A stretch of 64,000 bases of DNA, taken from the NCBI GenBank assembly GCA_001516055.1, contig LOEZ01000019.1, positions 186,001 to 250,000 on the forward strand, written 5' to 3'. Both the position numbers and the translations under genes were made by a program. This DNA comes from Gracilibacter sp. BRH_c7a (GTDB taxonomy: Bacteria; Bacillota; Desulfitobacteriia; Desulfitobacteriales; Syntrophobotulaceae). Positions 1 to 64,000 of the stretch are shown piece by piece. The notes beneath the pieces were generated by a model. It ran no database searches. It saw nothing but the letters and a program-made list of their open reading frames with translations, and had not been told where the DNA came from. How positions within the stretch are numbered: position 1 is the first letter of the stretch; the number at the start of each line of letters is the position of its first letter.

Positions 1-1764
1 ACCAGGCTTACCATCTTTGCGCAGTAATCCCAATTCATATTTTTTGAATTTAGGCGGCCCTTCTGTGGGGATATTGAAACCTTCTGGATGGGCTCTGAGA
101 TCATCAATCGTAACAGGAACATTTAAGGTACGCAATACTTCTTTAATGCCCTCTTCTTCGCATTTTTCGCCACCGCCCCAGAATTCTTTTGTAAAGCCTA
201 AAGCATTACCGATTTCAAAGCAGGTTCTCCAGTCCGAACGAGCTTCTCCCGCAGGCTCAACAATGGGCTCTCTCAGATAAATTGTCCTGCCGAAATTACC
301 TAGAGCAGCCATTCTTTCGTAACACATAGCCGCTGGTAACACCATATCCATAAAGTTATGCGTCCATGGGCGGATATAATAGTCAGCAGCCACTGAGAAG
401 TCCATTTTTTCTATGGCTTTTTGGTACAGTTGTGACTGCGGCCACATCATGGCATTGCCACCGACCATAACCATTGCTCTGATGGCTCCAGTATCTACAT
501 ACTCAACTAGGCGATTTGCTTGGATGGTATTCTCGATTTCAGCCCAGACGGGAAAATAATCAGTATCTACGCGTTTGTCTTTAATTTTCGGGAATAAATC
601 GGCTTCCCTTAAAAAAGCAGTGGTGGCTGAATCGTTAAAGCTAATTGACTCAGTAGGCATGGTAACGGCACCCTCTACATCATAATTGCCAACCAACCCA
701 ATTAAGCTCACAATAGCACGATGGTTATTGTGAGAATTAGAAGAATGAGCTGTCCCGCATGCACTGCCAATCCAAGTACTGGGACGGTCGGTAGCCCATA
801 ATATAGCGGCTTCCTCAATTAGACTGGCTGGAACACGCGTAATTTCTTCTACTTTTTCGGGAGTAAATTCCTTGACATATTCTGCATATTCCTCAAAACC
901 ATGCGTCCAATTCTCTACGAACTCTTTGTCATAGAGGCCGTCACGGATTATAACATGAGCAAAGCCCAAAGCTAAGGCACCATCACTTCCAGGACGTAAT
1001 TGCAGATGAATATCGGCAAGAGAGCTTACTGTAGGTGTCACTTTAGGATCTACGACAATAAACTTAACCCCTTTTTCCTTAGATGCCAGTAGCTTATGGA
1101 AACCATAAGGCCCGGAATGAGCAGGGTTACTACTCCAAATCAAACAAACTTTTGTTTTATCTGAAGGAGCACTACCCATAGTAGGACGGCCGTAAACTAT
1201 CTGAGTAGTTAATTGGGGAGCTTTGGCACAGGTAGAACTCTCGCAACCATAATTAGGGGAACCAAAAGTATAGGCTAAGCGTCGAATTGCCGGACGGCCT
1301 TCTTTAGGGTCACCAGCGTAGAACATGACTTTTTCTGCACCATATTCCTTTTTGATTTTATTTAAGTTTTCTGCGATAGTCTTAAGTGCTTCATCCCACG
1401 TGATTCTTTCCCAACCTGGATCTGAAGATCCCTTAGGCGTTGTTCTTTTCATCGGGTAGAGCAAGCGATGTGGATCATACAGCTCTTGCAAGGAAGCAAT
1501 CCCTTTGCTACACAAAGGAGAATTTGGATAATTTTCGCGAGATTCGACTTTAATAATCTTATTATCTTGAATAGTAGCTTTAACCCCGCATTTTGGCACG
1601 GTATTGCACATATCACAGAAAGAGTAGCCATAGGTCACTGGCGCATCGCTGTCAGCTGCAAGTACATTCTCAGGGAAAACGAAACTCCAAGGCTGAGCTA
1701 CAAGTGTAGCTCCAGCTGCAGCGGAGCCCTTTAAAAAGTCACGTCTTGAAACCTTTCTGCCCAT
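1..1764 (-). CDS. Tat-exported molybdopterin oxidoreductase, catalytic subunit (3' end cut by window edge)
   Basis: The first 588 codons of a DMSO-reductase-family (bis-MGD) oxidoreductase are present; the C-terminus lies beyond base 1. The protein opens with a twin-arginine signal (SRRDFLKGS, residues 6-14) and an Ala-rich hydrophobic stretch, so the enzyme should act outside the membrane. A cysteine group (CX2CX5C near residue 50, a further Cys about 30 residues on in PLCSKG) would bind the [4Fe-4S] cluster. Two cysteines around residue 150 (GCESSTC) lie where PsrA/PhsA-type enzymes carry their metal ligand. The start at 1764 has a GGAGGTG site just upstream. The Fe-S subunit lies 58 nt upstream in the same operon. 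The substrate cannot be read from sequence; sulfur compounds are one possibility by family. Confidence 0.9.
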   Translation of the reverse strand, partial: MGRKVSRRDFLKGSAAAGATLVAQPWSFVFPENVLAADSDAPVTYGYSFCDMCNTVPKCGVKATIQDNKIIKVESRENYPNSPLCSKGIASLQELYDPHRLLYPMKRTTPKGSSDPGWERITWDEALKTIAENLNKIKKEYGAEKVMFYAGDPKEGRPAIRRLAYTFGSPNYGCESSTCAKAPQLTTQIVYGRPTMGSAPSDKTKVCLIWSSNPAHSGPYGFHKLLASKEKGVKFIVVDPKVTPTVSSLADIHLQLRPGSDGALALGFAHVIIRDGLYDKEFVENWTHGFEEYAEYVKEFTPEKVEEITRVPASLIEEAAILWATDRPSTWIGSACGTAHSSNSHNNHRAIVSLIGLVGNYDVEGAVTMPTESISFNDSATTAFLREADLFPKIKDKRVDTDYFPVWAEIENTIQANRLVEYVDTGAIRAMVMVGGNAMMWPQSQLYQKAIEKMDFSVAADYYIRPWTHNFMDMVLPAAMCYERMAALGNFGRTIYLREPIVEPAGEARSDWRTCFEIGNALGFTKEFWGGGEKCEEEGIKEVLRTLNVPVTIDDLRAHPEGFNIPTEGPPKFKKYELGLLRKDGKPG

Positions 1765-1822
1765 TTAACGACACCTCCCATAGCTCTTTGAGGAAACTTT
1801 TTTATGTTTAAAATGTTTTTTA

Positions 1823-2605
1823 TTACTCATTATCATTGTCTCCTCCTTTGGAAGATTTTTTTCTGCTAATCCCGACTCCAACAGCTACTGCAGCGACACC
1901 AGCTACGGCTATGCCTGCAGGTACCGCATATTTTCCAACAGAACTCTTACTCTCTGCTGGTTTTGCTGAAGCGGATGCACTCATTACTGCCGCTAACGGT
2001 AGTAAGTCACGATCCATATTTTCCGGTATCACGTAGTAGATACTAGTTCCCTCTATGTTTATTGCATTATGACTTGCTATATATTTTGATATTTCACTTT
2101 CAGGATCTTCCACATCGCCAAAGATACGGCATTTTCCAGGACAATTATGAACACATGCTGGCTTAAGCCCTTCAGATATACGTTCATTGCAGAAAGTACA
2201 TTTTTCCACGACTTTTAGGCGTTTTACACTCTCTTCCTCGTAAGGTGCAACTACACCAGGAAAACTTGTAATATCATCTTCTACCAGATGTCTTTGCTCA
2301 TATGGACATTCATTAACGCATAATCCGCAACCAATACATTTTTCATAATCCACTAGTACAGTTCCGTTCTCGGTTTTGTAAGATGCCCCAGTTGGACAGA
2401 TTTCTACGCAAGCTGGATTTTCACAATGCATGCATAAGGTTGAAAGAAACTTCTGGTTGGCTTTGGGATATTCCCCCCATTCCAAGACATTCACTGCGTT
2501 ATAGTTAATACCAGGTCTTGTACCATTTTGCATTTTGCATGCAACAACACACCCGTAACAGCCAGCACATTTTGTCAGGTCAAAAAGCATTGCAAGTTTT
2601 GCCAA
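1823..2605 (-). CDS. Four-cluster ferredoxin subunit with C-terminal membrane anchor
   Basis: This 260-residue electron-transfer subunit partners the molybdoenzyme encoded directly downstream. Four cysteine groups are visible: CAGCYGCVVAC near residue 13, CMHCENPACVEIC near 58, CIGCGLCVNEC near 90, and CTFC...CVHNC near 136-155, as in DmsB/PhsB/NrfC proteins with four [4Fe-4S] clusters. Unusually, residues about 222-245 form a hydrophobic Ala/Val/Gly-rich helix followed by a Lys/Ser/Asp tail, which looks like a C-terminal membrane anchor. No DmsC- or NrfD-type membrane subunit is seen beside it, so the tether may replace one. It has no signal peptide of its own and would be exported with its Tat partner. 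Start 2605 is the only good ATG before the first Cys motif. Confidence 0.9.
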   Translation of the reverse strand: MAKLAMLFDLTKCAGCYGCVVACKMQNGTRPGINYNAVNVLEWGEYPKANQKFLSTLCMHCENPACVEICPTGASYKTENGTVLVDYEKCIGCGLCVNECPYEQRHLVEDDITSFPGVVAPYEEESVKRLKVVEKCTFCNERISEGLKPACVHNCPGKCRIFGDVEDPESEISKYIASHNAINIEGTSIYYVIPENMDRDLLPLAAVMSASASAKPAESKSSVGKYAVPAGIAVAGVAAVAVGVGISRKKSSKGGDNDNE

Positions 2606-2884
2606 AATACTACCTCCCTTTATATAATCCCACTTTGAATTAATACCTTTTCCTAACTCCTTTCATCATTTATATTTCTGTGATAATTCTAACAAATTAA
2701 ATTTTCAAAACATATATGCAGGGAACAATGCCGATATATAATGGTTACCAATAATAAAAAATAGCCAAGGCTAATAACGTTTTGTAGCCCTGACTTATTA
2801 TCCTGTCAATGGGAAAGAAGGTATTGAGTATGAATGTGAAAAATGGTATATTAAAATCAACAAAAATTACCATTCTCCGAATAT

Positions 2885-2912
2885 TTGATTGTCAATGTAC
2901 TATATATATAAT
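2885..2912 (+). promoter_or_regulatory. Sigma-A-type promoter of the Crp/Fnr-family gene
   Basis: TTGATT at 2885-2890 and TATAAT at 2907-2912 are separated by 16 bp and lie 39 bp before the regulator's ATG. The -35 overlaps a TTGAT that resembles one half of an FNR site, but the second half is not convincing. The remainder of the 345-bp divergent gap (2606-2950) is AT-rich and holds no ORF or hairpin that I can support; it must also carry the promoter of the minus-strand molybdoenzyme operon. Confidence 0.55.
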
Positions 2913-2950
2913 AAGCATTAGCACAGTCGGTTAGGAGTAGTGATCGGACA

Positions 2951-3706
2951 ATGAACAACTTTAATTCTATATTAACAACCAATCATCCACAAAGAGAATC
3001 AAAGTTTGCTGAATACGCACATCTGGGACAAACCCATAAGTTCTTTGAGGGAGAGACCATTGCTAAATGTTGCAAAAGTGATGACGATCTGTATTTGTAC
3101 TATATCATTAGTGGAAGTATAAGGGTTCGATACCAACGAAGTGATGATACTTCAATAGAATTATTTTACCGTGATAAAGGGAATATTCTACAGGCAGAAT
3201 ATATTCAATTTGGTTCTATTTGCAATGATAAGTTGAAAATGCTTGCGAAACAGAATACAGTAGTATCAGCATTTTCAAAAAAACAGCTCTTTGAGCTATT
3301 ACAAAATGATAAAGAATTATTTGATGAATTCCTCTATACGATACATTTAACCTATGCAACTTTGGGCCACCGTATCATCAATACTGCCCTTTTATCCTCA
3401 AGTGAAAAAATTCTTAACTGGCTGGGCAAACTTTGCTCAGTAAATGAACCAGATAAGCAGGGATATTATAAACTTCCTTGCGAACTTACTCAACAGCAAA
3501 TAGCCGATTTATTATTTATCCATGTAACAACGTGCAATAAACTATTTTCTTTCTTGGAAAGAGATAATTTAGTTAAAAAAACGAAGAAGCACATTCTAGT
3601 TTACGATTGGCAAACACTCCAAGAATTCCTTGAAGATGAAAAGATACTATGTAGTGATACCAAAAATCTGAAAAAGATGAAAAAACACTATGTAATAAAG
3701 CCATAA
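2951..3706 (+). CDS. Crp/Fnr-family transcriptional regulator
   Basis: A 251-residue protein with the Crp/Fnr layout: a cyclic-nucleotide-binding-like beta-roll (about residues 25-135, including IISGSIRVRY) and a C-terminal winged helix-turn-helix (about 165-225, with QQIADLLFIHVTTCNKL as recognition region). It is divergent from the molybdoenzyme/ferredoxin operon, which makes it the likely regulator of that operon, as is common for CprK- and Fnr-like proteins of Desulfitobacterium-type bacteria. No N-terminal cysteine cluster typical of Fnr is present, although C42-C43 and C76 could serve as redox sensors. The effector is unknown. The RBS (AGGAG) is 13 nt from the ATG, somewhat far. Confidence 0.85.
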   Translation: MNNFNSILTTNHPQRESKFAEYAHLGQTHKFFEGETIAKCCKSDDDLYLYYIISGSIRVRYQRSDDTSIELFYRDKGNILQAEYIQFGSICNDKLKMLAKQNTVVSAFSKKQLFELLQNDKELFDEFLYTIHLTYATLGHRIINTALLSSSEKILNWLGKLCSVNEPDKQGYYKLPCELTQQQIADLLFIHVTTCNKLFSFLERDNLVKKTKKHILVYDWQTLQEFLEDEKILCSDTKNLKKMKKHYVIKP

Positions 3707-3729
3707 GACTAGAAGGTAACAGGGTATAT

Positions 3730-3779
3730 GATGAAGCACCCACAGCTTTACTATTCCATTAGGCTTTGGTCGCTTCATC
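3730..3779. terminator. Bidirectional terminator hairpin between convergent genes
   Basis: GATGAAGC at 3730-3737 pairs with GCTTCATC at 3772-3779, and the arms continue with mismatches (ACCCACAGC against GCTTTGGT). It lies between the plus-strand regulator and the minus-strand metA, which converge here. Confidence 0.55.
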
Positions 3780-3788
3780 TTTAAATCA

Positions 3789-4712
3789 TTACTTCCCCAA
3801 TTGACTTAGATCATAAGGCGTCTCTTGATAGACATAGTAATTCAACCAGTTCATAAACAATAGATAGGAGTGTCCCCGCCACGTGACCAAGGGATGATTA
3901 TCCGGATTATCTCCGGGGTAATAATTTGCAGGAACTTCGATGTCCAAACCCTTGTCTATATCTCTTTGATACTCGCTTTGCAGTGTCAACGGATCATATT
4001 CCGGATGACCTGTGAGGAAAACTTGGCGTCCATCTTTCCTGGCTACTAGATATACACCTGCTATATCTGATTGAGCCAGGATTTCTAATTCTTTATGTTT
4101 AATAATATCCTTTTGACGAACTTCTGTATGACGGGAATGAGGAGCCGAGAACTCGTCATCGAACCCCCTTAGAAACTTGTTATTATCTTTATTAATGATT
4201 TTATGACGGAAGACTCCGAACATCTTCGAATGTAACTGATACTTAGGGATACCATAGTGATAATATAGTCCGGCTTGGGCACCCCAGCAAACATGCATGG
4301 TAGAATAGACATTATGCAAGCTCCACTCCATAATATCCTGTAGCTCTTGCCAATAATCTACTTCTGTGAATTCCAAAAGTTCTACAGGTGCCCCTGTAAT
4401 AATAAGGCCGTCAAATTTTTGTTCTCTAACCTCTTCGAATGTCCTATAATACTTGGTTAAATACTCTCCTGGTGTATTGACGGGATTATGACTCTTTGGA
4501 TGCAAGAGGGTAATCTCTATTTGTAAAGGAGAATTACTTAACAATCTGAGATATTGAGTTTCGGTAATTATTTTAGTTGGCATGATATTCAGGAAAGCTA
4601 TATTCAAAGGTCTGATATCCTGCGCAAGTGCTCTATGCTCACCCATCACAAAAATGTTTTCTTGCTCCAGTAGTCCTTTGGCTGGAAGAGAGTCTGGTAT
4701 TTTAATTGGCAT
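3789..4712 (-). CDS. metAA: Homoserine O-acetyltransferase (MetA family)
   Basis: This 307-residue enzyme activates homoserine at the first committed step of methionine synthesis. The nucleophile is C142 within VCWGAQAG. The family uses either succinyl- or acetyl-CoA, and position 111 is a known discriminator: here it is Glu (GAPVELLEF), as in the Bacillus acetyl-CoA-using form, rather than the Gly of E. coli. The product is therefore predicted to be O-acetylhomoserine. It is the last gene of a minus-strand operon (tcdA - rrf2 - larE - metA), 41 nt after larE. The Rrf2 regulator in the operon suggests control by sulfur or Fe-S status. Length and start match the family. Confidence 0.92.
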
Positions 4713-4753
4713 ATCTGTACCTCGCTAATTTATTTAAGCTTATTAACTGTTTT

Positions 4754-5572
4754 CTATATCTTTAAAGTCTCATTCATACTACCGCTACGATATCCTCTAA
4801 GATCTAGAACTACATATGTAAATCCTAGAAGCTTAAGTTCATCTGCCACTTTATCCATAAAGGCCACATCTGTGAATCTGCATCTTTCTTCGGGGGCAAC
4901 CTCAATTCTGGCAATTTCTCCATGATGGCGCACTCTCACTTGCTTAAAACCAAGATTTAGCAGATATTGTTCAGCTTTGTCAATCATACTTAACTTTTCC
5001 TTGGTAATCTCCTGTCCATAAGGAATCCTCGATACCAGACAGGCGAAAGATGGTTTATCCCAAGTCGGGAGTCCAAATTCTTGAGACAATTCACGGATGT
5101 CTTCCTTGGTTAGGCTAGCATCAATGAGCGGACTCTTAATTCCTAACTCATTAAGAGCTTGCATTCCTGGGCGATAATCGTCGATATCATCCAGATTCGA
5201 ACCATCTACAATATGCTGAACATCCAGTTGGGTAGCCAGACTCTTGATTCTGCCGAAGAGTTCCTTTTTACATATATAACATCTCTCCGGAGGATTTTGA
5301 CAGAATTTTGGGTTATCCAGTTCACTGAAATTTATTATGTGTTGAGGGAGTCTTATCCTTCTACAAAAATCAACACTAATATTTAACTCTCTAACTGGAT
5401 ATATAGTTGAATTGACCGTTACCGGTATGGCGTTATCTCCCAATACATTATAGGCGACATGTAAGAGAAAAGTACTGTCTACTCCTCCTGAAAAAGCAAT
5501 AATGACTTTCTCCATCCTCGACAAATTGTGCTTTAGAACATCTAATTTCTTATAATACTCTATTTCTCTCAT
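4754..5572 (-). CDS. larE: LarE-family ATP-dependent sacrificial sulfur transferase
   Basis: This 272-residue PP-loop protein carries the ATP-pyrophosphatase motif SGGVDSTFL (residues 28-36), a CYIC motif at 98-101 and FACLVSRIPYG around C178, the position matching the cysteine that LarE sacrifices as its sulfur source. In Lactobacillus, LarE adds sulfur to a nicotinate-derived precursor for the nickel-pincer cofactor of lactate racemase. No larA, larB or larC is seen nearby. Its neighbours are an Rrf2 regulator and metA, so a different sulfur-transfer role is possible. The gene starts 29 nt after the rrf2 stop. Confidence 0.85.
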   Translation of the reverse strand: MREIEYYKKLDVLKHNLSRMEKVIIAFSGGVDSTFLLHVAYNVLGDNAIPVTVNSTIYPVRELNISVDFCRRIRLPQHIINFSELDNPKFCQNPPERCYICKKELFGRIKSLATQLDVQHIVDGSNLDDIDDYRPGMQALNELGIKSPLIDASLTKEDIRELSQEFGLPTWDKPSFACLVSRIPYGQEITKEKLSMIDKAEQYLLNLGFKQVRVRHHGEIARIEVAPEERCRFTDVAFMDKVADELKLLGFTYVVLDLRGYRSGSMNETLKI

Positions 5573-5601
5573 TAATTAAATAACCTCATTTATCTTTTAA
5601 T

Positions 5602-6051
5602 CTATATGGAATAATTATCGAATGAATTCTCTTGCATCTTCTGAGACTCCAGTATCAAATCTTCAATAGTATATGAATCAAGTACTTGAGTAATCGCATC
5701 CCTTAAATCTTCCCACACTATTTTGGTTACACAGGCTTCAGTTCGGGAACACTCACCTAGCTTATCCTCATTTACACAATCAACAGGTGCAAGCGGTCCT
5801 TCTAAAGCTCGTACGATGTCTCCAACCTTAATCAGTCTAGGTTCTTTAGCCAGGATATACCCTCCTTGAAAACCTCTTATACTCTTAATCAAACCATTCT
5901 GTTTTAAAGTTATAAGTAACTGCTCCAGATATCTTTCCGATAATTGTTGACGCCCAGCTATATTATTAATGGTGACAGGCCCTTCACCCTCATGAAGTGA
6001 GATATCTAGAACAGCCCTTAATCCATACCTTCCTTTTGTAGATATTTTCAT
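5602..6051 (-). CDS. Rrf2-family regulator, IscR-like, with putative Fe-S cysteines
   Basis: A 149-residue Rrf2-family winged-helix repressor beginning MKISTKGRYGLRAVLD. The DNA-binding helix lies around LSERYLEQLL. Three cysteines, in a C-X8-C-X5-C pattern at about residues 92-107, sit where IscR binds its iron-sulfur cluster; CymR of Bacillus lacks them. The gene overlaps the upstream tcdA by 4 nt (ATGA), so the two are translationally coupled. It probably regulates its own operon, including larE and metA, in response to Fe-S or cysteine status. IscS/IscU partners are not in the window. Confidence 0.85.
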   Translation of the reverse strand: MKISTKGRYGLRAVLDISLHEGEGPVTINNIAGRQQLSERYLEQLLITLKQNGLIKSIRGFQGGYILAKEPRLIKVGDIVRALEGPLAPVDCVNEDKLGECSRTEACVTKIVWEDLRDAITQVLDSYTIEDLILESQKMQENSFDNYSI

Positions 6052-6812
6052 CCTAATTCCTTCTTTCCTAATAAATCATTGATTACTTCTCCGGCTAACA
6101 ACAAACCAACAACCGAGGGTACAAAAGAAATACTGCCAGGAATCTGTCTTTTTTTAGTACAATGTGCATCTCCACCTGGACAGATGCAATTACTGCGACA
6201 ATCATCTACTAGGGGAAGCGGTTGTTGGGGAATCTCCGGAGAGTATACGACTTTAATCCCTTTTGTGATACCTTCTTTCTTGAGAAGTTTACGAACTGCT
6301 TTAGCAAGTGGACAGCCTGTTGTCAGTGAAATATCTGCCGCTCGAAAACCATAAGCATTCAACCTGTTACCTGCGCCCATACTAGAGACAAAAGAAATCT
6401 TCCGCTGATAACATTCCTTAGCAAGGCTGACTTTGCTTTTTACGGTATCTATGGCGTCCACTACATAATCAGGTTTATCACCTAAGAAGTAATTTGCATC
6501 TTGTTCAGAGTAGAAACTCTTGAATACTTGTACGTTTGCTTTAGGGTTAATATCTAGAATCCTCTTTTTCATCACTTCTACCTTAGACTTACCTATTGTG
6601 GAATGCAAAGCAAGTAATTGGCGATTGACATTCGTTAAACAGATATCATCAAAATCAATCAGATTAAAACTTCCGATACCGGCTCTGGCCAATGCTTCTA
6701 CAGTAAACGAGCCAACCCCTCCCAGGCCGAATACAGAGACTCTACTGGCATTCAACTTAATTATAGCTTCTCTTCCTATAAGCAATTCGGTTCTTGAAAA
6801 TTGGTCTTGCAT
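6048..6812 (-). CDS. tcdA: ThiF/TcdA family: tRNA threonylcarbamoyladenosine dehydratase
   Basis: This 254-residue E1-like protein has the nucleotide-binding loop GLGGVGS (residues 29-35), a DIN segment, and a C-terminal CTKKRQIPGSISFVPSV stretch typical of TcdA/CsdL. The enzyme cyclises t6A37 to ct6A in tRNA using ATP. I chose the internal ATG at 6812 because GAGGT lies just upstream; a longer reading frame to 6860 would add 16 residues with no family match. It is the first gene of the operon leading to rrf2, larE and metA. The cysteine pair in CRSNCICPGGDAHC could bind a metal. Confidence 0.85.
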   Translation of the reverse strand: MQDQFSRTELLIGREAIIKLNASRVSVFGLGGVGSFTVEALARAGIGSFNLIDFDDICLTNVNRQLLALHSTIGKSKVEVMKKRILDINPKANVQVFKSFYSEQDANYFLGDKPDYVVDAIDTVKSKVSLAKECYQRKISFVSSMGAGNRLNAYGFRAADISLTTGCPLAKAVRKLLKKEGITKGIKVVYSPEIPQQPLPLVDDCRSNCICPGGDAHCTKKRQIPGSISFVPSVVGLLLAGEVINDLLGKKELG

Positions 6813-7321
6813 ATATACCTCATAAATATTTATTTGTTGGCTAACAAAATTGCATAACACACTATTTCTATCGACTTAGTAAAATACTACAATAGCTTTA
6901 AATTCTAGTCAACTGAACCTAAAAACATATTTTCTTCACAGATTGTCCAATATTTCTTCAAATTTATTCTTTATAATAAAGTTGCTCACACATATTCCCA
7001 AAGCCTATATAAAAAGTCTCAGGATTTTGTAAAAATTGTAGTATGTGATTAATAATCTCCTTACCTTATGTTGGACTCCTCGGAGTCCTTTTCTTTACTT
7101 AATTTTTACAGTTTATATATTTCTTAAACACTTTATGGTATAAATTGTTTAACTCTATATCCTAGTTAGTATTATTTAGCCAAGAAAGTTATCCTTAAAA
7201 AAGGTACAAAAGTAATAATTATGACGTCAGGTATATTAACTGCTTGTTATTCAAAATAATAGGCAAAGAAAGTATAACTTCTATAACAATCTGTTTTAAT
7301 AACATTGGGGGTATAAACAAC
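6813..7321. other. Intergenic region between tcdA and the response regulator
   Basis: About 500 bp of AT-rich divergent spacer. Apart from a compact hairpin with a T tail at 7073-7095 (separate entry), I see no ORF, tRNA or conserved riboswitch. A reading frame upstream of 7322 has no RBS and was not taken as coding. Promoters for both flanking operons must lie here. Confidence 0.5.
7073..7095 (+). terminator. Orphan intrinsic terminator or attenuator upstream of the response regulator
   Basis: GGACTCC (7073-7079) and GGAGTCC (7082-7088) form a perfect 7-bp stem with a 2-nt gap, followed by TTTTCTTT. No plus-strand gene ends before it, so it would end a short untranslated RNA or attenuate a long leader of the two-component operon. 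Confidence 0.55.
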
Positions 7322-8011
7322 ATGTCCAATAAAATCAGAATCCTAGTCGCTGAAGATGAATCTAAAATGAGAGATTTAATTTCTCTTTATCTTCGGAAAG
7401 AAAATTACGATGTCCTTGCTGTTGAAGATGGGCTCCAAGGATTAAACGAATTAGAAAAAGGAAATAATTTTGACCTCTATATCATTGACGTTATGATGCC
7501 TAAACTGGATGGCTTTGGTTTGAGCAAGGAAATCAGACAGTTTTCAGATAGCCCAATTATTTTCGTGACTGCCCGTGGAGAAGAGTATGAACGTCTGTTA
7601 GGTTTTGAACTAGGGGCAGATGATTATCTTACAAAACCTTTTAGCCCTAGAGAATTAATCGCCAGAGTAAAGGCCATTTTAAAAAGAACAAGCCCAGATA
7701 AAGAACAAAATCTAATAATCAACGAAGGAAATATCTACATTAATACTGCTGCCCGGGAAGTGCAAGTAGCTGGAGAAACAATTATCCTTACTCCTAAAGA
7801 ATTTGACCTTCTCGTTTACCTAATTAGAAGTAAGGGCAAAGTATTATCCAGAGAGCAAATTACTGAACAAGTATGGGACTATGATTATTACGGTGATCAA
7901 AGGACTGTAGATACCCATATTAAGAAATTGAGAGATAAACTTGGAAAGGATAGTCAAGTTTTGATTAAAACCATTTGGGGCGTAGGATATAAGGTTGAGG
8001 TGACTCTGTAA
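7322..8011 (+). CDS. OmpR/PhoB-family response regulator
   Basis: A 229-residue response regulator: receiver domain at residues 1-120 with acidic pocket E11/D12, phospho-acceptor D56 (IIDVMMP) and the conserved Lys in TKPFSPRE, then an OmpR-type winged helix (about 130-228, ending IKTIWGVGYKVE). The start at 7322 follows a GGGGG site at 9 nt spacing. A longer frame from 7244 lacks an RBS. The stop and the next gene's start form TAATG, so regulator and kinase are translationally coupled. The signal is not evident; the nearby exported Met/His-rich protein may be a target. Confidence 0.92.
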   Translation: MSNKIRILVAEDESKMRDLISLYLRKENYDVLAVEDGLQGLNELEKGNNFDLYIIDVMMPKLDGFGLSKEIRQFSDSPIIFVTARGEEYERLLGFELGADDYLTKPFSPRELIARVKAILKRTSPDKEQNLIINEGNIYINTAAREVQVAGETIILTPKEFDLLVYLIRSKGKVLSREQITEQVWDYDYYGDQRTVDTHIKKLRDKLGKDSQVLIKTIWGVGYKVEVTL

Positions 8012-9783
8012 TGGTCTTTAGAGGAATTGTCCTTAAACTATGGTTAGCCATTATACTTTTACTCATTTTTATCTTAATCGCCCTCGGACTAGGCCTTTTT
8101 CAAGTAGTAGAGAATTTTTATTATTCCCAAATTACTACTAATCTTGTAAGCCAAGGACAAGAGATAATCAGGTTGTACCTATATGATAAAGATAATTTTC
8201 TAATTAACAATCAGATTGAGGATCTGTCCCGCATCTTAAATGTTCATTTCCTTATTGCAAATGAAAATGGGGTTATCCAAGTCTGTGATGAATTAACACA
8301 TATGGCTCCTGGAGATATCATTAATGAATCAGAATTAGTGAATATTCTTAATGGTAACATCATTGCCAAGAGGGGATTTCATCATCACTTTGATACTCAA
8401 ATGTTAACTATTGGTTTTCCCGTTCAAGTAAATGATCAAATAAATGAGGTTTTACTTCTTTATACTCCAGTTGCTCCCTTCAGCGAACAATTCAATTCTT
8501 TAAAACAGTTAATATATTGGTCATTGTTAGGTTCCATTGTTCTTGCTTCTATAATGGCATTTTTCCTTTCGAGGTCTCTATCCAAGCCCCTGATAAAGAT
8601 GAATAAAGTTGCCTTGGGTCTAGCTAATGGTGACTTTAGTCAAAGAGTTACAGTCAAAAGCAATGATGAAATTGGTGTTCTAGGTGCTTCCTTAAATTAT
8701 CTCTCCGAAGAACTTAAGAAAAGTATCACTGATCTTTCGTATGAAAAGGAGAAGATTGAAAGAATACTTTCCGGGATGTCTGACGGAGTAATAAGCTTTA
8801 ATAAGCTAGGCAGAATAATCCACTATAATCCCCGTGCCAAAGAATTGCTAGATAATTGTCCAGATATCCAAGAAAATAATATCATTCAAGATTGCAAACA
8901 TCTAACTCAATTAAGTAATCTTTATGATACTATTCTTCTTACCAAAGAGCCTATGCAAAGTAACTTGACAGTTGGAAGAAGGCTTTTAGTAGTTAAACTA
9001 TCTCCTTTGGAGGATCAAGACACTGGTGACCTTACCGGCGTTATTGCTGTCTTGTATGATATAACAAAGGAACATAGACTTGAGGAGATGAGGAAAGAGT
9101 TTGTTGCTAACGTCTCGCATGAATTAAGAACTCCTATAAGTCTGATTCAAGGATATGCGGAAGCTTTAAATGACGAGATGGCAGATTCAGTTGAACAACA
9201 ACGTGAGTTCATAAAGACCATTTCTGATGAATCTAAACATTTGAATAGAATGGTAGAAGATTTACTTGAATTATCTAGACTTCAAGCAGAAGTTACCTCT
9301 ATTATCAAAGAAACAGTAGATATCAATGAATTAGTATCTAATATTAAACATAAATTCAAGAAAGAGCTGGTAGAACACTCTACTGAGTTTATTATTGAGG
9401 TTGATTCCCAAGCCAAGACAGTATGGGCGGATAGTTTCAGGTTGGAACAAATAATCATAAACCTTTTAAGTAATTCCTTACGCTATTCACAGGGCGGATT
9501 AGTTAATTTGAATACCAGAGCAGTACAGAACGGAGTAGAGATTATATTCAGTGATAACGGACAAGGGATATCGGAAGATGACTTACCCTTTATCTTTGAG
9601 AGGTTTTACCGTATTGAAAAGTCACGTAACAGAGAAAAAGGAGGCACCGGTTTAGGTCTATCAATAGTAAAGAATTTAGTTGAGGCTCATGGAGGTACAA
9701 TCAATGCTCAAAGTAAACACGGCCAAGGCGTCTCATTCATTATGTATTTCCCGCAAACATCCGCCCCCGATAATAATTGCTAA
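8011..9783 (+). CDS. Membrane sensor histidine kinase (HAMP-PAS-HisKA-HATPase)
   Basis: A 590-residue kinase paired with the upstream regulator. Two membrane helices (about 8-30 and 166-188) flank an extracytoplasmic sensor domain that contains a HHH cluster (residues 124-126) and could bind metal. HAMP (about 188-240), PAS (about 250-350), HisKA with H370 in NVSHELRTP, and HATPase boxes INLLSNSL, DNGQGIS and GGTGLGLSIV follow. Overall the architecture resembles PhoR/WalK/ResE. The ligand is unknown. Confidence 0.92.
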   Translation: MVFRGIVLKLWLAIILLLIFILIALGLGLFQVVENFYYSQITTNLVSQGQEIIRLYLYDKDNFLINNQIEDLSRILNVHFLIANENGVIQVCDELTHMAPGDIINESELVNILNGNIIAKRGFHHHFDTQMLTIGFPVQVNDQINEVLLLYTPVAPFSEQFNSLKQLIYWSLLGSIVLASIMAFFLSRSLSKPLIKMNKVALGLANGDFSQRVTVKSNDEIGVLGASLNYLSEELKKSITDLSYEKEKIERILSGMSDGVISFNKLGRIIHYNPRAKELLDNCPDIQENNIIQDCKHLTQLSNLYDTILLTKEPMQSNLTVGRRLLVVKLSPLEDQDTGDLTGVIAVLYDITKEHRLEEMRKEFVANVSHELRTPISLIQGYAEALNDEMADSVEQQREFIKTISDESKHLNRMVEDLLELSRLQAEVTSIIKETVDINELVSNIKHKFKKELVEHSTEFIIEVDSQAKTVWADSFRLEQIIINLLSNSLRYSQGGLVNLNTRAVQNGVEIIFSDNGQGISEDDLPFIFERFYRIEKSRNREKGGTGLGLSIVKNLVEAHGGTINAQSKHGQGVSFIMYFPQTSAPDNNC

Positions 9784-9821
9784 TGAGAAAATAACTTAAC
9801 CTAAATAGAATTAAAATAAGT

Positions 9822-9857
9822 CATTAAGGGGGCAACCTATTGGTTGCCCCCTTAATG
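9822..9857. terminator. Strong bidirectional terminator hairpin
   Basis: A perfect 16-bp inverted repeat (CATTAAGGGGGCAACC at 9822-9837 with its complement at 9842-9857) around a 4-nt loop. It separates the kinase gene from the convergent minus-strand gene. The T-rich flank is clearer for minus-strand transcription. Confidence 0.75.
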
Positions 9858-9956
9858 CTCACTGGCTTCACCCGTCTTGTAAAACCTGTTACTGAAAGTA
9901 TAGTATGAAAAAATGTTTAGATTTTTATAGAAGTGTGAATAAAGTGTGAAAATTGT

Positions 9957-10289
9957 TTAATGGCAAAAAGTTTCACCAGTTTCCGCTGAATAAGAATCCA
10001 TAATATCTTGCATTTCTTCAAAATCCTGTGCATTCATAGCTTCCAACATTTCGGGTGAGTTATGCATTTCTTGCATTACTTCTGAGTTGTGCATCTCTAG
10101 CATAGCAGAAGAATTCATAAACTCGTTGTGATCTTCAAAATTAAATCCATTCATATAATCCTGGATACCATTGGGTTTGTTAATTTCATTCTCTTCATTC
10201 GTTGTAGTGGCCGCAATAGACGGCAAAGCTACCAATGTAATTCCTAGAATTGCTACCCCAATAATTAAAATAAGTTTTCTTTTCAACAT
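9957..10289 (-). CDS. Small exported Met/His/Asn-rich protein, unknown function
   Basis: A 110-residue protein with an N-terminal signal sequence (MLKRKLILIIGVAILG... ending near SIAA). The mature part is acidic and rich in Met, His, Asn and Glu, with imperfect repeats of the type M-x-NS-x-x-M-x-E-M-H, and ends in CH. The density of Met and His suggests metal (for example copper) binding, but I recognise no family. The start at 10289 is chosen because AGGAGG lies 8 nt upstream; an earlier ATG at 10307 would place that RBS inside the coding sequence. It sits between a two-component system and lgt. Function is inference only. Confidence 0.7.
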   Translation of the reverse strand: MLKRKLILIIGVAILGITLVALPSIAATTTNEENEINKPNGIQDYMNGFNFEDHNEFMNSSAMLEMHNSEVMQEMHNSPEMLEAMNAQDFEEMQDIMDSYSAETGETFCH

Positions 10290-10529
10290 GTATATCGCCT
10301 CCTTCAAATTTAATTGGATTCTAGATTAAATATATCACCCATAATTGAAAAGACTTTTATGGGCTTGTGATAAAATTGTTAAGTTTCCACCGAGAATCAC
10401 AGTTATTCTGGTTGTTCATAAATCAATCACAATTTCTTGTTAGTTTGAACAAACTTATTTTCTAGAATATATATAAACATCAGTTCCGAATGCAATAATA
10501 TAGTCTGGTGTAATCAGAGGAGGTATATA

Positions 10530-11318
10530 ATGCTTCAACATTTCAACCTTGGTGGTTTTCTTATCCACTCCTACGGTTTAATAGTAGCTTTGGCAATTCT
10601 ACTAGGACTTGGAGTTGCCTATAGTCTGGCCAACCAGGATAAAGAATACCAAAATCATCTTATGGATGTCGTAATCTTTGGACTCTTTGGAGCAATTATT
10701 GGTGCCCGGATTTGGCAAGTATTCTTCTATGATTGGGGATATTATTCCGAGAATCTGCTCCAGACTGTAATGATTTGGAAAGGCGGATTATCCATTCAAG
10801 GGGGAATTGTGGGTGCAGTTATAGTCGGAGTCTTATACTCTAGAATTAAGAGGATAAATTTCTGGCGCTTAGCTGATATCGCTGCCCCAGGATTGATCTT
10901 TGGTCAAGCTATAGGCCGTATCGCTTGTTTTTTAAACGGAGATGCTTTTGGCAGCCCAACAGGATCAGACTTTGGAATTGTCTATCCTCCAGGCACCTAT
11001 GCTTACGAAGTTTTTGGGAACCAACCTCTCTGGCCTGCGGAAATCTGGGAAGGACAAATAAATATAGTCATTTTTGCAGTGATACTCATACTTTCCAGAT
11101 GGAAAAGTGTGCCCCAAGGAACGGTTTTCTTAGCTTATGTATCATTGTACTCTCTAAACCGTTTTGTCTTAGAATTTTTCAGAGGAGATGGAAGCAAATA
11201 TTTGTTGGATCTCACATCCGGCCAGTGGACGAGCATATTTGTAATAGCAATATCACTTGTTGTAGGTTTTATTATTTTATTTCGCTCCAGAAAGGCACTT
11301 TCCGGAGAAAAAGAATAA
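10530..11318 (+). CDS. lgt: Prolipoprotein diacylglyceryl transferase
   Basis: A 262-residue polytopic membrane protein of the Lgt family, which transfers diacylglycerol from phosphatidylglycerol to the lipobox cysteine of prolipoproteins. The signature region GRIACFLNGDAFG (from residue 129) corresponds to the Lgt signature with its essential Arg and Asn. HSYGLIVALA at 13-22 matches the conserved N-terminal segment. The segment SIQGGIVG has Gln where E. coli Lgt has a functionally important His, so this may be a divergent paralog. AGAGGAGG precedes the start, and a terminator follows the stop. Confidence 0.9.
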   Translation: MLQHFNLGGFLIHSYGLIVALAILLGLGVAYSLANQDKEYQNHLMDVVIFGLFGAIIGARIWQVFFYDWGYYSENLLQTVMIWKGGLSIQGGIVGAVIVGVLYSRIKRINFWRLADIAAPGLIFGQAIGRIACFLNGDAFGSPTGSDFGIVYPPGTYAYEVFGNQPLWPAEIWEGQINIVIFAVILILSRWKSVPQGTVFLAYVSLYSLNRFVLEFFRGDGSKYLLDLTSGQWTSIFVIAISLVVGFIILFRSRKALSGEKE

Positions 11319-11331
11319 CCTCCGAAAAACT

Positions 11332-11368
11332 AAAAAGCTATTCAGTCCATCAAGCTGAATAGCTTTTT
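11332..11368 (+). terminator. Intrinsic terminator of lgt
   Basis: AAAAAGCTATTCAG at 11332-11345 pairs with CTGAATAGCTTTTTT at 11355-11369 around a 9-nt loop, giving a GC-centred stem ending in a T run. It also has an A-rich upstream arm and may act on both strands. Confidence 0.8.
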
Positions 11369-11391
11369 TCAGTAATATTTTTTCTTTATAA

Positions 11392-11727
11392 CTAGTAAAT
11401 TACAATAAAAACATAGGTAAGTGCTATTCCCATAACAGCTAAAGTGAAACCACCATATCTTAAACCTGCTTTAATTAATGGAATCTTTCTTTGATTTCTA
11501 ACAAGATATTCTTCATTTTCCTTCTTTAAAACTTCAAACAAGATACTTGGCTTGATAAAGGCCAAGAGCCCTATTGCCACGTAGGTGCCAAACCCTGCGT
11601 AAACGAGAATATCCAAGTTTATGTTGCTGGCTATAAAAAGAGCGGCAACAGACAAAAACATCGAGATAATTACTATTTTCTCAAAAGTTGTTTTGCTTCT
11701 ATCAAATACTGGTTTCATCTGATCCAC
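11392..11727 (-). CDS. Small three-helix membrane protein (paralog of the 26853-27269 gene)
   Basis: A 111-residue protein with three predicted membrane helices (about 20-40, 45-63, 92-110) and a basic/acidic loop between helices 2 and 3. It shares layout and scattered residues with the 138-residue protein at 26853-27269 (FEK start, an IKPSIL / IRPVLI element, then LRYGG / LRVVG before helix 3), so the two are probably ancient paralogs. No function is known. Without the 15-kb block bracketed by the direct repeats, the two genes would be adjacent and co-oriented. The start follows GGGGGTGGATC. Confidence 0.7.
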   Translation of the reverse strand: MDQMKPVFDRSKTTFEKIVIISMFLSVAALFIASNINLDILVYAGFGTYVAIGLLAFIKPSILFEVLKKENEEYLVRNQRKIPLIKAGLRYGGFTLAVMGIALTYVFIVIY

Positions 11728-11757
11728 CCCCCTACTATTTTGGGACTTGTCCTCCTA

Positions 11758-12152
11758 TTATAAAGCATATTCTCCTAATATAGTGCAGGTAAATAACTCC
11801 ATTCAAAACCAATAGAACAGGCTATCGCCTGTTCTACTTATAATCGAAATTTTATTTTGTGTCCTATCGTTAGTTAGAATGGCAGTATATTTGGAACTAA
11901 GCCAAGGTTATAAAGAAGTAAATACGCTATCCCTAAGAATACTACTCCCACTACTCTCAATGCCATAGTTAAATAAAGTTCTTTCTTCTGATACTCCTTA
12001 TCAAAGTTTTCCGTTCTTTTCCTTAATATTTGGAGAATAAGAACAGGCCTGATAAGAATTATCACTGCAAGGATTAGGTAGTTGGCAATAGTAATATAGG
12101 TTATAACCTCTAACTCGGTAAATAAAGATGCTGCAGCAGCAAAGATAGAAAT
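11758..12152. repeat. 395-bp direct repeat, copy A
   Basis: Base-for-base identical on reading to 26737-27131 with no indel (offset 14,979 bp). The repeat carries the 3' part of a small membrane protein gene plus its downstream flank. Sequence similarity stops abruptly on both sides. Confidence 0.95.
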
Positions 12153-12155
12153 CAT
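11874..12155 (-). pseudogene. 5'-truncated copy of the 138-residue membrane protein gene
   Basis: Its codons up to the repeat edge are identical to the last two thirds of the gene at 26853-27269. The first 46 codons are missing, because the repeat ends at 12152 and unrelated sequence follows. The ORF begins at a fortuitous ATG formed at the junction, with no recognisable RBS. It would encode two to three membrane helices (93 residues) but is most likely not expressed as a functional protein. Confidence 0.85.
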
Positions 12156-12237
12156 ATTTGATCGTTCAAGTTAGTACTATTATGAACTAAGTCTACATAA
12201 AAAGCATTAATAATTTCTTAAGATTGTCTTATTAAAT

Positions 12238-13215
12238 TTACGGATTATTTTCTGTCTTGTCCATAGCCTCTAAGACAGCTTTTCTGACACCCTTGACCAG
12301 CCCTGCTGAAGTCTGGGTGGCGCCTGCAACAGCATCAACTAATAAACTTTGCTTTTTGAGTATTTCCACAGGGATTTTTTCCATTGGCTCCTGATAATAT
12401 CTTGAGTCAATTTCCTTATGTGATACTATCTTTATGCGTTTCACCATGTTATCTTCGATTAATACTTCTAGTTTTAGATTAGGACGATATCCTGTCTCTT
12501 CAACCTGATAAGTACCATCTGCCATCTCTAACCCTGCAAACGAAAAAAAATAGGGTAAATCCGTCTGCTTCTGATTGTTTATACCGCCAGCATTAGGGTT
12601 AGTACTATTAATAGGGTTAGAGATATCAGGATTATCGGTATTACCTTGTTCCTCGAGAGGTTTATTATCTAGGCCTGTATTAGTATCGGCATCTTTATTA
12701 TCGTTATCATTGTCTTTATTTTCGCTACCCATGTCATTTCCTGTTTCTACAGAAGAATCGATTTCAATAGCTGCTTCAAATGTGCTTTCACTCTTCATCT
12801 CGCTCATTATACGAAGCACATGAATACCACCTACATCTATGATATGCCAACCCAAAAAGATAACGAAGCTTATCGCCAATGCCTTGTGCAGCTGCAACCA
12901 GCCTGATTTCAAGCGACCTCTGCCCAACCAGGTAATACCGGCTGCAACACTTAAAATCCAATTTATAGTTCCTATATTCAAACTCCAGATCTCATCTGAA
13001 GAGTATAATCCGTGTATAAAAGCCAGGATAATCAGAATAAAACCGGCAATGATATGATGTATTTTTATCGACTTATTAATGGAAACCAGCTTTCTTTTCT
13101 TTTCTCCGCTCGTTTTTTTGACTGCTGAACGCAGAAAATACTTTGCAAGTAGAAAAATACCGAATAGTACCGCTAACCAGGCAAATATATAATTAAGAAT
13201 AAATTCTGTATACAT
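12238..13215 (-). CDS. Membrane cytochrome b-like protein with extracytoplasmic FMN-binding domain
   Basis: A 325-residue protein in three parts. Residues 1-135 form about four membrane helices with His residues placed for heme b (IHH, FIHG, LHK, GWHIID...GIH), like DUF4405/ferric-reductase-type cytochromes. Residues 145-215 are a low-complexity Asp/Asn/Thr/Pro linker. Residues 225-320 are an FMN-binding domain (PF04205-like) with DAVAGATQTS, the motif in which RnfG/NqrC-type proteins bind FMN covalently on a Thr. It is the last gene of the dms-like operon, after a large stem-loop, so it may pass electrons between quinol and an outer-face flavin linked to the reductase. The start MYTEF has an AGAAGGG site. 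Confidence 0.8.
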   Translation of the reverse strand: MYTEFILNYIFAWLAVLFGIFLLAKYFLRSAVKKTSGEKKRKLVSINKSIKIHHIIAGFILIILAFIHGLYSSDEIWSLNIGTINWILSVAAGITWLGRGRLKSGWLQLHKALAISFVIFLGWHIIDVGGIHVLRIMSEMKSESTFEAAIEIDSSVETGNDMGSENKDNDNDNKDADTNTGLDNKPLEEQGNTDNPDISNPINSTNPNAGGINNQKQTDLPYFFSFAGLEMADGTYQVEETGYRPNLKLEVLIEDNMVKRIKIVSHKEIDSRYYQEPMEKIPVEILKKQSLLVDAVAGATQTSAGLVKGVRKAVLEAMDKTENNP

Positions 13216-13240
13216 GACTTAACCCTTCTGCTTTTAATTG

Positions 13241-13300
13241 TGTTGGGGAGGAAATAACCAACAAATACCTGGTCGGTATGAACTGTTGGTTATTCCAACA
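13241..13300 (-). other. Nested intercistronic stem-loop between dmsC-like and FMN genes
   Basis: Outer arms TGTTGG/CCAACA (13241-13246, 13295-13300), middle arms AATAACCAACA/TGTTGGTTATT with one bulge, and an inner ATACC/GGTAT hairpin form one long nested stem in a 116-bp intergenic gap. No T run follows on the minus strand, so it looks more like an mRNA processing or stability element than a terminator. Confidence 0.6.
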
Positions 13301-13331
13301 TACTGTATACTAACTAAAATGGCTAAAATTA

Positions 13332-14183
13332 CTAGAACCAGGGATATTGACTCAGTACTGAGGCGTAGAAAAGAATACGGCCGGCTAATTCACCGACTAC
13401 CACCCCAACCAGGGCAATAGATAATACAGAACTACTCGATTTCTGGTTGGCTATAAATACACCGGCCAAAGCAGCAGGCAGAAGTATTCCCAGAATCAAC
13501 CTTACATAGAAGATTGATGAAGAGAAAGTTGCTGCAACAGCCGCAGCTTGTTCTTCTGATAAACCATAAGTCCGGGCGAAAGCTCCCAGCACGATAACTA
13601 TAGCAACTACAGACGCTATTATTACCCATCCAAGTGTCTTTTTGGCTTTTTGTGCATTTTCATCCTCAGCTTTGCTCAGCAGGTATGCTACAGAAATAGC
13701 CCCCAGGATTACTGCAGTCAGTAAGAACGTTGCTATTGTCTGCCAGGAATCCCAGGCCAGTCTTGCCGGCAGGGCATATACCTTACTGGAGATGACCACA
13801 GCCATCAGACCCACTATACTCAGAGTGACACCTACTATTTTGCGACTATCTTTCTCAGGGGTTTTCCACCACATATAGCTATAAATAAGGGCCAGAATAC
13901 CTACTATCGAAAAGGCTAAAATTTCCAGACTTAACATGGATGTGCCTAAATTAGATATAGATTTAAAAGCTGCCAACGGCTGGCCCAAGTGCAACACGGA
14001 GCTTATCATGGCGATGGCAATTAGCGGTAAAACTGCCATGCCTCCCATTCTTATTTGCTTGGTGTTTGCTTCGTTTAATACTTTCGGATAAATATACTCC
14101 ACAAGAGTAATCGTGGCAGCTAATCCAATAGCCCATTGACCAAAGACAGTAAATAATACTAACGGGAATTCCCATGAACCCAT
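13332..14183 (-). CDS. dmsC: DmsC-like membrane anchor subunit
   Basis: A 283-residue integral membrane protein with about eight helices, related to DmsC, the quinol-oxidising anchor of anaerobic DMSO reductase. The N-terminal MGSWEFPLVLFTVFGQWAIG and a histidine in SSVLHLGQP fit the family. It follows the dmsB-like gene by 15 nt and completes a catalytic/electron-transfer/anchor trio. Transported substrate chemistry is set by the DmsA-like subunit; this subunit feeds electrons from menaquinol. Confidence 0.88.
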   Translation of the reverse strand: MGSWEFPLVLFTVFGQWAIGLAATITLVEYIYPKVLNEANTKQIRMGGMAVLPLIAIAMISSVLHLGQPLAAFKSISNLGTSMLSLEILAFSIVGILALIYSYMWWKTPEKDSRKIVGVTLSIVGLMAVVISSKVYALPARLAWDSWQTIATFLLTAVILGAISVAYLLSKAEDENAQKAKKTLGWVIIASVVAIVIVLGAFARTYGLSEEQAAAVAATFSSSIFYVRLILGILLPAALAGVFIANQKSSSSVLSIALVGVVVGELAGRILFYASVLSQYPWF

Positions 14184-14198
14184 CTTAATCCCTCCTCC

Positions 14199-14744
14199 CT
14201 AGTTTTTGACTGCTTTCGCAGGTTTGATGACAATCGACGGATTGGTAATACTGGCGACAGGCATGCCGGGAAATTCCTGGACTCCGGGATATTTTGCTTT
14301 TAGTTCATCTATATCCCCTGCTATAATATTACCTCCGGGACATGCTTCTACACACCGGGGTTGCAGCCCCTGCTCGATGCGTTCCTTACAATAACTGCAT
14401 TTGCTTGTTTTGCCCTCTTCGGGGTCGTACTGTGGAACACCATAGGGACAAGCCATTGTACACATTCTGCATCCGATACACTTGTCATGGTCTTGATACA
14501 CTATTCCATTATCCAGTTTGGTATATGCTCCAGCCGGGCAATTAGCCAGGCATTGGGGATTTTTACAATGGTTGCAGCCCATGGATAATGTAGCCTTTGA
14601 AGGAGGATGCTCCGTATCAAAATGACGCACACGCCTGAGACTTACCCCGGTTGCTGATTGCTGTTCAGACTTACAGGCAACCTGACAAGTCTGACAGCCA
14701 TAACAGTTTGCCATATTCATATAGAACCCAACTTGTTTTGACAT
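14199..14744 (-). CDS. dmsB: DmsB-like four-cluster ferredoxin subunit
   Basis: A 181-residue subunit with four [4Fe-4S] cysteine sets: CYGCQTCQVAC (from residue 14), CNHCKNPQCLANC (about 57-69), CIGCRMCTMAC (about 89-99) and CSYC...CVEAC (about 116-135). It links the DmsC-like quinol site to the DmsA-like catalytic subunit. It starts 3 nt after the dmsA-like stop. No signal peptide; it would be carried out with the Tat substrate partner. All cluster cysteines appear intact. Confidence 0.92.
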   Translation of the reverse strand: MSKQVGFYMNMANCYGCQTCQVACKSEQQSATGVSLRRVRHFDTEHPPSKATLSMGCNHCKNPQCLANCPAGAYTKLDNGIVYQDHDKCIGCRMCTMACPYGVPQYDPEEGKTSKCSYCKERIEQGLQPRCVEACPGGNIIAGDIDELKAKYPGVQEFPGMPVASITNPSIVIKPAKAVKN

Positions 14745-14747
14745 GGT

Positions 14748-17102
14748 TTACGCCTCCTTTCTTACCTCTACCAAAGAAGTATTACAGCATTGGCCTCCGC
14801 CGAGCTGTTCCACAGTATCACTGGTGATATGACTCGCACTGCCTCCCTGATGTTCCCACCAGCCGTTTTCGAGGGAGACCACTCCACGCAGGACATGAGC
14901 TTTGACATCGGCTATACATCTGTGCTCACCACGATCATTATAAACAACACAATTGTCACCATGTTTAATACCCCGGGCTGCTGCATCATCAGGATGAATC
15001 TGGATAGTACCCTTGTTTCCGCATACCTCTACTATCCAGGGAAGGGTGGAGAAAGAGGAGTGGATACTATGGTTAGTCTTGCGCTGGACAGCGGCCAAAG
15101 GATATTTGGAGGCCAGATCGGGTGATCCTTTTACAGACTCTGTAGGACGATAGTAGGTCAGTACAGGATTATACCCTTTCTCTTTCCACTCTGAGACGAA
15201 AAGCATAGCCTTTCCTGTCGGAGTATCAAATTGACCATCTTTATATGGTATGAGCGGATATTGGTCTTTGAGCGGATTTATAGGACCGCTGGCTTTAAGA
15301 CTGGCATAAGTCAGACCCAGGGGTTCTACAATCTTGTCTATAATTTGCTCCGGAGTCTCCTTAAATGCATCTCCGAAACCAAAATGATTAGCTAATAATT
15401 TCACTATATCAAGATCAGACTTGGCTTCTCCGGGTGGATCTACAGCCTTTTCACTGATCTGGATTGTATTGTTACGGATGCTGTTTGTAAAGTTAGTTTC
15501 TTCGAAAATAGTTGCACAAGGTAAAATCAGATCGGCATACAAACAATCGGATGTAAACAGATTGTCTACCTTCACAACAAAAGGAATCTTCTGGAAAGCT
15601 TCTTTACAAGCATTGGTATTGGGATATTGAGTTAGTACACTTGTAGTATGAATGAGCAGGAAACCAATCTTATTAGGTCTGTCTTCAAGAATTGATTTGC
15701 CAAATTCGGCCACCTTTACTGATCCAAAATCTCCAGGAGGAATAGGAGAGCTGAATCCAGCACCGAATTTAAGATAAGCAGCGGAACCACCGTCACTATA
15801 CACACCGGCACCAGGCTTTCCAAAGTTGCCTGTGAAAAGCAGGAGATAATATTGCGCTGCTGTGGCCAGCACACCATATTCAGCACGCTGGAAACCACCC
15901 ATATTTTGATACATTATGGCTGCTTCTGCTTTGGCCAGATCATAAGCGATACGGCTTACAGCAGAAGCTGGCGTCCTGGTTTCATCTTCTACAGCTTGCG
16001 GTGTCCATTTCTTAGCTTGTTCATAAATCATATCAAAGACGGTTACATATTTATCGGTAATATCGGTACCGGCTACACTGAGGGCTCCATTGTCAGTCGA
16101 ATCATGAGCCACGATGCTGTTGCCATCATAGACCAGATAACTTGATGAGTCTTCCGGATCTCCCAGAGCCAGCTCCCCGGTAGATTTATCAACTAGGAAC
16201 GGTACACTGGTATGGGCTTTCAGAAATGCTTCATCATAGAGTTTTTCATCGATAATTATTTTTAATATTCCCAGAGCCAGAGCTGTATCGGTCCCCGGCA
16301 GAATCGGATAATACTCGTCTGATTTAGCCGCAGTTTCACTGAATCTGGGATCAATGGTCACTATCTTGGCACCATTATTCTGAGCTTCAAGTATCCGTTT
16401 GTAATAGGATTGGTTGGTAATGGCAGCATTAGTGCCCCAACAAAGCATATATTTCGTTTGGGGAACAGTATCCCTGATATTCTTGGAGCGGCCTCCCAGC
16501 ACTTGACCTCCGGCTATAGTGACACTTTGACAGCACAATTGGCCAAATGTCCCGGTTTTCCCTCCCATATAGTTCCAGAAGGCACCCCAGGCTCCCCCTG
16601 TCAATAGTCCAAAATTACCTGAACCACCAAGTTGCAGAATCCCTTGGTTACCCAATTCTGCCTGTGTTTCTTTTACCTTTTGGGCAAAAATTTCAGCAGC
16701 TTCATCCCAACTGATTTCCTTGAATTTGCCTTCCCCTTTTTCACCCGTGCGGAGCATTGGTGAAGTCAAACGATCTTTATTATTGACCCACTGGGTACGT
16801 GCCAATCCACGGAGACAAGCTTTGGTTTCGTCTTCACCATCAGTGTTCTGTTCGACTTTGACTATTTTGCCATCAACTACATAAGCCTTCAGACTGTGGT
16901 GCAGACACTCCATAGCACATTGAGCTGTGTAGGTTTCAGCATTGGTCACATCCACCGGAGCTGCTTCTGCCACATCCGTCATGCTTCCAGCTATACCTAC
17001 GCCACCTAAGGCCACGGTAGCTGCACAAGCACCTGTCCCTTTGATAAAGGTACGCCTTGACATATCTGTCATTTTTTTGACATCTTTTTGTTCATTGGAC
17101 AT
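14748..17102 (-). CDS. dmsA: DmsA-like Tat-exported molybdopterin reductase with a Cys-to-Ser change in the FS0 motif
   Basis: A 784-residue bis-MGD oxidoreductase. The Tat signal is MSRRTFIKG (residues 14-22) with a hydrophobic Ala/Gly stretch. The N-terminal cluster motif reads C62-X3-C66-X3-S70 ... C96: the third ligand, Cys in E. coli DmsA, is Ser here (AGT codon at about 16894). The rest of the fold (GTNAAITNQ, PGTDTALALG, the C-terminal MopB domain around IHPDDAAARG) is intact. With dmsB, dmsC, an ABC transporter, a propeller lipoprotein and a cytochrome/FMN protein it forms a seven-gene operon. DMSO is only one possible substrate; TMAO, polysulfide or others are equally possible. Confidence 0.9.
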   Translation of the reverse strand: MSNEQKDVKKMTDMSRRTFIKGTGACAATVALGGVGIAGSMTDVAEAAPVDVTNAETYTAQCAMECLHHSLKAYVVDGKIVKVEQNTDGEDETKACLRGLARTQWVNNKDRLTSPMLRTGEKGEGKFKEISWDEAAEIFAQKVKETQAELGNQGILQLGGSGNFGLLTGGAWGAFWNYMGGKTGTFGQLCCQSVTIAGGQVLGGRSKNIRDTVPQTKYMLCWGTNAAITNQSYYKRILEAQNNGAKIVTIDPRFSETAAKSDEYYPILPGTDTALALGILKIIIDEKLYDEAFLKAHTSVPFLVDKSTGELALGDPEDSSSYLVYDGNSIVAHDSTDNGALSVAGTDITDKYVTVFDMIYEQAKKWTPQAVEDETRTPASAVSRIAYDLAKAEAAIMYQNMGGFQRAEYGVLATAAQYYLLLFTGNFGKPGAGVYSDGGSAAYLKFGAGFSSPIPPGDFGSVKVAEFGKSILEDRPNKIGFLLIHTTSVLTQYPNTNACKEAFQKIPFVVKVDNLFTSDCLYADLILPCATIFEETNFTNSIRNNTIQISEKAVDPPGEAKSDLDIVKLLANHFGFGDAFKETPEQIIDKIVEPLGLTYASLKASGPINPLKDQYPLIPYKDGQFDTPTGKAMLFVSEWKEKGYNPVLTYYRPTESVKGSPDLASKYPLAAVQRKTNHSIHSSFSTLPWIVEVCGNKGTIQIHPDDAAARGIKHGDNCVVYNDRGEHRCIADVKAHVLRGVVSLENGWWEHQGGSASHITSDTVEQLGGGQCCNTSLVEVRKEA

Positions 17103-17154
17103 GTTTCTTTCCTCACCTCTCTGTTTTTATTAATGAAAAACAATAAAGAGTACA

Positions 17155-18294
17155 CTAATTTTTCTCAATAAAGACAAGGGATTTAGGTGTGATGCCAACC
17201 TCTATGGTATTTAAAACCGAATAAGAGTCAAAATCCACTATGGTGATAATTCCTGCTAAAGAGTCAGTAATGTAAGCTTTTTTTCCATCTTCAGAAAGAA
17301 CGATATCTCCTGGTTTGCCTCCAATAGAACAACTACTGATAATCTCACCGTCAGACAAGCTTACTCCTGATAGTTTGGCATCATCTTGAGTAACCACATA
17401 GACTGTTTGGCGGTCCGGGGACAAGGCCATGCTTACTGGCTTTCCCCCAACCTCTATCCTGTCTTTAATCTCACCCCCCTTCAAATCTAAGACAACGATA
17501 GTCTCGTTGATTTCTAAATCATTGCCAGCCGCCGAGAGATACAAATGGTTTTGTGAACTAATAAACATCTTCTTGATACCGGCAGCTGCATCAAATGTAG
17601 CTATCTCCTTTCCTGCCACCATATCCAAAACAGCAACATCCCAGGTTCCCAGATTACCTACGTAGATTTTCCCCGCATCTTCATCCAGGACAATGGTGGA
17701 AGGACTTCTGCCCTCACCTACCGGTTCCCCGAAAATATCGCGACAGCAAGCCAAAGGTTCAAATCTGTCATCAAAGCCCAACCTGTTCAGCTCGTAAAAA
17801 TCTGTCATAGATCGTAGTTTTACATCAAGTACTGCCACCCGATTGAGATAATAATCAACCACGTAGAGTTTATCCCCAGCAGTGTTCATAGTCATTGCTA
17901 CCGGTTGTACCCCCATGGATACCTTGGCATCGATCTCCCCTGTGGAAGTATTTATCATATAGACGTCTCCCGAGCCGCTGTTGGCTACAAAAACATAGCG
18001 ATTATCGGGGGATTTGACTAAAGCAGCTGGTTTGGCACCTACAGGAATCTCTTTAACTATTTCACCGGTTACCGAATCCAGGACTGCCACTTGGTTCATG
18101 GTTGCCAGAATTACATAGATAGCTTCTTCTGGCATAGTCTCTGTTTCGGCTTCCGGTGATACTAAGGGAGGGTTCTGCGGGCTTTGGGGCTGGGAAGGTT
18201 TACTACCAGTCTGCTGGGAAGCACAGGAAGTCAAAACCAGAATAAGAACCGAAAAGATAATAAGATTAAAGACCAGGGCTCTGATTCTTAACAT
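17155..18294 (-). CDS. YncE/YVTN-type beta-propeller lipoprotein
   Basis: A 379-residue exported lipoprotein. The signal peptide MLRIRALVFNL...VLTSC ends at lipobox Cys24. After a Pro/Gln-rich spacer come repeated blades of about 43 residues with motifs such as VLDSVTGEIVKEIPVG, YVFVANSGSGDVYMINTSTG, KLYVVDYYLNRVAVLD and KAYITDSLAGIITIVD, a seven-bladed YVTN/surface-layer-type propeller. I chose ATG 18294, which follows GGGAG and overlaps the ATPase stop by 7 nt; an upstream ATG at 18348 would destroy the signal peptide. Such propellers often escort metals or redox partners, but its role with the DmsA-like enzyme is unknown. Confidence 0.85.
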   Translation of the reverse strand: MLRIRALVFNLIIFSVLILVLTSCASQQTGSKPSQPQSPQNPPLVSPEAETETMPEEAIYVILATMNQVAVLDSVTGEIVKEIPVGAKPAALVKSPDNRYVFVANSGSGDVYMINTSTGEIDAKVSMGVQPVAMTMNTAGDKLYVVDYYLNRVAVLDVKLRSMTDFYELNRLGFDDRFEPLACCRDIFGEPVGEGRSPSTIVLDEDAGKIYVGNLGTWDVAVLDMVAGKEIATFDAAAGIKKMFISSQNHLYLSAAGNDLEINETIVVLDLKGGEIKDRIEVGGKPVSMALSPDRQTVYVVTQDDAKLSGVSLSDGEIISSCSIGGKPGDIVLSEDGKKAYITDSLAGIITIVDFDSYSVLNTIEVGITPKSLVFIEKN

Positions 18295-18953
18295 AAAACA
18301 AGACTCCCTTCCTGCATGGTGTAATGCTTGCCCGCTTTCTCGGCCCAATAGGAATTATGGGTGACCATCACAACAGCACCACCTTCTTGAACCTTATCTG
18401 TCAATAACTCCATAACTCTGCCCGCCCAGCCATCATCAAGATCATTGGTAGGTTCATCTGCCAGGATCAAAGGAGCATCATTGATCAAAGCCCTGGCTGC
18501 AACCAATCTCCTCCTCTGACCCACACTCAATTGGTTAGGCAGGAAGTTGCGCCTTTGGGCAAGACCAAGTTCCTGAATATAATAATCAATTTTGGACTGG
18601 TCAATATTCTTGCCCTGCCCGACAGCCAAGACAAAACGAAGATTTTCTTCAACAGTTAAAGCCTGGAAAAGATTAGTTTCCTGGAATATAAATCCAATAT
18701 TTTTCTTTCTCAAATCAGTTATTTCGTCATCCGGTATATTTCTTATGTTAATATCCTTGATAAAAACATCCCCCTCTGAAGGCTTTAACAGTCCACTCAT
18801 TACATAAAGCAAGGTGCTCTTACCCATCCCAGACGGACCTTGTACAGAAAGGAAATCCCCTACCTCAATGTTTAAAGAGATGTTGTTCAGAGGACGAACC
18901 TCTTCACCCATAGCATAGATCTTGCTTACTTTTTCCATCCTGCATAGTTCCAT
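18288..18953 (-). CDS. ABC transporter ATPase, LolD/MacB type
   Basis: A 221-residue ATPase with Walker A GPSGMGKST (about 39-47), Q-loop FQETNLF, Walker B LILADEPTNDLD and H-loop VTHN. The signature is LSVGQRRR instead of the usual LSGGQ, a change of the second Gly-preceding position that is uncommon. It pairs with the FtsX-like permease one base upstream and overlaps the downstream lipoprotein gene by 7 nt. Family members power lipoprotein release, peptide export or envelope remodelling rather than nutrient import; here it may act on the neighbouring propeller lipoprotein or the exported reductase. Confidence 0.87.
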   Translation of the reverse strand: MELCRMEKVSKIYAMGEEVRPLNNISLNIEVGDFLSVQGPSGMGKSTLLYVMSGLLKPSEGDVFIKDINIRNIPDDEITDLRKKNIGFIFQETNLFQALTVEENLRFVLAVGQGKNIDQSKIDYYIQELGLAQRRNFLPNQLSVGQRRRLVAARALINDAPLILADEPTNDLDDGWAGRVMELLTDKVQEGGAVVMVTHNSYWAEKAGKHYTMQEGSLVLC

Positions 18954-18954
18954 C

Positions 18955-20154
18955 CTAATCCAACTCCCCTCTCACTATGGCCTCTTGAGGATCCATTCGG
19001 GCACTTTTCCAAGCCGGATAGACGGATGCCAGAAGCCCTAACAACAACGCAACAGCTATACCTAGAAGAACACTTACCAAGGCAGCTAGACCAGACCATT
19101 CTCCCATCGGCAGAACCATGGAACTTGTCAGGATATCAAGAATAGCTTTTACTCCTAGCACTCCAAGGAGACTGCCCAATATCCCGCCCGATCCCGCCAT
19201 GATCCAGGCTTCCAGGACTATTAGTTTAAAGACGGCTGATCTTTGCACTCCCACTGCCCTCAGAAGACCAATTTCTTTTTTGCGTTCCCGGGCCAGAGCT
19301 GTGAAGCGTCCGATCAGAGCCAGACAAGCGACTACAAATACCCCTGACCATAGCCCTAGGATCAATCTGCTGATGACATCCATTTGGGATTTCATGGAAG
19401 ACACGATCTCGCTTGTAGATACTGCCACCACAGTAAGATCCAGCTCGTTTATGTTCCGGGCGACTTCTTCCGGTGAAAAACCATTGTCAACCTTAATCAG
19501 AAGAGCGGATATAAGCTCTTCCGGAGTCTGCTTTTTCCAGATAGATTGCAAATACGGGCTTTCTTGGGCCAGCTTTCTGGCTACATCAATATTCATAAAA
19601 ATAGTTTCATCCATGCCGCTGCCTGTGGGGTATAGACTGCCGACCACGGTAAAGATCCCTCCAAGAATAACCGCCCGATTACCTAACATGGCCGGAATAC
19701 CGCCACCGATAATCACTTCATCATCTCGCAAACCTTTAATATTCTGTTCATTCAACCAGGGTTTCAGGATAAAATCGGTTTCTTCATCGTAACCTACCAA
19801 ACGGGTCGCTCCTCCTATGGAGCAACAACTCTCATCCAAACTTTGGGTAAAAAACTGCGGAGTGATAAATTCTACCCCTACAACAGCAGATAGCGTTTCT
19901 GTCACCGACTTATCCATGTAGATATTTACTGGCTCAGCCGTAAATATGGTCTGAAAGACATCTGCATTACTTTTGCCAGGTAAAACGATAACATCTGCCC
20001 CCAAGCGGGCATTGGCCAGTCGCAATCCTTCCTGCAGAGTAGACAATACGGAAAAGGACAGCACAAAAGTCAAGACAGTCAAAGCCGTTATCAGTACTGT
20101 CAAGGTCGTCTGCCCTATTCGCCGGCTGACATTTTTCCAGGCCAGAAACCACAT
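18955..20154 (-). CDS. FtsX/MacB-like ABC transporter permease
   Basis: About 399 residues with the MacB/FtsX layout: one N-terminal helix (about 12-35), a large extracytoplasmic domain of about 220 residues (including an ESCCSIGG cysteine pair), then three C-terminal helices containing RERKKEIGLLRAVG and the closing PAWKSARMDPQEAIVRGE typical of the family. Start 20154 has GGGGG at 7 nt; an ATG 24 nt upstream is less good. It is the first gene of the seven-gene operon. The Cys-Cys pair in the external domain could relate to metal or disulfide handling, which is speculative. Confidence 0.85.
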   Translation of the reverse strand: MWFLAWKNVSRRIGQTTLTVLITALTVLTFVLSFSVLSTLQEGLRLANARLGADVIVLPGKSNADVFQTIFTAEPVNIYMDKSVTETLSAVVGVEFITPQFFTQSLDESCCSIGGATRLVGYDEETDFILKPWLNEQNIKGLRDDEVIIGGGIPAMLGNRAVILGGIFTVVGSLYPTGSGMDETIFMNIDVARKLAQESPYLQSIWKKQTPEELISALLIKVDNGFSPEEVARNINELDLTVVAVSTSEIVSSMKSQMDVISRLILGLWSGVFVVACLALIGRFTALARERKKEIGLLRAVGVQRSAVFKLIVLEAWIMAGSGGILGSLLGVLGVKAILDILTSSMVLPMGEWSGLAALVSVLLGIAVALLLGLLASVYPAWKSARMDPQEAIVRGELD

Positions 20155-20505
20155 ATCTATCCCCCACATCCATATCAATATATTGCACTTGAACTAATTT
20201 TCACTATCTATTAGAATTAATCTTAAGTTTCGCTTTTTCGTGGCCTTTGACTTAATACCACTTTTTTGTATTTTCTATGTTCAATTTGTGAATTTTTTGT
20301 AATAATTTTGTGAAGTTTTTATGTCTGTCTCTAATTGTTATAACGTTTATCTTTCAAAAACCATTCGTCATTTTTGCCAAATTGGATATTTTTTTTGTCC
20401 TGGAGTCAAAAAATTCAGGTAAAAGATGTGTTGACTTTTAGATAACCAGGTGTAATATTTGAGACACATGAGATACAAATGTTGCCAATAGCGAGGAACG
20501 GTAAA
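20155..20505. promoter_or_regulatory. Divergent promoter region with paired TTTGTGAA boxes and a plus-strand promoter
   Basis: This AT-rich gap separates the two divergent operons. TTTGTGAA occurs twice in direct orientation (20285-20292 and 20307-20314, 22-bp period, two helical turns), which looks like a regulator site. A plus-strand promoter is clear: TTGACT at 20431-20436, 16-bp spacer, TAATAT at 20453-20458, about 48 bp before the start of the next gene. The minus-strand promoter is not obvious. Confidence 0.55.
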
Positions 20506-22575
20506 ATGAAAAAATTAACTTACCACAATGTATGTACCCGTGACTGCCCGGCTTCATGTCGCTTATTAACAGAAGTTCAGGGTGGCCGGGTAGTTGATGT
20601 CAAAGGTGACCCTCTGGATACTTTTACCCGGGGGTATATTTGTGCCAAAGGATATTCCTATCCGGAACGCATATACTCCCCGGACCGGATACTCTATCCC
20701 CTAAAACAACGCAAAAAAGGCAGTGGAAACTGGGAGAGAATTTCCTGGGAACAGGCTTTAGATGAAATAGCCAATAAATTTATCACTATTAGTGAAGGAT
20801 ATAGCAATCTTTTACCGGTTTGTCTGGATCGATATCTGGGTAACCTTGGAATATTAAATCTCAATGTAGCTGCTTTTTTTCTGAGTATGGCTCCCATCAC
20901 ACTTATGGTAGGCTCACCTTGCGTATCGGCAGGCACAGATGGAATGACTCTTAATTATGGCTTTTGCAAGAAGCCTGTCCCCGAAGATATGCTTAACTCA
21001 AAACTGATAATTATTTGGGGAGGCAATTCCGCTTGGACATTGCCCCAGCAGATGCACTATATTTACGAAGCCCGAAAAAACGGTGCCAAGATAGTGGTTA
21101 TAGATCCCATCCTTACCGCTACTGCAGCCCGTAGTGATATCTACGTAAACATCCGACCAGGTACGGACGGCTTACTCGCTCTCGGCATGGCAAAAATTCT
21201 GATGGAAGAAAACTTTTTGGACCATGAATTTATGTCTGGTTATACGCACGGATGGGATAAGTATAAAGACTACCTCACAACTATCGATTTGGAACAGATA
21301 TCAACCCAAACAAATGTACCATCAGCGGAAATACACAAACTTGCCTGTCTTTACGGTAATACCAAACCTGCAACTATTTGGATAGGGCTGGGACTGCAGC
21401 GTTCTCCTTCAGGCGGTCAAAATGTCAGAGCTATAGACAGCCTTGCTGCTCTTACCGGTAATATAGGAAAGCAAGGAGGAAATGTTCATCATATAAGCTA
21501 TGAAGTTTTTATGAATGCCGGTGAACTGGCAAGGTTACAGCTTCCATGGGGTTTGGCTTCTATGCCGGAAGATCTGAAGAACTCTTTTAGAACCATCGCT
21601 ACTGGTCGGTTCGCAGAATTGAATAACCTCACCCCTCCAATAGAGCTCTTATGGATAGCAGGTCGCAATCCCGTTGCTCAGGACCAAGACTCGGATACCG
21701 TTAAAAATACTCTGAAAAATATCCCCATGGTAGTGGTTGCCGATCAGTTCCTGACATCGTCTGCCCAGTATGCTGATTATTTTTTACCTGTCTCCTCTTC
21801 CTTTGAACATGAAGATGCGGTTATTTCTTATTGGCACTATGGAGTAGGACTAAACGAAAAAGCGATAGAACCATTGGGTGAGAGCAAGTCTGATTTTGAA
21901 ATTATGAAATGCTTAGCAAAAGCTATAAAAAAGATACAACCAGGCTTTACCGACTTTCCTATAGAATCAGACCCGCGTCAATGTCTGCACCAGGAACTGG
22001 AGCCAATCCTTAAACAGCAAGAGATCAGTTCAATTGATAAACTCCGTCGCCAAGGCGCCAGAATACAGCTATCCGCTGTACCCTGGCAGGATTATTCTTT
22101 CCCTACTCCTTCCGGTAAATATGAATTCTATTCTCTGAAGGCCATGGAGCACGGACTTGAACCATTACCCATCCCGGCTCAGGTCACAGCAAAACCCGCT
22201 TCTTACCCATTTAGACTAATGGTTGTGCGTAACTATGCTACCCTTAACTCACAGTTTTATAATCTCCCCAACATTCGTGGGTTGGAGAGTAATTCTACTC
22301 TGATAATACATCCGGAAACAGCAGCGCAAAAAAGTTTGGAACACGGGGACAAAGTAAAAGTATATAATCAACTCGGAGAAATAGAAATGCATATTTCCGT
22401 TTCTTTGTGTCTACCTCATAATATCGTTGTGGCCTATATGGGTATCCCTGATAACCATGGTGAGGTGATTAACACCTTGTTCGGGCTTTCTGAAACCGAC
22501 CTTGGAGAGGTAGTTTCAGGATGCAAAGGACTGACTTTTAATGATTGCTTCGTAAACCTGGTGAGGATGGAATAA
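20506..22575 (+). CDS. Cytoplasmic molybdopterin oxidoreductase (DMSO-reductase family)
   Basis: A 689-residue bis-MGD enzyme without a Tat or other signal, so cytoplasmic. The cluster motif is C-X3-C-X3-C (VCTRDCPASC) plus a fourth Cys in GYICAKG. A Cys in GSPCVSAGTD (about residue 145) lies where a metal-ligating residue is expected. The C-terminal MopB domain includes LIIHPETAAQ. Start 20506 follows GAGG at 9 nt; a frame from 20479 lacks an RBS. The next genes encode a four-cluster ferredoxin and a PucR-type regulator, with no membrane anchor. Related cytoplasmic enzymes include acetylene hydratase- and hydroxylase-like proteins, so the reaction remains open. Confidence 0.85.
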   Translation: MKKLTYHNVCTRDCPASCRLLTEVQGGRVVDVKGDPLDTFTRGYICAKGYSYPERIYSPDRILYPLKQRKKGSGNWERISWEQALDEIANKFITISEGYSNLLPVCLDRYLGNLGILNLNVAAFFLSMAPITLMVGSPCVSAGTDGMTLNYGFCKKPVPEDMLNSKLIIIWGGNSAWTLPQQMHYIYEARKNGAKIVVIDPILTATAARSDIYVNIRPGTDGLLALGMAKILMEENFLDHEFMSGYTHGWDKYKDYLTTIDLEQISTQTNVPSAEIHKLACLYGNTKPATIWIGLGLQRSPSGGQNVRAIDSLAALTGNIGKQGGNVHHISYEVFMNAGELARLQLPWGLASMPEDLKNSFRTIATGRFAELNNLTPPIELLWIAGRNPVAQDQDSDTVKNTLKNIPMVVVADQFLTSSAQYADYFLPVSSSFEHEDAVISYWHYGVGLNEKAIEPLGESKSDFEIMKCLAKAIKKIQPGFTDFPIESDPRQCLHQELEPILKQQEISSIDKLRRQGARIQLSAVPWQDYSFPTPSGKYEFYSLKAMEHGLEPLPIPAQVTAKPASYPFRLMVVRNYATLNSQFYNLPNIRGLESNSTLIIHPETAAQKSLEHGDKVKVYNQLGEIEMHISVSLCLPHNIVVAYMGIPDNHGEVINTLFGLSETDLGEVVSGCKGLTFNDCFVNLVRME

Positions 22576-22577
22576 AG

Positions 22578-23171
22578 ATGAAAAGTATTTTTTTTGAATT
22601 TAACCCTAATCGTTGTCTGGGCTGCCGGGCATGTCAGATAGCTTGCACTGTTAATCATGATCTGCATAGTGGAATCTATTTGCGTAAAGTGACTCAGGTC
22701 CAATACAAATCTAAAGATCAGATAGCAAATTATTATCTATCCTTAAGTTGTAATCATTGTGCCAATCCTGAGTGTTTTCGCCTCTGCCCGGAACGAGCCT
22801 ATCGTAAAAGAAGAGACGGAATCGTCATCCAGGATGACAAAAAATGTAAGGGTTGCGGTGTTTGCACCCGAGCCTGTCCCTTTGAAGCTCCTGTGGTTAA
22901 TCCTAAAACAGGTAAAACCATAAAGTGTGATCTTTGTTTTGACAAATTGGAAGAAGGGGATAATCCCTTCTGTGTAGCTTCCTGTCCGGTTGAGGCACTG
23001 ACCGTGTACAAAAGAACAACTTACGAAGAAAATCCAGATCTGGTAAAAACTCTCCCTGGTTTTCCCAGGATTCAGATTACCAGACCTTCAATTCGTTACT
23101 ATCCGGTTAAAATGGGGGTTCAAATAGGAATCAACTTAGACTATCCCAAGGAGGTGAAAGAAGATGAATGA
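22578..23171 (+). CDS. Four-cluster ferredoxin subunit of the cytoplasmic molybdoenzyme
   Basis: A 197-residue DmsB/PhsB-like electron carrier. Cysteine sets: CLGCRACQIAC (from residue 13), CNHCANPECFRLC, CKGCGVCTRAC and CDLC...CVASC. It follows the catalytic subunit by 2 nt. I chose ATG 22578 because the sequence from MKSIFFEF matches the family start; an in-frame start at 22545 would overlap the previous gene. It ends inside the next gene's start (8-nt overlap). Electrons would be exchanged with soluble carriers because no anchor subunit is encoded nearby. Confidence 0.9.
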   Translation: MKSIFFEFNPNRCLGCRACQIACTVNHDLHSGIYLRKVTQVQYKSKDQIANYYLSLSCNHCANPECFRLCPERAYRKRRDGIVIQDDKKCKGCGVCTRACPFEAPVVNPKTGKTIKCDLCFDKLEEGDNPFCVASCPVEALTVYKRTTYEENPDLVKTLPGFPRIQITRPSIRYYPVKMGVQIGINLDYPKEVKEDE

Positions 23172-24396
23172 TAAAGATTTTTTTACTAGACTTATTTACG
23201 GCTTGATTGAAGGTAAAGATCTTCCCTATCTGGCTATGAAGCTTGCCCAAAGTATTGAACGTCCTGTTATTATTACTGATAATATCCATCGTATCCTGGT
23301 TTTTCAAAATCCCTCGGATCTAAGTCACGAAATCAATGAATTCTTCCCAGTACCCTATTTCAGAATTAATGAAGAACAATTAATGCAAGGTGACCCTACT
23401 GTATTAAGCCAGGGTCAATTGGAGAGTGACAATAATTCAATTACTTATAGTTATCTGCCCCTGCAAACAGCCGGCAAGTGTCTGGGATACTGTATCGTTT
23501 TGGATGCCTGCAACAGCTCTATATCTTCTGACCCCACACCTTTAAGCGAAAAAGATAAAACTCTCATCATGCAAGCAGCTATCGCCCTGCTCCTGGTTCT
23601 CAAAAATAAGCGGGAATATAGTCTGGGGCAGGAGCAATTCAGGGATGAGTTTATCAGGGATGTGCTTTACAATAATTATGATTCCAAATCAAATATCTAT
23701 GAGAAAGCTGACCTGTGGCATTGGAATCTGCAGGGACCGATGGTGATATTGGTACTGGAGTGTAAGCTGGAAAAGATAAGAACGGCCAGGGATTTGATCC
23801 CCAACTCGTTCAATAATCAGCCACCTATTAGTGCCTATATCAACAACCAACTAACTATAATCCTGAACATGAAAAACCTGAAAAAGCGAAAACAGAGAAC
23901 AGCTTTAAATAAATTTCTCAGTCCCTATATCAGCCAGCTTGAGCATTATGAAACAGGTGAAATAGAAATCGGAGTAGGTTCCACAGTTTCAGCAGTCACA
24001 GATCTGCACCTCAGTTATCAGGAAGCCAAAGTTGCTTTGGAATTAGGTAAGGTATTTAACCACAGGCCAATCTGCTTTTTTGAAGAGATGGGATTTCTCA
24101 AATTTATATTCACCCAACCGGCTATGGAGCTTCAAGATTTCTCCCAAAGAGTCCTCGGCCCTATAATCGAAAATGATCTGGAAACAGGAGGAAACTTATT
24201 GGATACGTTGCGCTCCCATATTGAATGTAAATGTCAGATTGGTGAATGTGCAAAAGCTCTCTATGTTCATGAAAACACCTTGCGTAACCGTATCAAAAAA
24301 ATTGAACAGTTAACCGGTTTCGACTTACGCAGAGTGGATCATATGGTAAACGTATATATCGCCTTACAAGTTCTTCATTTAGGCATAGAAACATAG
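23164..24396 (+). CDS. PucR/CdaR-type transcriptional regulator
   Basis: A 410-residue regulator. The N-terminal half is a sensor region without a family I can name. The middle (about 180-300) resembles the GGDEF-like domain of CdaR/PucR proteins (EIGVGSTVSAVTDLHLSYQEAKVAL). The C-terminal 60 residues carry the PucR helix-turn-helix (CAKALYVHENTLRNRIKKIEQLTG). AAGGAGGTG precedes the ATG at 7 nt. Overlap with the ferredoxin gene and a terminator right after the stop show it is the third gene of the molybdoenzyme operon, so it probably senses that enzyme's substrate. Confidence 0.85.
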   Translation: MNDKDFFTRLIYGLIEGKDLPYLAMKLAQSIERPVIITDNIHRILVFQNPSDLSHEINEFFPVPYFRINEEQLMQGDPTVLSQGQLESDNNSITYSYLPLQTAGKCLGYCIVLDACNSSISSDPTPLSEKDKTLIMQAAIALLLVLKNKREYSLGQEQFRDEFIRDVLYNNYDSKSNIYEKADLWHWNLQGPMVILVLECKLEKIRTARDLIPNSFNNQPPISAYINNQLTIILNMKNLKKRKQRTALNKFLSPYISQLEHYETGEIEIGVGSTVSAVTDLHLSYQEAKVALELGKVFNHRPICFFEEMGFLKFIFTQPAMELQDFSQRVLGPIIENDLETGGNLLDTLRSHIECKCQIGECAKALYVHENTLRNRIKKIEQLTGFDLRRVDHMVNVYIALQVLHLGIET

Positions 24397-24420
24397 AACT
24401 GGGAAATTTATGAAGTTAAA

Positions 24421-24449
24421 GGAGTTTTCTACAAAGAAAACTCCTTTTT
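24421..24449 (+). terminator. Intrinsic terminator of the cytoplasmic molybdoenzyme operon
   Basis: GGAGTTTTC (24421-24429) and GAAAACTCC (24436-24444) form a perfect 9-bp stem with a 6-nt loop followed by TTTTT. Confidence 0.85.
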
Positions 24450-24543
24450 CTTGTGGCTATCTACACAGGTTAAACTGACTATGAGCAGTAATTATATAGT
24501 ATATATTAGTATCGACACAGTAAATTTTGAACTTAATTGCACT

Positions 24544-24572
24544 TTCACAAAAGCTTGTGTATGTACTGTGAA
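24544..24572 (+). promoter_or_regulatory. Inverted-repeat operator candidate before the sigma-methyltransferase gene
   Basis: CACAA-AAGC-TTGTG (24546-24559) is a perfect palindrome nested in a wider TTCACA...TGTGAA inverted repeat (24544-24549, 24567-24572). TTCACAAA is the complement of the TTTGTGAA boxes at 20285 and 20307, suggesting a shared regulator in this block. Confidence 0.4.
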
Positions 24573-24600
24573 ACAATAATTGCCTTAAAGGAGCGTAATT

Positions 24601-25920
24601 ATGGCTGCTTGTAAAGAACGCTGTGAAATGGTTAACTTTTGTAGAAGTGCCCATGGTGCCAAAAAAACAATAGATAATAATCTTCTCTTTCAGAATCTTT
24701 ACGAGCTGAATTATCCTAAGATATTTCAATTTCTATATCTCAAAACAAACCATGACTGGGCAGCAGCCGAAGACTTGACTCAAGAAACTTTTACTAAGGC
24801 CTATCAACATCTTAACAGGGTTACCTATAACTGCAACATCAAGAACTGGTTATTCTCTATTGCCAGCAATACTCTAAGAGATCATTGGCGGAGATCCAAT
24901 AATCTGCACCAGGAACCTCTGGATGTTAACACAATTAATCTGCGAACCACCGAAGGTCTGCCATGCGATGACCTCATAGAAAGCGAACTCCGTCACAAGT
25001 TCCGCTATATCTTTAATACACTCCCTCCTAATTACCGTCGAGCTCTTTGCTTGCACGAGTGTGAAAGTTACTCTTATGCCCAAGCAGCTGATATCATGAA
25101 AATGAGCTTAACCACCTACACATCATTAATAAATCGCGCACGCATAAAATTAAAAGAAATTGTGATAGCCCATTTATTTAGTATAGATAACGATCAATTA
25201 TCAAAAAGTGAATGTGCTTCTATCAGTAAGTTGATAAGTTCATGGATGTCCGGGCATCAATTATGTGACGATGTTTCCGAACCCATCAAACATAATATGA
25301 GGGATTACTTTGATGACCACGCAGAACAATACAACAAATCTGTCTGCTACGACTACCACGACTTGATTGACGATCATATCCTGGGAAAATATCCCCTTAA
25401 TCAAAAGCATCTGGTGGCGGACTTCGGTATGGGAACAGGTATCTTCACCGCTAATCTAAGCCGCTATGTTCAAAAAGCCCATGGCTATGATTTTTCCGAA
25501 AGAATGTGTGCTATAGCCAGGGATAACTTCCGACGGGATGACATCAACAACGTAGAGTGTAAAAATAAGGACTTCCTGATGCTGGGAAAAGACTCTCCTC
25601 AATATGATTATGCTTATTGTATAACTGTACTACACCATTTGCCTTATCCTCAGGAGGCTGTAAATAAAATGGCTGCCACACTTAAAAGAGGAGGCTGCCT
25701 TGTAATCTCAGACCTGCACAAACATAAATGCGCCGAAATGGTCGAAGAAAGAAAAGACCTCTGGTATGGATTCACTAAAGAACAGTTTATCAAATACCTG
25801 ACGAATGCAGGTTTGAAAAATGTCTGGGCTGAGGTTCATCCTAAACTCTTCCAGGCATATCAAACCAAGTCAGGAAAAATAGCGAAAATCGCTACGATAA
25901 TAGGAGGTGGAGAAAAATGA
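24601..25920 (+). CDS. ECF-type sigma factor fused to a SAM-dependent methyltransferase
   Basis: A 439-residue two-part protein. Residues 30-98 match sigma-70 region 2 (YPKIFQFLYLKT, EDLTQETFTKAYQHL, NWLFSIASN) and 130-190 match region 4 (LPPNYRRALCLHE, YAQAADIMKMSLTTYTSLINRAR). Residues 235-410 are a class I methyltransferase with motif I VADFGMGTG (272-280) and ITVLHHLP (341-348). The N-terminus has C4-X3-C8-X5-C14, a possible metal or redox site. The RBS AAAGGAG is well placed and the reading frame is continuous, so the fusion is not a frameshift artefact. The next gene overlaps by 4 nt. By analogy with ArsR-methyltransferase fusions, the enzyme domain could tune a transcription switch; the target is unknown. 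Confidence 0.85.
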   Translation: MAACKERCEMVNFCRSAHGAKKTIDNNLLFQNLYELNYPKIFQFLYLKTNHDWAAAEDLTQETFTKAYQHLNRVTYNCNIKNWLFSIASNTLRDHWRRSNNLHQEPLDVNTINLRTTEGLPCDDLIESELRHKFRYIFNTLPPNYRRALCLHECESYSYAQAADIMKMSLTTYTSLINRARIKLKEIVIAHLFSIDNDQLSKSECASISKLISSWMSGHQLCDDVSEPIKHNMRDYFDDHAEQYNKSVCYDYHDLIDDHILGKYPLNQKHLVADFGMGTGIFTANLSRYVQKAHGYDFSERMCAIARDNFRRDDINNVECKNKDFLMLGKDSPQYDYAYCITVLHHLPYPQEAVNKMAATLKRGGCLVISDLHKHKCAEMVEERKDLWYGFTKEQFIKYLTNAGLKNVWAEVHPKLFQAYQTKSGKIAKIATIIGGGEK

Positions 25921-26342
25921 ATAAAGATATTCATAAGATCCTTATGTATTGTCTGGGAGGACTGGCACTGGTTATCCTGGGTGCAATCCATGTATGGGCA
26001 CCGGTCTGCGATGGTTTTCTCGAGCTGAGTGACGGTAGGTACGTACCTATGAGATGTTTGTATACCGCTAAAGCCGTGTCTGTATTAGCAATACTTGTCT
26101 TGATACAGGCTGTTACTTCTCTGGCAACCAACAAAAAAAATCCTATCCTGATCGTTGCCCTAGGCATCATGCTTATAGCTCTGACTTATGAATCAGTAAT
26201 CGGTATCGGTGTCTGCAATAAGGTTATGGCATGCCATGATACCGCCTTTTGGGTTCGCGGAGGCGGACTTTTAGCAATTATCATTGGAATAATTATCGCG
26301 CTCAAAAAATCTGCAGAAACTACTAATAAGCACACTATATAA
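25917..26342 (+). CDS. DUF4418-like four-helix membrane protein
   Basis: A 141-residue membrane protein with four predicted helices (about 8-28, 45-65, 75-95, 112-132). Conserved-looking polar elements lie between helices: WAPVCD, PMRCLYTAKA and GVCNKVMACHDTAFW. The PM-x-C-x-x-T-A-K arrangement matches my recollection of DUF4418. Its start overlaps the sigma-methyltransferase stop (ATGA), so the two are coupled. Four cysteines near the membrane surface suggest metal or redox sensing, and a role as anti-sigma or sensor partner is conceivable but unproven. Confidence 0.65.
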   Translation: MNKDIHKILMYCLGGLALVILGAIHVWAPVCDGFLELSDGRYVPMRCLYTAKAVSVLAILVLIQAVTSLATNKKNPILIVALGIMLIALTYESVIGIGVCNKVMACHDTAFWVRGGGLLAIIIGIIIALKKSAETTNKHTI

Positions 26343-26361
26343 AGTTTCCATCCTCCTTCTT

Positions 26362-26736
26362 AAAGATAAATATACTATTGAATCCAAAGAGAAGAAAGTC
26401 TCCAAAGTATTAACCTCGGAGACCTTCTTACGAGAAGGAGCACTCTATGTATATAAAGAGAAGGATGGCTAACTCTGAAACAAAAAGGTGCTACCATCAG
26501 GAATGAAGATAAAAGTATTTATACCATGTGGCTTTCCACTGCCTGCGAAGCCTGAAAAAAGGAGTTGGCAGTGTAACTTCCTATATCTCCCTGATGTGTC
26601 ACCGTAGCTGCTACTATTGTTTCAACCCTAACCAGGAGGGGCTACGAACACTTCAACAAGCATAAAAGAGATTACCATACAGAGATCCAACAGCTTTATA
26701 CTTCTGGCCAAAAGATAACCCACTGCGCCTTAACCG
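26362..26736 (+). pseudogene. Decayed and truncated radical-SAM protein gene
   Basis: Piecing three reading frames together gives an alignable polypeptide: KDKYTIESKEKKVSKVLTSE..., then LSTACEA, then SYISLMCHRSCYYCFNPNQE, then GYEHFNKHKRDYHTEIQQL and ITHCALT. The CX3CX2C motif (MCHRSCYYC) is the radical-SAM [4Fe-4S] signature. An in-frame stop near 26471 and at least two frameshifts disrupt it. Homology ends at exactly 26736, where direct repeat copy B begins, just before the expected glycine-rich SAM motif. The gene once followed the DUF4418-like gene and was broken by the rearrangement that placed the repeat here. Confidence 0.8.
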
Positions 26737-27131
26737 TTATAAAGCATATTCTCCTAATATAGTGCAGGTAAATAACTCCATTCAAAACCAATAGAACAGG
26801 CTATCGCCTGTTCTACTTATAATCGAAATTTTATTTTGTGTCCTATCGTTAGTTAGAATGGCAGTATATTTGGAACTAAGCCAAGGTTATAAAGAAGTAA
26901 ATACGCTATCCCTAAGAATACTACTCCCACTACTCTCAATGCCATAGTTAAATAAAGTTCTTTCTTCTGATACTCCTTATCAAAGTTTTCCGTTCTTTTC
27001 CTTAATATTTGGAGAATAAGAACAGGCCTGATAAGAATTATCACTGCAAGGATTAGGTAGTTGGCAATAGTAATATAGGTTATAACCTCTAACTCGGTAA
27101 ATAAAGATGCTGCAGCAGCAAAGATAGAAAT
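26737..27131. repeat. 395-bp direct repeat, copy B
   Basis: Identical to copy A at 11758-12152. This copy lies inside an intact gene and is likely the original locus; copy A is the truncated one. The distance between copies, 14,979 bp, defines the bracketed block. Confidence 0.95.
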
Positions 27132-27269
27132 ACCAAACATAACAAGTAATAATTTTTCAAACATAGTAAAAGGCTCCATAGGAGTTCTTTCCTTAACTCT
27201 TTTTACTGGTTTCGCACTTCTTGGTCCACCCCTATAAGCAACTGACTTATTCTTCTTTTTTTGTTTCAT
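26853..27269 (-). CDS. Small three-helix membrane protein, intact copy
   Basis: A 138-residue protein with a strongly basic N-terminal tail (MKQKKKNKSVAYRGG..., residues 1-30) followed by three membrane helices (about 40-58, 63-80, 112-132) separated by a charged loop (LRKRTENFDKEYQKK). The start is well supported by GGAGG at 7 nt. The last 93 codons are duplicated at 11874-12152. It is a paralog of the protein at 11392-11727. Function unknown; I recognise no named family. Confidence 0.75.
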   Translation of the reverse strand: MKQKKKNKSVAYRGGPRSAKPVKRVKERTPMEPFTMFEKLLLVMFGISIFAAAASLFTELEVITYITIANYLILAVIILIRPVLILQILRKRTENFDKEYQKKELYLTMALRVVGVVFLGIAYLLLYNLGLVPNILPF

Positions 27270-27416
27270 CCAACTACCTCCAAATAAACTTGTACTGTCT
27301 ATTATAATCTAATTTATCTTAATTAGGTAGGATGAATCTCATATAGATCTTAATTATTTAGTAAAAAAGTTGATTCTAGATGGGTCTTTCCTCATCTTGG
27401 TCTTAAAGAATGTAAG

Positions 27417-28625
27417 CTAGCGGAAAAAATCTCTTATATCAGCTTGGTAGTTTCCCAGCATTTGAAAATAAGTGCTATCTTCTTTGATACCTTTCACTGC
27501 TTCCTCAACCGTTTCATCACCTAAACTACCTTCGAAATCGACGTAAAACAGATATTCCCAAGGCTTATTCAGAATCGGTCGGGATTCTATCTTTAACATA
27601 TTAAGACCATTCGTAGCAAAGTGACTTAAGACTCTGTATAATGAGCCAGGTTCGTGGGATATAGCTACAGCCAGGCTTATCTTATCACTTTCTTCTTTTA
27701 TCTCTAGTGTTCTTCCAATAATAATAAATCTCGTATAGTTATAAGAATCATTATTAATATAGCTTCTCAAAATCGAAAGTCCATAGAGCTCCGCTGCCCT
27801 TTGACCCGCGATTGCCGCTTTAAACATAGACCCAGATTCACCGATTAGTTTAGCACTGACAGCTGTATTACTACAAGAAATAAGATTCCAATCCGGATTT
27901 GACTGTAAAAAGTTGCTGCATTGTTGCAAGGCCTGAGGATGGGAATAGACTTCCTTAATATCTCCTAGTTTTGCTCCTGGTAGAGCGAGTAAGTTATGCT
28001 CAACCTTGATGCCTTTCTCTCCAACGATATAAAAACCATAACGACATAATAAGTCATAAACGTCGGCGATCCCTCCGGTAAATGAATTCTCTAGCGGCAG
28101 AACACCGTAATCGATTTCCCCCTTTTCTAATGCTTTAAAGACATCCTCAAAACTAGGCAGATTCTTGTTAGAGATATCCTCTCCAAAATAATCCCTAAGT
28201 GCTTGTTCACTGTATGAACCGGGAATTCCTTGGAAGCCCACGGTAATATCAGGTTTCAAGTGAGCATTAGAAAGAACCTTGGGTTTTGTTCCTTCTTTAC
28301 CCTTACTGTTTATCTCGCAATTTTTCGAAGTTGCAGATTCTTTACTGAGATAATCAGCTTGAATGTTTCTGCTAATTTCCATTAAATACTTCATAAATTG
28401 CTCTGCCGGTTCTGCAAAATCTATATTTTTGATAATCTTAATATTCCTTAAGACCTTTTCTTCCCTAGACTCATCTAAGATAGTTAAGTTATTCGCTTTT
28501 TTAAAGTCAGCTATCTCTGATACCTTTTGCATGCGAGCTTCGAACAGTTCAAGCAAATCCTTATCCAGCTTATCTATCCCCTGCCTGAGGGTCTCAAGTT
28601 TTGTTTTATTTGTTAACTCATCCAT
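27417..28625 (-). CDS. pheA: Bifunctional chorismate mutase / prephenate dehydratase (P-protein)
   Basis: A 402-residue enzyme converting chorismate via prephenate to phenylpyruvate. Residues 1-90 form an AroQ-type chorismate mutase (LRQGIDKLDKDLLELFEAR), 120-300 the dehydratase (GFQGIPGSYSEQA, the NYTRF catalytic motif), and 310-395 an ACT domain with GSLYRVL and IESRP, the Phe-binding elements, so feedback inhibition by phenylalanine is expected. ATG 28625 is chosen because the chorismate mutase domain starts right after; it overlaps aroC by 13 nt. Last gene of the aromatic operon. Confidence 0.93.
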   Translation of the reverse strand: MDELTNKTKLETLRQGIDKLDKDLLELFEARMQKVSEIADFKKANNLTILDESREEKVLRNIKIIKNIDFAEPAEQFMKYLMEISRNIQADYLSKESATSKNCEINSKGKEGTKPKVLSNAHLKPDITVGFQGIPGSYSEQALRDYFGEDISNKNLPSFEDVFKALEKGEIDYGVLPLENSFTGGIADVYDLLCRYGFYIVGEKGIKVEHNLLALPGAKLGDIKEVYSHPQALQQCSNFLQSNPDWNLISCSNTAVSAKLIGESGSMFKAAIAGQRAAELYGLSILRSYINNDSYNYTRFIIIGRTLEIKEESDKISLAVAISHEPGSLYRVLSHFATNGLNMLKIESRPILNKPWEYLFYVDFEGSLGDETVEEAVKGIKEDSTYFQMLGNYQADIRDFFR

Positions 28626-29713
28626 CCTGTCCCATCCTTTTCTATCATCAAATCTAGCAGAGCCAGAGCTGCTGCAGCTTCTACCACTGGTACAGCTCTG
28701 GGAACAATACAAGGATCATGTCTTCCTTTAATACTGATCTCCACTTCTTCCATCTTATCAACATCTACAGTTCTTTGTACTTTCCCTATAGATGGTGTTG
28801 GTTTAAATGCCGCCCTGAAAACCAACGGCATCCCATTGGTTATACCCCCCAAGATTCCACCGTTATTATTGGAAGTTGTTCGAACTTGGTTATCTTCTAG
28901 GATAAATCCATCATTAGCTTCAGATCCCTTCATCTTAGTAATGTGGAATCCAGCCCCGAATTCTACGCCTTTGACTGCAGGTATGGAGAAAAGAAGATGG
29001 GCAATCTTACTCTCCGCTGAGTCAAAGAAAGGTGACCCCAAGCCGATTGGGAGATTTGCCACCCCTACTTCTATTACTCCCCCAACGGAATCTTCATCCT
29101 TCTTAGCTTCCAATATCCTATCCTTCATCTCGCCAGCCTTATCTTCAATAATTACAGGAAATTCTTTCTCAGTAAGCTCCTTAAGCAATTCAAAGTCAAC
29201 ATCTCTTAGGTCGAAAGGCTCTTCTTGCACTTCTCCGATACTTAAGATATGACTGCCGATCACAATACCCTTCTTCGCTAGAAGTTGTTTAGCGATAGCC
29301 CCCGCAAAAACCAATGGAGCCGTAAGCCTGCCTGAGAAATGTCCCCCTCCCCGATAATCATTGAATCCGGCATGTTTCCAACGAGCAGTAAAGTCGGCAT
29401 GACTTGGACGCACAATCCCTTTGATATCTTCATAGTCCAGAGACCGTTGGTCCTGATTCCAAATCATACAACATAACGGAGAACCGGTAGTCTTACTGTT
29501 AAAGTAGCCACCTACTAACTCATATTTATCTTTTTCCTGCCGAGGAGTAGCCAGACTTGTTTTGCCAGGCATTCTTCTGCCCATCTCCATGTTAATCAAA
29601 TCTAAATCCAGCTCGATTCCGGCGGGTAAGCCATTGACGACTATCCCCACTCCAGGTCCATGAGATTCTCCGAAAATGGAAAGTTCAAGACATTCACCCC
29701 ATGTTCCGCTCAT
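28613..29713 (-). CDS. aroC: Chorismate synthase
   Basis: A 366-residue FMN-dependent enzyme that turns EPSP into chorismate. Family motifs are clear: GESHGPGVG (residues 15-23), GRRMPGKTSLATPRQEKD, RPSHADFTARWKH, and the RGGGHFSGRLT loop, plus a C-terminal RHDPCIVPRAVPVVEA. The gene overlaps aroA upstream (20 nt) and pheA downstream (13 nt), a sign of tight translational coupling. The start MSGTWGECLELSIFGESHG fits the family. Confidence 0.96.
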   Translation of the reverse strand: MSGTWGECLELSIFGESHGPGVGIVVNGLPAGIELDLDLINMEMGRRMPGKTSLATPRQEKDKYELVGGYFNSKTTGSPLCCMIWNQDQRSLDYEDIKGIVRPSHADFTARWKHAGFNDYRGGGHFSGRLTAPLVFAGAIAKQLLAKKGIVIGSHILSIGEVQEEPFDLRDVDFELLKELTEKEFPVIIEDKAGEMKDRILEAKKDEDSVGGVIEVGVANLPIGLGSPFFDSAESKIAHLLFSIPAVKGVEFGAGFHITKMKGSEANDGFILEDNQVRTTSNNNGGILGGITNGMPLVFRAAFKPTPSIGKVQRTVDVDKMEEVEISIKGRHDPCIVPRAVPVVEAAAALALLDLMIEKDGTGWMS

Positions 29714-30992
29714 CTATCTTACCTCCTAATCCGATAAAGTCTTTCCAAAAATGAGGGTATGACTTATTCACTGCGTCACTCCCAGTGACCGTAACAGATC
29801 CAGTACATCGCAAAGATGCTATCGCCATAGCCATAGCTATCCGGTGGTCATTCCAGCTATCAACTATCCCGCCTGTTAATTCTTGTACGCCTTCTATTAA
29901 TAAACCATCATCAAGTTCCCGTATTTTTGCTCCTAGCTTATTTAACTCTGTGGAAATAGCTTTTAACCTATCAGACTCTTTAATGCGTAGTCTTTCGGCA
30001 TTTATTATCTTGGTTGTTCCTTCACTTAGAGCACCAAGGACAGCTAGGATAGGTACTAAGTCAGGACATTGACTGGCATCAATAATCGTTCCTTTGGTAC
30101 GTGCTCTCTTTGTTTCTATACCTTCAGAAGTTATTCGCCAATCTACGCCCATAGCTCTCATTATCTCTAGAATGGCTTTGTCTCCCTGTAGGGAATTAGA
30201 GTTTAGACCAAGAGAAGTGATTGTATCTCCAATAGTCCCTGCCACCATCCAGAAGGCCGCCTGAGAATAATCTCCTTCTATCTTATAATCCCTGTTGGAG
30301 TACTGTTGATTTCCTTTAACCGAAAATTCCTTATAATTATTGTTCTGGATGGTTACTCCAAATTGAGCCAAGACATCCATTGTCAAATCAACATACCCTT
30401 TGGATTCCATTTCCGTAGTTATGATTATCTTAGAGTCCACTTCCAGTAAAGGAAGAATAAACATGAGTCCGGTTATAAACTGAGAACTAACATTGCCTTT
30501 AAGCTTAAAAGTTCCCGGCTTTATACTTCCCCGAACAGTCAGGGGTAAAAAACCTTTATTGTTCTTATAATAAATTCCTTGTTCTTTAAAAACTTCATAA
30601 TAGGCATCCAAAGGGCGTTCGACTAATTTACCTTGCCCAGTAAAAGTCACTTCACTTCCCGTTGAACCAGCTAAAGGAATGAGAAACCTTAAAGTTGAAC
30701 CAGATTCCCGACAGTTGATAGTCTCATTTACAATCTTCAAATTTGGGTTCCCTTGAATCTCTAAAGTTACAGGTTTACTTTCTTCAACAGAATCCAGAAC
30801 TTCAACCGAAACTCCCAATGACTCCATGCCATCCATGGTAGACATAATATCTTCAGATAAAATAACGTTACTGATTCTACTAATACCCTCAGCTAAACTG
30901 GCAGAGATAACCGCTCGATGGCTGACACTTTTAGAAGGAGGTATCATCACTTTCCCTTTTAAGATTGTCGGTGTTATTTGTACTAATTTCAA
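29694..30992 (-). CDS. aroA: 5-enolpyruvylshikimate-3-phosphate synthase
   Basis: A 432-residue enzyme adding enolpyruvate to shikimate-3-phosphate. Recognised elements: PPSKSVSHRAVI (near residue 17), ESGSTLRFLIPLAG, SSQFITGLMF, and DHRIAMAMAIA near the C-terminus. The Gly in the inhibitor-contact region reads LIPLAGSTG. Fourth shikimate-pathway gene in the transcript, 67 nt after tyrA. aroB, aroE and aroK are not in the window. Confidence 0.95.
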   Translation of the reverse strand: MKLVQITPTILKGKVMIPPSKSVSHRAVISASLAEGISRISNVILSEDIMSTMDGMESLGVSVEVLDSVEESKPVTLEIQGNPNLKIVNETINCRESGSTLRFLIPLAGSTGSEVTFTGQGKLVERPLDAYYEVFKEQGIYYKNNKGFLPLTVRGSIKPGTFKLKGNVSSQFITGLMFILPLLEVDSKIIITTEMESKGYVDLTMDVLAQFGVTIQNNNYKEFSVKGNQQYSNRDYKIEGDYSQAAFWMVAGTIGDTITSLGLNSNSLQGDKAILEIMRAMGVDWRITSEGIETKRARTKGTIIDASQCPDLVPILAVLGALSEGTTKIINAERLRIKESDRLKAISTELNKLGAKIRELDDGLLIEGVQELTGGIVDSWNDHRIAMAMAIASLRCTGSVTVTGSDAVNKSYPHFWKDFIGLGGKIDERNMG

Positions 30993-31059
30993 ACTATAAC
31001 CCCCTTATTAACAATTTGTTGCAACTTATCTCTCCTTATAGAGATAGAAATCTTAGCTT

Positions 31060-31926
31060 CTAATCGTTATCAGTCAACCTTGCTTTTGCCTTCCCTGCAC
31101 TTCTCAGATACTCCTCTAGAGAAGCGTTATCTTCTTCTTGCAACATCTGTTTTATTTTTCCGATATTCTCTAGAAATAACTCTATCTGAGTTAAAGTATT
31201 TTCCCTGTTTTCCATCAAAAGCTTGCTCCAAAGCTCTACGTTTATCTGAGCCACCCGAGTGGCATCTTTGAAACTACCCCCGATAAACAGCCCTGTATCA
31301 TCTGATTGAGAACAATTCATTAAGGCTGCAGCGATTATGTGAGGCAATTGACTCGTTAGGGCAATAATCTCGTCATGTTTTGCCGGATCCATCCTGACAG
31401 GCTGCCTGCATCCGATTCCTTTAACCATCTCTTCTACCAAGATCAAACTTTTTTCTTGATTCGTTACTACAGGAGTAATAAGGTAGTTAGCTCCTAGAAA
31501 AATATCTGCCGAAGATTTAGAAAATCCACTGCCTTCTTTCCCTGCAAGAGGGTGGCCTCCTACGAAATCTAAATCATTTCGTAGGAACATCCTTACTTCA
31601 TTAAGAACTTTAGTTTTAATCCCTGCAGCATCTGTAATCACTGCTCCTTGCCGGAAGTTATCCATGTTATCCTTTATAAATTTACTAGTCAATTCAGGAT
31701 AAACACAGATAACTACCAAGTCCGAGCTTCTTAAAGGGATCTCACCACTCAGATATCCTTCATCAATTACTCCTGTAGATTTAGCAAGTTCTAACACTTT
31801 CTTATCTATATCTACTGCCCACAGGTTCTTGGGCGAGAGCTTTCTTATAGCCTTTGCAAAAGAACCCCCTATAAGTCCCAATCCAACAACAGTAATTTCC
31901 AAACCTCTAAAGTCTGGTTCCGCCAT
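31060..31926 (-). CDS. tyrA: Prephenate dehydrogenase
   Basis: A 288-residue NAD-dependent enzyme making 4-hydroxyphenylpyruvate for tyrosine. The Rossmann motif GLGLIGGSFAKAIR is at about residues 16-29. GGHPLAGKEGSGF and the helical TSQLPHIIAAAL segment are family hallmarks. No C-terminal ACT domain is visible, so feedback control by tyrosine would have to act elsewhere. It follows aroF by 20 nt. Confidence 0.94.
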   Translation of the reverse strand: MAEPDFRGLEITVVGLGLIGGSFAKAIRKLSPKNLWAVDIDKKVLELAKSTGVIDEGYLSGEIPLRSSDLVVICVYPELTSKFIKDNMDNFRQGAVITDAAGIKTKVLNEVRMFLRNDLDFVGGHPLAGKEGSGFSKSSADIFLGANYLITPVVTNQEKSLILVEEMVKGIGCRQPVRMDPAKHDEIIALTSQLPHIIAAALMNCSQSDDTGLFIGGSFKDATRVAQINVELWSKLLMENRENTLTQIELFLENIGKIKQMLQEEDNASLEEYLRSAGKAKARLTDND

Positions 31927-31946
31927 AGATCACAACCCCTTCTCTT

Positions 31947-32963
31947 CTAATGCATTACTTTATTCTGAATAACAGCCAATTGTTTGAGATTCTCCATCAG
32001 TTCACTGAACCTTTCAGGTTTAATGGATTGCTGACCATCGCATTTAGCATTAACAGGATCGTTGTGCACTTCAATCATCACACCATCAGCTCCCACCACT
32101 AAGGCCGCTTTGGCCATAGGTTCGACCAACCACCATAAACCAGAAGCATGACTAGGGTCAACAATTACAGGCAAATGACTAAGTTTTTTAATAACCGGAA
32201 TAGCCGAGAGATCAAGAGTGTTACGGGTGTAGTTTTCGAAAGTTCTGATTCCGCGTTCACATAAGATAACATTTTTATTTCCGGCAGCGACTACATATTC
32301 GGCTGCCATCAATAATTCCTCAATCGTGGCCGACAATCCTCTTTTCAGAAGTATTGGCTTATTAGTTTGACCGATTTCTTTGAGTAGTTCAAAGTTTTGC
32401 ATATTTCTAGCACCGATTTGAATAACATCTACATTTTCGATGAAAGTATCCAAATGGGCAGTAGACATAAGTTCTGTTACAATGGGAAGTCCTGTTTTCT
32501 CACTTGCAATCTTTAGCAAATCAAGACCCTCTTCTCTCATCCCCTGGAAACTGTAAGGCGAGGATCTAGGTTTGAATGCTCCTCCACGAAGAAAACCAGC
32601 TCCTGCTTTCTTAACATCTTCAGCTATGCCTACTATCTGCTCTTCACTTTCTACTGAGCAGGGACCGGCGATAACTGCGAAACTCCCACCGCCGATAGTC
32701 TGTCCTTTGACAGTGATAGCTGTGTCATCAGGGTGAAAAAGGCGATTGACCATTTTGTACGGTTCTTGAACACGGATTAATTTCTCTACATTAGGGTTCG
32801 CTTTAAGCGAATCAGGGTCAATATTGCTCGTCTCACCAACTAATCCCATGATGTGATAGTTCACTCCTTTCGATTCATGAATTTGACAACCTAACATCAA
32901 AACTCTGTTTCTGATCTCTTCGATTCCCTTTTCCGGTGTCTGGGTTTTTAAAACGATAATCAT
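31947..32963 (-). CDS. aroF: 3-deoxy-7-phosphoheptulonate (DAHP) synthase, type I beta with N-terminal regulatory domain
   Basis: A 338-residue first enzyme of the shikimate pathway, joining PEP and erythrose-4-phosphate. Residues 1-65 resemble the ferredoxin-like regulatory domain seen in Thermotoga-type enzymes. The barrel has AGPCSVESEEQ (about 90-100), RGGAFKPRSSPYSFQG and the late DPSHASG metal/substrate motif. First structural gene of the operon, preceded by AGGAGGG and by an attenuator with a Phe/Tyr leader peptide. Confidence 0.95.
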   Translation of the reverse strand: MIIVLKTQTPEKGIEEIRNRVLMLGCQIHESKGVNYHIMGLVGETSNIDPDSLKANPNVEKLIRVQEPYKMVNRLFHPDDTAITVKGQTIGGGSFAVIAGPCSVESEEQIVGIAEDVKKAGAGFLRGGAFKPRSSPYSFQGMREEGLDLLKIASEKTGLPIVTELMSTAHLDTFIENVDVIQIGARNMQNFELLKEIGQTNKPILLKRGLSATIEELLMAAEYVVAAGNKNVILCERGIRTFENYTRNTLDLSAIPVIKKLSHLPVIVDPSHASGLWWLVEPMAKAALVVGADGVMIEVHNDPVNAKCDGQQSIKPERFSELMENLKQLAVIQNKVMH

Positions 32964-32989
32964 AACGTAGCCCTCCTAAATTTTTTATT

Positions 32990-33025
32990 AAAAAAGAAGG
33001 CTCATTTTTATCTAATGAGCCTTCT
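32990..33025 (-). terminator. Attenuator terminator upstream of aroF
   Basis: On the minus strand AGAAGGCTCATT (33025-33014) pairs with AATGAGCCTTCT (33006-32995), a perfect 12-bp stem with a 7-nt loop, followed by TTTTTT. It lies between the leader peptide and aroF, so it must be read through for operon expression. ATCTAATGAG inside the leader ORF (about 33105-33096) is complementary to CTCATTAGAT in this terminator and can form an antiterminator. Confidence 0.85.
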
Positions 33026-33064
33026 TAGGGGTTTCATTTATATTTTAGTTCTTGGAGAGATTAT

Positions 33065-33241
33065 TTATTCTATCAGGCAAAATCTCCCGTGAAACTCATT
33101 AGATGTGAGAGCAAATATTCTTTTGTAAAACAAGCAAAAAAAGCCGATGCTAAAATAAAAATAATAGCATAGGCTAAAGTTGGTAAAGTCGAAGTTGTTA
33201 ATTTGTTTTACAGGTCTCTGCACACGAATATGGGATTTCAT
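33065..33241 (-). CDS. Phe/Tyr-rich leader peptide of the aromatic operon
   Basis: A 58-codon ORF directly upstream of the aroF attenuator, starting MKSHIRVQRP. Thirteen of residues 17-43 are Phe or Tyr, with the densest run CYYFYF at 25-30 and GFFCLFY at 33-39. GGAG lies 8 nt before the ATG, and a TATAAT -10 box is at 33320-33325, which would give a leader of about 70 nt before the ATG. The arrangement (promoter, RBS, regulatory codons, antiterminator, terminator) is that of ribosome-mediated transcription attenuation: starvation for charged tRNA-Phe or tRNA-Tyr stalls the ribosome and lets the antiterminator form. No T-box motif is seen. The peptide itself probably has no function. Confidence 0.82.
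   Translation of the reverse strand: MKSHIRVQRPVKQINNFDFTNFSLCYYFYFSIGFFCLFYKRIFALTSNEFHGRFCLIE
33135..33175 (-). terminator. Second terminator-like hairpin inside the leader ORF
   Basis: AGCCTATGCTA (33175-33165) pairs with TAGCATCGGCT (33152-33142) except for one mismatch, followed by a T run. The loop contains the Tyr/Phe codon run. Formation would be prevented by a translating ribosome. Confidence 0.55.
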
Positions 33242-33360
33242 AATTGATTCTCCAATAGTAATTTGATTTTGCTAATTATACTTCATGATTTTATTACTGT
33301 CAATACACAATATTGCTATATTATAGTAAGTGCCTCTAATTTTGTTACACAAATTCCCAA

Positions 33361-33501
33361 TTAGTCTAGTTTTTTCCCGACAGTTTGTTTAATCTCTTCA
33401 TCAGTAATATTTTCATACTTTTTTTTCATTCCTCTTGATCTTTGGACGAAAATATATCCTAAAAGTATTACAGCCAGAATGCCAAAAAAAAGGTACTTCA
33501 T
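33361..33501 (-). CDS. 46-residue single-helix membrane protein
   Basis: A short ORF: an N-terminal membrane helix (KYLFFGILAVILLGYIFVQ, residues 2-20), then a basic and charged tail (RSRGMKKKYE...). GGAG lies 9 nt before the ATG at 33501. It sits between a DUF6765-like gene and the aromatic operon promoter, in the same orientation. No family is recognised. The RBS and the sensible membrane topology support it being real. Confidence 0.55.
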   Translation of the reverse strand: MKYLFFGILAVILLGYIFVQRSRGMKKKYENITDEEIKQTVGKKLD

Positions 33502-33645
33502 CAATCACCGCTCCAAAATCATTAATAAGTTTATAGTCAAGTAAATATACCAACCGGATACAATAACCGAATTATACCACCTCTTCGTGCCTTGTTCAAA
33601 CAAACCTTTTTGTTATCCCTGCCTTCTAGACCATAGTTATCTCTT

Positions 33646-34728
33646 CTAGCCCACAGTTATCCCTAACTCCGGCAACAGACAATGTATAACTAAGAACTTA
33701 TGCTCAGCCGCTGCCTGCATAAACTTAACCCAGTGGGATTCTTCGAATCCTGGTTTTTTTCTAAATACATTGTAATTATACTGTTTATGATTGTTATTCC
33801 TGGTTTTCGAGACCTTAGAAGCTTCTACCGCCTCCTTAAACCAAACGTTATCATCGTAAAATAAAGTCCCATCTCTTTCGTCGAAATCGCCAAACTCAAA
33901 ATAGTTATTTTTAATTGATTTAAGCCAATTCTTATACCTTTCTTCCTTAGAGCCTCTATAAGATAACAACTGACGAAACTTATCTTCAAAATCATCAAAC
34001 GGTCTACAGCGGACTTTAGATTTTAAAGCAGGATTTTTAGATAAATAATAAACAAGGTACTCATGAACTTTTCTGACAGCAGGTAGATATCTATCTTCCA
34101 AATTATTTACTTTGAATACCTTACTTCCACGAGAATAGCTCCACTGAGCATACGGAATATCAGGATTTTCCAAAGCCTCAGTATGTCCGATTGCTATGCT
34201 GTCCGACGACCATCGATCCCATAATTTTACTGACAAACGTCTTCCTGTATCCTCTATAAATCCTCTTTCATTTACACCGGTTAACAACTGGATCTCATTA
34301 TGGATGTCATAGATTCCTTTAAAATCTGAGTGAGAATAGGCATCCGCCAAATAATGGAGACCTATACCAAGTCGATACAAAGAGTGCGGCCAAGAGGAAG
34401 TACGAACATCTTCTAATAAAAGCCCTAATACCTTGGAGTTCGGGGCTGTCATCATAACCTCAGCATCTTGGCTATCTCCTCTCGGAGGAAAGTGAAAAGG
34501 TATCCAAACATCTAAAGCATCATTGATATCTATGGTTCGAGGTGTAAGCATACGGTGAGCTGTCATAGTCTGCTTGAAAACACCGCCATTCTTAAATTTC
34601 AAGGCATGCCGGTGAACAGCATCATCAACAAACTGGGAAGAATAGGCAATAATCTCAGCATATTCGCTTTTTATGCCCACTAGACGACATAACACATAGA
34701 TAGCAGTATGATGAAGGTCTATTTGCAT
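33646..34728 (-). CDS. DUF6765-like protein, unknown function
   Basis: A 360-residue soluble protein with many conserved-looking His and Asp residues: DLHHTAIYVL (residues 3-13), DDAVHRHAL, GIGLHYLADAYSHSDFKG (about 122-140). The pattern HYLADAYSHSDF recalls zinc-dependent phospholipase C/S1-P1 nuclease-type helical proteins, and the whole resembles DUF6765. A metal-dependent hydrolase fold is a guess. No signal peptide. Flanked upstream by a divergent two-component system. Confidence 0.65.
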   Translation of the reverse strand: MQIDLHHTAIYVLCRLVGIKSEYAEIIAYSSQFVDDAVHRHALKFKNGGVFKQTMTAHRMLTPRTIDINDALDVWIPFHFPPRGDSQDAEVMMTAPNSKVLGLLLEDVRTSSWPHSLYRLGIGLHYLADAYSHSDFKGIYDIHNEIQLLTGVNERGFIEDTGRRLSVKLWDRWSSDSIAIGHTEALENPDIPYAQWSYSRGSKVFKVNNLEDRYLPAVRKVHEYLVYYLSKNPALKSKVRCRPFDDFEDKFRQLLSYRGSKEERYKNWLKSIKNNYFEFGDFDERDGTLFYDDNVWFKEAVEASKVSKTRNNNHKQYNYNVFRKKPGFEESHWVKFMQAAAEHKFLVIHCLLPELGITVG

Positions 34729-35002
34729 ATCAACACTCTCCTAGCAGATAAAAGATACTCTCTTTTCAGAGATATCTACTAGAATAGTATTCAGTAATTG
34801 TCCAAAATATCAGAACTAGCTTAATTATTTTTTGAAAAGTATTTTGTTAAAGTATTGGAGCAAAGTATTTAGAATAATTCAGCAGTTCACACCAGTCTTT
34901 ATTCTCTATTTGGAATCTGGTATTCTAGTTACAATGATTTAATTACGACTGAAAGAATGTTATAAAATTCCCCATCAATGTTTTAGAGGATATGATGGAA
35001 CT

Positions 35003-35767
35003 ATGATTTCTTATGATTTCTTTTCTATAATTATAATGATAAGCATTCTTTTCCCCGTAGCTAGCTTCGTGGTGATTATCTTGCTTTCCTTTTTGGAAAG
35101 AGAAGTCACTATTCTAGAGATTGAAAACAAACGGGTGAGTCTAGAACGGGAATTACAACAAAGCAAATTCATCCAGCTCAATCAGCAAATTCAACCACAT
35201 TTCTTATTTAATACCTTAAACGCTATCACCAGTCTCGGTAGGCTAGGTCGGCTGGAGGATTCCGTCAGGTCTTTAGAAAGTCTATCTCTTTTTTTGCGAT
35301 ATAACTATCTAGAGAAAGAACCTTTAGTTCACTTCTCCAAAGAACTCCAACACACCGAAAACTATTTGAGAATACAACAGACTCGGTTCGGAGAAAAACT
35401 TAAAATAGAGATCCAAATTGATCCTTACGCGAAGGATACACTGCTCCCTCCATACACAATGCAAACTCTCGTGGAAAATGCGTTTAAACATGGTCTAGAG
35501 AAAAAGTCTGGTGATAAGGTCATTCATATCTCACTACAGCGCCAGGGGAACTGGGTTATCTTAGTTGTTAAGGATAACGGTCCGGACTACGAGTTGGTAA
35601 AAAGTACACCCCCTGTTGGCGTAGGGCTTAAAAACCTGAAAAAAAGATTGGAAATCACTTTTGATATGCAGACTAAGTTAACTCTTGAAAGGAAAGATGG
35701 CCTGACTGAAGCCATGATTGTATGGCCCTATACACCGGAGGTGGAATATGAAACTCCTAATCGTTGA
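35003..35767 (+). CDS. LytS/YesM-type sensor histidine kinase, minimal
   Basis: A 254-residue kinase: one N-terminal membrane helix (about 8-30), then the His_kinase motif QIQPHFLFNTLNAI with H66, and a HATPase domain (VENAFKHGLE, VKDNGPDYELV, VGVGLKNLKKRL). With no sizeable sensor domain it may sense through the membrane protein encoded two genes downstream. The following regulator gene starts 20 nt before its stop. RBS is only moderate (GAGG 13 nt upstream). Confidence 0.88.
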   Translation: MISYDFFSIIIMISILFPVASFVVIILLSFLEREVTILEIENKRVSLERELQQSKFIQLNQQIQPHFLFNTLNAITSLGRLGRLEDSVRSLESLSLFLRYNYLEKEPLVHFSKELQHTENYLRIQQTRFGEKLKIEIQIDPYAKDTLLPPYTMQTLVENAFKHGLEKKSGDKVIHISLQRQGNWVILVVKDNGPDYELVKSTPPVGVGLKNLKKRLEITFDMQTKLTLERKDGLTEAMIVWPYTPEVEYETPNR

Positions 35768-36461
35768 TGATGAACCCTTAGAACTTGAACAATTGACCCA
35801 TCTTATTAAACAGAAATGGCCTGTTTGGGAGATTTATTGTGCTGAAGACTCTTCCCACGCACTTAAACTATCTCGGGAAGGGAAATTCACCCTTGCCTTA
35901 ATCGATATTCATTTACCAGGCCTATCTGGTTTGGATCTGATTGAACTGCTTAAAAAAGATCAACCGGATCTCCATTTTATTATCACAACAGCTTATCAAA
36001 ACTTTAGCTATGCCCAAAAATCTATTAAATTAGGTGTCATGGACTACTTAGTAAAACCCATCATTGAATGTGAATTAACTGAAATTATTCAGAGGTTTAT
36101 AGAGAATCACAGATACTCCGTTGCCAAATCAAGACTGATAGAACAAGTATTGAATATTATTGATAAAGATTGCAGCCTGCGGATTAGCCTGGAGAGCCTG
36201 GCAGAGTCTGTACATGTCAGCCCTACTTATCTAAGCAGGAAATTCTCCGAGGAAATGGGTGTAAGTATTCCTTCTTTTATCATGAGCTACAGGATAGAAA
36301 AAGCAAAAAATCTTCTCCTCAAATACCCGGAATATAACATGTCGTTGGTTGCTGAACTCGCCGGTTTTCACAGTCAGCACTACTTTACCAATACCTTCAA
36401 GAAGTACGAGGGGATTACCCCCAGTAAATACAGAGAATTAAAGAGTGGAAAATATGATTAA
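35748..36461 (+). CDS. Response regulator with AraC-type DNA-binding domain
   Basis: A 237-residue regulator: receiver domain with phospho-acceptor D53 (LIDIHLPG) and the Lys in LVKPI, followed by two AraC-type helix-turn-helices (about 145-235, ESLAESVHVSPTYLSRKFSEE and VAELAGFHSQHYFTNTFKKYEG). ATG 35748 has GGAGGTGG just upstream. The YesN-like architecture usually controls adjacent transport and catabolic genes, here probably the SSS-like transporter, two APC permeases and the amidase. Confidence 0.9.
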   Translation: MKLLIVDDEPLELEQLTHLIKQKWPVWEIYCAEDSSHALKLSREGKFTLALIDIHLPGLSGLDLIELLKKDQPDLHFIITTAYQNFSYAQKSIKLGVMDYLVKPIIECELTEIIQRFIENHRYSVAKSRLIEQVLNIIDKDCSLRISLESLAESVHVSPTYLSRKFSEEMGVSIPSFIMSYRIEKAKNLLLKYPEYNMSLVAELAGFHSQHYFTNTFKKYEGITPSKYRELKSGKYD

Positions 36462-37818
36462 TTGGTATATCTCTTTATATTTAGGTATTATCCTTTTGTT
36501 ATATCTGTTCCCATATGTAGGGTCATTTCCTTCCATCAAAGCATATTGCGAAAGCCATATGGGTTACGGCGGCTTAAGTTCAGGAACCAACCTTTTGCTA
36601 TCCCGTTTGGTTTCAGGAGAACTACTTGTTTATGCAATGTTCTCGGTAATATCGTTTGGGCTATTAGGGGGAATAGGCTTTACTCTGATGGTCCTGGCCA
36701 GCCTTCTTATCTTTATTCTGACCATACATAAACTTAAGAAGAATAAAGAAGAGCAGGGGATACTGCACTTATTACGAAAGCAAACTGACAAAGCTGGTTT
36801 TAGATATCATATGCTGATATTTGTCGGGGTAAGCTTCGGCAACATGATTCTACAACTGGCATGTTTAAAATACCTTTTGGGTCATTATTTTTTACAATCA
36901 AGCATCTTGATTGTTTTTTTTGTTAGTATTTTCTCTTTTGCCTATGCAGGTCTAGGTGGCTTTGATGCTCTGAATAAAGGGGCTAAACCTCAAGTATTCA
37001 TTGTATTTTTTTCTACTGCAGTTATTACAATTTCGGTGTTTCTAGAAAATGGTTTAGCTGTTACGTATCAGGATATAATTACGATACCTTTTAATCCTTT
37101 AGATTTTCCAGATGCAGCAATAATCTTTAGTACAGGATTAATTATTTTATCAAGCCAATATCTTTTGGATCATTCTCTTTGGCACACAGTATATCAACTT
37201 AGACCCCAAAGGCAATACCCCATTCTCTTACTTACTGTGTTCTGTGTATTGGCTGTTCCTTTAGGTTACTCGGCTTTGACAGTCTACAGCTTATCCCAAG
37301 GTATGCCAACAAATGAAAGCCTAATTCTTATCCTCGAAAAGAACAGTTCCCTTTTTCTCATTAATCTGTATGTAATTACCGTATTTGTTACTGTAATTTC
37401 TTCATATGCTAATCAATTGTTAAGCACCGTAATTCTTTACCTGAACTACAGAGAACCAGAACAAATGGTTGAGAGCAAGGCAATTAAATATGGCTATTTA
37501 TTCTCAGCAATAAGCGTTATCATCGTGTTGGTTTCTTTTCTAACGCTACAAAACTTCTCTCTAAACCAGATTCTTATTGTATTAGGAATTTTATACGCTT
37601 CCATGGTTATTCCCTTCATCCATACCCTCTTTCGTTCTTCTGCTCCTAACAGATGGATTGATTATATCGGTTTAGTACCTCTTACTATAGGAATAGTTCT
37701 ATGGTTATCTAAAGAATTATATTATTCACCCCTTATCTCTCTTGTTCTCGGAATTCTTATTCAAATGAGTATACTCTTTTTTAGCAAAATATATAAAGAA
37801 ATTACAAAAACCCAATAA
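36454..37818 (+). CDS. Sodium:solute symporter-like membrane protein
   Basis: A 454-residue protein with about 12 hydrophobic segments. Features reminiscent of the SSS family are a central GLGGFDALNKGAKPQ (like the GG-x-x-A-V-x-x-TD element) and HSLWHTVYQLRPQRQ (like the Q-x-x-x-QRV loop). It overlaps the response-regulator stop by 8 nt. Similarity to SSS transporters is only by pattern, and it could act as a sensor for the short kinase, as SSS-kinase pairs do. Substrate unknown. Confidence 0.65.
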   Translation: MINWYISLYLGIILLLYLFPYVGSFPSIKAYCESHMGYGGLSSGTNLLLSRLVSGELLVYAMFSVISFGLLGGIGFTLMVLASLLIFILTIHKLKKNKEEQGILHLLRKQTDKAGFRYHMLIFVGVSFGNMILQLACLKYLLGHYFLQSSILIVFFVSIFSFAYAGLGGFDALNKGAKPQVFIVFFSTAVITISVFLENGLAVTYQDIITIPFNPLDFPDAAIIFSTGLIILSSQYLLDHSLWHTVYQLRPQRQYPILLLTVFCVLAVPLGYSALTVYSLSQGMPTNESLILILEKNSSLFLINLYVITVFVTVISSYANQLLSTVILYLNYREPEQMVESKAIKYGYLFSAISVIIVLVSFLTLQNFSLNQILIVLGILYASMVIPFIHTLFRSSAPNRWIDYIGLVPLTIGIVLWLSKELYYSPLISLVLGILIQMSILFFSKIYKEITKTQ

Positions 37819-37912
37819 ATATTTACAAAAATAATGCTGCTATACCTGATACAATACAGAATAAGCAGCATTGTACAGTTATACAATAATTCCATCTCTA
37901 TGAGGTGATTAC

Positions 37913-39283
37913 ATGAGCAAACAAAAAAGCTCTGAAAGTACAATGCAGCAATTTGGCTATCGTGAACAACTTAAGAGATCCTTGGATTTCTGGGATTTAC
38001 TAATCTACGGAATCATCTTTATGGTTCCCATCGCGCCTTTCGGGATATATGGCTATGTAGCCAGTATCTCCAAAGGAATGGTGCCTTTAGTTTATCTCAT
38101 CGGAATGACAGGAATGTTGTTTACAGCCCTAAGTTATGCTCGTCTCTCAGAGGTTTTTCCTATAGCGGGTTCAATTTATTCTTACGCCCAGAGAGGAATC
38201 AATGAACATATCGGTTTCTTCGCTGGGTGGCTGATCTTACTAGATTATATGCTTATCCCCGCTCTGCTTTATCTGGTTAGCGCGACAGCCCTGCATAATA
38301 TGATACCTATCCTGCCCAAGTCTTTTTGGTTGATTTTCTTTGTGATGATTAACACCACTATTAATATTCTTGGTATAGAGATCACAGCGAAGACAAACCG
38401 TGTGGTCGTCGCCCTGGAAATCATCGTACTTATAATTTTTATATCCGTCGGCCTTACTGCAGTAAGCAATCATATAAATGGTGCCCAATTCTCAATCAAC
38501 CCCTTGTTCAATAAGGAAGAATTTAATCTTACTATTTTAATGAGTGCAGTTTCTATCGCAGTCCTCAGTTTTTTAGGCTTTGATTCCATCTCTACTCTGA
38601 CTGAGGAAGTAAAGGGAGAAAGTGCTACAGTAGGTAAGATTGTCGGAAAAGCGATCATCCTTACCATTCCAGTAGTCGGGATTATGTTTATCGCCCAGAC
38701 TTGGGTGGCAGCCATGATTATGCCGGATTATACTTCTTTCGTTAACTTAGAGGAAGCTTTCTATGAAGTTGCCCACATAGCAGGAGGAACTTGGCTAAAA
38801 GGGATTACCAGTGTCGCAACTGCACTAGCTTGGGGCATCGCCAATGCTTTGGTTGCTCAAGCAGCAATTTCCCGCATCCTATTTAGTATGGCAAGAGATC
38901 GCAAATTACCTTCGATTCTTGCTACGATTCATCCCATATTCAAGACACCCTATGTGAGTACAATACTGGTTGGATTAATCTCTTTAGCAATTATCCTTGG
39001 TGGAACTACAATAGATGATCTCGCTTCTCTGGTGAACTTTGGGGCCCTTACAGCTTTTCTTATTTTACACATTACCGTGATTAATCACTTTATTATTCGC
39101 AAGAAAAGCAAGGATTACCTGAAGCATCTTATCTTCCCTTTGATTGGACTGATAATTATCGGCTATGCCTGGATGAGCCTTGGTTCTCTGGCCAAAGAGC
39201 TTGGGTTTTTCTGGATTAGCATTGGATTGATATATATGATCTTAATGAAACTTCTGCATAAAGAAGGTTTCATCTCAGAGTAG
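37913..39283 (+). CDS. APC-family amino acid/amine permease
   Basis: A 456-residue permease with about 12 membrane helices. The first helix carries MVPIAPFGIYGYV, and the family pattern FPIAGSIYSYAQRGIN (about 82-97) and SFLGFDSISTLTEE are present. It is close to the permease at 40237-41613. Positioned between the SSS-like gene and an amidase. Import of an amide or amino acid derivative fits the context. RBS GAGGTGAT. Confidence 0.88.
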   Translation: MSKQKSSESTMQQFGYREQLKRSLDFWDLLIYGIIFMVPIAPFGIYGYVASISKGMVPLVYLIGMTGMLFTALSYARLSEVFPIAGSIYSYAQRGINEHIGFFAGWLILLDYMLIPALLYLVSATALHNMIPILPKSFWLIFFVMINTTINILGIEITAKTNRVVVALEIIVLIIFISVGLTAVSNHINGAQFSINPLFNKEEFNLTILMSAVSIAVLSFLGFDSISTLTEEVKGESATVGKIVGKAIILTIPVVGIMFIAQTWVAAMIMPDYTSFVNLEEAFYEVAHIAGGTWLKGITSVATALAWGIANALVAQAAISRILFSMARDRKLPSILATIHPIFKTPYVSTILVGLISLAIILGGTTIDDLASLVNFGALTAFLILHITVINHFIIRKKSKDYLKHLIFPLIGLIIIGYAWMSLGSLAKELGFFWISIGLIYMILMKLLHKEGFISE

Positions 39284-39322
39284 TCTTAACGATTCGTGCG
39301 CACAGATTAAGGAGGTAATAAC

Positions 39323-40219
39323 ATGTTAATCACCAAGGACAAGTATTCTTTTGCCATGGACAAAAGGAATGAACCTGTCACTCAAGTCGATTTGCCGTGT
39401 AAACTCACCTTTGAAACGCTTGACTGCTTCAGTGAACAGATTAACTGTACTGAAGATAAGATCGAAACACTTGATTTCAATCGAGTTAATCCAGCCAGTG
39501 GTCCTGTTTACCTCAACAATATTAAAGCAGGAGACCTCATCGCCGTCAACATCCGGGATATACGCGTTAAATCACCGGGAAAGATGATAGCGGCTCCAGG
39601 CGCAGGGATCTTGGCAAATCTCATTACGACTTCAGAAACACTGCTTGTTCCAATTGAAAACGGCGTAGCTTCTTTTAAGAATCTGGAACTTCCCTTAACT
39701 CCTATGATTGGAGTAATCGGGGTGGCTCCTCAAGGAGAACCCATTGCCTGTGGTGTCCCGGGCAGCCATGGTGGAAACATGGATACAACCCTGATAAAAC
39801 CTGGCTCAACCCTCTATCTGCCTGTACAAGTAGATGGAGCACTATTTGCCTTAGGAGACCTCCATGCTGTCATGGGTGACGGTGAAATCATGGTCTCCGG
39901 CGTAGAAGTTTCAGGTGAAGTGGATGTAACAATCTCTAAAGTATATGATATAGAGTTAGAAAATCCACTTGTTAAAACTGACCAAGTACTTGCTATTATC
40001 GCTTCAGCCGAAACACTCGATCAGGCTATTGAAACCTCAACCATACAAATGGCCCAGTTTTTAACCAAGTATACCGATCTGACCCTCAATGAAGCTGGCA
40101 TGCTTATGAGTGCTTGTGGAAATGCTCAGATAAGTCAGATTGTAGATCCGTTAAAGACTGCCAGATTTGCTATGCCTCTTGATGTCCTAAGAAAATTAGG
40201 AATAAACATCGCATTTTAA
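39323..40219 (+). CDS. Acetamidase/formamidase family hydrolase
   Basis: A 298-residue enzyme of the FmdA/AmdA family, hydrolysing short amides such as formamide or acetamide to the acid and ammonia. Family features: PVYLNNIKAGDLIAVNI, GVPGSHGGNMDTTLI (about 151-165) and LGDLHAVMGDGEI (about 174-186). It is bracketed by two APC permeases with strong RBS sites (AAGGAGGT and AAAGGAGG), so it is one operon. Formate or acetate and ammonia would be the products. Formate could feed the C1 genes elsewhere in the genome, which is inference. Confidence 0.9.
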   Translation: MLITKDKYSFAMDKRNEPVTQVDLPCKLTFETLDCFSEQINCTEDKIETLDFNRVNPASGPVYLNNIKAGDLIAVNIRDIRVKSPGKMIAAPGAGILANLITTSETLLVPIENGVASFKNLELPLTPMIGVIGVAPQGEPIACGVPGSHGGNMDTTLIKPGSTLYLPVQVDGALFALGDLHAVMGDGEIMVSGVEVSGEVDVTISKVYDIELENPLVKTDQVLAIIASAETLDQAIETSTIQMAQFLTKYTDLTLNEAGMLMSACGNAQISQIVDPLKTARFAMPLDVLRKLGINIAF

Positions 40220-40236
40220 AAAGGAGGATAATAAGA

Positions 40237-41613
40237 ATGTCAGAAATTAAAACGACTCCTCAAGTCGGTTCCGGCATAGAGGAATTCGGGTATAAACAAG
40301 AACTGAGAAGAGCACTGACCTTTAAAGATTTGCTTTTTTACGGAATGGTATTTATGGTTCCAATCGCTCCTATGGGTATTTATGGTTATGTTACTGATGT
40401 TTCCAATGGGATGGCACCCCTGGCCTATATAATCGGTATTATTGCTATGATTTTTACAGCTCTTAGTTATTCCAGGATGTCTAATGCTTTCCCTATTGCC
40501 GGTTCGGTATACTCCTATGCTTCGAGGGCGATCAATCCTTACGTGGGATTCTTCGCTGGTTGGTCACTTCTCCTGGACTACATCCTGACACCGGCTTTGG
40601 TTTACCTGGTTGCCGGTTATGCCCTACAAACAATGTTTCCCATTCTGCCTTTCTGGGGATGGATTGCAGTCTTTGTTGTGATCAATACCGTAGTAAACTT
40701 CCGCGGAATTGAAATTACAGCAAAAACAAATATTGGCTTGTTAGTCTTCGAACTGTTCGTCCTGGTTGCCTTTGTAGTAGCTGCTTTTATCGCAGTCCTT
40801 AAAGGTGCTGGTCAAGGCGCTTTCACAATCGATCCTATCTGGAAACCAGAAGGATTCAGTATGGACATGGTTATGGCGGCAACTTCCCTGGCTGTCTTAA
40901 GCTTCCTTGGGTTTGATGCTATTAGTACCTTGGCTGAAGAAGCAAAAGATCCTAAGAAAATCGTAGGTAAAGCTACAGTAACTGCTCTCTTCTTGGTAGG
41001 GGGACTCTTTGTTCTTCAGACCTACCTGGCAGGATTGCTCTGGCCTGATCATACAACCTTCGAGAATGCTGACACTGCTTTCTACGCAGTTGCTCAAGTA
41101 GCTGGTGGTGACTGGCTCAGAATCCTGGTAGCTCTGGGTACAGCAGTAGCTTGGGGTATCGGGGATGGTCTGGTTGCTCAAGCTGCTATCTCTCGCCTGC
41201 TCTTCAGTATGTCTCGTGACAAAATGATGCCTGCTTTCCTTAGTAAAGTGCATCCTAAGTACCAAACCCCTTACATGAGTACCTTATTCGTTGCTGCGAT
41301 TGCGATTACCATCGGTATCGTCCTCAGTATGGATCTACTAACCTCCATGGTTAACTTCGGAGCACTCACAGGTTTCATGTTCTTGCATGCATCCGTTATT
41401 ATCTATTTCATCGTTAAGAAGAAGCAAAGAGACATCGTTTCTCTCTTCAAGTATCTATTACTGCCGGGTGTCGGATTCGGTATCATCTTCTATGTATGGT
41501 TAAGCTTACAAACTGAAGCTAAAACAGTAGGTTTCATCTGGTTAGCTATCGGCTTTGCTTATACCGCTTATAAGACAAAGTTCTTCAAGGAAAAACCACC
41601 AGCTTTCAAATAA
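40237..41613 (+). CDS. APC-family permease, second copy
   Basis: A 458-residue permease very similar to the one at 37913: MVPIAPMGIYGYVTDVSNGM, FPIAGSVYSYASRAIN, SFLGFDAISTLAEEA, AWGIGDGLVAQAAISRLLFSMSRD. About 12 helices and a short basic C-terminal tail. The duplication around the amidase suggests specialised import and exchange. A terminator follows. Confidence 0.9.
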   Translation: MSEIKTTPQVGSGIEEFGYKQELRRALTFKDLLFYGMVFMVPIAPMGIYGYVTDVSNGMAPLAYIIGIIAMIFTALSYSRMSNAFPIAGSVYSYASRAINPYVGFFAGWSLLLDYILTPALVYLVAGYALQTMFPILPFWGWIAVFVVINTVVNFRGIEITAKTNIGLLVFELFVLVAFVVAAFIAVLKGAGQGAFTIDPIWKPEGFSMDMVMAATSLAVLSFLGFDAISTLAEEAKDPKKIVGKATVTALFLVGGLFVLQTYLAGLLWPDHTTFENADTAFYAVAQVAGGDWLRILVALGTAVAWGIGDGLVAQAAISRLLFSMSRDKMMPAFLSKVHPKYQTPYMSTLFVAAIAITIGIVLSMDLLTSMVNFGALTGFMFLHASVIIYFIVKKKQRDIVSLFKYLLLPGVGFGIIFYVWLSLQTEAKTVGFIWLAIGFAYTAYKTKFFKEKPPAFK

Positions 41614-41622
41614 TACGCAAAA

Positions 41623-41671
41623 TACGAAAAACCGGACTGCACTCTTAATAGTGCAAGTCCGGTTTTTCGTA
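41623..41671 (+). terminator. Strong intrinsic terminator of the amidase/permease operon
   Basis: TACGAAAAACCGGACT-GCACT (41623-41643) pairs with AGTGC-AAGTCCGGTTTTTCGTA (41650-41671), a stem of about 21 bp with one bulge; the T run lies inside the 3' arm. Confidence 0.85.
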
Positions 41672-41784
41672 TTAAATAAGTACATATATTAATTAGAACT
41701 TTAATTCACTTCTTCTCCCATTTGCAGGTAAAAGTCAAGATATTACATAATCACACTTTCAGTTTCTTTATGTTTGACTTATAA

Positions 41785-41813
41785 TTGTTAACCTAATGTT
41801 GTTAAAATATAAT
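41785..41813 (+). promoter_or_regulatory. Sigma-A-type promoter of the natAB-like operon
   Basis: TTGTTA (41785-41790), a 17-bp spacer and TATAAT (41808-41813), ending 45 bp before the ATPase ATG. Confidence 0.6.
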
Positions 41814-41858
41814 GATAAAGAAGATACTATGTTATAACACTACCTTAGGAGGTTAAAT

Positions 41859-42770
41859 ATGTCCACTATTCTTTCAGTTGACAATATCACAAAGATTTTT
41901 GGTAAATCTACCGTAGTAGATCGAATATCTTTTGAAGTTAATCGTGGGGAAATACTTGGACTGGTAGGCCCCAATGGTGCCGGTAAATCCACCATCATCA
42001 GGTGCCTTTTAGGAATCATTCACCCAGATTCAGGTTCCATTAACTATTCACTTGATAATAGCAACAAGCTAAACTCTTCCAAAGTCGGATACTTACCTGA
42101 AGAGCGAGGTCTCTATAAGGATGCCAAAATTATCGACATTCTAATGTATATAGCCAATCTTAAAAACTATCCCCTAGACAAAGCCCGTAGGACTGCAGAA
42201 GAATACTTTGAAAAGCTTGACCTTAAAGGGCGAGACAAAGTAAAAATACAAGAACTCTCCAAAGGAATGGCTCAAAAAGTCCAGTTCATAGCTTCCATAA
42301 TCCACGAACCGGAATTTTTAGTCCTTGATGAACCTTTATCTGGATTTGATCCTGTCAGTCAAAACATCTTTATTGAAGAAATAAAGAATTTGGCAGCCAA
42401 GGGCACAGCTATTTTACTCTCCTCCCATCAGATGAATATGGTTGAATCACTTTGTAACCGTATATTTATGATTAATAAGGGACAAAGGGTCTTATACGGG
42501 AGACTTAATGATATTAAAGATCGCCATGGAAGCTATAAGTGTGAGTTAACCGGCGAGAATGATCCGCACAGTTTATCCCGTTTACCATATGTAAGCAGGA
42601 TTGATAAAGATGACCAGACAATTATCCTCCATCTGGAGAACAATATCACACCTAATATGTTTATCAGTGAACTCCCTTCTGATCTAGACATCAAAGAGAT
42701 GAATATCAATAGGATATCTCTTCATGATATTTTTGTTAAAACTGTCTCTGGAGGTGTGGTAAATGAATAA
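41859..42770 (+). CDS. natA: ABC exporter ATPase, NatA-like
   Basis: A 303-residue ATPase: Walker A GPNGAGKST (about 39-47), signature ELSKGMAQKVQ, Walker B FLVLDEPLSGFDP, H-loop LSSHQ. A 70-residue C-terminal domain follows, as in NatA/DrrA exporters. It overlaps the permease gene by 8 nt. By analogy with Bacillus NatAB it could extrude Na+ or drugs. AGGAGG precedes the ATG. Confidence 0.85.
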   Translation: MSTILSVDNITKIFGKSTVVDRISFEVNRGEILGLVGPNGAGKSTIIRCLLGIIHPDSGSINYSLDNSNKLNSSKVGYLPEERGLYKDAKIIDILMYIANLKNYPLDKARRTAEEYFEKLDLKGRDKVKIQELSKGMAQKVQFIASIIHEPEFLVLDEPLSGFDPVSQNIFIEEIKNLAAKGTAILLSSHQMNMVESLCNRIFMINKGQRVLYGRLNDIKDRHGSYKCELTGENDPHSLSRLPYVSRIDKDDQTIILHLENNITPNMFISELPSDLDIKEMNINRISLHDIFVKTVSGGVVNE

Positions 42771-43962
42771 TACACTTAAAGTAGCCAAATGGGAAATTCA
42801 AAGGAATATTAAAAATAGGACCTTCCTTATTTCTATATTGCTAACACCACTTATTATGCTCATTTTTGCTTTCATACCTACCCTCCTAACCAAGTTAGAA
42901 ACAGACAAATCCTTTGACCTCTATCTCGTAGATAATCTTGGGATATATGAAAACATCACCCAATCGCCATCTCTAGGAAATGTTAATTTTATTCTCACTA
43001 CTGAAAATCGTCAACAACTAGAAGATAAAGTTAGAACCAATAAAGATCAAGGCTTCGTCATCATTGATGATACCGTTTTAGAAAAAGGACAAATCACTAT
43101 CTATACTGATACTGAAGGACAAGGTAATCTAGCTCCGGCCTATACTGTCCTGCAATCTGTTCTCCATAATTACAAATTAAGAACCTCTGGCTTGTCTGAT
43201 AACCAAATCCAGTATATTAATCAGCCTTTGACAATAAGTACTTCTTCCATAGAAACAAAAGATATTGAGAAAACCCTTCCCGAGAAAGCCGTTCCAGCTA
43301 TCTTTGCAGGAATACTATATTTCACCATTTTCACTTCCGGGACAATGACCTTTCAGAGTGCTCTTCAGGAGAAGAAAGATAAGATGGTGGAACTGGTTCT
43401 TTCCTCGATTAAATCCGAAGATCTCATGCAAGGAAAAATCCTTGGCTATTTTGTTCTAGGTCTTATCCAAATTGCAGTATGGCTTACCTTTGGAATACCT
43501 ATTGCTCAAATTTATTTTAAACTTCCTATCCTCCAATATTTATTAGTACCGGAATTGATTCCAATGGCTTTCTTTGCCCTTGCAGGATATCTCATGTATT
43601 CGTCAATCTTTGTTGCCATAGGTTCTACCATGGAAGATATGCAATCTGGAAGCAGTTTTCAGGGGACAGTCTTCCTGATACCCATGCTCCCTGTCTTCGT
43701 CATCGGGCCAATACTAGCTAATCCCTCTGGAATAATAGCTCTCTTTGGAACTTACTTCCCTCTAACTGCACCTGGGGTCATGCTAGCTCGACTCAGCATC
43801 TCCGGTAACCTCCCTCTCTGGGAAATCTTAATTAGTGCAGTTATATTACTAGCCACTATCTTTCTTATTATGAGATTAGCTGGCAAGCTATTTAGAGTGG
43901 CCATACTCATGTATGGAAAGGATGCAAGTTTTACTGAAGTCATCAAATGGCTAAGGTACTAA
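42763..43962 (+). CDS. natB: ABC exporter permease, NatB-like
   Basis: A 399-residue ABC-2-type permease: N-terminal cytoplasmic stretch (VAKWEIQRNIKNRTF), one helix (about 23-43), a 140-residue external domain, then five to six helices containing GTMTFQSALQEKKDKMVELVLSS. Matches the NatB family in layout. Coupled to natA by overlap and closed by a perfect hairpin terminator. Confidence 0.82.
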   Translation: MNNTLKVAKWEIQRNIKNRTFLISILLTPLIMLIFAFIPTLLTKLETDKSFDLYLVDNLGIYENITQSPSLGNVNFILTTENRQQLEDKVRTNKDQGFVIIDDTVLEKGQITIYTDTEGQGNLAPAYTVLQSVLHNYKLRTSGLSDNQIQYINQPLTISTSSIETKDIEKTLPEKAVPAIFAGILYFTIFTSGTMTFQSALQEKKDKMVELVLSSIKSEDLMQGKILGYFVLGLIQIAVWLTFGIPIAQIYFKLPILQYLLVPELIPMAFFALAGYLMYSSIFVAIGSTMEDMQSGSSFQGTVFLIPMLPVFVIGPILANPSGIIALFGTYFPLTAPGVMLARLSISGNLPLWEILISAVILLATIFLIMRLAGKLFRVAILMYGKDASFTEVIKWLRY

Positions 43963-44002
43963 CCAAAATAACCTTAAAGCTTGCGCTTTAAGGTTATTTT
44001 GG
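43963..44002. terminator. Perfect 18-bp terminator after natB-like gene
   Basis: CCAAAATAACCTTAAAGC (43963-43980), loop TTGC, complement 43985-44002 (ending GGTTATTTTGG). The following 286 bp to 44288 contain no gene I can support. Confidence 0.8.
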
Positions 44003-44288
44003 ATAAAAAATGGTGGAATTGTGGGATTAGAGAAGTGCCTAACCTTAGAATATATGAAAGAAGTAGCAGGCATTAAATGGGTCAAAAGTTTATCTTATTG
44101 GCTTACCTATATCATTTCTTCTAAATAATCAATTATCACAAAGAATTTTCTCATGGGGCGTACCTTATTTTGTATATATAATAGTCCTTGATGAACATTA
44201 TATCTTTTTGATTATTCAGACATTAAGGATATTGTGTAAGAGGTAGATTTCCACGTCTGAAACGTTATCTGCTCTGCATGGAAAATAT

Positions 44289-45059
44289 TTAGATGATCCC
44301 AAAAATCTCTTTCAATTCTTTGGCGTAGAATCTTGATACAGGTATTCTTGAACGTTCGTTATCTTTCATAATGATGGTGTAAGCCCCATTAAACCAAGGG
44401 ACAAGCTCTTCAATATGAGTAAGATTTACTAGATAGGCACGGTGCGTTCTGTAATAGTCGTATCTTGCCATTTTTTCTTCCATGGCTTGCAAGCTATGTT
44501 TACTGGAATACACCTGATCTCTGGTTTTTACGTATACTTCTCTTCCTTCCCGATAGAGATAAATAATGTCTTCGGGATCAAGGAGAACTAAGCTGTCTTC
44601 TTTCTCTACAGCTATCTTAGAGAGCTTAGGTTTTTGCGGGTTTTCTTCTCTCAGAACATCAGAAATCACCTTGGTCAATTTTTCTGTGCTCATATTATTG
44701 ATTCCTTTGATGATCCTGGCAACGGTTACATTGATTCGTTCTTCTTCAAATGGCTTCAACACATAATCTATAGCATTCAACTCAAAAGCCTTAACTGCAT
44801 GACTATCATAGGCAGTAGCAAAAACAATAATTGGAGGTTCTTCCTCTTGCAACAGATTCCTAGCAACGGCAAGTCCATCCATTTTAGGCATGTCAATATC
44901 CAAAAAAACCGCATCTGGATGAGTCTGTCTGATTCTAGCCAAAGCCTCCTCTCCATTAGAAGCCTCCGCAATCGTCTCTACCTTGCCTGTTTTATGAAGT
45001 AAATAGATAAGTTCATCCCGGGCAAGTGGTTCATCGTCAGCTACGAGAATCCTTATCAT
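44289..45059 (-). CDS. lytR: LytR/AlgR-type response regulator
   Basis: A 256-residue regulator: receiver domain with D54 (VFLDIDMPKMDG), then a LytTR DNA-binding domain (about 150-250, with YYRTHRAYLVNLTHIEELV and RIPVSRFYAKELKE). It is coupled to the upstream kinase gene through TAATG. LytSR-type systems in Firmicutes often control lrgAB, pyruvate transport or nutrient uptake; no such target lies beside it. Symbol given by family. Confidence 0.9.
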   Translation of the reverse strand: MIRILVADDEPLARDELIYLLHKTGKVETIAEASNGEEALARIRQTHPDAVFLDIDMPKMDGLAVARNLLQEEEPPIIVFATAYDSHAVKAFELNAIDYVLKPFEEERINVTVARIIKGINNMSTEKLTKVISDVLREENPQKPKLSKIAVEKEDSLVLLDPEDIIYLYREGREVYVKTRDQVYSSKHSLQAMEEKMARYDYYRTHRAYLVNLTHIEELVPWFNGAYTIIMKDNERSRIPVSRFYAKELKEIFGII

Positions 45060-46807
45060 TATTCATCTTCTCCCCTTCTAATTGGAATAATGAACCAAAC
45101 CAAAGTGCCATTTGGTTCGATCTTTTCTATATGAAGACAGGAACTAGCTCCAAAATGTCCGAGTAACCGTTGATTAACGTTATAAAGACCAAAACTACCT
45201 TTACCTGAGGAGTCTATTTTCCTTTCTAAGAGCGTAAAATGCTCGGATATACCTACGCCGTTATCTTCTACCGAGATCTTTACCGTATCCTTTAACTGCT
45301 CAGCATTTATTTTTATATATCCCTGCTCCAATTCTTTCAGGCCGTGTATCAGAGCATTCTCCACAAGGGGCTGTAAGATTAAAGGTGGTAAGAGAACCTC
45401 AGATAATTCGTCATCTAATTCAATCCCTACTGTCAATCTATCAGAGAATCGCACTTGTTCTATGTTAAGATATGCTCTCGTATGATTAATCTCCTCCTCT
45501 AGGGAAACCAATTCATGAAGAGAAGCGGTCAGGTTCTGGCGGAAGAAGTGTCCCAATTGGATGAGGAGCTCTCTGGCCATATCAGGTTTTTTCCTGATTA
45601 AAGCTACAATAGTATTAATTGAATTAAATAAAAAATGGGGATTAACCTGAGATTGAAGAGCCCTGATTTCAGCCATTGTTACAAGTTTAGACTGCTTCTC
45701 CGCTTCAGCTGCATCCAACTGATGGGAAAGAAGCTTCCCTAATCCTTCAGCCAACTCGATATCTACAGGTCGTATCAGATAAGGATTGGTAAAATATAAT
45801 TTTAGTGTTCCTTCGACTTTATTGGCTTTTTTCAGGGGGAAAATGATTGCGCCCTTGAGTGGACAGTTTGGATAATTGCAATTAATCTCTTCCTGTGATC
45901 TCAACACGGCCATCTCTCCAGACTTTAAGACTTTCAAAGTAGCCTCTGTTAGAATCTTCTGTCCTGCAAAGTGATGATCAGCTCCTGCACCTATATGAGC
46001 CAAGATCTTTTCATTATCAGTAATAGAGATGCCCGGAACTTTATTGGCCTTAAAAATGATTTTCAATACCTCGCGAGCTGAATGCTCATTAAGACCTTGA
46101 CGTAAATTAGACAACATCCTCTGCGTTATACTAAGCACTTTATGGGCCTGGTCAGCTTCAATTCTATCTTCGTCTTTAATAACAGTTCTGATAATTGCAA
46201 CAAAAATTGTAATCCCAATCGCATTGGCAAACAGCATAGGTGGGCCTATCATCTGGACTATCACCCAAGCCTGTGAGAAAGGCTTTGCTACTAATAGAAT
46301 CATAGACATATGGAAAATCGTGATAAATATCCCTGTTAGAAGAGCCGTCTTTACAGATACTATCCGTCCTTCTTTCATTTTAAGGAAAATATAACCTGCC
46401 ATAACTCCTTCGATAATATTAGACAATCCACAGGCGAAACCCGTAAACCCCCCCATTAACATACGATGAATACCTGCAAGAAGACCCGCTCCGAGTCCAA
46501 CATATGGTCCCCCGAGTAAACCTCCTACGACAACACCGACACTTCTGGTATTGGCCAAAGCTTCATTGAAATTGACTGGCCCCGTGCTTGGCAGCCAATT
46601 GAAGTAAAACTCAGGGGGTTTGACAGGGATACCGGTATAGGTCCCCAGAATCCCGAAAGATCCAAGAAGAATTGACAAAATGAGTATGGTCCTTAAGTTT
46701 AATTCATCATCAATGATATTCCGAAAAGATGAAGTTCTGGTCAAGATAAACGCTATAGTCACGATTACGGCCATGCGCTCCATCATGAGCCATATGAGTT
46801 CTAACAT
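45059..46807 (-). CDS. lytS: LytS-type sensor histidine kinase (5TM-GAF-His_kinase)
   Basis: A 582-residue kinase. Residues 1-210 are a 5TMR-LYT membrane sensor (SVGVVVGGLLGGPYVGLGAGLLAGIHR, GGFTGFACGLSNIIEG), about 225-365 is a GAF-like domain that includes a Cys pair (INCNYPNCPLKG), and H391 lies in the QVNPHFLFN motif, followed by HATPase_c (ENALIHGLKE, VEDNGVGIS). 5TMR-LYT domains in relatives sense small molecules such as pyruvate. The pair has no obvious target gene in the window. Confidence 0.92.
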   Translation of the reverse strand: MLELIWLMMERMAVIVTIAFILTRTSSFRNIIDDELNLRTILILSILLGSFGILGTYTGIPVKPPEFYFNWLPSTGPVNFNEALANTRSVGVVVGGLLGGPYVGLGAGLLAGIHRMLMGGFTGFACGLSNIIEGVMAGYIFLKMKEGRIVSVKTALLTGIFITIFHMSMILLVAKPFSQAWVIVQMIGPPMLFANAIGITIFVAIIRTVIKDEDRIEADQAHKVLSITQRMLSNLRQGLNEHSAREVLKIIFKANKVPGISITDNEKILAHIGAGADHHFAGQKILTEATLKVLKSGEMAVLRSQEEINCNYPNCPLKGAIIFPLKKANKVEGTLKLYFTNPYLIRPVDIELAEGLGKLLSHQLDAAEAEKQSKLVTMAEIRALQSQVNPHFLFNSINTIVALIRKKPDMARELLIQLGHFFRQNLTASLHELVSLEEEINHTRAYLNIEQVRFSDRLTVGIELDDELSEVLLPPLILQPLVENALIHGLKELEQGYIKINAEQLKDTVKISVEDNGVGISEHFTLLERKIDSSGKGSFGLYNVNQRLLGHFGASSCLHIEKIEPNGTLVWFIIPIRRGEDE

Positions 46808-46849
46808 CTAGTTTCTCCTTAAACAATAATGATGTTTATTATAGAAGAA

Positions 46850-48637
46850 TTAATCTATATCCTTTAAATTCTTTTTCTCACTCATTGTCTTTAAAAACAG
46901 ATCTCCATATTTTTGTAGCTTTACTTCCCCTACTCCGTTGATTCGAAGAAGCTCTCTTTTATCTCTAGGACAGACCTTAACCATTTCCCGTAAAGTACTA
47001 TCTGAAAAAATCATATAAGGCGGTAACCCTTCTTTTTGAGCGATAATCCTTCGCAAATCCCTCAGAGCTTGGAATATCCTCTCTCCGTCTGTCATTTGTA
47101 TTTCTTTCAGTGGCAACTGAAGCTGGTAGACTTTTTCTTCTCCTTTAAGAACAGGTACCGACTTGGGAGCAAGCTTTACTATGGGATATTGACCTCCAGC
47201 TATGTTTAGGTATCCTTCAGCTGCTAAGAAATTAATCTTGTCTTTAATTACTTGAAGAGAAGTCTCCTTCATTATTCCATAGGTTGAAAGCTTATCTAGA
47301 TTAAACTGGATGACTTTCTTGTTTCGAGAGCCTTTTAGAACATCTGCTACCATGGCCATCCCAAAACGTTCGCGCATCCGGTAAATACAGGACAGAATCT
47401 TCTGAGCATCGGTAGTGACATCTACTCTTTTCCGGTCTTCCTGGCAATTACTGCAGTTTGAACACTTCTCCACCATCATCTTTTCTCCAAAGTATTGAAG
47501 GATAACTTCCCTTAAGCAACGTGAAGCATGACAGTAATCAACCATTGCTTGAAGTTTCTTGTACTCTCTGGCTTGTCTCACTTCACTATTACTTGTATCC
47601 TCTATCAACATTTTTTGGATTTGCACATCTTGAGGGTTAAACAAAAGAATACATTCGGCAGGTTCTCCATCACGGCCTCCTCTGCCTGCCTCCTGATAGT
47701 AAGACTCCATATTTTTCGGCATGTTATAGTGAATAATGAAACGTACATTAGACTTGTCTATTCCCATCCCGAAAGCATTGGTTGCCACCATGATAGAAAT
47801 ATCATCATAGATAAAAGCTTCTTGGGTTTCTTTCCTTTCCTTATCGGGCACTCCAGCATGATAACGCCCTACCTTATAACCTAAATCCTTTAATAATATG
47901 TAGATCTTATCAACCTCTTTACGCGTAGCAGCATAGATAATTCCGGAATTATCAGAATGAAGTTTAAGATATTCATGAATAAATACTCGTTTATTTTCTC
48001 CTCTTAAAACTGAAAAATTAAGATTAGGTCGATCAAAACTAGTCACAAAGGACTTAGGATTTCTTAAACCCAGTAAAGCAACTATATCTCTTTTCACTTC
48101 CTCTGTAGCTGTGGCCGTGAAAGCTCCCACCAAAGGTCTGGTAGATAAAGAGGACAGAAACTTATTAATCCTTAGATAACTGGTCCTAAAGTCATGACCC
48201 CACTGAGATACACAATGAGCTTCATCTACCGCTACAAAGCTTATAGGCAAAGAAGATAAGGTCTCAGCAAATTCTTCTGCTTCCAGCCGTTCGGGGGCTA
48301 AGTAAACCAACTTATACTCTCCGCTTATCATCTTCTGAATCCTGGAATCAGTCTCCCTTGGAGAAAGAGAACTATTGATAAAAGTTGCCGGTATCCCTGT
48401 CTGGAAAAGCCCATCAACCTGATCTTTCATAAGGGAAATCAAAGGTGAAATCACTATGGTAATCCCCTCAAACAACAGTGCGGGAATCTGGTAAGCAATA
48501 GATTTTCCTGCTCCCGTAGGCATGATGGCTAAAGTATCCTGACTATCTAATAAGCTTTGGATTACTCTTTCCTGCCCCTCCTTAAATTCCCTATAACCAA
48601 AATATTTTTCCAAGACTTCCTTGGCTCTGGTCATCAT
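46850..48637 (-). CDS. recQ: ATP-dependent DNA helicase RecQ
   Basis: A 595-residue 3'-5' helicase acting in recombination repair. Motifs: Walker A MPTGAGKS (about 39-46), motif II VDEAHCVSQWGHDFR, motif VI QEAGRGGRDG, the RQC zinc cysteines (CHASRCLREVILQYF...CSNCSNC) and a C-terminal HRDC domain (about 515-585). No LexA box was found upstream. Monocistronic as far as visible. Confidence 0.95.
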   Translation of the reverse strand: MMTRAKEVLEKYFGYREFKEGQERVIQSLLDSQDTLAIMPTGAGKSIAYQIPALLFEGITIVISPLISLMKDQVDGLFQTGIPATFINSSLSPRETDSRIQKMISGEYKLVYLAPERLEAEEFAETLSSLPISFVAVDEAHCVSQWGHDFRTSYLRINKFLSSLSTRPLVGAFTATATEEVKRDIVALLGLRNPKSFVTSFDRPNLNFSVLRGENKRVFIHEYLKLHSDNSGIIYAATRKEVDKIYILLKDLGYKVGRYHAGVPDKERKETQEAFIYDDISIMVATNAFGMGIDKSNVRFIIHYNMPKNMESYYQEAGRGGRDGEPAECILLFNPQDVQIQKMLIEDTSNSEVRQAREYKKLQAMVDYCHASRCLREVILQYFGEKMMVEKCSNCSNCQEDRKRVDVTTDAQKILSCIYRMRERFGMAMVADVLKGSRNKKVIQFNLDKLSTYGIMKETSLQVIKDKINFLAAEGYLNIAGGQYPIVKLAPKSVPVLKGEEKVYQLQLPLKEIQMTDGERIFQALRDLRRIIAQKEGLPPYMIFSDSTLREMVKVCPRDKRELLRINGVGEVKLQKYGDLFLKTMSEKKNLKDID

Positions 48638-48852
48638 TGACTGTAAATCTCCTTAAAAACAACTGAAATGTATCAATCCATACTCGATACAATCTTTCAC
48701 TCTCATTTTACGATAATTTTGCAAGAATACACAGCAAAAGTTTTATTCCCAATATTTTTTATATCCTGTTTCTGGAATTCTATTGTATAATAGAAATATC
48801 TTTTCATATGTATATTTAAATGTTTTGCTAATAATTCCCATTAATAAAATCA

Positions 48853-48890
48853 GACCCGTCCGGTACAATTCTAACCTGACGGGCCTTTTT
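48853..48890. terminator. Terminator downstream of the amino acid ABC operon
   Basis: GACCCGTCCGG (48853-48863) pairs with CCTGACGGGCC (48875-48885) with one wobble; TTTTTT follows on the plus strand, and TGATTTTATT on the minus strand, where the glnQ-like operon ends. Confidence 0.7.
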
Positions 48891-48920
48891 TGTCCTAAAT
48901 GAAAGCTAACAAATCGTATA

Positions 48921-49640
48921 TCAAAGTATACAACTAAGAAACTCCTGTGTCCTTTGATTTTTCGGATTATTAAATAGCTCTTCGGGTGGGGCAACTTCAA
49001 TGATACGACCCTCATCCAAATATACTACCCAATCTCCGACCTCTCTAGCGAAACCCATCTCATGAGTAACCACAACCATTGTCATACCCTCTTGAGCAAG
49101 TTCCTTCATAACAGAGAGTACTTCTCCTACTAATTCTGGGTCTAAAGCTGAAGTTGGTTCATCGAACAGCATTAATTTAGGTTGCATCGCAAGTGCTCTG
49201 GCAATTGCCACCCTCTGTTTCTGCCCACCAGAAAGAACTGAAGGGTAACAATCTACCTTGTCCCCAAGACCAACCTTCTCCAATAGTTCTTTTCCCTCAG
49301 CTATAGCTTGTTGGCGTTCTATCTTCTTGACATGGATAGGTGCTTCAATAATGTTTTCCAGCACTGTCATATGAGGAAACAGATTAAAATGCTGGAACAC
49401 CATCCCCACATCTCGGCGTAGTATATTCAAATCCATTGTTTTACGGTCTATTATTCTACCGTCAATATTTATCTCACCTTCTGCTTGTTCCAGGAAATTC
49501 AAACACCGGAGCAAAGTACTCTTACCGGAACCACTAGCTCCGATCAAACATACTACATCTGATTCCTGCACTTCCATATCAATATCTTTTAAGACATGAA
49601 GGTCACCAAAATGTTTATTTAATCCCGTTACCTTAATCAT
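48921..49640 (-). CDS. glnQ: Polar amino acid ABC transporter ATPase
   Basis: A 239-residue importer ATPase of the GlnQ/HisP family: Walker [10 protein letters not shown] (about 33-41), signature [15 protein letters not shown], Walker [16 protein letters not shown]-loop [13 protein letters not shown]. Last gene of a binding protein - permease - ATPase operon controlled by a c-di-AMP riboswitch, which fits glutamine, glutamate or an osmolyte as substrate. Confidence 0.92.
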
Positions 49641-49657
49641 TATTTCACCTCCATACT

Positions 49658-50320
49658 CTATTTCATACCGGAGCTGCCAACTGCAAGTTTATTCTCCAGT
49701 TTATGAACCAAGAAACTGAATAATATAACAAGAATCAAGTAATAGAGACCAGCTATGCTATAAAATTGAATATCCTTAAACGTAGAAGATGCTAATCTCA
49801 TAGAGACATTAAATAATTCTGCAATCGTTACAAAAGCAGCAAGAGAAGAATCCTTTAAAGCAATAATGAATTGATTGCCCATCGGAGGGACGATTCTACG
49901 AAAGGCCTGGGGCAGGATAATACGGCGCATTGCCAGACGGGTAGTCATCCCAAGAGATCTACCTGCTTCCATCTGACCTCTATCTATCGATTGAATACCC
50001 CCACGAATTATCTCCGCTATATAAGCTCCGTTATGAACAGCTAAAGCTAACGAAGCTGCCCAAAATCCGCTTATTTGCACAATGCTGGATAACCCATAGT
50101 ATATCCAGAATATCTGAACGATGAGTGGGGTGCCGCGAATAATAGTTATATAAAGATTAGCAATTTTATTCAGAATTTTGCTCTTGGATATTTTCAACAA
50201 AGCAAAAAATAGTCCAATGAACGATCCTAAAGTAACTGCTACCAAGGTTATTTTTACCGTGATATAAGCTGCTTCTAAAAATAGTGGTGAGGTTCTTATT
50301 AAATCTGCAAAAAATTCCAT
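49658..50320 (-). CDS. glnP: Polar amino acid ABC transporter permease
   Basis: A 220-residue permease with about five helices and the EAA loop ([29 protein letters not shown]). I chose ATG 50320 with GGAGG at 11 nt; a longer frame from a TTG at 50338 would include the RBS. Preceded by a perfect hairpin that separates it from the binding-protein gene. Second gene of the operon. Confidence 0.9.
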
Positions 50321-50344
50321 GCTGCACTGCACCTCCAATTAAAA

Positions 50345-50365
50345 GGTGCGCGCTAGGCGCGCACC
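50345..50365 (-). other. Perfect intercistronic hairpin between binding protein and permease
   Basis: GGTGCGCGC (50345-50353) and GCGCGCACC (50357-50365) with a 3-nt loop, followed on the minus strand by TTTTAATT. It likely reduces read-through or protects upstream mRNA, giving more binding protein than permease. Confidence 0.65.
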
Positions 50366-50376
50366 CAAACCTTATG

Positions 50377-51144
50377 CTATTTGCTGATATCTCTTTCAAA
50401 ATATCTTTCACTTATTTCCAAGTATGTGCCATCAGACATGATTGCTTCTAAAGCTTTATCAATCTCTGCTTTCAATGGACTATCTTTACGAACTGCGATT
50501 CCAATGTTCTCCACGAACAGGAGGTCGCCAGTCGCTTCGACAGCGATTCCGGAATCTTCTGCTGCCAATAATCCGACGAAACGGTCAGTAATAACTGCAT
50601 CTGTTCTACCAGTAGCTAAGTCTCTCAAAGCCGTGAGATCGCTGTCATAGGTTTTTACCTCACTAGTATATTCACGAGCTTTTTCCTCGTAAACCGTTGA
50701 GATTGTAACCCCAACAGTTACATCATCATTGATATCGTCTAAACTTTTAATTTCTGAACCTGGAGCCACAAAGAGTTGGGCGCCTGACACATAGTATGGT
50801 CCTGCGAAATCAACTTCCTTTAACCTATCATCTGTAATCGTCATACTGCCGATTATCGCATCATATCTTTCTGACTTTAATCCTGCAATAATCCCTTGCC
50901 AAGGAGTAGCAATTGGTTCTGGCTCCATACCCATTTTTTCAGCCAAAGCTTTACCAATCTCTACATCAAAACCGGTTAGTTCATTTTGCTCATTATAATA
51001 GTTAAATGGTTTGTATTGACCTGACATAGCGAATGCAAACTTGGGTTTGTCCGTGGCAGCACCTTGATCATTACTACAGCCTACTGTAGACAATACCAGT
51101 GCAATGATGATAATCCCAATTATAAACAAATTTTTTCTTTTCAT
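50377..51144 (-). CDS. Amino acid ABC transporter substrate-binding lipoprotein
   Basis: A 255-residue lipoprotein with lipobox Cys23 (STVGC) and a type 3 solute-binding fold: KFAFAMSGQYKPFNYYNEQNELTGFDVEIGKALAEK, TITDDRLKEVDFAGPYY, TDRFVGLLA. The 5' leader carries a c-di-AMP riboswitch and terminator. AGGAGGAG precedes the start. The ligand is a polar amino acid by family; identity is not readable. Confidence 0.92.
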   Translation of the reverse strand: MKRKNLFIIGIIIIALVLSTVGCSNDQGAATDKPKFAFAMSGQYKPFNYYNEQNELTGFDVEIGKALAEKMGMEPEPIATPWQGIIAGLKSERYDAIIGSMTITDDRLKEVDFAGPYYVSGAQLFVAPGSEIKSLDDINDDVTVGVTISTVYEEKAREYTSEVKTYDSDLTALRDLATGRTDAVITDRFVGLLAAEDSGIAVEATGDLLFVENIGIAVRKDSPLKAEIDKALEAIMSDGTYLEISERYFERDISK

Positions 51145-51194
51145 TTTTCTCCTCCTATATTTAAAAACCTTTTTTCAAGGCTTGCGCCTCCAAT

Positions 51195-51222
51195 TAAAAA
51201 ACCCCACGATAGCTCGCGGGGT
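51195..51222 (-). terminator. Riboswitch-controlled terminator
   Basis: On the minus strand ACCCCGCGA and TCGTGGGGT form a 9-bp stem (one G-U), followed by TTTTTTAATT, between the riboswitch and the binding-protein gene. Confidence 0.8.
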
Positions 51223-51294
51223 GAAAAGATAGCACATTAAATACATGGGTATTCAAATATAGAATAAACTATATAATCAACCATACAATCAAAA

Positions 51295-51445
51295 AACACT
51301 TTCTTTCCACGCCTACGAGGTTAGCTGTCGGATTCGGGCTGAAAAATAGCCCTACCTTCGAGATTCTCGTACTCGCATGAGCACTGAATCTCTAGTGGAT
51401 TCACCCCAAAGATTTGGGTCCCCCGCTTCTTGTTTGCACTGTTTG
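51295..51445 (-). promoter_or_regulatory. Cyclic di-AMP riboswitch (ydaO/yuaA class)
   Basis: The minus-strand leader contains the conserved blocks of this class in order: GCGGGGGACCCA, TTTGGGGTGAAT, a variable arm, then CCCGAATCCGACAGCTAACC followed by TCGTAGGCG. These fit the ydaO consensus closely. A terminator follows and then the amino acid transporter operon. In B. subtilis and relatives c-di-AMP binding switches such operons off, matching roles in osmolyte and amino acid uptake. Boundaries are approximate. Confidence 0.92.
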
Positions 51446-51644
51446 TGAAAACAACAGGACAAGTAATTAGGCGATCTAATAAACAATAAATATTCAATTA
51501 ACAATAATTAATGTTAACACTATAAGTATTATATGTAAAGAATCGCATATCTGCTTATTCTTACATATACAGCGATTAGGTATTATTACAATACATATAC
51601 TTACCTATCCAACAAAATGCATCAGCTTACAAAGTATGTTTCCA

Positions 51645-51875
51645 TTAATTGGCTAAAGCATCCATACCATTAAGTAATACTTTGAGATTTTGTAGTTCTT
51701 CAACAGTTAGAGTTACTCCCTTACCCATCTTCTCCTGCTCAGGAGACCAGTCCCGGATATCGTACTTGGGCTCTCTGTCATTCCAACTAACCAAGTTCAA
51801 TTGTTTAGTCCACCCTTTCGACCCTTCTGAAATCACACCCAACTCTTCTCTGATTTCAAACATAATCTCAGCCAT
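51645..51875 (-). CDS. ydbC: PC4/YdbC-family single-stranded DNA-binding protein
   Basis: A 76-residue protein matching the YdbC branch of the PC4 (p15) family: FEIREELGVISEGSKGWTK, NLVSWNDREPKYDIRDW, GKGVTLTVEEL. Members bind ssDNA through a whirly-like beta-sheet. The ATG at 51875 has AGGAG upstream; a GTG three codons earlier is possible. A LexA-type box lies about 62 bp upstream, implying SOS induction. Confidence 0.85.
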   Translation of the reverse strand: MAEIMFEIREELGVISEGSKGWTKQLNLVSWNDREPKYDIRDWSPEQEKMGKGVTLTVEELQNLKVLLNGMDALAN

Positions 51876-51936
51876 CCTATTCACTCTCCTAAGGAATTTT
51901 TAATATGTTCGCGCCATTGTTAACTTAGTATCACTG

Positions 51937-51950
51937 CGAACATATGTTCT
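51937..51950 (-). promoter_or_regulatory. LexA/DinR-type SOS box upstream of the PC4/YdbC gene
   Basis: CGAACATATGTTCT matches the Gram-positive LexA consensus CGAAC-N4-GTTCG except for the last base. It sits just downstream of a TATAAA -10-like box on the minus strand. A partial second site (CGAACATAT, minus strand near 51904-51912) lies closer to the start. Confidence 0.65.
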
Positions 51951-52041
51951 ATTCCATTTTATACCATATATTTAATGTTTACAAGTGTTTTGTCTAAAAG
52001 GATTACTCATAATATTTTTTAAATATGGTTTAAGAGTGAAC

Positions 52042-52608
52042 TTAATTACTCGTTATCAAAGATAATACTTCTGCTCGGGTGGCAACATTCTTGCGGAAAA
52101 TTCCTCTAACTGCTGAGGTAATGGTTTTTGATCCCGGTTTTTTTATCCCTCTGATTGTCATACATAAATGTTCCGCTTCTATTACCACCAGCACTCCTCT
52201 GGATTCTAAACTTTTTTCTATAGCTTCTGCTATCTGAGTGGTCAGACGTTCCTGAAGCTGTGGTCTTCTGGCAAACCCTTCAGCAGTCCGAGCTAGCTTA
52301 GATAAACCGGTTATTTTGCCATTATTAGGTATGTAGGCTATGTGAACGAAACCTACAAATGGAAGTAGATGGTGTTCACACATGGAATAGATGGGAATAT
52401 CTTTAACAATCACCATTTCATCATGTTCTTCTGAGAATTGTACTTTTAAATACTCTGTTGGATCTTCATGCAGCCCCCCGAATGCTTCACAGTAAAATCT
52501 CGCTACTCTTGCAGGTGTGTCCCGTAATCCTTCTCGATCAGGGTCTTCTCCGACTGCTTCTAGAATCTCTCTTACGGCTTTTTCAATCTTCGTCACATCT
52601 ATATCCAT
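52042..52608 (-). CDS. folE: GTP cyclohydrolase I
   Basis: A 188-residue type IA enzyme making 7,8-dihydroneopterin triphosphate from GTP. Zinc and catalytic motifs [30 protein letters not shown] and [11 protein letters not shown] are present. It ends a cluster of methanofuran/H4MPT genes, and dihydroneopterin is the pterin precursor of H4MPT as well as folate, so it may serve the methanopterin branch. It starts 13 nt after the HisA-like gene. Confidence 0.93.
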
Positions 52609-52621
52609 GACTTTACCTCCA

Positions 52622-53413
52622 CTAAGAATTAAGCTGTTGGATCATTTTCTGATCGATTGAACCATTATGTAAAGCTGTCGCTATCAATACTCCTCCTACT
52701 CCGTTAGCTGCCAACCACCTTAAATCTTCGTATTCTGAGACTCCGCCACCGAGAACCAGGGTCGCAGGTAAATGGCTAAATGAGTGGCTTTGATCACAAG
52801 CTTCTAGACATTTAAGGATTAGTTTTCTATCAACACCTGAGCCTGTCCCCACCCTTGATAGCTGTAAAAGAATAAATTCCCTTATGCCAGTTTTAGATAT
52901 TTCTAGGATAGCTTCGGGAGGAGTAAGCTTTGCAAGTCCCTTGTTGGGACTTAGAACTCGATTATCCTGGACATCAATACTTGCCACTAGCCGGTGGGAT
53001 TCAATATTTGAGGTAATCTCCCGCAAAGCACCAAGTGATTGGAGGGTCTCTGTACCAATAACCACTCGATCGATTCCCGACTCCAAGGCCTTCAGAGCAC
53101 TGGCTTTATCAGTGATGCCTGCGTCTACCATCATAGATACTAAATTAAAGCCACTGTTGTTTTTAGAAGGTATAAGTTGAAATTGATTGTGCTCACCAGA
53201 AGAGATAATGGCATCTAAATCAGCGAGGTAGAATTCCTGCAGACTAAGTTTTCTCATCAAGTCAGCAACAACAACTTTGCACTCGGTGGAAGAGGTCAGG
53301 AGGCTTTTCAAAGGCTGATATTTATCTCTTTCCCCTTTTACCCCGTGTACCACCATGCCATCTTTAAGATCAATCACTGGAATCACACGGAATCTTTGTT
53401 TAATAACTTTCAC
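52622..53413 (-). CDS. HisA-like TIM-barrel protein of C1 clusters (COG1411-like)
   Basis: A 263-residue barrel related to His[21 protein letters not shown] at the N-terminus, SIDVQDNRV, and [20 protein letters not shown] near the C-terminus. It is not with histidine genes. HisA-like proteins of this sort accompany H4MPT genes in methanogens and methylotrophs, with an unsettled role in cofactor synthesis. Third from last of the cluster, tightly spaced on both sides. Confidence 0.78.
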
Positions 53414-53425
53414 TCCTTTAGAAAA

Positions 53426-54514
53426 TTAATCTCTTATTGCTAGGTCTCCTACCAGAAGCCACGCTGCACAATAAGCAGTCATTACTTGTTGGGACTTTGC
53501 ACCAGGTACTATCTCCCACCAAGAAATGGTCGAACAGGATAAACGGCGAGCCACTTCTTGTAGGATAAAAGTTCCCTGCCCTGTAGTTACAAAAGTATAA
53601 AGAGAAGATAAATCTTTTCTAGATATGTTCTGTAGGATTCCTTCTGTAATAATATTTATCTGCTTTTCCTGAAAATATCTAGCAATTCTCTGTACTTTTT
53701 CCATCCCCAGTTCCTCCAAATCAGAAGCAACTGCCCTAGCTAGTCGCCGGGCACAACTCTCAGGATCTTTACCACCTCCATCAGGAGTTGGCACATCATA
53801 ATCGGCTTCACTTATTAACTCTAATAAGCGGTATACATCTGCACTTATAGCGAAGTATTCATTGACAACCCTAGTTTGGATTCCATCTATATAAATGTGG
53901 TCTGTTAGACAATTGACAGCAGTTCTAAGCAGTCCGGAATATACTAATTCCCCTGTAGCTAACCTCTCCGTATCTGTTCTCCCTCTGGCCATTACCTTTC
54001 CTCTGATTATGGGAATAATATCTGTAGTAGTACTGCCCATATCTATCAGAAGGAAGCTGCCGCTTCCCAACTTCGGACTTCGGGAAAGTGCAGCTGCACT
54101 AGCTAGCCAGTTAGCGGCTGCCGCTTGCAAGGGGGCTTTTCTTATTTGGGCGGGACTAGCGAAGCTACCTTGAGTAGTCCAGATATAAAGAGGAATATCT
54201 CCAAATATCTGTTCTGTCATTTCAATAATGGAGAGTACTCCTTCGGTTTTAGAGAGAAAGGTATCACAAAGTTCGGCAGTCATGGTCAGAGCTATTCCTT
54301 TTTTACTTGTTAAGTTTCCTTCATTTGCTTTTTCCTTGTCCATGAAAAACAAATTCTTAAGCTCTTCAAGTATTTCACTGAGCCCTTGGGAGTTTTTCCA
54401 CACTTCATGATATTTGGAATAGTCTTTTGATTCCACTACTTTCCCTTTATTTAAATTTAGAAGACATGCTTTGGTATTTGCTCCACCGATGTCTAAGCCG
54501 AGAATAGATTGCAA
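53426..54514 (-). CDS. H4MPT-linked C1 pathway protein (TIGR03123-like, sugar kinase/hydantoinase fold)
   Basis: A 362-residue protein with an actin/ASKHA-type nucleotide-binding start (ILGLDIGGANTKACLL) and a second phosphate loop (LLIDMGSTTTDIIPI). It matches my recollection of the one-carbon-linked family TIGR03123, always found with H4MPT genes. The enzymatic step is not established. It lies 20 nt after the MfnD-like ligase. Confidence 0.78.
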   Translation of the reverse strand: MQSILGLDIGGANTKACLLNLNKGKVVESKDYSKYHEVWKNSQGLSEILEELKNLFFMDKEKANEGNLTSKKGIALTMTAELCDTFLSKTEGVLSIIEMTEQIFGDIPLYIWTTQGSFASPAQIRKAPLQAAAANWLASAAALSRSPKLGSGSFLLIDMGSTTTDIIPIIRGKVMARGRTDTERLATGELVYSGLLRTAVNCLTDHIYIDGIQTRVVNEYFAISADVYRLLELISEADYDVPTPDGGGKDPESCARRLARAVASDLEELGMEKVQRIARYFQEKQINIITEGILQNISRKDLSSLYTFVTTGQGTFILQEVARRLSCSTISWWEIVPGAKSQQVMTAYCAAWLLVGDLAIRD

Positions 54515-54534
54515 TTAAATCTCTCTCCTTTTGG

Positions 54535-55527
54535 TCATTTGTTTATCTCTTCATTGAATATCTGCCAAAGATCTTCAGCAATATTAGGCTTAACCACCTC
54601 TCTTAGAGCTACATAAGCAGAGGTGATACGAGCATTTATCTCCATGATTACCGAGTGCCTGGAGTTCACAACTAGATCGACTCCAACAAATCCTTTAAGA
54701 CCCGTGATAGATTCACAGGCACGGACAGCAATAGTGAGGATATGCTCAGACTGAGGGTGAAAGAAAGGAACGATAATTCCCTGAAAAAGTAGTTCTTCCC
54801 CATGATTGATTATCTGCTTGTTTAGACTGAGAGGGAAAGCCTTCCCATCCTGAAGCAGACAGCTGACACTTACCGCCTCCCCAGGAATGAATTCCTGAAC
54901 GAGGAATTGTTCACCTGGTCTTTTTTTCTCCAGCTGTTGAGCCCTGCTTACCAATTGCTCATAATCCTTTACCACGTAAACGTCCTCACCGCCTGTTCCT
55001 AATACGGGTTTGATAACCAAGGGGAGAGCAAAGTGTTCCTCAACTTTAGCTGTTAGATTGTAACTCAAAGGAGGATCTAGTACCTTAAACTTGGGAATAG
55101 GCAAAGCATGGTTCGTTAGATAATTACAGCAACTTGCTTTATTGCTTACCAATTTTATGGCTTGTGATGCAGATCCAAAAACAATCTTGCTGCATTCTTC
55201 AGCTAAGAGTGTGAATTTAGTAATTAAACTGTCTGTTTCTGGAGCGATGATTAGGACAGCATCACATCCATCCAATATCTCACGAAACGTGGCGAAAACA
55301 TCTTTTTCTTCATCTCTCGATCGACAATGGATGCTTACCTTATCCAAGTAGGGAGCAGCTAAGGTTCTTTCTGCCAGTGAAGAATCCATAAGCGTAGTGG
55401 TTTCCAAGCTTTCAAGCTTGGAAAAGTCCTTAAGCAGAGCATCTAGCATAGCAAACCCAGCTTGGATAAGCTCTTGATTATCTCTTGATCCTCCAGCAGA
55501 AAAGTATTCGTATATAAAAAGTTTCAA
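54535..55527 (-). CDS. mfnD: ATP-grasp ligase, MfnD-like (tyramine-glutamate ligase)
   Basis: A 330-residue ATP-grasp enzyme: KLFIYEYFSAGG start, PLVIKPVLGTGGEDVYVV nucleotide-binding region, FLVQEFIPGEAVSVSCLLQ, and VMEINARIT metal site. The sequence fits COG1821, including MfnD of methanofuran synthesis, which joins glutamate to tyramine. Beside MfnB and the Fwd genes this is the best assignment. A 136-bp gap separates it from mfnB, where a secondary promoter could lie, but none is evident. Confidence 0.75.
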   Translation of the reverse strand: MKLFIYEYFSAGGSRDNQELIQAGFAMLDALLKDFSKLESLETTTLMDSSLAERTLAAPYLDKVSIHCRSRDEEKDVFATFREILDGCDAVLIIAPETDSLITKFTLLAEECSKIVFGSASQAIKLVSNKASCCNYLTNHALPIPKFKVLDPPLSYNLTAKVEEHFALPLVIKPVLGTGGEDVYVVKDYEQLVSRAQQLEKKRPGEQFLVQEFIPGEAVSVSCLLQDGKAFPLSLNKQIINHGEELLFQGIIVPFFHPQSEHILTIAVRACESITGLKGFVGVDLVVNSRHSVIMEINARITSAYVALREVVKPNIAEDLWQIFNEEINK

Positions 55528-55663
55528 AAAGATCCTCCTTATGCTTGAAACTTAAGTGTCTATTGTTTTACTCTAATTAAACTAGGGGTATCCGAAAGAT
55601 TAATTCTACTACTCCAAACGGGACTAATCGAAGGTGTATATCTTCCACCTGGAAATACAATGG

Positions 55664-56404
55664 CTAGTTTATTACACCCCTATCTATAACTTCTTTGATT
55701 TCTTTAACTTTCTGGGCAGAAAGTCTACCGTTAATTCTATCCCCTTGACAGACAACAGATCTTACCCCTATGATATCCGGTTTAAGCTTACATATAGAAA
55801 AAATATCTACTTCTTTTAGAGAGCCTGCGAGCCCGCAGAAGAGTCCATTCTTATGACAGTTGTCAACGAATTGAGTGAGAACTTCTCCGTCCAGATATTC
55901 CAATAAAGACCTGCCGTTTTTCTCCCAAGTATCAATTAAACAACCCTCTGCTCCGCTAACTTGAGTAAAAGAAATGAACTCTGACAAGTTCCAAGAAGCA
56001 TCCTTTAATAGATCTGCATAAACCACGGAGACGATAGAAGTCTGTGTTTTATTTGGAGAATAGTTCAGGCTTTTCTTAATCAAACCTAGAGTTTTAATTA
56101 TTTCTTGGCCTAAGGAGTCTGGAATAAAAGCAATTTTTAAATAACCCGGTTTAAATAATGCACTTCCTAGTGCTGCTAAGGCAGCTGCACTTGGTGTCCT
56201 TGGGAATTCTCCCAAAGCAATACTGAAAGGCTTCTTTCCTTTAAGCTCTGCTGCTACTTGGGCAATAATCTCTGGAGAAGGGGCTCCCAAGGCACCTTCC
56301 AATGGATTTTTAAGGTCGATGATATCTGCTTCACCTTCTAAGGCTGCTAGGGTTTCTGTGGGGCTCACTACACTCACCAAGAGCTTCGGGCTTGTTCTTA
56401 TCAT
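55664..56404 (-). CDS. mfnB: (5-formylfuran-3-yl)methyl phosphate synthase
   Basis: A 246-residue barrel enzyme of the DUF556/MfnB family, making the furan ring of methanofuran from two molecules of glyceraldehyde-3-phosphate. SVVSPTETLAAL and the active-site segment DIIDLKNPLEGALGA with K32 match the family. It overlaps the CitG-like gene by 4 nt. Its presence indicates this organism makes a methanofuran-type carrier. Confidence 0.87.
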   Translation of the reverse strand: MIRTSPKLLVSVVSPTETLAALEGEADIIDLKNPLEGALGAPSPEIIAQVAAELKGKKPFSIALGEFPRTPSAAALAALGSALFKPGYLKIAFIPDSLGQEIIKTLGLIKKSLNYSPNKTQTSIVSVVYADLLKDASWNLSEFISFTQVSGAEGCLIDTWEKNGRSLLEYLDGEVLTQFVDNCHKNGLFCGLAGSLKEVDIFSICKLKPDIIGVRSVVCQGDRINGRLSAQKVKEIKEVIDRGVIN

Positions 56405-57300
56405 CTCACCATCTCCATATCACCAAGATATTTTTTTTCTAGGAGGTAAACAAAGATTATTGCAGCCATTAAATCTGCAGTAGTTCCAGGATTTAGGGCC
56501 TTGCCAGACTTTCTTAACCAGTGGTCAAATTCCTGTACATAAGCCTGACCTTCAGGGGTAAGCCAGCCTCCTCTTTCCCATACTTTTTGAGCAAAAGTCT
56601 GTACTTCCTTGCCCTTCTCTAAACCTGACTTCCTGACTATCAGAGAATCGGGATATTGGGTCAATAAGAAAAGATGGGTATGGGCAATAGCTTTAGGGAG
56701 CGATAACCCTTTTGTTAGAGCATCCCCCAAGGCCTTATAACCGATTTCTAAGACCTGTTCAAAATTATTGATATACTGGCGAGCAATCATGTCTCTATCA
56801 GCCGCCAGTTTCATGGCCTCCTGCAAGGGAATATCTGCACTTTGCTCATTAAAGACATCATGTTCTTTTACTTTCCCCATCCCAGACGGGGATGCAAGTC
56901 TAATCGCCTGATAGACATAAGCGGTATCTTCTATAGTCAACCCCTCTAATACATTGCCAATCTCTTTCAACCATGACTGTTTTTCTTTCGTTCTACACCA
57001 GGCCATTGCCAAAGGAGCAATAAGGAGAACTATCCCTAGGTTGGTATTCGTCTTAACCAATGCCTGGGTAGCTTTGATAGCCTTATAAACAGTTAGTCCA
57101 ACTCCCTGTTTCTCAATGAACCCGAATGGATGTGCTACAGCTAAGGCACTAAAGTGGAAATCTTCCAGACAACAATCAGCGAAATCATGAAATCGGTTCA
57201 CATTACCCACTTTAGGAGCATCTGCTTCCAGGATACAGGCAGCTTGAACAGCCAGAGAGATATTCCAATTTAAATTAATATCCGAGGTATTTGTCGTCAT
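56401..57300 (-). CDS. CitG/MdcB-like triphosphoribosyl-dephospho-CoA synthase family protein of C1 clusters
   Basis: A 299-residue helical protein of the CitG family: EADAPKVGNVNRFHDFADC (Gly-Asn motif), TNTNLGIVLLIAPL, and a C-terminal NPGTTADLMAAIIF. In methylotroph H4MPT clusters a CitG-like gene (orf5) occurs at this place and is needed for the pathway, so a role in attaching a phosphoribosyl group during methanopterin synthesis is likely. There is no citrate lyase or malonate decarboxylase nearby. It overlaps both neighbours by 4 nt. Confidence 0.8.
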   Translation of the reverse strand: MTTNTSDINLNWNISLAVQAACILEADAPKVGNVNRFHDFADCCLEDFHFSALAVAHPFGFIEKQGVGLTVYKAIKATQALVKTNTNLGIVLLIAPLAMAWCRTKEKQSWLKEIGNVLEGLTIEDTAYVYQAIRLASPSGMGKVKEHDVFNEQSADIPLQEAMKLAADRDMIARQYINNFEQVLEIGYKALGDALTKGLSLPKAIAHTHLFLLTQYPDSLIVRKSGLEKGKEVQTFAQKVWERGGWLTPEGQAYVQEFDHWLRKSGKALNPGTTADLMAAIIFVYLLEKKYLGDMEMVR

Positions 57301-58223
57301 ATCCTACCTATCTTTCTCAGAACATATTTAGCTATAACTTCGGCAATATTTATATTGGAGACTGACTGGAGACCTGTCCAGCCAGGGATACCATTGGCCT
57401 CAATAAGGTATGGTTTACCGTCACTGATTAGGATGTCTACCCCTAGATAATCTGCCTGCAGTATATCTGCTGTCCGAACTGCCAGCTCAGTCATTACTGA
57501 GTCCGGATGATAGGGTTCAGCCGTTGCTCCACAAGCGATATTAGCCTTCCAATAGTTAGACTGACGTCGCATAGCACTAACCACTTCTCCCCCAACTACA
57601 AATAACCTGTAATCTCCGTTATCATGAGGAAGAAACCCTTGCAGGTAATAGACATAATTCCCAAGTTCCAAGGCTCGAAATACCCTGTGGGCAGTATCCG
57701 GATCTTCAATTAAGACCATCCCTTTGCCTAAGGAACCGAAGAGTGGTTTTACAACTACCCTACCGAATTTTCTCACCGCTTCCATTGCCTGATCGAATCG
57801 CTCTGTAACGATGGTTTTAGGTACTGGCAACCCAGCATCAGCCAGCAAAGCAGTGGTATAGAACTTATCAACAGTTTTCTCTAGCAGCGAAGGGCTATTG
57901 ATAATCATCAAGCCCTGTTTCTCTAAACGGTGAAGGACATCCATCCTGTAAATTACCTGTTCCAGCGATCCTCCCGGCAGTGAACGTATAAGCAAGGCAT
58001 CCAGGTTTTTAATATTTTCTGGAGTTTGAGCTTGCCCGTCTAGAGCTTCCCTACTTTCAGCCAAAAAAGTAGCTGACTGAGGCATATATGAAGTTAGCTT
58101 CTGGGGATCGATGAGTTTTACCTTGACTCCCATTCCCTCCAAGGCGATAGTTAAAGCCTTAACATGGGGCCCCTTAGCCGTTCCGAGAATCCCGATTGTT
58201 GTCTTTGAGCTTAGTACAGTCAT
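57297..58223 (-). CDS. RimK/MptN-like ATP-grasp glutamate ligase
   Basis: A 308-residue ATP-grasp enzyme: GRVVVKPLFGSLGKGMVLIED (about 158-178), YYLQGFLPHDNGDYRLFVVGG, and PYLIEANGIPGW with the metal-binding E/N. RimK relatives add glutamate to cofactors; MptN converts H4MPT to tetrahydrosarcinapterin and other members act on coenzyme F420. In this cluster a methanopterin- or methanofuran-modifying role is most likely. The exact acceptor cannot be read. Confidence 0.78.
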   Translation of the reverse strand: MTVLSSKTTIGILGTAKGPHVKALTIALEGMGVKVKLIDPQKLTSYMPQSATFLAESREALDGQAQTPENIKNLDALLIRSLPGGSLEQVIYRMDVLHRLEKQGLMIINSPSLLEKTVDKFYTTALLADAGLPVPKTIVTERFDQAMEAVRKFGRVVVKPLFGSLGKGMVLIEDPDTAHRVFRALELGNYVYYLQGFLPHDNGDYRLFVVGGEVVSAMRRQSNYWKANIACGATAEPYHPDSVMTELAVRTADILQADYLGVDILISDGKPYLIEANGIPGWTGLQSVSNINIAEVIAKYVLRKIGRI

Positions 58224-58239
58224 CAGTTATTGGCACTCC

Positions 58240-59214
58240 TTATGCTTGTAACTTAAAAGATTTCTCCAATAAGTCAGAACGTATTTTACCGGCGTGGAAA
58301 GAACAACCAGTTTTTGTATTGCTCAGCCATACTTCCGCCGGACTGAATAGTAGAGAATCGATATCATAAAAGTTACCGTATCTAGAGAATAACTCCTGGA
58401 AAGGAATCCCATAATCCTTAGAGCTGCTGGAGGGAAGACGTTCGATAAGAGAACTGAGATTATCATCTGCATCCTCAAGGTTGTAGTGGACTGTAGTCCC
58501 ATAAAGAATAGCATCATTCGTTCGCCCCAAAGCGGTAAGGTCATCTCCGGCAACTGGCGGAACCGGGCAGATTCCCCAACCACTCTTGATACGACCGATA
58601 TCATAGCCCAGTTCCATCAATTTATGGAGACCGGTCTCTACAGAACGAGCCGCTATCTGCAGGGAACCTACAGCAGAAGCTGTAGGAGCAACAAGGATAT
58701 ATACTTTTTGGGGGTCACATCCACATTTCTCTACTATGAAGTCAACTGTCTCTTCATCTGGGAGCTTTCCGCTTTCCAGGCAGAGGACAGCTGTCTCTGC
58801 TGAATCTGCGTAACCCAGCTTTGAGAGCAGCTCTTCATTTTGGACGACAGCCCTAGCTGGACCAGAACCCATGGCGGAATATTTGCCATTCTTAACAAAC
58901 CACCCTGCATACTGGGAAGCCATACAGGCCCGAACAGGATGATCTGTGATCACTTCCACCGCCGGCCAGCGTAAGCCTGCAAAGTCTGCCCAGTGTAAGC
59001 TAACCTGAGCTAGACCTCCCAGACAGATATTGGCAAATACCAACCCCGCTTCCCAACCGGCAGGAACATTAATCCCACAGTCGATTACTGTCGCTCCCCT
59101 GACTTTTCTGCTTTCGACCCGGAACTTTGCAATATTATCTAGAAGCTGTTTAACGAACGAAAGTGCTCCCAGATTAGGACTAAGCTCAGGTATATCTTTT
59201 AGTGCGAGTGGCAT
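58240..59214 (-). CDS. mch: Methenyltetrahydromethanopterin cyclohydrolase
   Basis: A 324-residue enzyme interconverting 5-formyl-H4MPT and methenyl-H4MPT. Family features are GATVIDCGINVPAGWEAGL (about 40-58), PVRACMASQYAGW, AMGSGPARA and IKSGWGICPVPP. It overlaps fhcC by 16 nt, so it is made with the formyl-transfer enzymes. No methylene-H4MPT dehydrogenase follows in the window. Confidence 0.94.
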   Translation of the reverse strand: MPLALKDIPELSPNLGALSFVKQLLDNIAKFRVESRKVRGATVIDCGINVPAGWEAGLVFANICLGGLAQVSLHWADFAGLRWPAVEVITDHPVRACMASQYAGWFVKNGKYSAMGSGPARAVVQNEELLSKLGYADSAETAVLCLESGKLPDEETVDFIVEKCGCDPQKVYILVAPTASAVGSLQIAARSVETGLHKLMELGYDIGRIKSGWGICPVPPVAGDDLTALGRTNDAILYGTTVHYNLEDADDNLSSLIERLPSSSSKDYGIPFQELFSRYGNFYDIDSLLFSPAEVWLSNTKTGCSFHAGKIRSDLLEKSFKLQA

Positions 59215-60062
59215 GTCAGAATTTCCCCCTTTCCTCCTTCATTTCCATCACCACTATAACGTTTAAAATAAATATCTTTATTGGAACATTGAAGGTTAAA
59301 CCCCTGATCTTTCAATTCTCTGTAAAGTAATCCCCATACTGGACAGCGGTAGGTACAATTGTAATAGAATGTGGGGAGTAATAATTCTCCTGGTTTCAAA
59401 AGGATTATTGTCCCCCGTTTCATATTTGCTCCTACCCTTATTCCTGGTACACCTCCTATCAATAATGTACCTGCAAGCATTCTATAACCTGGTGCATCCC
59501 CACAATTGCCGTTAATTGCGATTACTCCTCTTCTCATCCGGGAGCCTACCATCTGACCGGCATCACCATTGATAAGAATCATCCCCCCACGCATCCCTTG
59601 GGGATTACCACGATAGCCTGAGCCTATAAAATGTCCGGCCGAGCCTTGGACAATAATCTTCCCGCCTTCCATCTGGGCCCCCAGCCAATCACCAGCATTT
59701 CCTCTGACTATAAGAGTGCCACCCTTCATAAGAGCACCAGTATGGAAGCCGACCGAACCTTCAATTAGTAGCTCCCCGGAACTCATACCCTCTCCCAAAC
59801 GTTTAAACCTTATCAAATCTCCTTTGATAATAATTCTAGTGTGGCAGAGAGGCGTACCTTCTTCAAACTCATCTACTTCTTCAACCTCGGAGATCTCCAC
59901 TGTGAAAAACTCGGAGAGCTTTCTCTGTTCATTGCCATACCACAAAAGTAGATTATTTATTTCAGTGGCATCCATGCTGCTCAGGTTATCTGGGGTAATG
60001 TTTTCAGCCTCAACTGGCAGGGATGGTTCAGTTTTAAGAATCAGGGTTATTTGTTTACACAT
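59199..60062 (-). CDS. fhcC: Formylmethanofuran dehydrogenase/Fhc complex subunit C
   Basis: A 287-residue subunit whose C-terminal two thirds are a right-handed beta-helix of the glutamate-synthase alpha-domain type, with repeats GNAGDWLGAQMEGG, GSAGHFIGSGYRG, GDAGQMVGSRMRRG and GNCGDAPGYRMLAG. FwdC/FhcC forms the scaffold with FwdA and FwdB. Start 60062 follows the formyltransferase stop by 1 nt. Two C-terminal cysteines (CTYRC) are noted. Confidence 0.92.
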   Translation of the reverse strand: MCKQITLILKTEPSLPVEAENITPDNLSSMDATEINNLLLWYGNEQRKLSEFFTVEISEVEEVDEFEEGTPLCHTRIIIKGDLIRFKRLGEGMSSGELLIEGSVGFHTGALMKGGTLIVRGNAGDWLGAQMEGGKIIVQGSAGHFIGSGYRGNPQGMRGGMILINGDAGQMVGSRMRRGVIAINGNCGDAPGYRMLAGTLLIGGVPGIRVGANMKRGTIILLKPGELLLPTFYYNCTYRCPVWGLLYRELKDQGFNLQCSNKDIYFKRYSGDGNEGGKGEILTCHSH

Positions 60063-60063
60063 A

Positions 60064-60978
60064 TCAATTACCTCCCAATATCTTATGGAGATGAAAATGA
60101 TATTTACCTAGACGACCACCGTAATTACCTGCTGTAATACGTAGTACACCTGGGACCTCTACTGCTGCCCTAATTCCTATACCCATGGCTTTGCTAACTA
60201 ATTCATCTGTCAAGCCATCTATGACTATCTCTAATACACAATTAGTGTTTTCGGATAACATGGTATCTTCTACCCTACCCTTTATGGTTGGACAATAAGC
60301 TGTATTGGTAGAAGCCGTTAGGAATTTATACTTTGATCCCACCTTGCTGCCGCTACGGACAACACCCCCGGGAAAAGGAAGAATTATTCCTTTTAATTCC
60401 TTCATCTTGACTACAGCTGCTTCACAGGCTTGTAGAGCACTTTCTACATTCTCAGCCAAGATCAGGAAGTTTCCACCACCTACTGCTTTAGCCAGGGTGA
60501 ACTCTTCTTGAATTAGAAATTCGCCTTCCATAACAGGGATGCGCCAATATCGTTTAGCACCGATTACTTTACTGGCTTGATAGCCGTCCCCGAAGAAACG
60601 AAGCTTCCCACCGATATTTACTTTAGACAAAGCACTATCATTTCCCTTAAACTCTGGTAAGTCTCCATCGAAGCAGGCAGTGGTTGGACAAGTCATTACC
60701 GCTTGCCCAATCCGTTTTAGGAGATTGCTCTCTAGCTCATCTTTAGAGGGAGCGAAGAAAAGACAATTCATGCCCGGTCTGCCATCCGGGGTATTGGATG
60801 AATATCCTTCAATCCCGGCTTCCACTCCACAGCCAATAACAGAAGTGGCAAATCCCGTAACTGCCGCAGCCCCATTATATGCCCAGTTATCATTTATCCC
60901 TGTAATAGTCAATCTGGCTGCCCGCATACCGAAAGCTTCTGCAAAGGTGTCTTCTATCTCTACACCGTTTAATCGCAT
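60064..60978 (-). CDS. fhcD: Formylmethanofuran:H4MPT formyltransferase
   Basis: A 304-residue enzyme (Ftr in archaea, FhcD in methylotrophs) moving the formyl group between methanofuran and H4MPT. Start MRLNGVEIEDTFAEAFGMRAARLTITG is diagnostic, as are GRPGMNCLFFAPS and ILPFPGGVVRSGSKVGSKY. It overlaps fhcA by 10 nt and precedes fhcC, the same order as in bacterial fhc clusters. Confidence 0.95.
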   Translation of the reverse strand: MRLNGVEIEDTFAEAFGMRAARLTITGINDNWAYNGAAAVTGFATSVIGCGVEAGIEGYSSNTPDGRPGMNCLFFAPSKDELESNLLKRIGQAVMTCPTTACFDGDLPEFKGNDSALSKVNIGGKLRFFGDGYQASKVIGAKRYWRIPVMEGEFLIQEEFTLAKAVGGGNFLILAENVESALQACEAAVVKMKELKGIILPFPGGVVRSGSKVGSKYKFLTASTNTAYCPTIKGRVEDTMLSENTNCVLEIVIDGLTDELVSKAMGIGIRAAVEVPGVLRITAGNYGGRLGKYHFHLHKILGGN

Positions 60979-62606
60979 GCTATCACCTCCGGATGTATGA
61001 TATATTCATCCTGGACTGCGTAATTAGCCAAGGCTATCGTATAGTATTTGGCAAACTCCTCGATCAGATCTGGCGGAAGTACTTTAGAACCATCCGGATC
61101 AACCAGGAATGACTTCCCGCTCAGACTTTGAGTGATTTCGCCATCTTTGACTACCACTTTACCATTTTTTAAAACATAAGCAGGTCTGGCGAACATCTTT
61201 TCTTTATCCTCTAAAAGTCTGTAGATTGCGACATCGGCATCGGCGTTTATCCCGAGATGACCTTTGTGTTTTAATCCCAGATCCTTTGCGGGACCACTGC
61301 GGGTAATTATAGTTATCTCTTCCAAGGAGTATTCTCTCTTTATGTCCTTCAGGTTGGTAAATTGTGCCACCTTGGGAGGAAGTTGCTCTAACATCTCATT
61401 TCTAAAGTCATAATCCATTAACAGACGGATAATATGAGGATAGGCCGTAAATGGTCCTGCATTTGGATGATCAGTAGTGAGGCTGACCTGCCAAGGATTT
61501 TTGGTTAACAACAGCAATTCCAAACCTATACACCATTGAATCGCATTTACCAGATTGGACTGCTTATAAGCGAGGGGAACAATTCCCGATCCTGTTTCCA
61601 TTTCGATATCCGCACTAATCCATTTGTTACCCGTCATCTGATGAAGTCTGAACTGCATAGGGGAATCCGACGTCATGGTAGTCGCCGGTCCAAATACGAG
61701 CTGCCCTACGTCATAGGTGAATTCAGGGCGAGTATTCAAATATTCGGCAATCTCCGAAGCCGCAGAACTAAGACCCCATCTTTTGGTCATCCCATAAGAA
61801 TGAAATTGCAAATGAGTAAAATGGATCGGATATCCTTCCAAAGCATACATAGTTTCCAGGGTAGTCTTGAAATTGCCTGGTTCACCAAGGTGATTAGCAT
61901 GGAGGTGGAGTCCATGGGGGAGTCTTAAATCTTTAATCGCCTCAGCTAAACCTAAAAGGATACCTCTGGGCGTAACTCCAAAAGGCGGAACCGGAGTGTC
62001 TAAATCTACTGAACCTTTTCCCCATTTCCAGCTTTCAACACCACCAGGATTAACTACTTTAACAGCATAACCCTTGCTGCTCGTCAAAAGCCAAGTTACT
62101 AGATCACGAAGTCTATTTTTCCTTGCGGAGTCGTCTTTTTCACTGAGCACCTTCATTATCAGATAATTATTTCCCATCAGGGTATAGATACCAGTATCGA
62201 GTAGAGGAGTATCCTGCAATTCCTCGTGGGCATGACGCGCTTCCAGAACGGGCACAGCCGCTTCAAAGGCTGTTGTATAGCCCAGCTGCGCATAGAGGTA
62301 GCCTGTTAGGAAAGTAGTGGGTATGGTAAAGCCTGATCCCGATCTGGTTATTGCAGTTACTTTTTTAAAATGATCATAATGATCTTCCGGACACATCGAG
62401 CGGGCACTATTTACTTTAGCACCTGCTATATGACTATGAATCTCCACCCCGCCCGGCATAACAACACAACCAGTAGCATCGATAACTTCTGCAATCTTTG
62501 TGGATAAAGTATCGACTACTTTACCTCCCTCGATATAGACATCCCTTACTTCTCCCCTGTCTCCATTAAGAGGGTCATAAACCTGCCCGTTGACGATTTT
62601 TAACAT
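60969..62606 (-). CDS. fhcA: Formylmethanofuran dehydrogenase/Fhc subunit A (amidohydrolase)
   Basis: A 545-residue amidohydrolase-fold subunit. Binuclear metal ligands appear intact: VEIHSHIAG (HxH), a Lys in YAVKVVNPGG, HLHANHLGE, IHFTHLQFHS, and Asp in TTDHPNAGPF. In archaeal FwdA this site joins formate and methanofuran; in methylotroph FhcA it hydrolyses formylmethanofuran. The gene overlaps fwdB by 32 nt. It thus supplies the formate-condensing half of the enzyme. Confidence 0.94.
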   Translation of the reverse strand: MLKIVNGQVYDPLNGDRGEVRDVYIEGGKVVDTLSTKIAEVIDATGCVVMPGGVEIHSHIAGAKVNSARSMCPEDHYDHFKKVTAITRSGSGFTIPTTFLTGYLYAQLGYTTAFEAAVPVLEARHAHEELQDTPLLDTGIYTLMGNNYLIMKVLSEKDDSARKNRLRDLVTWLLTSSKGYAVKVVNPGGVESWKWGKGSVDLDTPVPPFGVTPRGILLGLAEAIKDLRLPHGLHLHANHLGEPGNFKTTLETMYALEGYPIHFTHLQFHSYGMTKRWGLSSAASEIAEYLNTRPEFTYDVGQLVFGPATTMTSDSPMQFRLHQMTGNKWISADIEMETGSGIVPLAYKQSNLVNAIQWCIGLELLLLTKNPWQVSLTTDHPNAGPFTAYPHIIRLLMDYDFRNEMLEQLPPKVAQFTNLKDIKREYSLEEITIITRSGPAKDLGLKHKGHLGINADADVAIYRLLEDKEKMFARPAYVLKNGKVVVKDGEITQSLSGKSFLVDPDGSKVLPPDLIEEFAKYYTIALANYAVQDEYIIHPEVIACD

Positions 62607-63888
62607 TGCTCACTCTCTCCTTTATGGAACGCAATACTTCAACATCTGACGGATACGGGAAGTCAATTATTTTCTTGACGTGGAGGGGAACATTATCCAT
62701 TCGATAAAAAGTTCCCTCTGCACCAACTCCCGCAGGGGCAACTGGGATGACAACATTTGCCCAGGGGGTTGTCAGGTTTTTATGAGGTTCTATGGCAATA
62801 GTAGGGATACTCTGTAAGTAGCGTACAATATCATATGGTAGGTGTGCTCCGGGATCAGTAGCGATAATCAGCGCGGCATCCACTTCCTTACGGTGTAACA
62901 TATCAACCACACTGAATTCCCCAGGATTATACCAGGGATACCCTCGATTGAAGTTGACGGCCAAAGGATAACCGGTCTGCCAAGTCATAACTTGATTACT
63001 TCCATTGACATTGCCATGCCCGCGCATAGCAATTCCATAAAAACGAGTAAATTTATTAAGTTCACTTACGAGAGTACTTAACTGTTCAATGTTTAAATCT
63101 TTGCCCCTACTCTGGGTAAGACCAATGCCAAACATAACCACTCCGTAACTACTCTGCTTCATAAGTTCAGCTAGTTCCTGCCACTTAGCTAAAGGAACTC
63201 CGCCGATCAGACTATTATCTGTCAGTCCGTGCAGAGCCACGCCATTAACCAGGGCACGTAAAACAGTGGCTATTTCAAAGTCCTGTCCAGGTGTAACCTG
63301 TAAGAAGATATCAGCATTCTTTGACGTTGGAGTTGGCCTGACATCTATCACTACCACTTTACGGCCTTTACGCCCTTCAGGCGTATACATTCCCTTGGAC
63401 ATGGCAGAATACCGACTAAGGTGACGCATATGAGATTCCATTGGATTTGCACCCCAGTAGATTAAAAGATCTGCCCTATTCTTAACCTCTCCTAGAGTAC
63501 ATGAGGCCAGCCCAACGAGCTGACGGGCCATAACGCCCGGACCGTGTCAATAGGATGAAGGATTATCTATTGTCCCCTGAACCAGTTCAGTTAGAACCAC
63601 CGCTTCCCGTATGGCTTCACTGGTTGTACTGCTTAAACCATAGATTAGAGGTGCTTTCGCCTGGACGAGGATCTCTGCCGCTTTATCAATTGCTTCTTCC
63701 AGAGCAGCTTCCTTACCGTTCACCCTCAAGGAAGCTAGGTCAGACTGGGCATGCATTAGCTTATTACGGCCGATTGTACAGACATGACCTACTTTAGTTA
63801 TGGTATTATCCTCTACTTGAACCTCCAAATCATCACAGAGACAGCCGCAAAAAGTACAGACAACATCCTTGTGGACTTGTAATGCCAT
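62575..63888 (-). CDS. fwdB: Formylmethanofuran dehydrogenase subunit B, putative selenoprotein (UGA at codon 114)
   Basis: Two ORFs (63547-63888 and 62575-63531) lie in the same frame, separated only by a TGA at 63547-63549. Reading it as selenocysteine gives a 437-residue protein, the family's usual length, with ...NPSSY-U-HGPGV-MARQLVG. In archaeal FwdB/FwuB the Mo/W ligand is Cys or Sec in exactly this HGP context near residue 118, so the TGA replaces the expected ligand codon. The N-terminus has CTFCGCLC (C11, C14, C18) and C37 for a [4Fe-4S] cluster, which methylotroph FhcB proteins lack. A catalytic dehydrogenase reducing CO2 to formate (or the reverse) is predicted. GGGGGG precedes the ATG at 63888. 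The Sec machinery is not in the window. A sequencing error or TGT-to-TGA mutation is the alternative, but frame and motif are both preserved. Confidence 0.85.
63505..63546 (-). promoter_or_regulatory. Candidate bacterial SECIS element downstream of the fwdB UGA
   Basis: Two overlapping hairpins follow the TGA: CGGGC-(GTTATG)-GCCCG (63539-63524) and GTCAGC-(TCGTTGG)-GCTGGC (63524-63506, one G-U). The second has a GU in its apical loop and lies 22 nt from the TGA, in the range of known bacterial SECIS. I cannot fold it properly, so which hairpin is used is unsettled. Confidence 0.45.
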
Positions 63889-63927
63889 TTTTTATCCCCC
63901 CTTTGTAATCTTTTCAGGTTTATACTA

Positions 63928-64000
63928 TCAGCTCAATTGTTGAACACTCACCGGTATGTTCTTGAATTCCGGTACTCCTGTTCCTGAGGTTTCAGACCCT
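63928..64000 (-). CDS. fwdD: C-terminal end of a molybdopterin-binding protein, probably FwdD
   Basis: The last 24 codons of an ORF that enters from the right edge: GSETSGTGVPEFKNIPVSVQ... ending in Ser. The G-x-P-x-F/Y-K-x-x-P-V ending is typical of the MGD-binding C-terminal domain of formate-dehydrogenase-like enzymes, which is a separate subunit (FwdD) in formylmethanofuran dehydrogenases. It lies 39 nt upstream of fwdB in the same orientation. If FwdD is confirmed, the cluster encodes the full metal-binding unit. Confidence 0.6.
   Translation of the reverse strand, partial: GSETSGTGVPEFKNIPVSVQQLS

Follow-up and report, generated by a model that had tools for sequence, protein, structure and literature searches.

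A probable Phe/Tyr leader-peptide attenuator upstream of the aroF operon of Gracilibacter sp. BRH_c7a, with apparent counterparts at related aroF loci

Control of biosynthetic genes by ribosome stalling is best known from enteric bacteria, and T-boxes and TRAP are usually held responsible for controlling aromatic amino acid genes in Firmicutes. The enterobacterial pheA leader (Rfam RF01859, Phe_leader) combines a Phe-rich leader peptide, an antiterminator and a terminator ahead of a Phe biosynthesis gene; the E. coli leader peptide pheL is short and Phe-only. T-box leaders (RF00230) also read tRNA charging and control amino acid genes in Firmicutes, but they bind the tRNA directly and have no need of a leader ORF. 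Ribosome-mediated attenuation is likewise represented in Firmicutes by the leader-peptide attenuators of hisS/hisZ in Bacilli (PMC2965389), of ilv-leu in Listeria, where the peptide has 13 aa (PMC5864092), and of ilv in Staphylococcus aureus (PMC5794164), which concern His in the first case and branched-chain amino acids in the other two. The nearest precedent in the literature searched is uORFC-13-1 of Acholeplasma, a putative uORF with at least one Phe and a terminator that lies immediately before aroF; it has been predicted only, is confined to Acholeplasma and unassigned environmental sequences, and is described with no statement of Tyr (PMC8632094). Compared by description, it shares with the locus reported here a Phe-codon uORF and a terminator right before aroF, predicted and outside Proteobacteria. 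A search of open-licence papers found none that describes a Phe/Tyr leader in Clostridia.

The 64-kb window analysed here, i.e. the whole stretch of Gracilibacter sp. BRH_c7a DNA that was examined, has the anatomy of an attenuator upstream of aroF: a short ORF with start, RBS and stop, and a terminator between this ORF and aroF. The elements, in the direction of transcription, are:

33275-33303 (-): sigma-70 promoter TTGACA-17-TATAAT, a 12/12 match to the consensus
near 33268 (-): probable 5' end of the leader RNA, placed from the promoter, about 27 nt 5' of the leader ORF
33249-33255 (-): Shine-Dalgarno-like TTGGAGA of the leader ORF, from the sequence
33065-33241 (-): leader peptide ORF of 58 codons plus stop, with ATG start, MKSHIRVQRPVKQINNFDFTNFSLCYYFYFSIGFFCLFYKRIFALTSNEFHGRFCLIE; homologues in the own family
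33113-33193 (-): putative regulatory codon run, codons 17-43, with 13 Phe/Tyr codons (9 Phe, 4 Tyr), from the sequence
33095-33104 (-): antiterminator 5' arm ATCTAATGAG, within the ORF; 8 core pairs with the terminator arm in 13/13 genomes
33010-33019 (-): shared arm CTCATTAGAT, the 3' arm of the antiterminator, overlapping the 5' arm and loop of the terminator; from sequence and pairing
32994-33026 (-): intrinsic terminator, a 13-bp stem followed by a T-run; -17.7 kcal/mol, both-sided changes in 2 pairs
32971-32977 (-): Shine-Dalgarno AGGAGGG of aroF, a strong RBS, from the sequence

Much of this had been anticipated in a preliminary description of the same DNA. The 58-codon ORF with its own RBS is present, as is the reported -10 box, which turns out to belong to a complete consensus promoter, and the claimed density of 13 Phe/Tyr codons within 27 is found in no other stretch of the window in any of the six frames. 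A terminator before aroF also stands, with 13 pairs in its stem and not the 12 first given. The proposed antiterminator pairing is exact: ATCTAATGAG is the perfect reverse complement of CTCATTAGAT over 10 nt, the arms of antiterminator and terminator exclude each other, and complementarity is retained in all 13 genomes. Transcription from a start downstream of the leader, which had been named as a finding that would refute the proposal, appears unlikely given the perfect promoter 5' of the ORF, as no other consensus promoter was found on the same strand between it and aroF. Folded in its complete length, the leader RNA is more stable than its own shuffles (z -3.45). The Pfam search gave no family for the leader peptide, and the Rfam search gave none at or near gathering score for the leader and no RF00230 match. 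With the RF01859 covariance model the leader scores 15.7 against a cut-off of 55 bits and is not a member; it differs from E. coli pheL in having 58 codons, both Phe and Tyr, and an antiterminator arm inside the ORF, 5' of the stop codon. The pattern CTAATGAG-N55-85-CTCATTAG occurs at a single site on both strands of the own genome, giving no sign of paralogous switch copies, and relatives that possess it do so only at aroF, except for one uncharacterised site in G006. Upstream, between a DUF6765 gene (33646-34728) and the leader promoter, lies a 47-aa ORF with a hydrophobic N-terminus (33361-33504, minus strand), possibly encoding a small membrane protein.

The genes that follow the leader are:

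31947-32963 (-): aroF, DAHP synthase; NF006421/TIGR01361 above cut-off
31060-31926 (-): tyrA, prephenate dehydrogenase; NCBIfam prephenate dehydrogenase models, matches below the curated cut-offs
29694-30992 (-): aroA, EPSP synthase; TIGR01356 above cut-off
28613-29713 (-): aroC, chorismate synthase; TIGR00033 above cut-off
27417-28712 (-): pheA, chorismate mutase plus prephenate dehydratase; NF008865 above cut-off, with chorismate mutase domain matches

For pheA, 28712 is the first possible start and the true start probably lies further in. NCBIfam confirms the gene order aroF-tyrA-aroA-aroC-pheA given earlier, with the reservation on tyrA. As the five genes share one orientation and are spaced by short gaps or overlap, their content implies an operon that makes both phenylalanine and tyrosine, in keeping with the earlier remark that a run of both Phe and Tyr codons suits a shared operon.

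Very probably the leader acts as a ribosome-mediated transcription attenuator, in which translation of the leader peptide serves to sense charged tRNA-Phe and tRNA-Tyr. Transcription would begin some 27 nt 5' of the leader ORF. When Phe- or Tyr-tRNA is scarce, a ribosome would stall within codons 17-43 and cover or separate the strands of the enclosing helices, leaving the downstream arm ATCTAATGAG (core CTAATGAG) free; this arm would pair with the emerging CTCATTAGAT, block the terminator and allow aroF-tyrA-aroA-aroC-pheA to be transcribed. With both tRNAs charged, the ribosome would pass the arm and reach the stop codon 27 nt further on. The ribosome would then stand between the arm and its partner, or the arm would be taken up in refolded upstream helices, and the terminator (33026-32994) would form. 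We infer from this arrangement the stalling itself, the choice of fold by ribosome position and the response to both amino acids; in the off state, separation of arm and partner by the non-stalled ribosome, aided by refolding of the upstream helices, may be what permits the terminator. The distance from arm to stop codon is 24-30 nt in 11/13 genomes, the window sequence having 27 nt.

Folding of the window sequence with a ribosome stalled at codons 17-43 gives an antiterminator probability of 0.97-0.99 before the terminator 3' arm emerges, and in relatives the corresponding values are mostly high for the later codons. For the window sequence, the antiterminator is still predicted in the ribosome-free RNA (0.98), which speaks against the simple view that concealment of the antiterminator arm by the upstream helices is enough; on their own these helices fail to account for the off state. 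Across the family the ribosome-free probability is scattered from 0 to 1, with several relatives at 0.00-0.19, and the upstream helices are conserved. An untranslated leader may therefore be off, as in enteric attenuators, or on. At full-length equilibrium the terminator is predicted to be favoured in most genomes, and the switch must therefore be kinetic. The helices concerned, all within the ORF, are:

33216-33225 (-): 5' strand of the outer helix, GTGTGCAGAG, 5' of the codon run; MFE fold
33103-33111 (-): 3' strand of the outer helix, CTCTCACAT, adjoining the antiterminator arm; MFE fold
33203-33211 (-): 5' strand of the inner helix P0, GTAAAACAA; compensatory changes to GTAGAACAA/TTGTTCTAC, 95.6-100% of cells paired
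33125-33133 (-): 3' strand of the inner helix P0, TTGTTTTAC; same basis
33165-33175 (-): 5' strand of hairpin H1, AGCCTATGCTA, with Tyr/Phe codons in the loop; both-sided changes
33142-33152 (-): 3' strand of hairpin H1, TAGCATCGGCT; same basis

An alignment of 13 sequences was used to assess these helices. The inner helix, H1 and the terminator together show both-sided changes in 12 cells, against a mean of 4.9 in shuffled alignments that keep relatedness (0/500 shuffles as high). Since such shuffles do not remove relatedness, more weight attaches to two other results: sliding the partner strand lowers helix pairing from 94% to 41-56%, and H1 is also kept in leaders of Clostridium, Lachnospiraceae and Negativicutes, where 0/2000 partner swaps pair as well. 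The outer helix keeps AAGAG/CTCTT in relatives, with 80.8% of cells paired and no both-sided changes, and its register is shifted in the Gracilibacter sp. BRH_c7a genome. The antiterminator yields no covariation because it is almost invariant within the family.

Conservation of the codon run with drifting flanks had been set as a test of the leader, and this is what the own family displays. A homologous leader lies 5' of aroF in 12 relatives (L001 and L086 being one genome), and a Phe/Tyr run with intact arms is also present in a further genome, G009. The twelve Phe/Tyr positions 5' of the antiterminator arm (codons 17-39) carry Phe or Tyr in 75-100% of the 12 relatives, 11 of them in at least 92%, and the remaining leader residues have a mean identity of 44%. 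Phe codon 43, just 5' of the arm, is kept in 8% of these relatives, and the two Phe codons in or 3' of the arm in 42% and 0%. All 13 codons of the run lie at or before the last position at which a stall would be permissive, and Phe/Tyr codons beyond it show no conservation. The flanks and both termini drift, and length, run length, spacing and stop position vary among relatives; such non-aromatic residues as are conserved (Ser-x-Gly, Asn-Glu) fall mostly within helix strands, namely H1 and the arm CTAATGAG. This pattern matches what codon-based sensing would predict, unlike a conserved small protein.

The same data bear on the other ways in which the ORF could be read. The conserved motif of many leaders and the length of the ORF would suit an arrest switch of the TnaC kind, with the nascent peptide in the exit tunnel sensing free Phe or Tyr and not charged tRNA. 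We consider this very unlikely: there is no invariant non-aromatic pattern outside the RNA helices, the variable run length, spacing and stop position argue against it, and the sign would be wrong for a biosynthetic operon, as TnaC-type arrest needs an excess of the amino acid for switching on. That the ORF encodes a functional small membrane-like protein, with its sequence rather than its codons under selection, seems extremely improbable, although the peptide is aromatic and hydrophobic and a motif FYFS(A/T)GYF recurs in far relatives. The hairpin has the recurrent S-A/T-G codons as its 3' strand, and coupled both-sided changes in it lead to amino acid replacements, for example Trp for Cys accompanied by Thr for Ser. 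Phe and Tyr substitute for each other and are lost 3' of the antiterminator arm, the peptide varies in length, and its termini drift. A T-box or an RNA-binding-protein (TRAP-like) attenuator beside an accidental ORF can practically be dismissed, despite the T-boxes common in the own genome and found at the same place before aroF at four other loci, given the conserved codon run and the lack of any Rfam hit on this leader that reaches or approaches the gathering score. Attenuation at a Phe/Tyr leader, as first proposed, is supported by codon conservation and by arm complementarity across the family.

To see how far such leaders extend, we compared 106 aroF upstream regions (the 80 nearest named genome loci plus 30 from the own order, with short ones excluded). 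A Phe/Tyr run score of at least 10 is reached in 59/106 regions, compared with 3 antisense and 0.9% of shuffles; at a score of at least 8 the number is 72/106, of which at least one is false, and about 5% of shuffles pass. The false case is L006, which was first scored as a leader locus and carries a T-box. Both Phe and Tyr are present in 68/72 runs. A terminator of -10 kcal/mol or better lies between run and aroF in 64 of the 72 leaders, versus 13/216 shuffles (6%); among aroF loci without a leader a terminator is found in 20/34. In 30 of the 64 cases the terminator 5' arm has a partner between run and terminator at p up to 0.05, where about 3 would be expected. Closely similar terminators, with GGCTCATT or GACTCATT as part of the 5' arm, occur in Clostridium magnum, C. 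tyrobutyricum, C. oryzae and C. thailandense, which also have an in-ORF ATGAGT arm; their single-locus p-values for arm complementarity are not significant. Where flanks are long, the leader loci mostly have tyrA, aroA, aroC or pheA downstream.

The arrangement met most often among the nearest aroF operons is a putative leader peptide, and ribosome-stalling control of Phe/Tyr genes appears to be common in Clostridia, a group thought to rely on T-boxes. The view of the leader as an apparently widespread ribosome-mediated attenuator that would work like the classical type is well supported by these comparisons. On the AroF tree, leader presence requires about 25 changes against 29.5 in shuffles, i.e. 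it is weakly clustered and patchily detected, and at more remote aroF copies from the order and class no convincing Phe/Tyr leader was seen. The own-family aroF is nearer to Clostridium than are most aroF copies of the own order; as support for the joining branches is only 83-89, horizontal transfer of aroF is not claimed. A bolder reading, possible but doubtful, is that these leaders form an ancient family of Clostridial attenuators with a distinct RNA architecture, comprising a conserved hairpin with Tyr/Phe codons in its loop, a covarying enclosing helix and an in-ORF antiterminator arm at a near-fixed distance before the stop. A ribosome past the arm would then set the off state, and an untranslated leader would read through. 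In this the family would differ from E. coli trp, whose untranslated leader terminates.

Several aroF regions have features of their own. In Brachyspira (Spirochaetota), L059 and L066 also have a short Tyr/Phe-rich ORF before aroF (MKGNLFSNNFKSIYAYYFFYYGV in L059), with no clear terminator 3' of it in L059. L087 and L093, from two genera, carry a second hairpin insert (CTATC.GAAAG ... CTTTCTGATAG) between terminator and aroF that resembles a dispersed repeat, L082 is longer by about 150 bases in the same interval, and matches to group II intron D1-D4 lie near aroF in G004 (L093:41-337). Some 420-255 nt 5' of a more distant aroF copy (L145, genome G028), 6 Trp codons within 20 positions may mark a Trp leader peptide.

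The earlier statement that Firmicutes mostly use T-boxes for such genes holds for other loci of the own genome and for a small number of aroF relatives, and does not hold for the nearest aroF operons. In the own genome 13 T-box matches, of which six exceed the Rfam cut-off, precede genes that include pheS, trpE, trpB and that of a TrpX transporter protein; this genome uses T-boxes for pheS, trpE and trpB yet apparently ribosome stalling for its Phe/Tyr operon. A T-box stands directly 5' of aroF at L006, L023, L072 and L106, and also at L134 of the own order. In related bacteria the same genes are thus served by T-boxes or by leaders, and because either can occupy the same place at related aroF loci, exchange between T-box and leader peptide becomes directly traceable. 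Most gene callers would pass over leaders of this length, and Rfam has no family for them, so annotation of this regulation is probably missing from many Clostridia, probably including gut species and industrial Clostridium.

Among other observations, L117 and L118 (contigs C16 and C49 of G000) carry an identical T-box plus proC, which could be an assembly duplication or a recent repeat. The window also contains a c-di-AMP (ydaO/yuaA) riboswitch at 51294-51483 on the minus strand (86 bits) and, at 24601-25920 on the plus strand, a single ORF that joins sigma-70 regions 2 and 4 (ECF-type sigma factor) to a SAM-methyltransferase domain, an unusual fusion.

Follow-up and report, generated by a model that had tools for sequence, protein, structure and literature searches.

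FwdB, the catalytic subunit of formylmethanofuran dehydrogenase, is commonly regarded as a methanogen enzyme, and its appearance as two adjoining open reading frames in an anaerobic, spore-former-type member of the Bacillota raises the question of whether the gene is broken or encodes a selenoprotein. In the 64,000-nucleotide stretch of Gracilibacter sp. BRH_c7a DNA that was analysed (hereafter the window), a mechanical list of ORFs gives fwdB as halves of 113 and 318 residues that match opposite ends of one family. The minus-strand frame of 62575-63888 holds only two stop codons, an internal TGA at codon 114 (63549..63547) and the terminal TGA at codon 438; on the plus strand, this interval has many stops. 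An earlier note on this DNA had claimed that a single in-frame TGA splits the gene exactly at the Mo/W ligand, that the frame is open on both sides for a total of 437 residues, and that the four cysteines of the [4Fe-4S] cluster are kept. All of this was borne out, on a strand that the note had left unstated. The features of the gene are as follows:

62575-63888, minus strand: fwdB, Mo/W and [4Fe-4S] catalytic subunit of formylmethanofuran dehydrogenase, 437 residues through one TGA (TIGR03129, 543.7 bits; 8rja_B, 5.5e-123; 5t5i_B, 5.7e-118; fold match to 8rja_B and 5t5i)
63547-63549, minus strand: UGA codon 114, predicted to be read as selenocysteine, the Mo/W ligand (aligned with Cys or TGA in 23/23 relatives aligned and in 7 TGA genes)
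63506-63524, minus strand: putative SECIS hairpin GUCAGC-UCGUUGG-GCUGGC, with GU in the loop and the loop starting 28 nt past the UGA (6 bp paired in 7/7 TGA genes; codon conservation)
63524-63539, minus strand: possible lower or first SECIS hairpin, GGGCGUU..GCCC (consensus fold of 7 genes)

In a profile search against TIGR03129 (formylmethanofuran dehydrogenase subunit B), for which the curated cut-off is 327.8 bits, the joined product scores 543.7 bits, the second half 401.7 and the first half 113.5. Across 24 aligned rows, consisting of the window protein and 23 relatives, residues C11, C14, C18, C37, H115 and R289 are invariant and column 114 is Cys or Sec, an alignment that the earlier note had proposed as a check and in which one or the other residue is found in each FwdB whose ligand motif is intact. 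The motif in the window protein is Y-U-HGP, with U114 directly before H115. The best solved-structure matches are 8rja_B and 5t5i_B; the ligand-site residue is Cys in 8rja, 5t5i, 9sw6 and 7bkb, and is X (non-standard) in 9sfi_Q, which fits Sec. A predicted model of FwdB (mean pLDDT 82, pTM 0.70) has low confidence at the ligand loop and contains no cofactor, and in structural ranking it places 8rja_B and 5t5i first, with the metal-free homologue FhcB (6s6y) far lower.

The TGA is not peculiar to this genome. The same codon is TGA in seven fwdB genes, drawn from six Bacillota genomes that were assembled independently, namely the window gene, one in a Peptococcaceae MAG (G012:C92), two in Desulfosporosinus lacus DSM 15449 (G040), one in 'Candidatus Formimonas warabiya' (DCMF), and one each in G360 and G291. 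The DCMF assembly is a complete chromosome, and another of the genomes is a single 3.3 Mb contig. The Peptococcaceae MAG carries two fwdB copies, one with TGA and the other with TGT at the ligand codon. Planctomycete TGA genes excepted, TGC or TGT is found at this codon in the remaining aligned relatives whose HGP motif is intact; the ligand is missing entirely from some planctomycete homologues. The UGA is aligned with the Cys of homologues and kept in more than one organism, as in bacterial selenoproteins. A search of plasmids for fwdB returned only copies of less than 60% identity.

The nucleotides downstream of the TGA are constrained beyond what they encode. The next 20 codons are frozen at synonymous sites among the seven TGA genes, with a mean pairwise codon identity of 0.767 against 0.416 elsewhere, and 10 of 18 post-TGA codons are fully identical, as compared to 6 of 185 in the rest of the gene. 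This stretch is the top-scoring window of the gene, and none of 100,000 permutations scored as high, whereas in seven Cys homologues it is unremarkable (0.412 versus 0.459, p 0.81). The consensus hairpin, G(U/C)CAG(C/U)-NNGUNGG-GCUGGC, is register-specific, with 100% of cells paired in the seven genes and at most 50% when the register is slid, and it is not formed by the TGT paralogue of the Peptococcaceae MAG that also holds a TGA copy. No compensatory double changes occur in the hairpin among the seven genes, and thus the case for a SECIS rests on codon conservation. Support for the lower hairpin is weaker than for the apical one, and is partly accounted for by coding constraint; base 63524 is common to the lower hairpin and to the outer pair of the apical hairpin.

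Bacterial Sec codons require a hairpin closely downstream of the UGA with a small, G-containing loop, and the published bSECIS model specifies a loop of 3-9 nt, a stem of 4-16 bp, G at loop position 1-2, a distance of 16-37 nt from the UGA, and an MFE of -7.5 or lower (PMC13188914). The window hairpin falls within these limits, lying 28-30 nt from the UGA with a stem of 6-8 bp, a loop of 7 nt or GUU (3 nt), and an MFE of -19.4. Three of the seven TGA genes depart from the strict model, with G at the third position of the loop instead of the first or second. Such features are SECIS-like, and point to an element of the bacterial type.

The decoding machinery, whose absence the earlier note had regarded as fatal to a selenoprotein, is complete in the genome: tRNA-Sec and selB are on contig C61, and selA and selD are on contig C20. 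The selD gene has an in-frame UGA of its own, and FdhA, encoded on the same contig as fwdB, has a UGA at its own ligand, in the motif HCARTUHAP. Taking the gene, the conservation of its TGA, the selection on the SECIS, the machinery and the operon described below, all of which are read from sequence, fwdB is most probably (roughly 0.9) an intact selenoprotein gene for a redox-competent catalytic FwdB in an anaerobic Bacillota lineage. We infer that Sec is inserted, the hairpin at 63506-63524 directing the ribosome, SelB and Sec-tRNA to decode UGA-114. Sec-114 would then be the protein ligand of a bis-pyranopterin centre of Mo or W, flanked by H115 and R289, and C11, C14, C18 and C37 would hold the [4Fe-4S] cluster. 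CO2 and formate would be interconverted at FwdBD, and formate and formyl-methanofuran at FwdA.

Two other explanations would deny FwdB a functional read-through. A nonsense mutation or a miscalled Cys codon would leave both halves dead; only one base change separates TGT or TGC from TGA, and the genome is a draft of 98 contigs. Yet the rest of the frame contains no further stop, the selection at the nucleotide level after the TGA is confined to TGA genes, and the same TGA recurs in seven genes of six genomes, the complete chromosome and the 3.3 Mb contig among them. Because the recurrence of the TGA is joined by selection on the codons that follow it, chance or sequencing error is ruled out in practice, and a pseudogene can be regarded as refuted for practical purposes. 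Alternatively, the TGA could be a true stop, with re-initiation at ATG-120 (63531) yielding the second half as a separate chain that then assembles with the first. This ATG is six codons past the TGA, and by itself the second half exceeds the TIGR03129 cut-off. However, no Shine-Dalgarno-like sequence precedes the ATG (TGACACGGTCCGGGCGTT), and DCMF and other TGA genes have CTC, GTC or ATC in its place. An enzyme in two pieces would also have lost its metal ligand in spite of retaining H115, R289 and all of the cysteines, and would leave the codon freeze and the hairpin without explanation, making such an arrangement scarcely credible.

The genes surrounding fwdB indicate the setting in which a selenoprotein FwdB would function. 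The cluster within the window, in the order fwdD-fwdB-fwdA-ftr-fwdC-mch followed by genes of cofactor synthesis, is as follows:

63928-64000, minus strand: fwdD, 3' part (NF042908, 1.8e-17; Molydop_binding); the whole gene is L031:4929-5282, reaching the window equivalent of 64281
60969-62606, minus strand: fwdA, zinc amidohydrolase subunit (TIGR03121, 733.6 bits; HSHIAG, VKVVNPGG, HLH and TTDHPN motifs retained relative to 8rja_A)
60064-60978, minus strand: ftr, formylmethanofuran:H4MPT formyltransferase (NF002554, TIGR03119)
59199-60062, minus strand: fwdC (TIGR03122, 268.8 bits)
58240-59214, minus strand: mch, methenyl-H4MPT cyclohydrolase (TIGR03120, 385 bits)
57297-58223, minus strand: mptN-like H4MPT:glutamate ligase (NF040720, 237.9 bits, under the cut-off of 350)
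56401-57300, minus strand: CitG-like triphosphoribosyl transferase (PF01874, 229.5 bits)
55664-56404, minus strand: mfnB-like (5-formylfuran-3-yl)methyl phosphate synthase, methanofuran synthesis (NF002575, 174.1 bits, under its cut-off)
54535-55527, minus strand: ATP-grasp ligase, probably mfnD-like (PF02655, PF18301)
53426-54514, minus strand: mfnF-like or H4MPT-linked C1 transfer pathway protein (TIGR03123, 326.6 bits; NF040623, 227.7)
52622-53413, minus strand: HisA-like protein, conserved in the cluster, including that of relatives (PF00977)
52042-52608, minus strand: folE, GTP cyclohydrolase I, pterin synthesis (NF006826, 290.5 bits)

Ahead of fwdD, beyond the window (L031), are genes for an ATP-grasp protein, an Mpt_N-domain methylene-H4MPT dehydrogenase (Mtd), DUF447, a dihydropteroate-synthase-like protein, an AfpA/dihydromethanopterin-reductase-like flavoprotein and beta-RFAP synthase. 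FwdA, FwdC and FwdD are encoded beside FwdB, and the FwdABCD-Ftr-Mch-Mtd set is complete, together with genes for methanofuran and tetrahydromethanopterin synthesis. The FwdF/FwdG electron module that is present in studied archaeal complexes is not among the operon genes. In relatives, the same gene order is headed by a large putative regulator, with DUF2193 and a MIP channel after it; the regulator we take, from its sequence, to be of the sigma-54/AcoR-like type. Contig C19 also carries fchA, fhs, Sec-fdhA and metF, named from sequence, and acsB. Two C1 branches thus appear to coexist in one bacterium, in which FwdABCD, Ftr, Mch and the Mpt_N-domain dehydrogenase would constitute an archaeal-type methanofuran/H4MPT branch beside a folate Wood-Ljungdahl branch.

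Several other features of these loci were noted. The genome has a second, partial cofactor cluster (L127, G000:C58:108000-127000) with a large putative regulator, DUF2193, a MIP channel, an RFAP synthase-like protein, a DHPS-like protein, an MfnE-like kinase and a second FolE, where roles other than that of DUF2193 were assigned by similarity to searched copies. Adjoining the fwd cluster at L031:10999-12849 (minus strand) is a 616-residue protein that matches neither Pfam nor NCBIfam. At L031:12890-13747, 13748-14602 and 14541-15050 (minus strand), larC (nickel-pincer) seems to be present as two genes in permuted order, the C-terminal part leading and the N-terminal part last, with an AIRC-domain (LarB-like) gene between them. 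A c-di-AMP riboswitch (RF00379, 86 bits) is located at window positions 51294-51483 (minus strand), upstream of an apparent amino-acid ABC transporter.

A cluster of this content could be taken for that of the aerobic methylotrophs, in which the complex is only a formyltransferase/hydrolase yielding formate, and the Sec site would then be vestigial. The gene content is similar to that of fhc clusters, FwdF and FwdG do not adjoin, and 6s6y_B is a distant structural match. FhcB is indeed a homologue, and part of a C1 complex linked to H4MPT, but it has lost the HGP ligand motif (Azospirillum; 6s6y), whereas the window protein keeps it, a contrast that the earlier note had drawn correctly. Moreover, the cluster and ligand residues are all invariant here, the UGA is under selection, and the pterin-binding partner fwdD is present, so that a vestigial site is very improbable. 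A phylum relative of FwdB, L090 (G135:C191), is without the HGP motif and under the family cut-off, and is possibly a metal-free, FhcB-like form.

For the redox-active FwdB favoured here, the direction of flux is a separate question. Searches of seven genomes, six with a Fwd cluster and drafts among them, found acsB in every one but neither Mer nor Fae in any; the completeness of the Gracilibacter genome itself is 95.8%. Because methyl groups could not reach acetyl-CoA synthase by a known route in the absence of Mer, and because the folate branch covers CO2 reduction, the oxidative direction is favoured. From absences in draft genomes, we infer that methylene-H4MPT is somewhat more probably oxidised to CO2 on balance, with low-potential electrons released at FwdB. 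The same enzyme could instead reduce CO2 to formyl-MFR, and onwards to methylene-H4MPT, for carbon assimilation. The closest studied relatives, in methanogens, run in that direction (PMC11656701), and acsB is present, but with Sec-FdhA, Fhs, FchA and MetF already in the genome, and with methyl-H4MPT having no known route to acetyl-CoA synthase, reduction is the less likely direction. The cluster itself holds neither an FwdF/FwdG module for electron flow nor Fae for substrate entry.

A candidate for the entry step, and a candidate only, is DUF2193 (PF09959), which occurs in each of the six genomes that have a Fwd cluster, in two copies in both of the genomes with two clusters, and is absent from a congener (G001) that itself has no Fwd cluster. 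The genes are located as follows:

L127:12090-13649 (G000:C58); L033:217-1698; L034:547-2028; L131:5369-6838; L132:1166-2647; L129:656-2137; L130:5340-6821: DUF2193

DUF2193 is mostly followed by a MIP channel, and the family is described as archaeal. Structure prediction for DUF2193 gave a mean pLDDT of 48, too low to support a claim about its fold. Metal binding has been proposed for an archaeal member in a proteomics paper (PMC9431491).

With regard to the origin of the Sec site, a tree of 52 rows places the TGA genes and their nearest Cys genes in a 14-row clade (100/99), inside which two sets of Cys genes are nested: Synergistaceae with the Cys copy of the Peptococcaceae MAG, and a deltaproteobacterium with a planctomycete. 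The topology of the clade and the shared SECIS fit one gain of Sec followed by at least two reversions to Cys, and parsimony over the 52-row tree, archaeal row included, gives five changes. One planctomycete Cys gene within the clade (L075, TGC) could form an apical hairpin, GCCAGC-AGGUCGG-GCUGGC; this sequence is possibly a fossil SECIS left by a Sec-to-Cys reversion, and is not the minimum-energy fold there. The planctomycete TGA genes L103-L105 (motif SLUHGPT) lie in a separate clade, with Cys in sister rows and a different hairpin, suggesting that Sec was probably gained there separately from the Bacillota clade.

The Sec form of FwdB is established in methanogens (PMC13188914; PMC9312934), and recent surveys show bacterial FwdB copies and describe the Sec form for methanogens (PMC13188914); the bacterial copies are thought to be archaeal in origin (PMC10100899). 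Bacterial Sec fmdB genes have nonetheless been found in planctomycete P2, which has Sec and Cys copies together, and in a Lake Washington fosmid (PMC4807772). Thus, the statement in the earlier note that methanogens have Sec or Cys at this site is right but incomplete, and to call the lineage unexpected was too strong, although the Bacillota do appear to be new in the searchable literature. A literature search, which did not extend to the bacterial H4MPT gene survey of Adam et al. 2019, found no report of Sec-FwdB in Bacillota, and the DCMF papers make no mention of formylmethanofuran or methanopterin. The window gene is therefore not the first bacterial Sec-FwdB, and its occurrence in Bacillota is apparently unreported.

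Among the closest known systems, the Sec isoenzyme of methanogens, FwuB/FwdB (Methanopyrus kandleri, reference 74 of PMC13188914), shares TIGR03129, a Sec ligand to Mo/W in a UHxP motif and the FwdABCD core. It differs in that the archaeal SECIS is usually in the 3' UTR, whereas the window gene has a bacterial hairpin in frame after the UGA, in a cluster without an adjoining FwdF/G polyferredoxin module and in a bacterium with a folate Wood-Ljungdahl pathway. The planctomycete P2 and Lake Washington genes likewise belong to bacteria and specify a Sec-FmdB as part of an fmdDBAC operon, and the coexistence of Sec and Cys copies in a genome is described there as well (PMC4807772). Sec formate dehydrogenases (FdhA/FdhF), one of which is on the same contig, belong to the same superfamily and share the Sec-His ligand pair and SelB decoding but, unlike FwdB, consist of one large subunit that includes the fourth domain as a fusion, and have no tie to methanofuran.

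Taken together, these observations are compatible with a more far-reaching picture, to which as a whole we would give rather less than even odds. A group of anaerobic Bacillota would possess a complete methanofuran/H4MPT branch, equipped with a redox-active Sec-Mo/W Fwd, beside the folate Wood-Ljungdahl pathway, and would oxidise C1 units through a new, Fae-free entry, perhaps involving the DUF2193 protein and the MIP channel encoded at the head of the cluster; Sec in the FwdB of these bacteria would have been gained separately from planctomycetes and archaea. The presence of both C1 branches in the genomes studied here contrasts with a survey of 14 acetogens, from which fwdABCD is absent (PMC5039349). 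The catalytic gene will probably be split by automated annotation, with the result that the pathway is hidden. The mix of Sec and Cys within one well-supported clade provides a clear-cut example of how Sec is gained and lost, in which the SECIS can be traced at the nucleotide level. Finally, because cultured Bacillota ('Ca. Formimonas warabiya' DCMF and D. lacus DSM 15449) carry a Sec form that is predicted to be redox-competent and to have a SECIS of the bacterial type, the enzyme is testable.
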